From: Aporhodopirellula sallentina SM41
GTDB lineage: Bacteria; Planctomycetota; Planctomycetia; Pirellulales; Pirellulaceae
Assembly: GCF_000346505.1 (NCBI RefSeq)
Contig: NZ_ANOH01000346.1
Coordinates: 1-33,858 of the forward strand
Length of the DNA: 33,858 nucleotides
Direction of reading: 5' to 3'
A program made the translations under genes and the position numbers. Position 1 is the stretch's first letter, and each line of letters opens with the position of its first letter. Below, piece after piece: positions 1 to 33,858 of this stretch. The notes beneath the pieces are model-generated. The model did no database searches. It saw nothing but the letters and a program-made list of their open reading frames with translations, and was not told the DNA's origin.

Positions 1-791
1 GAGACCGACTGGCTGGACAGAAGATCGGAGATTTTGCCATTTGTTTCGCGACTTACCCAGTCGTTAATCGTCTTGACTGCCTGCGCCGTGTTTTTCTTGA
101 AGTCAACGTCGGAAGTGAAGCCGGCAAAGCCCGTCTTGATCTGTTCCAAGAACACTTTGTCAACTGGATATCCTTTCTGAAACCACAGCGCGTTTGCCGT
201 CGTCAAGTATTCAACGGCGGTCAGCGGCACCTCTTTCTCCTTTACCGTTCCATCCTTCGTGCAATACGACTGGATGGTGATCACTTCGCCAGCACTATCG
301 ATCGCTTTCGACCATTCCTCTTCGGTACGTACCGGTTTTCCGTTGACAGAGAAAATCAGGTCGTCTGGTTTCAATCCAGACTTGTCCGCCGCGGACCCTG
401 CAACAACAAGCGTTACGAGCAAGCCGCGGCCATCGTTCTCACGGCATTGGGCTCCGAAAATGGGAGTGCCGCTGTCACCACGTGGTGTCAGCCCAGCAAA
501 TACCTCGTGTGCTTCTGTTGGAGAAGCATCCAGATGCAGGACCGAGGCCATCTGGATTGCGGTTTCACCGGCAGTGCCGGAGTAGGTCATGCCGAGGGCT
601 GTTGCCAGGCTGGCGGGTGAATAGACGATATTATCGTTGCCGTCGAGTCCCTTGAAGATGTCATTGGCGAACTCGTTTACAGTCGTCGCGATATCGCCGC
701 TGTCATTCGCCCTCATCGATGGAGCGGACAGAACAACTGCGACGGCGACCAGCGTCAACAACAATGTGGGGCGGCTTATGGGCGTATGCAT
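1..791 (-). CDS. Exported serpin with an inserted PDZ domain (C-terminus outside window)
   Basis: Translated by hand from ATG at 791; 263 residues are present and the frame runs off the left edge. Residues 1-28 form a signal peptide (LLLTLVAVAVVLSA core). Residues 34-90 match the serpin N-terminal helices, including NIVYSPASLATALGMTYSGTAG, of which the diagnostic piece is YSPASLATAL (58-67). Residues about 108-192 are a PDZ domain (GSAADKSGLKPDDLIFSVNG, 132-151). Serpin sequence then resumes: TTANALWFQKGY (197-208), DVDF (228-231), INDWVSRETNGKISDLL (242-258). The PDZ therefore sits where helix D normally lies, between helix C and strand s2A. Serpins are suicide inhibitors of serine proteases and sometimes of caspases or papain-like enzymes. 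The reactive-centre loop that decides inhibition lies outside the window, so activity is unknown. It starts 22 bp after the caspase gene, with no strong Shine-Dalgarno, suggesting co-transcription. The serpin and PDZ identifications are strong; the physiological role is inferred. Confidence 0.88.
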   Translation of the reverse strand, partial: MHTPISRPTLLLTLVAVAVVLSAPSMRANDSGDIATTVNEFANDIFKGLDGNDNIVYSPASLATALGMTYSGTAGETAIQMASVLHLDASPTEAHEVFAGLTPRGDSGTPIFGAQCRENDGRGLLVTLVVAGSAADKSGLKPDDLIFSVNGKPVRTEEEWSKAIDSAGEVITIQSYCTKDGTVKEKEVPLTAVEYLTTANALWFQKGYPVDKVFLEQIKTGFAGFTSDVDFKKNTAQAVKTINDWVSRETNGKISDLLSSQSV

Positions 792-813
792 TGGTTTGAT
801 TCGGCAATGAGGG

Positions 814-1875
814 TTACGGATTCAAGTTCGCAGTCACAGTTGCGGTGCGGTTCTCGTTTGGGTCATGGACTTTCAAGGTCATTTGGTGAGGTGAACTATC
901 CACCGCGTTGCTGTACGAACTCTCGGAGCTCAGGGCAGTGCCGTTGATTTCGAGAATATGATCACCGACTTCAAGTCCTGCATGAAATGCAGGGCTAAGT
1001 GGGATTACCTGCGTCACGACCAAGGTGCTACTCTTGGCTTCGGCTTTCAAACCCAAGCGAGGCGTCAACACGAACGGGTGAACGGTTTGTTTGAATTGGT
1101 CTGGTTCGCGGTCGCCGTTCGTGTCGATCCCCTTGCTCTTGGTGACTCGTGAGAAGTCGTTTTGAACTTCTTGTTCCAAATCGCTGATGATCTCCTGCCA
1201 GCCGATGTTTTGCCGGGCGTTCCGATCGAGATACCTCACGAATGGATACGTAAAGAGTGACCCCTTTCCGTCGCCACGCGTGATCGATAATTCGCCCGGT
1301 TTTGAGGACGTTATGTCGATGAAGCCACTCCGCTTAAACAACAAGTGGTCCAGGATTGGTGCAATCTGTGCGGCTTTGACTTCGGCGTAGACGGCTTTGG
1401 GTACCCCCTGGAAGCGTGCGCCTCCGGCGCAACAGTCCGTTACCAGTAAAGCCGACCTTGGCTCTTGGTTGATGAGAGCAAGTTGCAATTCGCTGCGCAG
1501 CAGTTCCTGATGGTTTGGCAGGCTCAGGAAGTGCCCTTTGGCTTTGTCGAACGCGCCGTGACCGCTGTAGTAAAAGACAACGGAGTCCTGTCGAGGCGTC
1601 ACCTGAAGTGAATTCACTGCACCAAGAATCGAATCGCGGCTGAGTGGATCCTTAAGCACATGGATTCGCAATTGGTTGGCCGGCACATGTTTCTTGAATA
1701 GTTGCTCAACACCATTCCGGTCGGCAACGATGTCGCCACCCAGTCCGGATGCGGGCGTTGTGTCGGCAGCGATGACGACATGAAGCGTCGCCCCATCGCT
1801 GGGGGCAGCCGTCAGGATTCCGGCCGCGAGTACGAAGATCGACAAGCATCGGGGTACGAAATCAGAGCGGTCCAT
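814..1875 (-). CDS. Exported caspase-like (C14/metacaspase-type) peptidase with C-terminal PDZ domain
   Basis: 353 residues. An N-terminal signal peptide (about 1-29, FVLAAGILTAAPSDGA) places it outside the cytoplasm. The caspase-fold p20-like region spans about 30-220: FYYSGHG carries the likely catalytic His106 and VTDCCAGG the likely catalytic Cys149, where DSCHSG is more usual. Residues 251-259 (DTNGDREPD) look like a calcium-binding DxNxDxxxD loop, of interest because many metacaspases need calcium. Residues about 275-350 are a PDZ domain (SPAFHAGLEVGDHILEINGT). C14 enzymes cut after basic or acidic residues; which applies here cannot be told. A GAGGA Shine-Dalgarno at 1883-1887 supports the ATG at 1875. 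The serpin-PDZ gene follows 22 bp downstream, probably in one transcript. Planctomycetes often carry caspase-like proteins. Joint action with the serpin is inferred. Confidence 0.88.
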   Translation of the reverse strand: MDRSDFVPRCLSIFVLAAGILTAAPSDGATLHVVIAADTTPASGLGGDIVADRNGVEQLFKKHVPANQLRIHVLKDPLSRDSILGAVNSLQVTPRQDSVVFYYSGHGAFDKAKGHFLSLPNHQELLRSELQLALINQEPRSALLVTDCCAGGARFQGVPKAVYAEVKAAQIAPILDHLLFKRSGFIDITSSKPGELSITRGDGKGSLFTYPFVRYLDRNARQNIGWQEIISDLEQEVQNDFSRVTKSKGIDTNGDREPDQFKQTVHPFVLTPRLGLKAEAKSSTLVVTQVIPLSPAFHAGLEVGDHILEINGTALSSESSYSNAVDSSPHQMTLKVHDPNENRTATVTANLNP

Positions 1876-1952
1876 TACATATTCCTCATGATGGTTCGAT
1901 GATCGCCGATCCGGCGGCAGTAAGGTGAATTTGAATTTCAGATAAGCAAATC

Positions 1953-1991
1953 AAAAATGAGGGTACGCGGGTAGCAGATCCACCCGCGTAC
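1953..1991 (-). terminator. Rho-independent terminator after the DUF4384-like gene
   Basis: A perfect 10-bp inverted repeat (GTACGCGGGT at 1963-1972, ACCCGCGTAC at 1982-1991) with a 9-nt loop. On the minus strand it is followed by a run of five T (1953-1957). It lies 17 bp past the stop of the minus-strand gene ending at 2009, so that gene is probably a separate transcription unit from, or only leaks into, the caspase gene. Confidence 0.85.
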
Positions 1992-2008
1992 ACTCGACCA
2001 TTCAGCGA

Positions 2009-2989
2009 TCAGTCTTTGAAGAACGTCAACTCGATTTGAGCGATGTTGCCTGGACCCATCATGACCGTGGAAACATCGTCGATTCTGTCTGGTACCGGGG
2101 AAACGCTGGGCGGTGCGGAAGGCGGAGGGCCTGCGACCAGTCGTAGCTTAGCCATTGATGCTAAGGACGGATCATTCTGAAGAGCAACAAACATTTCCTG
2201 GGTTTGTTGCATGGGAGCGCCCTTGAGAGTCCCTCCAACTCCAACAACTCCGCCAGCTCCCGCCAAGGCTCCAGCCGAGGCTGCCGCCGTGGCCGATTGG
2301 GACGTTTGCTGAACTTGAGCCGAGGCGTTTGCCATCGTCGACACACTCACTTGAGAGTTCGGCGGTAAGGTGTTAGCGCTGATAACAGCCGTCGCAGTTG
2401 CGGTCGCGGTTGCACCGCCATTAACAGGCAGAATGTTTGCGTCAGCTCGAACAAGGATAATCGACATTTGCTCATCACGAAGATCGTCGTCCATCTCGAT
2501 CATGACGGGGAACTTGTAAGGAGCCCCTGGCATGATGGTCGAGAAGGTTGATGGGAACTGGGGGTCAGGAGAAATCTGCTTGGACTTCGGACGACCCTCT
2601 GGGTAGTTCTGGAAGAAGGAAAGCTGAAGCGGCACAGCCGTATCCAACCATAGATGGAATCTCTGTTTTCGTTCCCACTTGTGCTTCGTCAAGTTGACGT
2701 ATGGTCCAGGTGTTCCATTTGGGTTGACCAATTGGCCCCAGACCTTTACCGAGATACAACCGGGGTTCGGCGGCGTTGGTGTCGGCTGGACCAGCGTGAA
2801 TTTTGGGTCGCCTCCCTTGATTGCCGTCTGGACTGATTTGATGGCCCCACTGCTGTTGGCCGTGAGTGTGTTTTGCGACATCTCGGTGTGTAGCTTCAAG
2901 AGTGCCGCGCGATCATCACCCCGTGCGAGATTCGGGGCAATCACCACCGACAGGATTTGCAGGACAAGCAGATGTTTCAAAACGTTCAC
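2009..2989 (-). CDS. Exported protein with DUF4384-like domain and Ala/Gly-rich tail
   Basis: I prefer the GTG start at 2989 because a GGAG motif (2998-3001) sits 8 nt upstream; an in-frame TTG at 3010 would add seven residues. The resulting 326-residue protein begins with a signal peptide (MNVLKHLLVLQILSVVIAP) ending near LARG. Residues about 75-185 contain WGQLVN, a KQRFHLWLDT strand, PLQLSFFQNY and a late IILVRAD strand. This resembles DUF4384, a beta-rich domain often found with or fused to bacterial caspase-like peptidases; that assignment is from memory of the family pattern. The middle is Thr/Ala repeats and an Ala/Gly-rich hydrophobic stretch, and the end is proline-rich. No catalytic motif was seen. 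Its place upstream of the caspase on the same strand fits an accessory role in the same process. Confidence 0.75.
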   Translation of the reverse strand: MNVLKHLLVLQILSVVIAPNLARGDDRAALLKLHTEMSQNTLTANSSGAIKSVQTAIKGGDPKFTLVQPTPTPPNPGCISVKVWGQLVNPNGTPGPYVNLTKHKWERKQRFHLWLDTAVPLQLSFFQNYPEGRPKSKQISPDPQFPSTFSTIMPGAPYKFPVMIEMDDDLRDEQMSIILVRADANILPVNGGATATATATAVISANTLPPNSQVSVSTMANASAQVQQTSQSATAAASAGALAGAGGVVGVGGTLKGAPMQQTQEMFVALQNDPSLASMAKLRLVAGPPPSAPPSVSPVPDRIDDVSTVMMGPGNIAQIELTFFKD

Positions 2990-2997
2990 GGTTCTAA

Positions 2998-3001
2998 CTC
3001 C
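2998..3001 (-). promoter_or_regulatory. Shine-Dalgarno choosing the GTG start at 2989
   Basis: GGAG on the minus strand, 8 nt before GTG. The upstream TTG alternative at 3010 has an AGGAAA-like stretch further away but would add an uncharged prefix before the signal peptide. The GTG choice gives a textbook n-region and h-region. Confidence 0.55.
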
Positions 3002-3128
3002 AAGTGTCAAAGGAAATTAAAGCCGACCATCAACGTGATGCACGGCCAAATTAAGCCACCCGATGACACCACCAGGAAGCCGTCAGAGCCTCGCCACGTC
3101 AAAGGTACATGACGACCGACTCGCGGAT

Positions 3129-3184
3129 ATTATGGCGGTCCGTGAAAGCGCCGCGACAGACGACCAGCCATTTTTTGCCATAAT
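3129..3184. promoter_or_regulatory. Inverted repeat in the divergent promoter region
   Basis: ATTATGGC (3129-3136) and its exact reverse complement GCCATAAT (3177-3184) flank 40 nt, in the 423-bp gap (2990-3412) between the divergently read DUF4384-like gene and the ECF sigma gene. A second weaker inverted match lies inside (ATGGCGGTCCG at 3132-3142 against the complement of CGACCAGCCAT at 3162-3172). This could be a regulator site or a long hairpin. No confident -35/-10 pair was recognised, and no gene is supported in the rest of the gap. Confidence 0.35.
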
Positions 3185-3412
3185 TTCAGGTTTTTTGGTG
3201 CCGCTCCTTGAAACACCGCTCCAAACCGGTGAACGGATCTGGGTATCGTGACCGCATCAAATCTTCTGAGCGATGCATAGTCATGTCGCCGGATGGGAAA
3301 ATCCAGCTAGCCGCACGGAGGAGTCGGCCAATAGGGACGTAGTTTGCATCACAGAAGATCTTTCTGCACAATACTCCGCTACACTCAGCAAACTCCCCCG
3401 GCGGAATACGAA

Positions 3413-4042
3413 ATGTCCGAAAAAGAAGAGGACGGGATTACCCTATTGATGGCGCAACTGAGCGATGGTGGCGGTTCGGCCTCCGATCAGCTCTGGCAGG
3501 AGTACTTTCCCAAACTGGCGAACTACGCTCGACGTAAGCTTGCGCCAGCTGCAGCCCGATCGTACGACGGCGAGGATGTCGCACTCAGTGCGATGAACAG
3601 TTTCTATGAGGGGATGAAAGAACGGAAATTTGACAATCTTCACGGGCGTGATGAGCTGTGGCGGCTGCTGCTAACAATCACGGCACGGAAGGTGTCCGCC
3701 AGGCATCGTAAGGTCGGCAGACTCAAACGTGGCGCGGGCAAAGTCCGTGGTGAGTCTGTGTTTGGCAATGTGGACGACGGCGAGAGGGCATTTGGCATCG
3801 GCGACCTTCTGGGCACCGATCCGACTCCGGAACTGATTGCGGAGCTCTCCGAGACGACCCAACAGCTCCTGAACACGGTCGATGACGAACGGGTTCGGGA
3901 AATAGTTCGTCTGCGGCTAGAAGGATATCGCAACTCGGAGATAGCCGAAAAACTGGGTTGCGCGAAGCGGACGGTCGAACGCAAGATCGAATTGCTGCGA
4001 GAAACCTGGAACGAATCCGCTGGATCAGAATTCCAAGTGTGA
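3413..4042 (+). CDS. ECF-family RNA polymerase sigma factor (planctomycete type)
   Basis: 209 residues from ATG 3413. An in-frame ATG at 3344 would add 23 unrelated residues and is not favoured. Region sigma2 spans about 20-105 (LWQEYFPKLANYARRKL, ELWRLLLTITARK) and sigma4 about 148-200, ending in a helix-turn-helix (GYRNSEIAEKLGCAKRTVERKI). Length and the YDGEDVALSAMNSFY segment match the ECF families expanded in Planctomycetes and commonly encoded near large Ser/Thr kinases. No anti-sigma gene is adjacent; in such families control is thought to run through the kinase or through sigma extensions. The divergent DUF4384-like/caspase/serpin genes and the downstream kinase are candidate partners or targets, but this is inferred from position only. 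Confidence 0.9.
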   Translation: MSEKEEDGITLLMAQLSDGGGSASDQLWQEYFPKLANYARRKLAPAAARSYDGEDVALSAMNSFYEGMKERKFDNLHGRDELWRLLLTITARKVSARHRKVGRLKRGAGKVRGESVFGNVDDGERAFGIGDLLGTDPTPELIAELSETTQQLLNTVDDERVREIVRLRLEGYRNSEIAEKLGCAKRTVERKIELLRETWNESAGSEFQV

Positions 4043-4055
4043 CCACCGCGCTGGC

Positions 4056-4095
4056 AAAACAAAAAAGAAACTGCCGATCCTGGATCGACGGTTTC
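4056..4095 (-). terminator. Rho-independent terminator of the AN-repeat gene
   Basis: A hairpin with 13-nt arms (4067-4079 and 4083-4095) holding one G-T wobble and one mismatch, with a 3-nt loop. On the minus strand it is followed by a T-rich tract (complement of 4056-4066). It lies 32 bp past the minus-strand stop at 4128. On the plus strand no T-run follows, so it should not stop the sigma-factor transcript efficiently. Confidence 0.75.
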
Positions 4096-4127
4096 TTCGA
4101 GTCAGCTCAGTCCAGAAGGATCGCTTT

Positions 4128-4586
4128 TTACCAGGCGTTGTAGGCGTTGGCGGATGCCGCGCCGTAGTAACCGAAGTTAAGGGCGTTGGCATTGGCAAAT
4201 CCACACCAGCCAAGGTTGGTTGCGTTGCCGATCGCTGTGCCAAAGTGGCCGTAGTTACTGGCGTTGCTGATTGCAGTTCCGAATGTGCCAAAGTTGTTGG
4301 CGTTCGCTACTGCTGTACCGTAGTGCCCAGAGTTGTGGGCGTTGGCGATAGTAGTTCCGTACAGGCCATAGTTGTTGGCACTGGCGACCGCCACGCCACC
4401 GTAACCGGTGTTCATTGCATTGGCGATGGCCGTTCCGCCACCAAAATTGTTGGCGTTGGCAACTGCCGTTCCAGTATCGTAGTTAGTTGCGTTTGCAACA
4501 GCGATTCCCTGGGCGTCGGCCGTCCCTGCGAACCCCAACGCAGCCACCGCAACAGCGACGGCACAAAGTTCTGCGATTGATTTCAT
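4128..4586 (-). CDS. Secreted 13-residue tandem repeat protein (x-A-N-A-x-N repeats)
   Basis: 152 residues. A signal peptide is clear (CAVAVAVAALGFAGTADA, cleavage near residue 26), and AGGAGA precedes the ATG. The mature part is almost entirely about ten repeats of 12-13 residues with consensus G-T-A-[VI]-A-N-A-x-N-[FY]-G-x-[FY]; the DNA shows the matching 36-39-nt periodicity. Small, Asn-rich, regularly spaced repeats of this kind suggest a beta-solenoid or amyloid-like extracellular structure, which is a structural guess. The repeat is not the pentapeptide (A[DN]Lxx) or canonical curlin consensus. It converges on the sigma-factor gene and has its own terminator, so it is a single-gene unit. 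No family was recognised. Confidence 0.8.
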   Translation of the reverse strand: MKSIAELCAVAVAVAALGFAGTADAQGIAVANATNYDTGTAVANANNFGGGTAIANAMNTGYGGVAVASANNYGLYGTTIANAHNSGHYGTAVANANNFGTFGTAISNASNYGHFGTAIGNATNLGWCGFANANALNFGYYGAASANAYNAW

Positions 4587-4939
4587 TCTGAATCTCCTAA
4601 GCTTTTCTTGAAAAAATATGGGGCGGCTCGCCGATGAGCACGCCCGGCTAACTTCATGCCGTTACATGTTCGTCATCGAGGCGACTGCGACATCGGCTGG
4701 CGTTTTTCTGCCGGGACGTTGAGGGCGTAGAATGAATCCGACGCGAAACCGCGGGATCGAGGCGGTGATCGGCGATCGGATGGGGATGCTCAACTCACGG
4801 TGGCCACGTCGCAAGAATCAAGAATATGGGGTATTTCGGCCCTTTGTCGCGATTTCTGCCAGAGAGGACATAGGTATCACAGGGGGCAACTCACCCGTGA
4901 AAACGTTTAGGCTCGTACATAGAAATCCTGGAGGCAGTC
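4587..4939. other. Intergenic region, 353 bp, divergent promoters expected
   Basis: This lies between the minus-strand repeat protein and the plus-strand exported protein, so both promoters must be here. Only the two Shine-Dalgarno sites are clear: AGGAG just before the ATG at 4586 on the minus strand, and GGAGG at 4930-4934 before ATG 4940. No convincing -35/-10 boxes, RNA gene or coding frame was seen. Confidence 0.5.
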
Positions 4940-5773
4940 ATGCTTTGGAAATCGATTTCGGTAGGTTGTTTGGTAGCAGTGGTCGCTTGTTCCTGCGTTA
5001 GTGCAGATGACACCGACCAGACACGAAAGACCACGCCGCCCCCTCCTGTACCGGGGGTCAAGTGGGTGGAGAAAGAAATCACGATTCGGACGATGGTTCC
5101 CGTCCTTGACACCGATACATCGGAGGATGAGGTCGAGGTACCGAGTCGCGATGTTGAGTCAACGATCAATCCCAGCGTCATTCAGATGCGGATCCACGAG
5201 TGGATGCGTAAGTACCCGGGTCGACCATTCCGGATGCTTGATTTGGCGGATCCCGGTTCGATCCAGACATCCGATCTGGCGCAGTACGCGTTGCCAGGAA
5301 AGCACATGGTCCTTCGCCATCACAGCTTCACCATTGGCGGTTTGCCATTTGTGCATGTTGTCGTCGACTCGGGTGACCAAGTCGCTGCCACACCTTCCGA
5401 GCTACCAAAAGCGCCCGGTTTTGGACCTTTCGTGGGTGATCCTACTGTTGGGCATCTTTACGGACCTGCACAAAAGGCATACTTGAGGGCGCTACAGCAA
5501 GCCAATCAAGCACAGGCAATGGCGCAGGGCTTCGCAAAAGGGATCCCCGCCGACGGGTTCGGCAGTGGCGTCGGCGTCAGCGTCACGACTGGCCCGGACG
5601 GTTCTTCCAAAGTTGTGGAATCCTATTTTGGTCAGGCCGCCACGAAAGAAGGAGTAGCTAACCGCAGCTACACACTTCCAGCCGATGGCCGTGGGCATTC
5701 CGTCGGTGTTGAGGCAACAACTGACGGTTCGGGCAACCCCCGGGTAAAGCGTTACTCAAACTCGATTCGCTAA
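4940..5773 (+). CDS. Small exported protein or lipoprotein of unknown function
   Basis: 277 residues, with GGAGG 5 nt before the ATG. The N-terminus has a signal peptide (SVGCLVAVVACSCVSA). It could be cut after Ala22, or be lipidated at Cys17 since VVAC is a weak lipobox. Residues 31-45 are Pro-rich, and 75-95 contain a helical RIHEWMRKYPGRPF segment. The C-terminal 100 residues are Gly/Ser-rich with repeated V-x-V-T-T-G-P-D-G and V-E-A-T-T-D-G-S-G strands that look like a short duplicated beta unit. No enzyme motif was seen and no family was recognised. It lies 124 bp upstream of the kinase on the same strand, with a hairpin pair in the gap, so it may be co-regulated with the kinase or be its ligand-side partner; that is speculative. 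Confidence 0.75.
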   Translation: MLWKSISVGCLVAVVACSCVSADDTDQTRKTTPPPPVPGVKWVEKEITIRTMVPVLDTDTSEDEVEVPSRDVESTINPSVIQMRIHEWMRKYPGRPFRMLDLADPGSIQTSDLAQYALPGKHMVLRHHSFTIGGLPFVHVVVDSGDQVAATPSELPKAPGFGPFVGDPTVGHLYGPAQKAYLRALQQANQAQAMAQGFAKGIPADGFGSGVGVSVTTGPDGSSKVVESYFGQAATKEGVANRSYTLPADGRGHSVGVEATTDGSGNPRVKRYSNSIR

Positions 5774-5791
5774 CCGAATCGAAACGATTCG
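5763..5791 (+). promoter_or_regulatory. Two mutually exclusive hairpins at the stop codon
   Basis: Three alternating arms, CGATTCG (5763-5769), CGAATCG (5775-5781) and CGATTCG (5785-5791), let the middle arm pair with either neighbour. The TAA stop of the upstream gene lies in the first loop. No T-run follows, so this is not a standard terminator; it could be an mRNA processing or attenuation element before the kinase gene. Confidence 0.4.
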
Positions 5792-5883
5792 CTTCCGTTG
5801 CCACAGCCGCTCGATGCTGTGGCGATGGAGTGGATCAAGCCCGCGACTTTCAGCTTTCGGCTCAGCTCATTTGCTCCTGCCAC

Positions 5884-5888
5884 GGAGG
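5884..5888 (+). promoter_or_regulatory. Shine-Dalgarno deciding the kinase start
   Basis: GGAGG, 9 nt before ATG 5898. The frame is open from an ATG at 5814, but that start has no Shine-Dalgarno and would add 28 residues unlike the kinase family, so 5898 is chosen. Confidence 0.7.
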
Positions 5889-5897
5889 TCCTATCTA

Positions 5898-8800
5898 ATG
5901 GCTGCTTCACAACTCAGATCGTGTCCAGGTGGGATCAGTCGAGGAGTCCGGGTGAGCTTGGTCGAAAACAAATGCGACGAATTCGAGGATGCGTGGAGAA
6001 ACGCCCTGGCGCGGGACGAGCCCGGCCCCGACATCAGCGAATTCCTGTGTGACGTTGATAATGAGACGTCTAGCCGACTGTTCCGGGAGTTACTGCTTCT
6101 GGATTTCGAGTACGCCGGTGTCAGGGATCCCGATGATCTGAACCGATACTTCGAGATGTTTCCGCAGTCGAAAAGCACCATTCGGCAAGCGTTCGACAAG
6201 CATCTCAATTTGCAAGCCGAGCCGCTGGATGATGCAATACAAGAGCCATTCGGGCAAAGGGAGATGCCTTCGCTGGAAGCGGACCGATTCGAGGTGATGC
6301 AGTTCATTGCACGTGGGGGGCTGGGCGACGTCTTTATTGCAAAGGACCAGGAGATCGATCGAGAGGTGGCCGTCAAAGGTCTGCAGGTTCGGCATTCCCA
6401 GGACGAAACCCATCGTCATCAGTTCGTCGTCGAAGCCGGGCTGACAGGACAACTGGAGCATCCTGGAATCATCCCCGTCTATGGCTTTGGGAGGACGACA
6501 GACGGGCGACCTTACTATGCGATGCGATATATCGATGGAGATACGCTTCTTGACGCGATCGAGAAACTGCACGCGGAATTGAGACGCACACAGATCCCAT
6601 TAACACAATCGACGACTTTCCGAGGCCTTCTTCGTCGATTTGCAAGTGTTTGCCGTACGATCGACTACGCCCACAGCCGACGCGTTATCCATCGTGATAT
6701 CAAACCCGCAAACATCATGCTTGGCCCATTTGGTGAATCAATCGTTGTTGATTGGGGTCTGGCGATCGTACGCGGTACGGCTGCTCAGGTCCACGTCACG
6801 AAGGCATCAGGTAACAACGCCCTCGGTACCCTTGAAACCGTTGAACTTGAACTTGAACTTGAACAAGAGAATCCACTGTCTGGTGCGGGCGAAGACCGGA
6901 TCGTTTCGGAGAATGGATTGATTGTCGGCACACCGGCTTACATGAGTCCTGAACAGGCGTCTGGCGTATTGCGAGGTCTGACATTCGCCACAGATACGTA
7001 CGGCTTGGGAACGACGCTCTATCATTTGTTGACGGGCAGGGCCCCATTTGGTGGACATGGCGTGAGAGAAACGCTGAGCTGCGTCAAGGCTGGTAACTTC
7101 ACGCCACCTCGGCAATGTAAGGCAGACATACCTGAGAACCTGGAAGCCGTTTGCCTGAAGTCGATGGCGCTGTGTCCCGAGGATCGTTACGGGTCAGCCG
7201 GTGAATTGGCAGCCGACATCGACCGATGGCTCGATGACGAACCGGTAACGGCACGAAAAGAAAGTATCCTGGAGCGAAGCTGGCGTTGGGCCAGGCGAAA
7301 TCGCACGACCGTTGGCGTCAGTTTCGCAGCCTTGCTGATGGTCGCCGCTGTGACAACGACTGCGACCTTCGTCGTCAACAATTGGCGCAGCCGAGAAGAA
7401 ACGGCTCGTATCCTGGCAGAGCAGAATGCGGAGCGAGCCAAGCGAGCATCATACGCGTCCCATTTGTTCTCCGCCGGCAAATTGGTGGACAAAGATCCCG
7501 GACAGGCGCTTGAAATCCTAAACAACCTGGACTCTTGTCCAGAGGATTTGCGGTGCTTTTGCTGGTCGCACTATTACAGGGCTTGCCGGCGTGATCAGAT
7601 CACTTGGGCAACATCAGATGGGGGGCGGCAATCGCTTCTTGCAGGTTACTCAAAGAATGGGAGTCTAATCTCAGCTGATCTGCAGGGGTCAATCAAGTGG
7701 TGGGACGTTAGCGATGGACGATTGATCCGCGAGATTTCCACTGGTTCAACGGTGACGGGGACCGCTATGGATCTGTCGCGAACGACCTTGGCAACATCTC
7801 ACGATGACGGCACGATCGGGATATGGGATGCCGTTAGCGGGAAGAGCACTGGAAAGATCGTCGTGGAATCCGGCGTCATCAAGGACCTACTGTTCACGAA
7901 AGAGAGCGACAGGCTGATCTCATTGTCCGTGAAAGATAACTCGCAGATAGTGATTTGGAATAAATCTTCCGGCGAACGATTTAAAAGTTACGCGGTTGAG
8001 TCCATCGGTCGCGTGATTGACATTTCCCCGGACGGACGCCGACTGGCGATTGGCGGAGCCATCAGACAGAAAGAGTCTCTCACGCTTGCGGACATCGCCA
8101 TTATTGGGCTTGACGATGACGCCGAGCCCAATCGGCTACTTCTTGATCTGAACAAACACCATAGTGATTCCGTCGACAACCTGAAATTTGTTGATGACCA
8201 GACTCTTCTAGTTTGCAGTGCCGGGATCCTCGCAAAAGTGACCGGTGGCTCCGATGCATCCGAACCCCTGAAACTCCAAACACTAACGTTGGCCCACAAT
8301 GGAACGATTCACAGACTGCGAATGGCTGGTCCCAACCGGCAAATGCTGGCGGTGACGGCAGGTGTGGGAAAGGGTGGCTATGTGGATTTCGCCCAGCCCA
8401 ATAAACCTGTTGCTGTATGGAACACCACCGATCTTACTAGAGAGACTTACCTCGCTGGAATCGTTGGCGAAATCAACGACATTGCTGTGGATGCGACGGG
8501 GTACGTTGTAGCAACGCTTTCTCGTGAAGGGGAAATCACCATTCACGATCTGAATGTTGATTGGACGAAGTTCCAGTTTGGGCATGCTGGTCCGGTCGAG
8601 GCTATTGCATTCAACGCCAGCGGCACACAGCTGACCAGTTTCGCAGCCACCGAGTTTGGTCAGCTGACGCACCGGGACGTTGCCACCGGTGAAGTTCTTG
8701 TGACAACCACTATCGAAAACAAGAACAATGCTTTTTGGTTTCCCGCCCGAACATCCAGTGGCGGTTACTTGGCGCAGCAGACCGATGGACCGATGGACGT

Positions 8801-10130
8801 GGTTGACCCGCGCGATGGATCAGCGCTGGGCAGTATTACGCTTGAAAGTGGTAACCAACTGGTGGCTGTCTCGCCCAGTCGTGATCGGGTTGCCGTTTTC
8901 GACTCTAGTGGGCGAATGAAGGTCATAGCGATTCCGACCCAGAAAGTAGTTTCAGATGTTCAAACTTCCTGTAACGCGATTTCCACGGCTGCGTTCAACA
9001 AAGCGGGCGACTTGCTTGCCTGGGTGGATTCACAGAGCCGTCTTTTCATGCTGGATGCTACACATGGTGGCGAGACTCGGGCCGATCCATTTCCCACCAG
9101 CCGTGTTGAGGCGATGGCTTTTTCCAACGATGGCAAAGTACTGGCAATATCAACCGTTTCAGAGTTTGCTTTGTCGGCGGATGTCAGGGGCAACATGGGT
9201 TCCCCAAACACCCCGCCACCAATCAAAACGCGGTCTGGAAACCGGCAAAGGAGTGATTCACAGGTGATTCTGTGGGATGTTGAATCGCGGACTCCGAGAA
9301 CGATGTTAAGGGGCCATGCCGGCACCGTACAGGCGATCGCGTTCTCGCCCAATGACAGGATCGTTGCAACTGGCGGTCTGGATTGGCAGGTCAAGCTATG
9401 GGAGACGGCAAGCGGCACGGATATCGCGTCAGCATCCCATCAGGGACCGGTAACCGCCATCGCTTTTTCACCCGATGCTCAAGAGCTCGCCACCGCAAGC
9501 CGCGATGGTAGCGTGATGCTCTGGCTGACGGCGCCGGAGTCAACCGTCGTCGATCGGGAGGCGTTTCGTTTGGTCAAGCTCGTGCAGGATGCGGTGCCAC
9601 TAAAGCAGGACATGCTGGCCCGCGTCCAGCAAGTGACAGACGTCACCAATGCAGTCCGCATTCAGGCACAAAAGATTCTGGAGAAAAAAGGGGAAGACCT
9701 GGATTGGATTAATCGATGGAGCTGGGACGTCGTTCGTGTGCCGGGCAGATCGGAAACTCAGTACCAGATGGCACTAACGGCCACACAGAAGGCATCAGCG
9801 ATGGACCCGCAAAACCCTCGGTACCTCAATACACTTGGGGCCGCGTTGTATCGTACGAATCAAACATCCAAAGCGATCGAGATGATGACGGAGTCGCTTG
9901 ACAAGCATAAATCGGCAGGTCAGTCACCAGCTGATCTGGCGTTTCTCGCTATGGCTCATTGGCAGGCGGGCAATGAAGAACGGGCAAGGCAACTCCACCA
10001 GGACTTTGCAAAACTGATGCAGGCTCCGGCCTGGCAAAGTCGGGAGTCCGATGCCGAATTGGCTGCCTTTTACGAGGAACTGAAAGTGTTATTTCAGGAG
10101 GTCACGACGCTCTTGGGTCCCGTCGATTAG
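5898..10130 (+). CDS. Membrane Ser/Thr protein kinase with WD40 repeats and TPR-like C-terminus
   Basis: 1410 residues. The N-terminal 20-100 region (DAWRNAL, LLLLDFEYAGVRDPDDLNRY, MFPQ) is the helical prefix typical of planctomycete kinases. The kinase domain spans about 133-445: glycine loop GGLGDV near 140, VAVKGL lysine near 159, HRDIKPAN near 265, DWG in place of DFG near 284, and GTPAYMSPEQA near 343. About 60 residues separate DWG from GTPAYM, and this activation segment includes an acidic ELELELE run. A single transmembrane helix lies at about 469-493 (VSFAALLMVAAVTTTATFVV), so kinase inside and sensor outside is expected. Residues about 565-1215 hold WD40 repeats, the last two clearest (HAGTVQAIAFSPNDRIVATG; KLWETASG). 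The C-terminal 1285-1400 is TPR-like. It is probably a partner of the nearby ECF sigma factor, as is common in this phylum. Confidence 0.93.
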   Translation: MAASQLRSCPGGISRGVRVSLVENKCDEFEDAWRNALARDEPGPDISEFLCDVDNETSSRLFRELLLLDFEYAGVRDPDDLNRYFEMFPQSKSTIRQAFDKHLNLQAEPLDDAIQEPFGQREMPSLEADRFEVMQFIARGGLGDVFIAKDQEIDREVAVKGLQVRHSQDETHRHQFVVEAGLTGQLEHPGIIPVYGFGRTTDGRPYYAMRYIDGDTLLDAIEKLHAELRRTQIPLTQSTTFRGLLRRFASVCRTIDYAHSRRVIHRDIKPANIMLGPFGESIVVDWGLAIVRGTAAQVHVTKASGNNALGTLETVELELELEQENPLSGAGEDRIVSENGLIVGTPAYMSPEQASGVLRGLTFATDTYGLGTTLYHLLTGRAPFGGHGVRETLSCVKAGNFTPPRQCKADIPENLEAVCLKSMALCPEDRYGSAGELAADIDRWLDDEPVTARKESILERSWRWARRNRTTVGVSFAALLMVAAVTTTATFVVNNWRSREETARILAEQNAERAKRASYASHLFSAGKLVDKDPGQALEILNNLDSCPEDLRCFCWSHYYRACRRDQITWATSDGGRQSLLAGYSKNGSLISADLQGSIKWWDVSDGRLIREISTGSTVTGTAMDLSRTTLATSHDDGTIGIWDAVSGKSTGKIVVESGVIKDLLFTKESDRLISLSVKDNSQIVIWNKSSGERFKSYAVESIGRVIDISPDGRRLAIGGAIRQKESLTLADIAIIGLDDDAEPNRLLLDLNKHHSDSVDNLKFVDDQTLLVCSAGILAKVTGGSDASEPLKLQTLTLAHNGTIHRLRMAGPNRQMLAVTAGVGKGGYVDFAQPNKPVAVWNTTDLTRETYLAGIVGEINDIAVDATGYVVATLSREGEITIHDLNVDWTKFQFGHAGPVEAIAFNASGTQLTSFAATEFGQLTHRDVATGEVLVTTTIENKNNAFWFPARTSSGGYLAQQTDGPMDVVDPRDGSALGSITLESGNQLVAVSPSRDRVAVFDSSGRMKVIAIPTQKVVSDVQTSCNAISTAAFNKAGDLLAWVDSQSRLFMLDATHGGETRADPFPTSRVEAMAFSNDGKVLAISTVSEFALSADVRGNMGSPNTPPPIKTRSGNRQRSDSQVILWDVESRTPRTMLRGHAGTVQAIAFSPNDRIVATGGLDWQVKLWETASGTDIASASHQGPVTAIAFSPDAQELATASRDGSVMLWLTAPESTVVDREAFRLVKLVQDAVPLKQDMLARVQQVTDVTNAVRIQAQKILEKKGEDLDWINRWSWDVVRVPGRSETQYQMALTATQKASAMDPQNPRYLNTLGAALYRTNQTSKAIEMMTESLDKHKSAGQSPADLAFLAMAHWQAGNEERARQLHQDFAKLMQAPAWQSRESDAELAAFYEELKVLFQEVTTLLGPVD
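6841..6864 (+). repeat. Hexanucleotide microsatellite inside the kinase activation segment
   Basis: Four perfect copies of TTGAAC encode alternating Glu-Leu residues (ELELELE) between DWG and the GTPAYMSPEQ motif. Being in units of six, slippage would change length without breaking the frame. Confidence 0.8.
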
Positions 10131-11213
10131 GCGATCATTAAATGGCCGCGTTGCTAGCGTTTACAATATCGCCGTCACCTACCAGCCAAAAGGTCCACCA
10201 AATAGCACTCGCGTTTGATCCATTCTTCTGCGGACGCGAGTATTGCATTCCGCCTCTCGCCAATATTCGTTGCTCTCTGACGTAGCTTCCGTTACGTCAC
10301 AATCTTGTCAACTCCCTTGAATTCGTTGGCGGACATTGCGGGTAGAATCGCCTCTTCTGATTGAGTGAGGCTGTCGCGTGCTTTTCGGGGCGAGAACACG
10401 CCCTGGCTCGCTTTCTTTGGCGAGAACCTTCTCCGCTGGATTGGAACGCTTTAGCGCGAGCTCCCCTCTGTCTCGAGATCAGTAGTCGAAGCGGCTCTAT
10501 TCAGAATGAGAAGGTTGGATGCCGTCCAATCGAGAAGACTGCATCCACCAGCTATGTCAAGGGTGTGAGACCAGCCCTTCGCAGTATCTGTGACTCAATC
10601 GCTAGCCCGCGGAAGTTGCATCGACCGCCAGCTCGAATCGCACGGCCAAAGTTGCTTCGGTGTCTCGGAGATTGTGACACCGACGCGCCGAAGCTGCGTC
10701 TCCAGAATGCTCCGGTTTCATCGACCGGTGCTTGAAAAGCCGCATCACCGAAGTCGGCCACCAGTGCAGCAATTTCACTTGCAAAATAACCGAGAATGAG
10801 TCCGAGTACCTTTCCCAGACGCGGTTAATCCTTCGGTCAGTCGGTCTTCAGCAGAGCTGCCGTCCGCTTCACCGTGCAACCGAATTGCACCAAGCTGTCG
10901 CACTGACAACATCATCGAACACCGGCGCAATGCCTGAGAAAACCTCGGGGGTTTGGGGCAGGCCCCCAAGTTCACATGCCGATAAAACGGGTTTGGAAAT
11001 ACTGAATTCCCAAACCTGGCTTGACTAACCAATAGACCGTCGCTGACCCCGGCGTAAGCCTCCAACCATCCGCACCATACGGCCATTGTGAATCAGCGTT
11101 CGACGGTTGACTGAAGCCCGAGTCTGACCCCACGCGAAGCGTCCAAAGCTCGAAGTAACACCTTGGTTGACCCGTTTTCTGCTCTGACGCGTTCTATTCT
11201 CCTTAATCTACAC
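10131..11213. other. About 1.1 kb without a convincing gene
   Basis: Open frames up to 124 codons exist on both strands (for example 10361-10735 plus, 10775-11086 minus), but they overlap one another, have no Shine-Dalgarno and show no recognisable domain; I treat them as chance. Two hairpins are visible: TTGGGG(10953-10958)/CCCCAA(10964-10969), and GGTTTGG(10990-10996)/CCAAACC(11010-11016). The region may be a decayed gene or dispersed repeat sequence. Confidence 0.5.
10953..11016. repeat. Pair of adjacent hairpins in the gene-free stretch
   Basis: Stem 1 is 6 bp with a 5-nt loop; stem 2 is 7 bp with a 13-nt interval in which AAT/ATT can extend it past one mismatch. The stems share a GGTTTGG/TTTGGGG-like core. 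No T-run is present on either side, so they are not typical terminators. Confidence 0.45.
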
Positions 11214-14200
11214 CTACTCTACGATAGTCACTTGCGTTCCTGGATTGACAATGGATCCTCGAAACTGTGGGTCGGACCGTTTATGAAGCGAAACGATCCA
11301 ACGATAATCACGGCTGCTTTCCGTCAAGCCTGTAGCCTGGAAATCGAAGATAGTAGATTGGCCAGCGTGTAGCGAATCAAAACTGCAAAAGACATTCGGT
11401 CCTTCAAGAGAACAGGATTCGTACTGCGGCGTGTCAAATCTAATAAAACCGCTGCCTAGCTCCATGCTGTTGATCTTAAGAAAGTAATCCGAAGTTGGAG
11501 TGATATCGGTCGTCCCGTTGTTGGTGACAGTGACCTGGAAGGAGAACGTCTGCCCTACGATTACTACGTTCGGCACTGACTGGACAGTCGCATCCAACCT
11601 AGGTGGCGTAATATCGTTGTCAACATTTGCCAACTGAACATGTTCGAGTTCCAAGGCGTTGTAGGACGCATCCTCGCTTCGGACTTCGAAATCGATCTGG
11701 TATTGAATATCACCGTCAACCGTGTCATCGTCGACCCCCAGAACTGTAACCCTCTGATCGACATTCCAATTTTCGGGAGTAAATATCAGTGAGGATTTCT
11801 CCAACCTTCCTTCGGTATCATCTGAACTCATTATTTGAATTGTCACGTCAGACGTCGGTCGTGAGTCAAGCCTAACCGTAAATGTCGCTGTGTGTTCCGC
11901 AGAACTATCGTCCTCCGATGTTCTTAAGTCTGGCTCGGCATCAATGGTAATTCCGACATTTTGTTGCATGATCACTCGTATCTGTACTGGCGTCTCTTTT
12001 GCCGGATCAAAATCAGTCTGCCGGACGATCAGTTTCAAATCGGTCGGCAGGTTTTCGGGATCGATGTTTCTGACTTCGATATTGAACTCCGCAGGGTCGT
12101 TCGTCGGCAATCGATTGTTACTCCCTGAGACTGGAACAATATTCACGTTGGACGCAGTGTTGGTAGTCAGTTCGTAGTTTGAGATCGAGCCGATTGGCCC
12201 TGTATTGGAAAGCGAAAACGTAGTGGCACCAACTCCTCCGGGCGGGACGATAATTTCGAGAATCTCTGCCGACGGCGTGACATCACCGGCCGTCACGACC
12301 ACATCAACCGCGACGGTTTCGATGGTTTCGCCCTCGGCATCCTTAACCAAGATCTCACTGTCGAATGTCTGGGGAGAGTCCTGCAGCTGTCGGTTAAAGG
12401 TACTTTGCTGCAAAGTCACAGTTACTTCGAGTGATCCGCCCGCGGCGATTGAACCGGAGGCGGGAGAAACGGTGTAATCCGAAGACGCATTTGATAGGGA
12501 AACATTGACCGGTTCGTCGCCCTGATTGGTGATGACGATCTTGTCCGTCATCGTTGCCTCACCGCCTTTGGGAACGTCAAATGACAGGCTGGAGACATCG
12601 ACCGAAATTCCAGTGTTCGAATTATCGAGATTCTCTCGAATGGTCTCGAAGCTGTCGATGATCTGCTTCGCTATCGAAGGTTGATCACCATCGAGAGTTC
12701 CTATCGCGTCCCGCACGGCAGATCCTTGGCTTAGTAAATCATTGGCCGCCTTAGCGGCCGCTCCGTTCGTGGCAATTCTGCTAGGCAGTCCAGCTAACAC
12801 TCCCTGTAAGATCATTTCCCGCGCAATGGTGTTGGAACTTTCTTCCGCGAACTTTGTCGATTCTTCGAATGTGCTTTGAGTCGCATCCCCGCGTGTGAGC
12901 AGCGCGTTGCTACCCTCCATTGCCTGAATGGCACTGGTACCGGCGAGCGAAACGCCGCTGAGGTAGTATAAGCTCAATGCTGAGATAGCCGCGACCGTTA
13001 CTCCCGTGAGCAAAGAAGGCGCGACAACGAAAACGCCAATCGCAACGGCAGAAGCTGCCAACGGTGTTATGTCTCTCAAGATTTCCATCTTCGTCCTGAA
13101 CTCCGCAACATTCGCGTTTGCCGATGGGCCAAACATACGCTCGACTTCGTCAAGGTCGTCGAGAGATTGTTCCGCGGAGGAACTATTTTGCTGAATTTGA
13201 ATCGGAGCGAGCTGAAATGCCGAAAAAGTTTCAAGCGTTTGAATCTCGTTGGATTCGACGTTGGGCGTAACCCACGTGGCAACCACGCGATCAAACTGAG
13301 CAAGGCCCTCGATATCAAGGAACAGATCGATCGGTCCGCCCGCCGTTTGGATGCTACCCAGCTCGAGTCGGTCGATAGTGCCAGCAAGAAGTGAATTGAC
13401 GCCATCAATGATGGTTTGATAGCTGGCGGTGACTTGTTGTATTTCTGCTACAACTGAATTGACATTGACGGTGTTTTCCGAAGCTGTCGCGATTTCTCGC
13501 AGATCGAATATGGCTTGACTAGACACCGAGACCAAAGAGCTAAAATAAGTACGAGTCAGCACACCAACCGGCAAATCCGGTTGTGGTAGGTCGTCGATCG
13601 TAATGGCGTTCTCAGCAAAAACCTTTGTTTGCTTTCCACTGGCGTCCGTCTGAGTGACGATGACTTCGACAGTCGCGGTTCTGAATTCGAGCGTGTCAAA
13701 ATCCATCCAGATTGGAATCGGGGCCGTTACCGAAGTTGCTGTGACACTGGAAGCGTTGACCGTCACGCGATATCCGTCACTATCACGAAACGTCACGGTG
13801 GTTTCCCTGTCGGGATCAAATTCCGCTCGGGAAATCGTCACGGATGTGCCTGGAAGTCCGCCGCCGGTCGCCATCGGTTCCTGGCGGAAACCCGCGTTGA
13901 GCCGGTTGATCACGCGTAGTGCGTCCAGTGCGGTTACTTCACCGTCCTGTGTCACGTCGTAATAGAAACCTGGAAATGCAGCCGGGGCTACATTCGGGTC
14001 AACAAGGGTCGTCGAATCCCCAACGACGAACTGTTTGCGGTTGAGCTCGTTGATGATCACTAGAGCATCGAGTGCGGTAATGTCACCGGAGCCGTTCACG
14101 TCTGTCGGTTCCAGGGGATTGGTCCAGTTTTTTCCTAGCACGTCGAAGGGTGCAAAAAATGGAAAGACATCCGCAGACAACTCACCGATCCTGGTGGCGA

Positions 14201-17000
14201 GCCGCCCGTCCAACGCAAATGTGTTGCTGGTTCGATATAGATGCGACCTGAAATCCAAGTGGTCGTCGGGATCAAGATAGACTCGTAATGATTCGCTACT
14301 ATGACTTGGCAGGTCGCGGATATCTTCCGCAGTCATCGAAATCGTATTGGGAACATTGTCATCGAGCCGGATCGCGTCGATGGCTTGAACGCTCCAAAGA
14401 AATTCCGACGTTAGGTCCAAGCCGGTTTCGGGGTTTTGGAGGCTCAGTGAGTCGAAGCCCTTGCCGCCGTCGATGTCGATCACGCCATCGAGTCCGGCCA
14501 GTTCTCCAGGCCATCGAAATTGATCGTCTCCATCGCTGCCGGTAAGGCCGACACGCACGATCGACTCCACTGGAGACCGGTAGACGACCTGTTCATCGAC
14601 CAGAACTTCAAATTGTTTGTCATGTGTTGTCCAGCCGATGACTCCCGGTTGCCGCAGGGAAACTTGAACGCTACCCGAGTCGACGGACGAAATCATGACG
14701 GTGAGTTCTTCCGAGCCGTTGAGCCAGACCTCGTCTTCGTAGGTGGATGCCCATCGAAAAACAGCATCAGTCATGCCGATGGTGGCGCCAGCGGGAACAT
14801 CAAACGTCAACAGGTTCAAACCGGCGCTGAGAGCAATCGAATCGAAGATCTTCTCATCGTCTTGATATTGCCCGTCCGCATCGAAGTCGATCCATGCCAT
14901 CAACAATCCGGCGTGGACAGCGTAGGCCGTAATGGCTGCTGTTGTTGAGCTTGGGTTGGCAGCGTCGGCAGGGACCGAAACGACAGACGTCACAAAATGG
15001 TGCTGCTGGCCGTTTCTAACCTCAAATGTTTCCGAATCGACCACGATCACCGGAACCAAAAGGGGATTGCCGGACAGATCTTCGATCTCGGCCGTCTCAG
15101 AGATGCTCAAGCCGACACGGGCATTGAGAGCAGCAAGATCACCGCCAGCAACCGTGATGTCGTAATCATTTTCACCCACCAATTCGATATCGGTGATTTC
15201 AGCAGTCGTCCCCAACACGACAAAGTCATTTGCATCGATACCTGATACTTGTTCATTAAAGAAGACGCGAAACTTGAGTGAGTCGGAGTCTGTCAATGCA
15301 TTAATGGGCTCGCTGCGATAGATCCTATCGACTGTGGGCGCGATTGTATCAACCGTGTTGTTGTCGACAGAGATTGAGACCTCTGCGGTGACGGTTTCCT
15401 GTCCGTCGCTGACGGTGTAGGAGAACGTCTCAACGCCGACGTATCCGGCCGCAGGGTTGTAGATCATTGAGCCGTCGAGTCCGATTTCGACAGTGCCCAA
15501 TGCTGAAATTGCTGAAACCGATACGATTGACAGCGAGTCACCATCGACGTCAACATCATTGTCGAGCACGGCGAGCTGGTGAGGCCCGGCACCCTCGACC
15601 GTAAATACATCGTCCAAGGCGATCGGAGCGTCGTTGCGTCCGCTGATGGTGACCGTCAACTGGTTCGTAACGGCAGCAAGTCCGTCCGTGATGCTGAAGT
15701 CAAAGACGATGGTCTCTGATTGCCCGCTGCGCAGAACGCCGTAGGCGGCCGGGTCGATCAAAATCTCACTGGTTGCCGGACTCAATTCAATACCTCGCTG
15801 GTCCCCAAAAATTGGCTGAACAGACTGGATAAAGAGCGTATCACCATCGGGATCGGAAGCACGGTCGAGAAGATTGACGACTTCGTTCCGATTGTCTTCG
15901 GAAATAGTAAGTTCGATCGGACCGTCGACTACTGGCGGACGATTCGGTTGCGTGGTGGTGATGGTGACGGTGCTCAACTGGTCTAAGAGAATATCGGCCG
16001 AACTAACCCCAATGCCATCCAGACCACCAAACAACGCCGCCTCAAGACCGGATTCCGAAAACGTGAATGTCAATGCATCGGTGGCGTCTGTGATGCGCAC
16101 TAAGAAGCTAAACGCGTCAAAAGGAACTGGGAGCACAGGCAAATCGAATGCGTGGGGCAGGCTCTCCTCGGGGACGAAGTTCGCAACTGTTGCAAACAGA
16201 CTGCCAGTTACTGGATTGACACCCGCTCCAAAGAAAGGAGCATAGATCGACGTCCCAAATGGATCAGACGACGGGACACTTCGGCTGCGAAAGTCCACAC
16301 TGTCAAACAGATTCGCGTTTGGATTGAATGAGCCATCTGGGAGGAAGGGTTCGGTACTGATCGTTTGGGTGTAAACGGGGATGTCGAGATCTGGCGTCAA
16401 GCGGACGTCGGGCAAATCGAGGCCCTCAAAATCGACCGAGTAATCAATTCTAAAAATGAAGTCGTCTGCGTCGAAGGGTCGCCCTTCGCCCTGGATCGCT
16501 CCACGGCGAAGCTGGTTGATTTGGAAATCATTTGGTTGCATTCCAAGCTGTATTAAGCCGCGAGCGATCTCGGCGATGGGGTCTTCCACGAAGTCGATCA
16601 AAGTCGAACTATACGCCCCAGGCTGCCCGACGCGCGAGCCGAAGATCGTGCCCGAAGTCGCGTTCTCGATCTCCTCTCCGACGATCAGAATCTGGGTCTC
16701 TGTCAGGACGGGCCGGAAAACCGCTGGGTCTGACGGAGTCATTGCGGTCGTCAGCAACTGGGCCCCGACCGCTTGCGAGTCCTGCCGTAGATCCCGGTAA
16801 GCGACTTCCAAATAAACTAGATCTCCGACGGCAACTTCGGCAACACGGTCAGCTTCGGAAGTCAATGCCCGATCGTGAACATCCCGAACGGACAGTTCCA
16901 ACGCTAACAACTCTCCGGCGAGGCACTGCCGAGACTCCAATCGCTCAAAGAATGAGCGTCGCCTGCGTAAATTCGCTGGTCGCCTTCGACTTTTGAACAT
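11214..17000 (-). CDS. Giant exported multidomain surface protein (cadherin-like, GEVED, dockerin, Calx-beta-like)
   Basis: 1928 residues. The Arg-rich N-terminus followed by FFERLESRQCLAGE (17-30) is the LExRxxLAG-type leader seen on large planctomycete surface proteins. In order: an acidic unknown region 31-350; cadherin/VCBS-like repeats about 354-455 and 456-548 (ASDPDGD, DNDVDVDGD, FSYTVSDG); a bacterial Ig-like domain 552-660; a GEVED-type domain about 690-770 (WIDFDADGQYQDDE); dockerin type I repeats 966-990 and 1014-1036 (DVNGSGDITALDALVIIN; DVTQDGEVTALDALRVIN); an unusual helical region 1160-1460 with a hydrophobic hairpin at about 1312-1350; an ASH/Ig-like domain 1465-1570; a Calx-beta-like domain 1683-1795; and a CARDB-like end 1800-1925. 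The role is probably cell-surface adhesion or matrix attachment. It is a single-gene unit, with no strong Shine-Dalgarno visible. Confidence 0.9.
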   Translation of the reverse strand: MFKSRRRPANLRRRRSFFERLESRQCLAGELLALELSVRDVHDRALTSEADRVAEVAVGDLVYLEVAYRDLRQDSQAVGAQLLTTAMTPSDPAVFRPVLTETQILIVGEEIENATSGTIFGSRVGQPGAYSSTLIDFVEDPIAEIARGLIQLGMQPNDFQINQLRRGAIQGEGRPFDADDFIFRIDYSVDFEGLDLPDVRLTPDLDIPVYTQTISTEPFLPDGSFNPNANLFDSVDFRSRSVPSSDPFGTSIYAPFFGAGVNPVTGSLFATVANFVPEESLPHAFDLPVLPVPFDAFSFLVRITDATDALTFTFSESGLEAALFGGLDGIGVSSADILLDQLSTVTITTTQPNRPPVVDGPIELTISEDNRNEVVNLLDRASDPDGDTLFIQSVQPIFGDQRGIELSPATSEILIDPAAYGVLRSGQSETIVFDFSITDGLAAVTNQLTVTISGRNDAPIALDDVFTVEGAGPHQLAVLDNDVDVDGDSLSIVSVSAISALGTVEIGLDGSMIYNPAAGYVGVETFSYTVSDGQETVTAEVSISVDNNTVDTIAPTVDRIYRSEPINALTDSDSLKFRVFFNEQVSGIDANDFVVLGTTAEITDIELVGENDYDITVAGGDLAALNARVGLSISETAEIEDLSGNPLLVPVIVVDSETFEVRNGQQHHFVTSVVSVPADAANPSSTTAAITAYAVHAGLLMAWIDFDADGQYQDDEKIFDSIALSAGLNLLTFDVPAGATIGMTDAVFRWASTYEDEVWLNGSEELTVMISSVDSGSVQVSLRQPGVIGWTTHDKQFEVLVDEQVVYRSPVESIVRVGLTGSDGDDQFRWPGELAGLDGVIDIDGGKGFDSLSLQNPETGLDLTSEFLWSVQAIDAIRLDDNVPNTISMTAEDIRDLPSHSSESLRVYLDPDDHLDFRSHLYRTSNTFALDGRLATRIGELSADVFPFFAPFDVLGKNWTNPLEPTDVNGSGDITALDALVIINELNRKQFVVGDSTTLVDPNVAPAAFPGFYYDVTQDGEVTALDALRVINRLNAGFRQEPMATGGGLPGTSVTISRAEFDPDRETTVTFRDSDGYRVTVNASSVTATSVTAPIPIWMDFDTLEFRTATVEVIVTQTDASGKQTKVFAENAITIDDLPQPDLPVGVLTRTYFSSLVSVSSQAIFDLREIATASENTVNVNSVVAEIQQVTASYQTIIDGVNSLLAGTIDRLELGSIQTAGGPIDLFLDIEGLAQFDRVVATWVTPNVESNEIQTLETFSAFQLAPIQIQQNSSSAEQSLDDLDEVERMFGPSANANVAEFRTKMEILRDITPLAASAVAIGVFVVAPSLLTGVTVAAISALSLYYLSGVSLAGTSAIQAMEGSNALLTRGDATQSTFEESTKFAEESSNTIAREMILQGVLAGLPSRIATNGAAAKAANDLLSQGSAVRDAIGTLDGDQPSIAKQIIDSFETIRENLDNSNTGISVDVSSLSFDVPKGGEATMTDKIVITNQGDEPVNVSLSNASSDYTVSPASGSIAAGGSLEVTVTLQQSTFNRQLQDSPQTFDSEILVKDAEGETIETVAVDVVVTAGDVTPSAEILEIIVPPGGVGATTFSLSNTGPIGSISNYELTTNTASNVNIVPVSGSNNRLPTNDPAEFNIEVRNIDPENLPTDLKLIVRQTDFDPAKETPVQIRVIMQQNVGITIDAEPDLRTSEDDSSAEHTATFTVRLDSRPTSDVTIQIMSSDDTEGRLEKSSLIFTPENWNVDQRVTVLGVDDDTVDGDIQYQIDFEVRSEDASYNALELEHVQLANVDNDITPPRLDATVQSVPNVVIVGQTFSFQVTVTNNGTTDITPTSDYFLKINSMELGSGFIRFDTPQYESCSLEGPNVFCSFDSLHAGQSTIFDFQATGLTESSRDYRWIVSLHKRSDPQFRGSIVNPGTQVTIVE

Positions 17001-17625
17001 CGTTTTGCACCCAAAAGTTGTGATTAGATCGAGAAATCACTCTGAGTAGTTTCTGATACTCGCAGCAGGGTCTCCGAAGTTGCCGAATATATCCGAAAAG
17101 TTTTAGGTGAGGGCCGTGTACTGGAGAGTTTTCGTTTTTTGGGGAACCAGGGATGCTGAAATCGTCAACTGGCCTGCTAGGCGGATTTGGACCGACGAGG
17201 CGGGATCGCCGTTGCGACCAACAGCTTGGGCGCGGTTGATTTGAATTTGGTTGCTGTGGGTCCGCTGGCAAACAAGACGAATACCGCCGTCGGTCTTTCC
17301 GGCAACATGGTTGCTCGGTTTCCCATCGTCTCGCGGTTCGCCGATCTGATCTGGCGTTTCCAGCAGTTCACGAATGACTGTGTCATTCGTGCCACATACC
17401 GAAGCGACTTCTCACGATTCTGTTCGACGCTCCGGTGGCCGACTTCGGTGAGGCAGCGCCCATCCAACCGCTGCGAGAATTCGAGGGACTTCTGGATCGC
17501 CCGGCTCCATCTATCAGTACCAGACGCTAGGTGGAACCTGCTAGAATCTGGTTCGCAAGAGATGCCGAATTATCGAAAGTTCATCGAAGTAGAGTTTTTC
17601 GGTCGTTTCTGCTAGCAGTACACGC
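17001..17625. other. About 600 bp without a supported gene, left of the transposase remnant
   Basis: Overlapping open frames on both strands (17187-17615 plus, 17177-17467 minus) lack domain signatures and Shine-Dalgarno sites. The promoter of the giant surface protein must lie near 17001-17150. The right part may be the scar left by the truncation of the ISL3 element; no inverted repeat matching an intact insertion sequence end was seen. Confidence 0.45.
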
Positions 17626-18192
17626 AGTTGGCCCAAGCGTCTGTCTTGGAAAGAGACCGCGGCGATCTTTGGAACAAGCTGGGACACCGTTTACCGGGCC
17701 ATCGACTGGGTCGTCCGCTGGGGCCTGGTTCACCGGGAAATTGGCCCAATCGAGGCGATTGGCGTCGATGAAATCGCTTACCGCCGCGGGCACAAATACC
17801 TGACGCTCGTCTACCAGATCGACTCGGATTGCCGGCGTCTGCTCTACGTCGCCCGCGATCGCACCGAGGAGAGCCTTCGGGGCTTCTTCAGCACGATTCC
17901 CGCCTCGTCGATCGAAACCTTGAAGTTCGTTTGCACGGACATGTGGAAGCAATACATGAACGTGATCGCCGAGCAGGCATCCGGGGCGGTGCATATCCTT
18001 GATCGGTATCATGTGATGAAGAAGTTCGGCGACAAGATCAATCAGGTTCGTGCCGAGGAGGCACGTCAGATGAAGCAAGACGGCTATGAGCCGGTGCTGA
18101 AGAATTCGCGGTGGTGTTTGTTGAAACGTCGGGAGAATCTGACGACGAAGCAGACGGTCAAGCTGAGCGAATTGTTGCAATACACACAATAG
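17626..18192 (+). pseudogene. ISL3-family transposase fragment, truncated at both ends
   Basis: The frame is open from 17593, but recognisable ISL3 sequence runs from about 17629 (WPKRLSWKETAAIFGTSW) to the stop at 18190-18192. Two catalytic Asp contexts of the DDE domain survive: IGVDEIAYRRGHKYLTLVYQ (first D) and FVCTDMWKQYM (second D), followed by ILDRYHVMKKF and the LKRRENLT motif. The zinc-finger N-terminus and the C-terminal part with the catalytic Glu are missing, so it cannot be active. It stops 14 bp from the convergent excisionase-like gene. It marks past insertion and deletion in this mobile region. Confidence 0.88.
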
Positions 18193-18205
18193 AATGCAAA
18201 ATGCT

Positions 18206-18841
18206 CTAGAACTCCGGAAACAAATCGTCGCCTTCCCCTCCTTTCTTATTATCGTCCGGTCGAGGAAACGCTCGAGACTTCGGCTCTGCATTTAGAAAGG
18301 CATCGACTTGAGCGCGAGAAAACCTAAGCTGTCTTCGCACTTCTCCCTTTCCGACATTCCGCCCTTCCAATTCCCCACGATCAAACGCTGACCTTACAGC
18401 ATCTCGGGAAATCCGCAGATACCTGGATGCGGCGGCGACATCGAAGACTTCAGGCCACAGAACGCCCCCCTCCTTCGCCAACTCAACTGCCTCATTGAAC
18501 AACTCCGTTTTAACCTCTTCAATCGCCAAGTACCTCTTTGCTTCGCTAAGCCAGTCAGCCGCGTCCTGTACGCGATACATACCTGCAGCCGACTGCACAT
18601 GAAGATAGCCTTCCGCTAGGAACTCTACCTTGGGATGATCTTCCTCCATCAATTTGCGAAGATAATCCGCGATTTCGTCGATCATGCGGGAGTACCGGGA
18701 GTGGTAGTCTTGTTCGCCCTGACACTTCAGCCGGCCTTCGGTATCCAGACCATTTGCCAACCTCGCAAGAGCATATGCATCGAAGAAGCAGTCAATCACT
18801 GAATCAAACTGCTCAAGCTGATCTGTAGTCATCACAATCAT
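18206..18841 (-). CDS. Excisionase-like protein with C-terminal HTH
   Basis: 211 residues. The N-terminal 130 residues are helical and unrecognised. Residues 131-184 form a MerR/excisionase-type winged helix-turn-helix (VFDVAAASRYLRISRDAVR, then an R-x-Q-L-R-F strand and SRAQVDAFL). The gene begins 12 bp after the recombinase stop, so the two are an operon. The likely job is a recombination directionality factor or repressor for the recombinase. A start three codons in (MTTDQ) is equally possible. The basic, disordered tail ends in DDLFPEF. The family was not recognised beyond the HTH. Confidence 0.78.
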   Translation of the reverse strand: MIVMTTDQLEQFDSVIDCFFDAYALARLANGLDTEGRLKCQGEQDYHSRYSRMIDEIADYLRKLMEEDHPKVEFLAEGYLHVQSAAGMYRVQDAADWLSEAKRYLAIEEVKTELFNEAVELAKEGGVLWPEVFDVAAASRYLRISRDAVRSAFDRGELEGRNVGKGEVRRQLRFSRAQVDAFLNAEPKSRAFPRPDDNKKGGEGDDLFPEF

Positions 18842-18853
18842 TTGAGCCTCACA

Positions 18854-20014
18854 TTACAAGCCGGCTTCGGGCCGTTCACTTAGAATCCACATTCGCACAT
18901 GATCGCAGGCTTTGACGACACGCTCCCTTTCGATGAATTCGCGGTAGTGTGCAGACATTCCGCTGTCCAGATGCCCCATGACGTGATCGACGGCAATCTG
19001 ATCCCCACATCCCGAAGCAATGGTTGCGAACGTATGCCTGAGAGAATAGAAGCCCACATTCTTTTGATAGCAGCCAACAGTTCTCGCTAACAATCGAAAT
19101 TGTTCGCCTATTGAATCTCGATTCGTACCATTGCGATCCACCCAGAGCTTCCCTGTTCGGGTCAGAAACACATGATCGCCCGCGGTTCTGTTTTTAAATG
19201 CGTGAGATTGCCCATCGAGTACAGCCCTGATCGCAGCGATTGTTTCTGGCCACAACCATGCAGCCCTATCTTTTCCGGTCTTTCCACGTGGACGTGAAAG
19301 CCAACACTCATCCCAGTCAATCCAACTTTCACGAAGCTCTGAACAATCGTCATTTCCGTAAGCTGCGTTTAGCCCCAGCCAGATCATCGCGTGCATCTGC
19401 GGGCGAGCTTCCTGCAGTAGCGACCAAATCTGATCTGCTGAAAACAGTTTCTTCGGCTTGTCAGCCTTCTCATTGCGCATCGCACGCTTCGTCGGCACGG
19501 AGAAAAGCTGGCCGTATTTTGGCGGTTCTGACAACAGATCATTTTGCCACGCCCATTTAAAAATGGAGCGGATCCCCAAAATGTGATTCCTACGGCTTCG
19601 CAATGTCCACGCCTCAGGAAAGCTTGCCTTGATCGCAGCAAAGTCTTCCTTTCGGATAGTCGCAATCTCTCTCCTGGCACCGAAATGCTTTAGCAGATAA
19701 ACACAGTAGCCTCGCACCTCTCGCGCGTGAGCCGGCGATACGTCCCCCATACTCGCCCGCCTGTTTTGCTCCTTCTGGTACCGATTGCACATCACTTTGA
19801 CTGTGATACTCTCGGGCAAATGGGCCGGCTCGCCGCGTTCTAGCCTTGCCTTAATTTCGAGCCAATTCCGCTCAGCCGCCGCCGGATCGCCCCATGGGCC
19901 GCAATTGTACTTTTTGCCACCAAAGCTCTTGCACCAGTAGCCTCGGGCGTGTGCGTAAAGTGGAAAGTCAGGGCGAGGCTTCTCTGGTTTCTTCGACTGT
20001 TGTTTCGCGACCAT
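18854..20014 (-). CDS. Tyrosine recombinase (phage-type integrase), planctomycete variant
   Basis: 386 residues from ATG 20014 (MVAKQQSKKPEKPRPDFPLY); a start at 20041 adds nine residues, but the KKPEKPxPDFPL opening fits this family better. There is a SAM-like core-binding domain at 65-175 and a catalytic domain at 190-375. Catalytic landmarks: RGKTGK (Lys245), YSLRHTF (Arg326), MGH (His348) and the nucleophile Tyr357 in SAHYRE. The usual box I Arg (GLR) is replaced by GNDDCSEL (Asn221), and the HxxR histidine by Tyr323. It sits 250 bp beyond the tRNA-Gln 3' end, the usual place for an element that integrates into a tRNA gene. Co-transcribed with the excisionase-like gene. Confidence 0.88.
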   Translation of the reverse strand: MVAKQQSKKPEKPRPDFPLYAHARGYWCKSFGGKKYNCGPWGDPAAAERNWLEIKARLERGEPAHLPESITVKVMCNRYQKEQNRRASMGDVSPAHAREVRGYCVYLLKHFGARREIATIRKEDFAAIKASFPEAWTLRSRRNHILGIRSIFKWAWQNDLLSEPPKYGQLFSVPTKRAMRNEKADKPKKLFSADQIWSLLQEARPQMHAMIWLGLNAAYGNDDCSELRESWIDWDECWLSRPRGKTGKDRAAWLWPETIAAIRAVLDGQSHAFKNRTAGDHVFLTRTGKLWVDRNGTNRDSIGEQFRLLARTVGCYQKNVGFYSLRHTFATIASGCGDQIAVDHVMGHLDSGMSAHYREFIERERVVKACDHVRMWILSERPEAGL

Positions 20015-20264
20015 AGTCCCGTTGCAATAAAGCGTCAGCAAATAACTGCAATGCGTCGGGCGTCTTCCTCGGTCACACGCGTAGCGTGATCATTTCCAGA
20101 CCGAGACTTGACTACATGCGAAGAATCCCGAGCAACGATCCTGCCAGGATAAAGGACACCAAAAGAGAGCGTCAACCAAGTCGCCACCGGGGTGCCGGAG
20201 GGTGCCAACAACAGCTGGCCACCAAAAACCGCGATTTTCGAAGGAAAAACAACCGTTTATTAAG

Positions 20265-20336
20265 CTACCCCGCTAGGACTCGAACCTAGAATGACTGAAC
20301 CAAAATCAGTAGTGTTGCCGATTACACCACGGGGTA
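20265..20336 (-). tRNA. trnQ: tRNA-Gln (UUG)
   Basis: 72 nt folding into a full cloverleaf: acceptor TACCCCG/CGGGGTA (U1-A72 as in bacterial tRNA-Gln), D stem GTGT/ACAC, anticodon stem ACTGA/TCAGT with loop TTTTGGT (anticodon TTG), T stem CTAGG/CCTAG with loop TTCGAGT, discriminator G. CCA is not encoded. Its 3' end faces the recombinase gene, making it the probable attachment site. Confidence 0.95.
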
Positions 20337-20856
20337 TCGGGGGGAGCGGTTGAGCTCCCTGACGATGAGGCGAAGTTTAGCAGTCGAATGCGGGTTGCTG
20401 AAGAGGAGATTGTGCGGATTCTGGCCGGTAGAGTGAAAATTTTCTGGCATCGTGGCCGGGGACTGGGTTTCAGATCCGGTCGGGGATGTTGGGCTGGGCG
20501 ATTTTGCTGGTCGGCACGCGTTTCCGCTGAACGGGACCAGCCCATTGGGTCGAGCGAGACAAATTGCTGGGCCTTTGGCCCGAGGGAGTTTTGGGGTGGT
20601 TATTTGGTGACCCGCCCGCTGGGTTGCGATAGACGAATTGCGGGCCATTGGCCCGAGCGTTGTACTTGTGGCTGTTCAGAACCATCCCGTTGGGCTGGGC
20701 CAGATAAATCGTTGGGCCCTTAGCCCGAGGGTGTATTGGGATGGCGGGGTTGTTGGTTGGGAGAGGAAATCAGCGGAGCGGCGTCTTATCAAAATGGCGG
20801 CGATCCATCATGTTAGAGGTTGATGTTTTTTGCCGCTTTTTATTGCTTTCGTGACC
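20337..20856. other. Gene-free interval carrying the GGGCC-hairpin repeats
   Basis: 520 bp between tRNA-Gln and def. Open frames here run through the repeat array and encode no recognisable domain. Promoters for def-fmt (plus) and tRNA-Gln (minus) must lie here, but none stood out. Confidence 0.5.
20488..20740. repeat. Three or four degenerate tandem repeats of about 72 bp with GGGCC hairpins
   Basis: Copies start near 20541, 20615 and 20686 (periods 74 and 71), each with the order CCC-x-TTGGG-like box, a GAnA(C/T)AAAT-like box, then a GGGCC-3 nt-GGCCC palindrome followed by GAG. Palindromes: 20569-20573/20577-20581, 20641-20646/20650-20655 (6-bp stem), and a weaker 20714-20717/20723-20726. 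A fourth, more decayed copy begins near 20488 (GTTGGGCTGGGC shared with the third copy). Confidence 0.7.
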
Positions 20857-21441
20857 ATGGCTCTTTCGATCGTTCACTTTCCCCACCCGACACTTCGCCA
20901 CCGGAGTCGCCCGATCGTCCGTGTTGACGCGCGGCTGCGTGAGATGGCGGCTGAGATGTTGGATTTGATGTATGAGCACGAAGGCGTGGGGCTGGCGGCC
21001 AACCAAGTTGACCTGCCGATTCGGATGTTTGTCGCTAACCCGAGTGGAAAACGTGGCGAGGGCGAAGAATGGATCGTGATCAATCCGGTCATCGATCGCC
21101 CGAAAGGCAACGAAGCGGGCCAAGAGGGATGCCTGAGCGTTCCGGGATTGTTTGCGCAGGTCAAACGCCCCAAGAAAGTTCGTTTGCAAGGCTATGATCT
21201 CAGTGGCAATGAAATCAACAAGGAACTCGACGGGTTTCTAGCTCGCGTCGTGCAGCACGAGGTCGACCACCTCGACGGCGTGATGTTCTTCGACCGAATC
21301 GGCGACGAAGCGAAGCGGGAGATCGAAGGCGGTTTGGCTGAGTTCCAAACGACGTTTGAATCGCTGCAGGACACCGGCAGCATTCCGGCCAACGAGAAAC
21401 TCGCCGAACAGCTCGCCGTTTGGGAGAAGGCCTACACATGA
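20857..21441 (+). CDS. def: Peptide deformylase
   Basis: 194 residues from ATG 20857; an in-frame start at 20830 would add nine residues before the conserved opening. Removes the formyl group from nascent polypeptide N-termini, in the cytoplasm near the ribosome exit. All three motifs are present: GVGLAANQ (43-50), EGCLS (90-94, Cys92 binds the metal) and HEVDH (134-138, two His ligands and the catalytic Glu). Length is normal for a type I enzyme. It overlaps fmt by ATGA, so the two are translationally coupled; together they add and remove the formyl-Met mark. Confidence 0.96.
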   Translation: MALSIVHFPHPTLRHRSRPIVRVDARLREMAAEMLDLMYEHEGVGLAANQVDLPIRMFVANPSGKRGEGEEWIVINPVIDRPKGNEAGQEGCLSVPGLFAQVKRPKKVRLQGYDLSGNEINKELDGFLARVVQHEVDHLDGVMFFDRIGDEAKREIEGGLAEFQTTFESLQDTGSIPANEKLAEQLAVWEKAYT

Positions 21442-22454
21442 GCGTTACCAAACGACGCATCGTGTTGATGGGCACCGGTCCGTTCGCGGTCCCGTCGTTC
21501 GAAGCGATCCGCGCCGCCGGTCACGACATCGTGGTGGTGATCACGCGGCCGTTGCCTCCGGTCAAGAGCCGGGGTGGTCCGCCTCCAACCCCGGTTCGGG
21601 ATTGGGCGAGTGAACACGGGCTTCCGATTGAGGCTCCCGAGAGCATTAACTCCGACGAAACGGTCGAGCAACTCAACGCGATCGCGGCCGATTTGATGGT
21701 GGTCTGCGACTACGGCCAAATCCTGCGTCCACCGGCACTGGCGTCGACAAAATGGGGTGGGATTAACCTGCACGGTTCCTTGCTCCCCGCATACCGCGGC
21801 GCCGCTCCGGTGCAACGTGCGTTGTTGAGCGGTGATCAAGAAACGGGTGTTAGCGTGATTCACATGACACCCAAACTCGACGGCGGCCCAATCCTTGCAA
21901 GACGAACGACTCCGATCTCGCCAACGGAAACGGCGGGCAAGCTGGAAGAACGCTTGTCCCTGATTGGCGTGGACGCAACACTCGAGGCGATCAACATTCT
22001 CGAAGATGCGTTCACAAAGCTAGACGCCGGGCAACCGCTGGGTGATTTTGGCGAACAACAGGACGCGTCAAAGGTCTCCAAGGCTCCTCGTCTCAGCAAG
22101 GCGGAAGCGGAGATCGATTGGTCTCGATCGGCGAAGCACATCGATTGCCTCGTTCGCGGGATGCAACCGTGGCCGGTCGCATTCACGTTTGCAGAAACGA
22201 AGCCCGGCAAGCCGCCACTTCGTTTGGCGATCCGAAAGGTGACACCGATCGTTGACAAGGAAGCTGGAGCCGACCAAATCGGTCGGCTTCTTGAGTCTCA
22301 GTCCAAAGGAGAGATGGCGATCGGATGTGGGGATGGCCAGATCATCGTCGAGCGTCTGCAACCGGCGGGCAAGAATGAAATGAACGCGTCGGAATTCATC
22401 CGCGGACACCGATTGGAACCAGGGTTTCGGTTCGGAAAGCCCGCTGCTGAATAG
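21438..22454 (+). CDS. fmt: Methionyl-tRNA formyltransferase
   Basis: 338 residues from ATG 21438, overlapping the def stop. Transfers formyl from 10-formyl-tetrahydrofolate to initiator Met-tRNA. Residues 7-15 give the nucleotide-fold start (RIVLMGTGPFAVPSF), and 110-121 the catalytic NLHGSLLPAYRG motif (Asn110, His112), with Asp148 in KLDGGPIL. The C-terminal OB-like domain is recognisable from RLSKAEAEIDW and GMQPWPVAF onwards. An ordinary housekeeping copy. Confidence 0.96.
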   Translation: MSVTKRRIVLMGTGPFAVPSFEAIRAAGHDIVVVITRPLPPVKSRGGPPPTPVRDWASEHGLPIEAPESINSDETVEQLNAIAADLMVVCDYGQILRPPALASTKWGGINLHGSLLPAYRGAAPVQRALLSGDQETGVSVIHMTPKLDGGPILARRTTPISPTETAGKLEERLSLIGVDATLEAINILEDAFTKLDAGQPLGDFGEQQDASKVSKAPRLSKAEAEIDWSRSAKHIDCLVRGMQPWPVAFTFAETKPGKPPLRLAIRKVTPIVDKEAGADQIGRLLESQSKGEMAIGCGDGQIIVERLQPAGKNEMNASEFIRGHRLEPGFRFGKPAAE

Positions 22455-22603
22455 CCGATCGCTCACGGCGTGCAAACGGCAGGGGCCACGGTAGCGCGGC
22501 GACGTAAGAACGCCCACGAAGATCACGCACGTGCAGAAAAATAGGCGAGGTAGGCAGCCGACTTGCCTGGCCGCGGCGTTCCCTGCTGCGGCGCAAAGAT
22601 TGA

Positions 22604-25018
22604 TTATTCGGTCGCCTGCCGCAGTCGGGTCAACAGTACTTCATCTTTCGGCGGATTGGAGAGCAGAATCCACTCGGCCGCGTTTCTCGCGTCCTGCAGT
22701 TCGCCCGCGCGAGCCTGACAGATGACGCTTTCGACTTTTGCCCTGTGGTGCGGGTAACCACCGGGAGGAAGACCGCTGGCGAGTTCGTCCCAAATCGCTG
22801 CGGCTTGTTTGAGGTCTTGCTTTCGGGATGATCCCGCACACATCGTTGCCGCGTCGGCGAGCAATTCGGCGGGTTGCACGGCGTCACCGAGTTGCCGTTT
22901 CAGTTCCGCAAGGGCACGCTGCGTCTGTTGGCCCGCGATCAGCCACGAGATTCGGTGACTCGCTTGGACGTTGTCGTTGATACCGAATGCATCTCGATTC
23001 GTTTCGTCATCGGTAAACTCGAGCAGAAACTTGGCCGTCGGTTGACGCGGCACCGCACCGGCGAGCAGATCGCGGTGCAAACGCCAGACGATCGCTGGTC
23101 TAGAAAATTCGTCCAAACGCAGCGGAGAGGCACGCCACTTCCCCAACAGTCCGGCAGGTCCACGCTGCGACGTCGTCGAACCGACCGGGCCCGCCAAACG
23201 CAGTTCGGCGAGCGAACGAACAAAAGGGTCAGAGATCTTTTCGAGAACACCGGACACGACTTCACGGCCAGCGGAATCATGCGTTAGTGAATCGAGTAGA
23301 ACGGCACAGGCATGGTGGGTTTGAACAGCGAGCGGGCAGGCAGCCACGCCGGCGAACTCTTGTCGCATGCGTGCGAGGGTTGATTGGATCGCTTGGTTTC
23401 TCTTCTGATGACACGTGTCGTCGTACCAAGGGCAGGACGGCGGCCGGGCATCGTGAGCAAGCACGGCTCGCTGCCATTGCCGGCGGCAGCGTTTTGCGGT
23501 GTCGATGTTCCAATGCTCGACCGGCATTTGGGTCGCGCGTGCGGCCGCCTCCGTGTAGTCCTGACGTTCGTTTGCGAATTCGATGAGGGTGCTTCTCGCC
23601 GAGGCTGCCGATGCCGAGCCGGGCCACTTTGAAATCAGGTCGTTCAAAATGGATTCCGCATCGAGGCCGCGTGAAGCATCGGGATTGTCGACCTGGCTCG
23701 CCAAGGACGCCGCCTGCAGCATTATCGCCGGGGCCATCGCGTGATGCGTGTGTCGATTCGCGATTTGCCGCAGCAACTCGACCGAGGCGAGTCGTTTGCC
23801 GGTGTCATCCAAGATAGCGGCGGATCGAATTGCAGAGTCGATACTGCGATCCGCATTTGTGTCCTGAATGGCGGCTCTCGCGAAGGTGACCGCGGCGGGC
23901 AACGTTTTCTCGACACGCAGATAGTAACGTGCGTCGGCGCGCAAGACTCTCGGGTCTTGTTGCTTCGAAGGCGAGCCTTCATCGCCGGTGTTTTGGCCGA
24001 CATCGGTATCTCCGCCGGACGCATGAACGTACTCGCGATAGCGGGCGACCATCGTTTCGGCGGCCCGGCGTGCGGTGGCACCTTCGCGTTTCTCTAAGAC
24101 GTCGAGCCAATTCCCTATGGCCCGCGTTTTGTCGTCGGCGGTCGGCTTCATCAGCAAAAATTGCAACCGCGCGAGATCCATCGCGAGGCTGCGGGTGGCC
24201 ATGGAAGGCGAGCGGCCGTAGAACTGGTTCAGTTTTTCCTGTGCGGCGTTCCAGTCTTTCTTTGAAAGGTCGACGCGAATGACGAAGGCGAGTTCAGCCG
24301 GTGTCCGGATGACGAGTTCATCGGATGATTCCGCCGAACCGATGTCGCCCGATGCGTTTTCGGCGGTGGCGCGGGTGGCGTGAAGTGTCGTGCGGATCGC
24401 CGCGTCGGAATCACCGGCCCGGAGTTGGGCTTCGGCGAGCAGTCGCAACAGTTCGGCTCGCACGACGCCGTCGTTGGGAAAACTCGCCAACGCTTCTTGC
24501 ATCCGACTAATGGACTGCTCGGCCAGTGCGACGCCGTCGGGCGAACGTTCTGCAAACATTTCCGTTGCCAGGGATGCCAGCTCGACGCGTGCGAGCCACA
24601 GCAGGCTCTGTTGTTTCCGCAGCTCTTCACGCCGCGGCGTGACCTTGGGATCAAAACCGTCACGTTCGATCTCGGCGAGTTCCTGTCGGTTGGACGCCAG
24701 TTGACTTTCGAGCAACCCGTCGATGCGACGTTGACGGTTCAAGAGTCCTGTGGTTGCTTCAGGGCTGGCACCGTGAGTGATGGCCGTTAGCAGGTCGCCT
24801 CGCAACACCTCGACTTGACTGTCGGTGGTGGGCTGCTCGGTTAATTCCAGTGGAGGCTTCGCTGCGGGTTGAGCGAACGCGTCACCAGTATTGATTGCCA
24901 TCGCCATCAATACCATGACCAACGCATGCCGCGTTGATACGGATCTCGGCCACACACGCCGCACCAGCGCCAGTATGGCCGGTCGAAATTGCCGCAGTGG
25001 TGTTACGGTTTTTGCCAT
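22604..25018 (-). CDS. Large exported helical-repeat protein, function unknown
   Basis: 804 residues. A long basic N-region followed by ALVMVLMAMAINTGDAFA looks like a signal peptide cut near residue 49. The rest is Ala/Leu/Arg-rich helical sequence with TPR-like pieces (LLRLLAEAQLRAGDSDAAIR, about 164-183, and several further on), without catalytic motifs. The start lies inside the end of the cobalamin adenosyltransferase gene (16-nt overlap), so translation is likely coupled, although a functional link to cobalamin is not evident. It converges with fmt. Tetratricopeptide assembly or cell-envelope scaffold is the best guess. Confidence 0.8.
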   Translation of the reverse strand: MAKTVTPLRQFRPAILALVRRVWPRSVSTRHALVMVLMAMAINTGDAFAQPAAKPPLELTEQPTTDSQVEVLRGDLLTAITHGASPEATTGLLNRQRRIDGLLESQLASNRQELAEIERDGFDPKVTPRREELRKQQSLLWLARVELASLATEMFAERSPDGVALAEQSISRMQEALASFPNDGVVRAELLRLLAEAQLRAGDSDAAIRTTLHATRATAENASGDIGSAESSDELVIRTPAELAFVIRVDLSKKDWNAAQEKLNQFYGRSPSMATRSLAMDLARLQFLLMKPTADDKTRAIGNWLDVLEKREGATARRAAETMVARYREYVHASGGDTDVGQNTGDEGSPSKQQDPRVLRADARYYLRVEKTLPAAVTFARAAIQDTNADRSIDSAIRSAAILDDTGKRLASVELLRQIANRHTHHAMAPAIMLQAASLASQVDNPDASRGLDAESILNDLISKWPGSASAASARSTLIEFANERQDYTEAAARATQMPVEHWNIDTAKRCRRQWQRAVLAHDARPPSCPWYDDTCHQKRNQAIQSTLARMRQEFAGVAACPLAVQTHHACAVLLDSLTHDSAGREVVSGVLEKISDPFVRSLAELRLAGPVGSTTSQRGPAGLLGKWRASPLRLDEFSRPAIVWRLHRDLLAGAVPRQPTAKFLLEFTDDETNRDAFGINDNVQASHRISWLIAGQQTQRALAELKRQLGDAVQPAELLADAATMCAGSSRKQDLKQAAAIWDELASGLPPGGYPHHRAKVESVICQARAGELQDARNAAEWILLSNPPKDEVLLTRLRQATE

Positions 25019-25602
25019 GGTTGATCTTCGCGTCCGAGCAACCGGTTGACGTCACGCGAGACGACAAACAACCAATCGCTGAGCCGGTTGAGGTAAACGA
25101 TCACCTCATCACCGATCGGGGTTTCGGATTGGACGGAGTCGGCGAGGGTGATTACACGTCGCTCGCTACGGCGACACACAGCGCGGGCGAAATGTATTTG
25201 CGATGCCGTTGGACTGCCCCCAGGCAATATAAACTGTTTCAGTGGCGGCAAACGCTGTTCGGTTTCGTCGATCCATTTTTCCAGTCGGTCGATGTGATCG
25301 GCGCCAATCACTCGCAGATCAAACTGGTCGGGATGAGGCGATGCAAGTTCGGCGCCGAGGGAGAACAACTCGTGCTGGACCTGAACGATCCGGTCGTCGA
25401 GTTGAGCCAGTAGTTCGCGGCGGTCAGACTCCAGCGAGTCGTTTTGCAACGCCGAGGCGAGTTCGCAGCGGACACAGCCGAGGACCGCGTTGAGTTCATC
25501 GACGGTGCCATAGGCTTCGATCCGAGTATCGTCTTTGGCAACACGTGGGCCGCCAAACAGCCCTGTCGTGCCACTGTCTCCGGTTCGTGTATAAATCTTC
25601 AT
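25003..25602 (-). CDS. Cob(I)alamin adenosyltransferase, PduO type
   Basis: 199 residues from ATG 25602; the frame stays open upstream to 25746 but the family begins at MKIYTRTGDSGTTGL. Makes adenosylcobalamin from ATP and cob(I)alamin in the cytoplasm. Motifs: TRTGDSGTTGLFGG (5-18, ATP-binding), GTVDELN (32-38), FILPGGS (124-130), ARAVCRRSER (139-148) and YLNRLSDWLF. Four-helix-bundle family of usual size. Divergent from the Nudix gene, with 70 bp between starts. Confidence 0.94.
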   Translation of the reverse strand: MKIYTRTGDSGTTGLFGGPRVAKDDTRIEAYGTVDELNAVLGCVRCELASALQNDSLESDRRELLAQLDDRIVQVQHELFSLGAELASPHPDQFDLRVIGADHIDRLEKWIDETEQRLPPLKQFILPGGSPTASQIHFARAVCRRSERRVITLADSVQSETPIGDEVIVYLNRLSDWLFVVSRDVNRLLGREDQPWQKP

Positions 25603-25672
25603 GCCGTCACCTGCCCGAACTGCGTGGGGACGAATCGGATTGTCAGTGGTAGTCGGATCATCGAGGTTTTGA

Positions 25673-26122
25673 GTGTCCAAGAAAAAGAAAACGAAAGACG
25701 GCATTGTCCGCGCAGCGGGAGTCCTGCTGATGACAGAAACAGCCAATCCTCAGTTCTTGCTGATGCGGCACCCGGATCGTTGGGATCTGCCGAAAGGACA
25801 TTGTGACGGGAAGGAAACCTACCTGGAAACGGCGGTTCGCGAAATGCGAGAGGAAACGGGAATCTCGCCTGAAAATTGCCGTATCGAGGACGATTTTCGC
25901 TTCGACATCCAATACGAGGTGACTTACCGGAAACAACCGGGGATCATTTTTCAAAAGAACGTCAGGTACTTTTTGGGTTGGTTGCCTGAGGTCGTTAAAA
26001 TTGAGGTGACCGAACACGAAGCCTACGAATGGTTCGACTGGCAACCGAGAAGGCCGATTCAGGCCCAAACGATCGACCCGCTCTTGGACGCGGTGGAAGA
26101 ATTCCTCAACGATCGGTCGTGA
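25673..26122 (+). CDS. Nudix hydrolase (diadenosine polyphosphatase-like)
   Basis: 149 residues from a GTG start; no ATG fits the beginning of the domain. The complete Nudix box GX5EX7REUXEEXGU lies at 42-64 (Gly42, Glu48, Arg56, Glu57, Glu60, Glu61, Gly63). The preceding RWDLPKGH and late EWFDW resemble Ap4A-type bis(5'-nucleosyl) tetraphosphatases. The substrate cannot be fixed from sequence; Ap4A-type or mRNA-cap-type nucleotides are possible. The Lys-rich start (MSKKKKTKDG) is probably disordered. Confidence 0.92.
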   Translation: MSKKKKTKDGIVRAAGVLLMTETANPQFLLMRHPDRWDLPKGHCDGKETYLETAVREMREETGISPENCRIEDDFRFDIQYEVTYRKQPGIIFQKNVRYFLGWLPEVVKIEVTEHEAYEWFDWQPRRPIQAQTIDPLLDAVEEFLNDRS

Positions 26123-26162
26123 AGCTCGACGCGGATCCCGCTTCGAGCCGAGTTGAGTTTTG

Positions 26163-27194
26163 ATGAACCGGACCGGATACCTCTTACCGTCACGCCTTGC
26201 TGGCCTCATGCGACAAGCTGCCCTCATGCGACAAATGCTTTTCCCCATCCGCTCAATCGCCGTCTGGACGACTCTCGTGTTTTTGATCGTGACGCTCGGT
26301 GCCGGTGAAACCGCCGCGCAGCAACAGCGGGCTCGGCCGCCCGTTTTCGATCAGCAAACAACATCGCGGGTCTTCTTTCCCGATCTCTCGTCGGCGCTGC
26401 GGGGAGAGCGACCATCGTTGTCGAGTTTGCAGAAGAGTGACGCGGAGGCGGCACAAGCTCAAGCAAACATGGCGAAGGAAAGTGGATCAAATTCAACTGA
26501 GAAAAAATGGAACGAGTTGATCTCGGCCGTTTCTCTCGAAGACGAAATCAAACGCGTCAAATTGAAATTCGACGGTGTGATCACGACGCCGGGTGCGTTC
26601 AACGGCGGCGGCTACCAGGACGCGCGTTTGCATCTATCGGTATTGGCATCGCTGTTCGCAGTCATCTCGGAATATTCGGGGGACGTGCGTTGGAAATCCG
26701 ACGCAAAGACGGCTCGCGACATCACAGCAAAAACAGCGTTAAACTGTGCCGCGGGATCGACGCCGGTCTACAACGAAGCCCGTTTGCGGAAGGCGGATCT
26801 GCAGGACCTCGTTTCCGGAGCGGGGCTGTCCGTGGCCAAAGCGGGCGAAGATGAGAACGACTGGTCGATGATTGCGGACCGATCGCCGTTGATGGAGTAC
26901 GCGGAGTTGGTGCTCGACGATTTGAGCGACGTCACGAACGATACCGATTCCGCAAAGGACAACATTGACGTGGTGCGTCGCAACGCTGAGTTACTCGCGG
27001 TCCTTGGCGAGATCTTGATTCAGGAAGGAATGGATGACTCGGAGGATGACGACTACAAAGCGTTGAGCAGTGCGATGACGGAAGCGTCGCGTTCAGTGGT
27101 GATGGCACTCGAACGCCAAGATTTTGACGGCGTACGCGAATCGGTGGGTGCGATCACACAGAGTTGCTCGGCATGCCACGAAGAGTATCGATAG
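26163..27194 (+). CDS. Exported cytochrome c'-like protein with single C-terminal haem site
   Basis: 343 residues from ATG 26163, with a hydrophobic signal segment at 31-52 (SIAVWTTLVFLIVTLGAGETAA). The last nine residues carry the haem-binding CSACH (335-339), the position used by cytochromes c', where the CxxCH ends a four-helix bundle. About 200 residues separate the signal from the typical bundle, longer than the usual 130-residue c' protein, and the central part contains acidic helices (DDLSDVTNDTD). Probably periplasmic; electron transfer or gas binding is possible. A TTG immediately upstream is not favoured as start. Confidence 0.8.
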   Translation: MNRTGYLLPSRLAGLMRQAALMRQMLFPIRSIAVWTTLVFLIVTLGAGETAAQQQRARPPVFDQQTTSRVFFPDLSSALRGERPSLSSLQKSDAEAAQAQANMAKESGSNSTEKKWNELISAVSLEDEIKRVKLKFDGVITTPGAFNGGGYQDARLHLSVLASLFAVISEYSGDVRWKSDAKTARDITAKTALNCAAGSTPVYNEARLRKADLQDLVSGAGLSVAKAGEDENDWSMIADRSPLMEYAELVLDDLSDVTNDTDSAKDNIDVVRRNAELLAVLGEILIQEGMDDSEDDDYKALSSAMTEASRSVVMALERQDFDGVRESVGAITQSCSACHEEYR

Positions 27195-27272
27195 GTGCCG
27201 TTGCGATTTGGGGTTGGATGTCAGAGAGTTGTTGCAAGGCGGATGGGTTGCGGACGATCGACCACGAGACCG

Positions 27273-28277
27273 CTACTTTGATTGGGTGATCCCTTGCATT
27301 GATTTGCGTTTGCAGCAGCGTTTGAATTTCTCGCCGCTGCCGCATGGGCAGGGTGAATTCCGTCCGACACGTTTTCGGCGGCGTCGTGGCCCGCTGCCGA
27401 GTATCCGCTTCGGATTCTGGTGATACATCGCCTTCATCATCTGGTAGAGACGAGGGTTCTTCTTCTCAAGGATGGCGGGCGCCTCGAAGAAGTACTCACT
27501 GAGGACTGCGAAATATTCGGCTTCGTTTGTATAGGCATAGTCATCGATGTGCTCGCCATTGCCGACGTCGCGCCGCAACTCTTCGCCGACCCAACGAACC
27601 CATGGGTCATAGGTTTCTGTATCGACGGTGGGGGGCACGCCATCGATCACACCGTCCTCCTTATCCACCAGGTGAGCGAACTCATGGATGCCGACGTTGC
27701 GTTTGTCAGACGCATTCGAGAAACCTTTCACGAGCGATGGTTTTGACAAAATCATTACGCCACTGAGGTGACTGACGCCGACCATGCCCAAAGTCCTGGC
27801 ATTAGCAGGGTCGCTGGTTTGATAATGCTCATTAAACGATCCGGGATAGATCAGGACTTCGCCGAGTCCGGAGTACTCAAAGTCATCGAACCCGAGAATG
27901 GGGATCACCGCACTGGCAGCAACCAATGCTCGGATTGACTCGTCAACCTCGGTTCGAATTCCCGTGATCGCGACCTCATCAAGGAAAACCTTCATGAGAT
28001 TGCGAAAGCGCTCCTGTCGCTCGGGCGAAAGCTTTCGAAAGTACTCGACCTGCGACTGCAAGGTCGCTTCCCAAACGTCAGGAAAAGGCTGAGCAAGAAC
28101 GTGGAAACGCCGACGCGTCTTTCGACGCACGAAGTAGAAGACACCAGCCGCGATCGGCAGCAAGACCAACCACCACAGCGAAAGTGTCGCCAACAAACAG
28201 CCAACGATCGCAATCAACGCGGCAACCGCAAATGCCCATTTGCGATTGTGGGCATTGTCGGCGGCAGTAACTAGCAT
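27273..28277 (-). CDS. mtfA: MtfA-family zinc metallopeptidase with membrane anchor and SEC-C motif
   Basis: 334 residues. Two N-terminal hydrophobic stretches (14-30, 33-50) form a membrane hairpin before the MtfA domain (about 65-290). The zinc-binding HEFAH is at 198-202, and Glu261 in AVLSEYFFE is the likely third ligand. MtfA in enterobacteria is a cytoplasmic peptidase that also binds the Mlc repressor; the membrane anchor and C-terminal SEC-C motif (GRNSPCPCGSGEKFKRCC, 305-322, Cys310/312/321/322) are additions. SEC-C is the zinc motif at the SecA tail that contacts SecB and ribosomes, so the peptidase may be brought to secretion or translation sites; this is inference. It converges with the cytochrome gene. 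Confidence 0.92.
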   Translation of the reverse strand: MLVTAADNAHNRKWAFAVAALIAIVGCLLATLSLWWLVLLPIAAGVFYFVRRKTRRRFHVLAQPFPDVWEATLQSQVEYFRKLSPERQERFRNLMKVFLDEVAITGIRTEVDESIRALVAASAVIPILGFDDFEYSGLGEVLIYPGSFNEHYQTSDPANARTLGMVGVSHLSGVMILSKPSLVKGFSNASDKRNVGIHEFAHLVDKEDGVIDGVPPTVDTETYDPWVRWVGEELRRDVGNGEHIDDYAYTNEAEYFAVLSEYFFEAPAILEKKNPRLYQMMKAMYHQNPKRILGSGPRRRRKRVGRNSPCPCGSGEKFKRCCKRKSMQGITQSK

Positions 28278-28351
28278 GCGACCGGCTCCCCTGCGGAAAC
28301 CGTACAGCGATCGTTCGTCAATGAAGCCAGACTAATATTCATCAAACGACA

Positions 28352-29191
28352 TTACGCCTTTCGCACCCGGTTGACTTCACCGCTGCGGCAAATCACTTCG
28401 CCTGTTTCGGTTTGAACCCGCAATTCCCCTCGGTCGTTGATCCCTTCGCAACGTCCTTCGATGGAACTGCCATCGACGGAACAACGGATCATTTCACCGG
28501 TCAACGCGCATCGACGCCGAAAGCCGTCCAAGACTTCATCGGGTTGCGAATCGCATTGTTCAACTTGGTGAATCAGTCCGGGGATGAGTTCTTCGAGCAA
28601 CGTTGCCCGGCCTACCAACTTCCCGGTGGCTTCGGCGATCGAGATTGCGTTGGCGTCTGTTAGCGTTGGACTCGAACTGACGTTGATCCCGATACCGATC
28701 ACCGCAACCGGCGCCGCGTGCTCAGGATCGATGACCGACGATTCAAATCTCTCGATCAACGTTCCCGCCACTTTGACTCCGCTCATCCAGACATCATTGG
28801 GCCATTTCAACCCGCATCGCACCGGTGCGGCGACGTGCTCGATCGCTTCGGCGACAGCGACTCCGACTGCGATCGAAAGCAATTCGTGACACCCTTTAAC
28901 GATCAATGAGAACGCGAGCCCGTCGGTCTTTGCCTCCCACGATCTGCCCAATCTGCCTCGCCCTTGGGTTTGGTGATCGGCAATAACGAGACGAGGCAGC
29001 CCCGCCTGATTTGACGAAACCTGCGACGACGGATCCTGTTCACTATGAGACTGGACCCACTGTCCGGCGATCGTGTTGGTTGACGTCATCTCCCGCTGAT
29101 AGTCACTCGACGCGATCAAGCCGTCCGCCTTCCATCGGTCGATCAGGCGGCGGATGGAATGATCTACGTCTGCTGCGTCATTGTTTGTCAT
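28352..29191 (-). CDS. birA: Biotin-[acetyl-CoA-carboxylase] ligase
   Basis: 279 residues. Attaches biotin to the acetyl-CoA carboxylase carrier protein through biotinyl-AMP. Motifs: GRGRLGRSW (77-85, the biotin/AMP loop), KWPNDVW (129-135) and KVAGTLIE (140-147), then a C-terminal SH3-like domain. There is no N-terminal helix-turn-helix, so it is a monofunctional (class I) ligase without repressor activity. Start at ATG 29191. Confidence 0.94.
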   Translation of the reverse strand: MTNNDAADVDHSIRRLIDRWKADGLIASSDYQREMTSTNTIAGQWVQSHSEQDPSSQVSSNQAGLPRLVIADHQTQGRGRLGRSWEAKTDGLAFSLIVKGCHELLSIAVGVAVAEAIEHVAAPVRCGLKWPNDVWMSGVKVAGTLIERFESSVIDPEHAAPVAVIGIGINVSSSPTLTDANAISIAEATGKLVGRATLLEELIPGLIHQVEQCDSQPDEVLDGFRRRCALTGEMIRCSVDGSSIEGRCEGINDRGELRVQTETGEVICRSGEVNRVRKA

Positions 29192-29640
29192 GGACGGATC
29201 CGAATCGTAGCGACCATGCGACTCATGCTTTGCCGGTCATGTTGCCGTGCAAACGCGACAGGCTTCCCGCACTCGCAATTGGCGTCAGGTTTATTGAAGA
29301 GAGTGAGGGGATGGTACGCGAGGACCGGCAAGAAGCCAACCGATGCAGGTATCCGTTAGCCTGATGCGTCACGACATGCAGATTTCGGACGCACTTCAAA
29401 ATGACTTAGCCGAGATGCCAGACTTCGTTGGCATTCAAATCCGGTGCGTGAAATCCGGCGGTCTGAATTCTGGTGAATCTAGCGACTGGGGTCGGACACG
29501 TCGAATTTCAGAATGCTCTCGCGTTTCCGCCAAGCTTGTTTCAGTCTCAGAGAGAGTGAACGACGTGGTTAATCCCGATTGGTTCGTGTGCTTTGGCAGC
29601 GTCACTGTATCCCATCGCTGTCCCCAATCACTGCATCCAA
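29192..29640. other. Intergenic region, about 450 bp, no gene seen
   Basis: Holds the birA promoter (minus) and the end of the next minus-strand gene. A plus-strand frame (29343-29681) has no Shine-Dalgarno or recognisable domain and overlaps the next gene, so it is not called. No repeat or RNA structure stood out. Confidence 0.5.
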
Positions 29641-30984
29641 CTACTGCGGCCGCGGTATGTCGGTGGCTCGGCGTGGGTTAGTTTTCGGAAGAGGAGCCTC
29701 AGGGTCTGGAAGAGGCTCTCCAAAGATAACGAACATCTCTTTCATTTGTCCCATCAGTGCTTGGTAAGCGTCTTCGTGTCCGGGACGAGGCGGCGCGAAC
29801 TCCATTCCGTTGCGTGTCATCCAAGCGATCAGGGTCGCAGCGTTCTCACCATCCCTGAGTGGATCGAAGTACTGACCACGGGTCATGGCGTTCAACGTGC
29901 CACGGTCGCGAATCGCCTCGACCTCTTCGCTGAGTTGAACGAGATGCCGTTCGGCGCCGATCAGTTCGAGAACACGTTCGGTTGGCATGTTTTGCCATGG
30001 CGGCGGGAACACGCTGTAGAACTCGACACCGAGTTGCCGCATCGCGTCATCAAACGCGTTGATCGCTTCGATCGGCAGTTGCGGGTTCTGTTCGCTGAGC
30101 GACAGCAACTGATCGCGTGCGGCCTGCACGTTTCGGATCGCGGCCTGGAACGTTTTTTCGCGGAATACGGGTGGCCACCAATCGAGTTTAAGAGGCACCG
30201 GATCGCTGAGTGAAAATACGAGTTGTCCCCCTTTGCTCTTAGGACTCTTCACCCGCAGCGACTCGAACATTTCCGGGCTGAGGTCCCATCGCGAGTGACT
30301 GGGGTTGGACGCAAAGTACTCTTCCAACCCGACGCCATATCCGATCGGTGTGTTGGAAAAACCGACCAGGAGTTCGTTCATCACGCTCTCTGGTTTGCCC
30401 GCGTAACGAGGGTTCGAATAAATTTGGCTGAGCACGCGGCGTTGGTTGTTGCGGCGGATCCGGATCATTTGATCGGCCTTTTCTTGATAGGCATCCTTCT
30501 CCCTCATGATGCCTTTGAGGTTTATGATCCGTCGGTTGAAATAGTCATCTACCGCTTGCTTCCAAACATTCAATTCCATCTCGGTTGCGATGGAGTTGCG
30601 AACCCGAAAGCCGGTGAAGTCGCCGTGCCACGATCGCGAGGAACGATACATCTCGGCCAACGCGTAGATGCGATTCGCTTTCATCGCACGGTCGTTGAGA
30701 TCGATTTCTGAGTCGACGAGCATGGTTTCGATCGCTTCGTTCGTGATCGGAACATCGAGGAAACCAGGCAGCACCGCCGCGTCTTCGTCTGGAGCAGCGT
30801 CGCCGGCGGGAGGGGCTGCGATGGGCATTCCGGGCAACGCCGGGAGACCAGGCAATTCCTGGGCGGACAACGATGCGACGGAAAGATGAGAAACCAGAAT
30901 TGCTCCACAGAGCGACGGTGCAACAACACGCCATCGCCGGAATTCCTGTGCCAGTGCGGGATGGCGAAGGTTCTGAAGGTTCAT
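29641..30984 (-). CDS. Exported protein of unknown function
   Basis: 447 residues from ATG 30984 (MNLQNLRHPALAQEF), chosen because a signal peptide (VVAPSLCGAILVSHLSVASLSA) follows; the frame is open upstream to 31104 but that would overlap the FHA gene. After a Pro/Ala-rich stretch the sequence is helical, with no motif recognised. The segment LVFSLSDPVPLKLDWWPPVF and the later helices suggest a scaffold or periplasmic domain. It starts 29 bp after the FHA gene, so the two are an operon and probably work together at the cell envelope. Confidence 0.8.
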   Translation of the reverse strand: MNLQNLRHPALAQEFRRWRVVAPSLCGAILVSHLSVASLSAQELPGLPALPGMPIAAPPAGDAAPDEDAAVLPGFLDVPITNEAIETMLVDSEIDLNDRAMKANRIYALAEMYRSSRSWHGDFTGFRVRNSIATEMELNVWKQAVDDYFNRRIINLKGIMREKDAYQEKADQMIRIRRNNQRRVLSQIYSNPRYAGKPESVMNELLVGFSNTPIGYGVGLEEYFASNPSHSRWDLSPEMFESLRVKSPKSKGGQLVFSLSDPVPLKLDWWPPVFREKTFQAAIRNVQAARDQLLSLSEQNPQLPIEAINAFDDAMRQLGVEFYSVFPPPWQNMPTERVLELIGAERHLVQLSEEVEAIRDRGTLNAMTRGQYFDPLRDGENAATLIAWMTRNGMEFAPPRPGHEDAYQALMGQMKEMFVIFGEPLPDPEAPLPKTNPRRATDIPRPQ

Positions 30985-31013
30985 GGCGAACAATCCTCTG
31001 ATTCGAAATTGTT

Positions 31014-32972
31014 TTACGGCGAACTGGTATTCGTAGTTTGGTTTGCTACCCATGGTAATGACGGACTGGCCATCAATTGAGACAAAACTTCGATCGAAAT
31101 CCAATCAAACGTCAGATCATCGTCCGAAACGAGACTCTCGACCCGCTGTCGTTGCTGCTCGTCTAGCTGTGTCGGCATCGAATAGAGCCCGGCAAGGCGG
31201 CCTCGGCGGTCCAGAATCACACCGCCGGAGAAGTCCAACTCGCCGTTGGATTCACCCCTGATCTTCGCTACGCTGATCGGGGGCATGTCGGTTGTCAGGC
31301 GGGGCAACAGGAAGAGTGCCTGGACCTGCTTTTCCCGAATGGTCAGTGGCGATTCAGGCTCGAGGTAGGGATCCTCAGCCGGCTCGAACGCGCCAATCAG
31401 TCGGTGCGTTGCCATCGGGCGAGGTGACTTGGAGGGCGTCGCGACCCACTCGAGCGCCGAGACGGCACCCGCATTTTGTTTACCGGTCGCGTCAGCCTGC
31501 AAAGCGGAAAGGCATCTCGGCAGCGGCTCCTCCGATCGAATCACACCGACGTCGTAGGCACGAGCGAGCATGCGCGCGGCGAGCGCGGATCGAAAAACAG
31601 TATCACGCTGTTTGAGCAATTCTTTTGATTCGGGGTCGTCGCTTTGGGCCAACTCATCCATTTGTTCGCGATACTGCTTCAGCCATTCGATGTACTGTTG
31701 TTCCAGTCGCCGCGTTTCCATCCACTTCGGATGCATCGCGGAGGCCTCGAGCACGATCACATCATCGCCCGCGAGATGCTGGCAAGCGGGTACAATCGAC
31801 GCGTCCAACTCTTGCAGGTTCTCGACGATGTTCCCGGTCGTTAACAGTCGGTGCGAATCGATCGCCAAAGCGAGCCCCAACGCGAACCGGTTGCCCTCGG
31901 AATCGGCGACGACCTGGTACAAGCAGTCACGGATCGCCGATTCAATGTTGGCGGTTGCGGACGAATTTGAACCGGATGCAGATGAACCGGATGAACTCGC
32001 GGTGGCGGAGACTGAGCCACTTTGGCTCTTAGAAGGAGACGACGGAGGATCGGACGTGGGCTCGCCGGAATTGTTGCTTTGATTCGTGGTGCCGAGATTC
32101 GCGCCAGCCTGCCCGTCGCCGAGATCGGCTCCGCCCTCGGGGGAAAGCTCGTTCGGATCGTTCCCGATGATCGCGTTGTCGCCCGGAGATCCGCTTGCTA
32201 CCGATTCGGCATCGCCCCCGCGAAACGCCCACATCCCTAAAACGAGCAACAGCACCGCGGCGGCGATCAGAGAATAGGAAATTGCCGGAGGAGTCGAACG
32301 CCACAATTGGCGAGCGGTTTCCATGGGCGTTGGCTGGCGAGCGGATGTCGTCGTTTCGCCGAACGAACGTGCCCCGGATTTCGGCCGAGGCTTGGTATCG
32401 GTGTCGCCGGACGGGGGCGCCAGATCGCTGTCGGAGGCCCCCGAACCTGCCGCTACCGCTACGGGTTTTGCCACCACGTTTCGTCGAAGGCTGCTGAGAG
32501 TCTCAGCGACGCTGCCGAATCGGATCACGTCTTCGGCGGTGACGCGAGCGGCGGAGTTGATCGGCTCGCTATCGTCCAGACTGACGCCGTTGGTGCTGTT
32601 GAGGTCGCGGACGACCCACACGTCGTTTGGATCACGAAGAAGAACGGCGTGCTGCGCCGACACACTCGCGTCATCGATCACGACATCGTTTGCATCGGAA
32701 CGTCCGATCCGCAATTGCTCTTTGGCGAGTGATTCGTCCGGCCAAGGCATCACCACGCTATCGGCCAGCATCACTTTCGTGCCCGGATCGATCGCGGTCC
32801 GCGTCACGATTCTCTTCTTGCCGACGAAGGTCCCGTTGCGGCTGGCGAGATCCTCGATGAAGTACCGCCCGCCATGGAGCGATAACCGACAGTGTCGTCT
32901 CGAAACCACACTCTCGCGCACCAGCACGTCCACGTCACGATCGCAGCCGATTATCCATTGTCGATCGTTCAT
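31014..32972 (-). CDS. Double-FHA membrane protein with degenerate trypsin-fold domain
   Basis: 652 residues from ATG 32972 (GAGG precedes it). Two forkhead-associated domains, about 1-75 (SRRHCRL, DLASRNGTFV) and 87-155 (GRSDANDVVIDD, SAQHAVL, LNSTNGVSL), bind phosphothreonine proteins in the cytoplasm. A single transmembrane helix lies at 230-250 (ISYSLIAAAVLLLVLGMWAF), then a Ser/Gly/Asn-rich linker. Residues 345-640 follow the trypsin/HtrA fold: LGLALAIDSHRLLTTGNIVE aligns with the catalytic-His strand, but the His is Asn381, and FSGGVILDRRGRLAGLYS aligns with the GNSGGP strand, keeping Ser582. A coiled insertion (418-470) separates them. Without His it should not cut peptides; a binding or signalling role is likelier. 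The adjacent kinase-rich genome fits phospho-signalling. Confidence 0.88.
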   Translation of the reverse strand: MNDRQWIIGCDRDVDVLVRESVVSRRHCRLSLHGGRYFIEDLASRNGTFVGKKRIVTRTAIDPGTKVMLADSVVMPWPDESLAKEQLRIGRSDANDVVIDDASVSAQHAVLLRDPNDVWVVRDLNSTNGVSLDDSEPINSAARVTAEDVIRFGSVAETLSSLRRNVVAKPVAVAAGSGASDSDLAPPSGDTDTKPRPKSGARSFGETTTSARQPTPMETARQLWRSTPPAISYSLIAAAVLLLVLGMWAFRGGDAESVASGSPGDNAIIGNDPNELSPEGGADLGDGQAGANLGTTNQSNNSGEPTSDPPSSPSKSQSGSVSATASSSGSSASGSNSSATANIESAIRDCLYQVVADSEGNRFALGLALAIDSHRLLTTGNIVENLQELDASIVPACQHLAGDDVIVLEASAMHPKWMETRRLEQQYIEWLKQYREQMDELAQSDDPESKELLKQRDTVFRSALAARMLARAYDVGVIRSEEPLPRCLSALQADATGKQNAGAVSALEWVATPSKSPRPMATHRLIGAFEPAEDPYLEPESPLTIREKQVQALFLLPRLTTDMPPISVAKIRGESNGELDFSGGVILDRRGRLAGLYSMPTQLDEQQRQRVESLVSDDDLTFDWISIEVLSQLMASPSLPWVANQTTNTSSP

Positions 32973-33330
32973 TCGGACCTCACCGCGAGAAAAGACGTAG
33001 CAATCGCAAGTTTATCCCACCGATTGGATGCGAGCAAACTGCCCAACCGGCACCACGGGTGGTATGGCGCAAGGTCACCGCATTGCGGTCAATCAGGGTG
33101 ATCCCCCCTACCGGGAGCAGGATTATTTCCGCAAAAAACCGACAATCCGTCAAAGTCGATCAAGACGCTTCGGTGGTAATGCCGAATTTCATGATGGTAG
33201 GACGCCTTCGCAACCGTTTGGGCGATCCATTGAAACAGAAACGAGAGCCGTGAAACTGGCGGAAACGCCGCGGCCTCGACGCAGTCGACTATTGCTCGAC
33301 ATTTCACCCGCATTCAACGAAGTGTGAAAC
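32973..33330. other. Intergenic region, 358 bp, divergent promoters expected
   Basis: Lies between the minus-strand FHA gene and the plus-strand TPR gene. Small open frames on both strands have no support. No clear promoter boxes or structured RNA were seen. Confidence 0.5.
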
Positions 33331-33858
33331 ATGGACGACACACGAATCAATCATCAAGATCTTCGATCCGATCGCGGAGACCGATCCGCCGTTGCCCGGC
33401 GTGCGATTCGTCGACAACTGATCGCTACCATGCTGATCGGCGGCAGCGTTACGCTATCATCGGTCGGCTGTGCCGGTCGTTCGATGTCACTCGCTTCGAT
33501 GAACCCGTTCAGCGCCAAGACAGCGGAAACGACGACCGAAAGCGAAACACCGAGCAAGCTGGTCTCCACGACCACGAAGGTGACCTCGGGCACGGTCGAA
33601 GCCTCCAAAAGCATGGTCGCCAAGACCACCAGCACGATCGGCGGTTGGTTCGGTCGTGGGAAGGATAGCGATGGGGCCGATGAAGACCCGCTATCGCTCG
33701 AGAACCAACCCGACAAACTCGACCCGCAAGTCTTCGTTGCCAACGGACAACTGTGGGAGTCGACGGGCAACCTGACCAAGGCAATGGAGAGCTACTCCAA
33801 GGCACTCGAAACCGAACCGAACAACGGTCCGGCGTTGACCAGCATCGCTCGTTTGCAC
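33331..33858 (+). CDS. TPR-containing lipoprotein-like protein (3' end outside window)
   Basis: Translated by hand from ATG 33331; 176 residues before the window ends. Basic N-region, then IATMLIGGSVTLSSVGC; Cys47 with SVGC is a possible lipobox. A Thr/Ser-rich stretch follows, then a TPR unit (ANGQLWESTGNLTKAMESYS and KALETEPNN). Exported assembly or scaffold protein of a type common in planctomycetes; which system it serves is not visible. Confidence 0.78.
   Translation, partial: MDDTRINHQDLRSDRGDRSAVARRAIRRQLIATMLIGGSVTLSSVGCAGRSMSLASMNPFSAKTAETTTESETPSKLVSTTTKVTSGTVEASKSMVAKTTSTIGGWFGRGKDSDGADEDPLSLENQPDKLDPQVFVANGQLWESTGNLTKAMESYSKALETEPNNGPALTSIARLH

Follow-up and report, generated by a model that had tools for sequence, protein, structure and literature searches.

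A planctomycete serpin with a PDZ domain between helix D and strand s2A, beside a caspase-like gene

Results

Serpin-PDZ gene and its domains

The window (the whole stretch of 33,858 nucleotides analysed here) is the complete contig C346 of the Aporhodopirellula sallentina SM41 genome, an assembly of 8.19 Mb in 491 contigs. A single stop-free frame on the minus strand starts with an ATG at 791 and continues for 263 residues to the contig edge. The gene extends past the start of this contig and is thus truncated in the assembly, leaving only about half of the serpin (Table 1). Pfam Serpin (PF00079) scored 99.6 bits against a cut-off of 27, its match split into two stretches at profile positions 3–70 and 81–146, and between them PDZ_6 (45.6 bits; cut-off 27), PDZ (37.7; 23.2) and PDZ_2 (30.1; 27) were all matched. 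Serpin sequence resumes in register after the PDZ domain. The two-stretch match, the single frame and the AlphaFold model confirm the initial annotation, which had recognized serpin sequence on both sides of a complete PDZ domain. Given its signal-peptide-like start, the PDZ-serpin is predicted to be exported.

Table 1. Coordinates of the serpin-PDZ gene, the caspase-like gene and their parts within the window.
Feature	Position	Strand	Basis
5' part of the PDZ-containing serpin gene (263 codons, no stop before the contig edge)	3..791	-	Frame, Pfam
Signal-peptide-like start, residues 1-28	708..791	-	Read by eye
Serpin part 1, residues 34-101: helices A, B, C and shortened D	489..692	-	Pfam, alignment, AlphaFold
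Helix D as modelled, residues 91-101	489..521	-	AlphaFold
PDZ domain, HtrA type, residues 111-190	222..461	-	Pfam, AlphaFold, structure matches
Serpin part 2, residues 194-260: strand s2A, helix E, strand s1A, helix F	12..212	-	Pfam, AlphaFold
Caspase-like protein carrying a C-terminal PDZ; gap of 22 bases to the serpin gene downstream	814..1875	-	Frame, Pfam
PDZ of caspase-like protein	838..1062	-	Pfam
Caspase domain PF00656, SGHG (H106) and DCC (C148/C149)	1141..1722	-	Pfam, alignment
Terminator-like stem, 12 pairs, T-rich tail, between caspase gene and gene 2009-3010	1963..1991	-	Upstream of caspase gene

Position of the PDZ domain

The spacing between the SPxS and ANxLW motifs was 141 residues in the window serpin versus 59–61 residues in 75 of the 135 serpins measured. 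These 135 came from 144 distinct serpin frames; some of the nine unmeasured frames were read by eye, and the long values of two frames (L120 and L096) proved on reading to be pattern errors. Within a smaller frame set, spacing was measured in 72 of 83 frames.

The window protein was modelled with AlphaFold from a 27-row alignment (A3) comprising the window protein, 14 serpins and 12 PDZ fragments. A3 was the best-scoring of 250 random row subsets and was picked by alignment cleanliness before any modelling; about 20 residues of its serpin rows remain within the PDZ columns. The model had a mean pLDDT of 65 and a pTM of 0.51, with PDZ blocks at 82–93 and serpin blocks at 42–83. Serpin elements were named by their order, which we take to correspond to the canonical one. 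The modelled first half contained helix A (31–48), helix B (59–72), helix C (75–84) and helix D (91–101), followed by a first linker (101–110) with pLDDT below 50, PDZ elements (114–189), a short helix (192–198), strand s2A (201–205), helix E (212–221), strand s1A (225–229) and helix F (235–249). For the N-half, the serpin order of helices A to F and strand s2A was rebuilt around the insert, at low to middling confidence in the serpin blocks. Foldseek serpin matches to the whole model had TM-scores by query of 0.35–0.45 in the rows shown, values that stay within what half of a serpin allows.

With the PDZ domain left out of the alignment, the window serpin lacked ten residues present in the others, corresponding to the end of helix D and the next loop. 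The modelled helix D and these ten absent residues indicate that helix D was shortened, not replaced. By model and alignment, the PDZ domain is predicted to replace about ten residues between the shortened helix D and strand s2A. The earlier proposal of a PDZ domain in place of the helix-D region was thus right about the neighbourhood, near helix D and s2A by profiles and AlphaFold, but helix D itself is kept in shortened form.

Properties of the PDZ domain

The PDZ fold was complete and modelled at high confidence, and its closest solved structures were HtrA-family PDZ domains. The carboxylate-binding loop of PDZ domains is of the hydrophobic-G-hydrophobic type, and IFGA was read at the expected place of this loop. 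Within the genome, the next-best relative of the PDZ piece had 41% protein identity. Recent copying from the PDZ of the neighbouring caspase-like gene was rejected as an origin, as that PDZ scored 23 bits and a PDZ protein encoded on contig C275 scored higher, at 36 bits. G+C content was 0.557 in the PDZ piece, 0.568 and 0.493 in the serpin parts, and 0.555 in the window.

Serpin C-terminal half

A C-half query taken from a related serpin had no match in the window's genome at E 10. As a control, the same query matched eight of eight serpin-bearing genomes (best E 3.4e-65 or lower) and zero of two same-genus genomes. The first 130 bases of the contig had no real second place in the genome, the other five matches being 15–18 bases long with E of at least 1.7. 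Neither homology nor contig-end overlap located the hinge and reactive-centre loop in the assembly, which counts against the docking role proposed below; as a consequence, the reactive-centre loop, inhibition and target are unreadable. Full-length planctomycete relatives had inhibitory-type hinges, e.g., EEGTEAAAATG, and the missing 3' half probably encodes, like theirs, a hinge and reactive-centre loop of normal type.

Search for further PDZ-serpins

Searches with the window protein covered 98 relatives, 241 family genomes and 392 phylum genomes, with at most 10 (241 genomes) and at most six (392 genomes) candidates scored per genome. A profile built with the window protein was searched in 396 order, 372 phylum and 377 class genomes at limits of 1e-25, 1e-22 and 1e-25, respectively. 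Matches occurred in 84, 102 and at least 149 genomes, counting the window's own, with at most seven, eight and eight candidates scored per genome; the genome sets overlap. Among the matches listed for the 98, 241 and 392 genomes, only the window itself matched the window protein end to end. No second PDZ-serpin appeared among the matches listed in the six overlapping sets of 98–396 genomes.

Besides the window, 13 places among the matches listed had profile matches of at least 570 bases. All 13 were read: a helical hairpin was present in 12 (recognized by eye, with a model for one), L192 contained a low-complexity insert, and none contained a PDZ domain. The best 80 of at least 531 confirmed loci in the genome_contigs collection included no PDZ-serpin, and a single-protein scan of that collection gave 34 stretches with no relatives. 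Seven longer partial matches (L019, L028, L213–L217) were PDZ proteins with no serpin match at E 10. Among the matches listed in 12 same-genus genomes, no serpin was seen; these matches mapped to the PDZ part or its surroundings, and G006 gave the longest of them (query 57–197), a PDZ protein without a serpin match. On contig G392:C687 the serpin match ended after profile position 61, the contig end falling before the insertion site. The frame there (L218:357–1667, plus strand) runs from a sigma-factor-like N-part (by eye) into a serpin N-part and ends at the contig end.

The initial annotation knew of no described serpin-PDZ insertion, and none was found among the matches listed in the open-access literature, within the text available from each source. 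According to the available text of PMC8233489, a large serpin phylogeny excluded nonconserved inserts and much longer sequences by design, so PDZ-serpins would be missed there.

Hairpin serpins with an insert at the same junction

Planctomycete serpins at L018, L182–L184, L188–L191 and L204–L208 contained an insert of about 50–75 residues at the helix D/s2A junction. The hairpin inserts consist of two long helices (by eye; modelled for L182 only). L182 was modelled as a whole serpin (mean pLDDT 85.5, pTM 0.83), with hairpin helices at 125–153 and 157–181 between helix D (106–117) and s2A (185–195). The presence of a hairpin at the same site in other planctomycete serpins indicates that the helix D/s2A junction is an insertion port.

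A tree was built from the serpin part only, with the PDZ removed and eight hairpin serpins included. The eight hairpin serpins fell in a 13-tip group (support 0.94) that also held five members without a long insert and left the window serpin outside. The window serpin and the hairpin group fell together within a 21-tip group (support 0.82), the window serpin's nearer supports being 0.19–0.84. We read this as one port used twice by unrelated inserts; it is possible that one insert replaced the other. The window serpin had a long terminal branch (1.02 versus a median of 0.41), and of 19 N-half columns invariant in 15 other serpins it kept 17 and had changed two. The long branch and the two changed columns fit a new function, and they fit decay too.

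Caspase-like neighbour

The gene upstream of the serpin encodes a predicted caspase-like protease, with PF00656 at 42.8 bits (cut-off 21.4). Its SGHG and D.C motifs, which we take to carry the catalytic His and Cys, were invariant between the window caspase and four relatives. The caspase-like and serpin genes have the same direction, with no terminator-like site in the 22 bases between them. Given this gap and the strong terminator-like stem upstream of the caspase-like gene, the two genes probably form a two-gene unit. Over the whole window, three terminator-like sites were found versus 3.1 in shuffles, and only the strength of the 1963–1991 stem counts. Beyond that stem, gene 2009–3010 (minus strand, TTG start) had no Pfam match and, among the loci compared, matched only copies of itself.

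Related caspase genes at E 1e-20 occurred in four other genomes among the 98 searched. In all four, the next gene downstream was a DUF900 hydrolase, not a serpin, with a HEAT-like part above cut-off in one. The relative scanned with Pfam (L058) had the caspase domain above cut-off and PDZ_2 just below it (26.3 versus 27). This arrangement, a caspase-like gene whose C-part is PDZ-like and a DUF900 alpha/beta hydrolase gene after it, is a conserved pair (L058–L061, 4/4). None of 20 extended serpin neighbourhoods contained a relative of the window caspase by phmmer. The serpin-caspase pairing, suggested by gene order, was seen only in the window, which counts against the docking role proposed below. 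The caspase-like protein ends in -NLNP, which appears unlike a typical hydrophobic PDZ ligand.

Discussion

Proposed role of the PDZ-serpin

The reading proposed here, held at about even confidence, is that of an exported planctomycete serpin of ordinary type with an HtrA-type PDZ domain at helix D/s2A serving as a docking module for the inhibitor's target. The serpin would act as a suicide inhibitor, and the PDZ domain would bind a C-terminal peptide, keeping the inhibitor close to its protease or at a particular site. Docking of this kind would resemble the surface cofactor sites that speed other serpins by bridging, and it appears to be the most likely role of the PDZ domain. The first candidate target would be the caspase-like protease of the two-gene unit. 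In the available text of PMC10090351, a bacterial serpin is accelerated by heparin and DNA through bridging.

Comparison with known systems

Ordinary planctomycete and other bacterial serpins (PF00079, e.g., chloropin) share element order and most conserved N-half residues with the window serpin; they differ in spacing (59–61 in 75 of 135, against 141), and no PDZ domain was present in any that was read. The hairpin serpins of planctomycetes use the same helix D/s2A port, filled by two helices in place of a PDZ domain.

The vertebrate clade B CD-loop serpins (PAI-2, MENT, bomapin) resemble the window serpin in carrying, close to helix D, a functional insert that has an additional role. Their insert lies in the loop between helices C and D, whereas the window serpin has a complete domain after helix D. 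The extra functions of the clade B CD loop are reported not to affect inhibition (available text of PMC1308813).

The HtrA family supplies the closest solved PDZ structures to the insert. HtrA proteases have a trypsin-like domain, whereas Pfam found only serpin and PDZ in the available part of the window protein. CrmA and AtSerpin1 pair a serpin with a caspase-fold protease, as would the window, where the pairing is suggested by gene order alone. We know of no PDZ domain in CrmA or AtSerpin1. Serpins inhibit caspases and plant metacaspases (available text of PMC7863939 and PMC10609998), and SerpinE2 inhibits the PDZ-bearing protease HtrA1 and also binds HtrA1 without its PDZ (available text of PMC11026092). 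No PDZ domain within a serpin was found in the available text of PMC10090351, PMC1308813, PMC7863939, PMC10609998 or PMC11026092.

Alternative explanations

The initial annotation had raised both docking and peptide-coupled inhibition as possible roles. The PDZ domain might instead be an allosteric gate, its ligand shifting helix D and s2A, opening or closing sheet A and switching inhibition, as heparin does for antithrombin. In line with such a gate, the insert has direct junctions with both s2A and the C-terminal end of helix D, and heparin bound near helix D alters the central sheet and reactive loop of antithrombin, with helix D lengthened at both ends (available text of PMC10090351). Coupling cannot be shown from sequence, though, the low-confidence linker at 101–110 may be flexible, which speaks against tight coupling, and the hairpins at the same place indicate that the port takes unrelated inserts too. 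An allosteric gate is considered unlikely. A fuller version, a peptide-gated serpin whose PDZ domain would sense a C-terminal peptide (for instance from a cleaved or damaged exported protein) and switch inhibition of the co-transcribed caspase-PDZ protease via helix D and s2A, is rated somewhat lower again. If true, it would be a secreted bacterial protease/inhibitor pair with a PDZ domain on both partners.

A decaying or neutral fusion, in which a PDZ domain was inserted in frame by chance in one lineage and the serpin released from selection, is judged as unlikely as the simple gate. The single case among the matches listed in the genomes searched, the long branch, the two changed columns and the lack of any serpin among the matches listed in the 12 same-genus genomes would all suit decay. 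Set against these are a frame open throughout the available part, 17 retained invariant columns, a complete PDZ domain of high model confidence, and joins that fall at domain borders.

That the serpin is a non-inhibitory scaffold serving only to display the PDZ domain is improbable: non-inhibitory serpins exist, and one of them, HSP47, was among the Foldseek fold matches, but the full-length planctomycete relatives have inhibitory-type hinges. Least probable is an assembly chimera at the contig end, for although the second serpin part lies within the contig's last 212 bases, both joins are in frame with the serpin register kept, the genome has no near copy of either the PDZ domain or the contig end, and composition is even, with the G+C of the PDZ piece between those of its neighbours.

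The window serpin places a complete peptide-binding domain beside the serpin part that carries allosteric control in antithrombin, and it would offer a natural template for asking if a ligand at helix D/s2A can switch a serpin. The PDZ and hairpin serpins together mark this junction as a port for at least two unrelated inserts. The locus is additionally a candidate, from bacteria, for the pairing of serpins with caspase-like proteases.

Other observations

An integrase gene (18854–20041) and a helix-turn-helix protein gene (18206–18841) lie beside a tRNA-Gln gene (20264–20336) on the minus strand of the window. This region (18206–20336) resembles one end of an integrated element; a search of the window for direct repeats of at least 18 bases found none. 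Two further serpin architectures were seen at other loci. At L066:6350–8605 (minus strand), a single chain combines a serpin with four DUF4214 stretches that come after it. At L185:3222–5468 (minus strand, G724:C2), a planctomycete serpin contained a pretoxin-HINT domain (PF07591, 57.2 bits, residues 409–539) inserted past the hinge EQGTTAAAATEVELA, within the reactive-centre loop, together with a dockerin match just under cut-off (21.9 versus 22.9). If true, the presence within the bait loop of a domain that may cleave itself would be striking.
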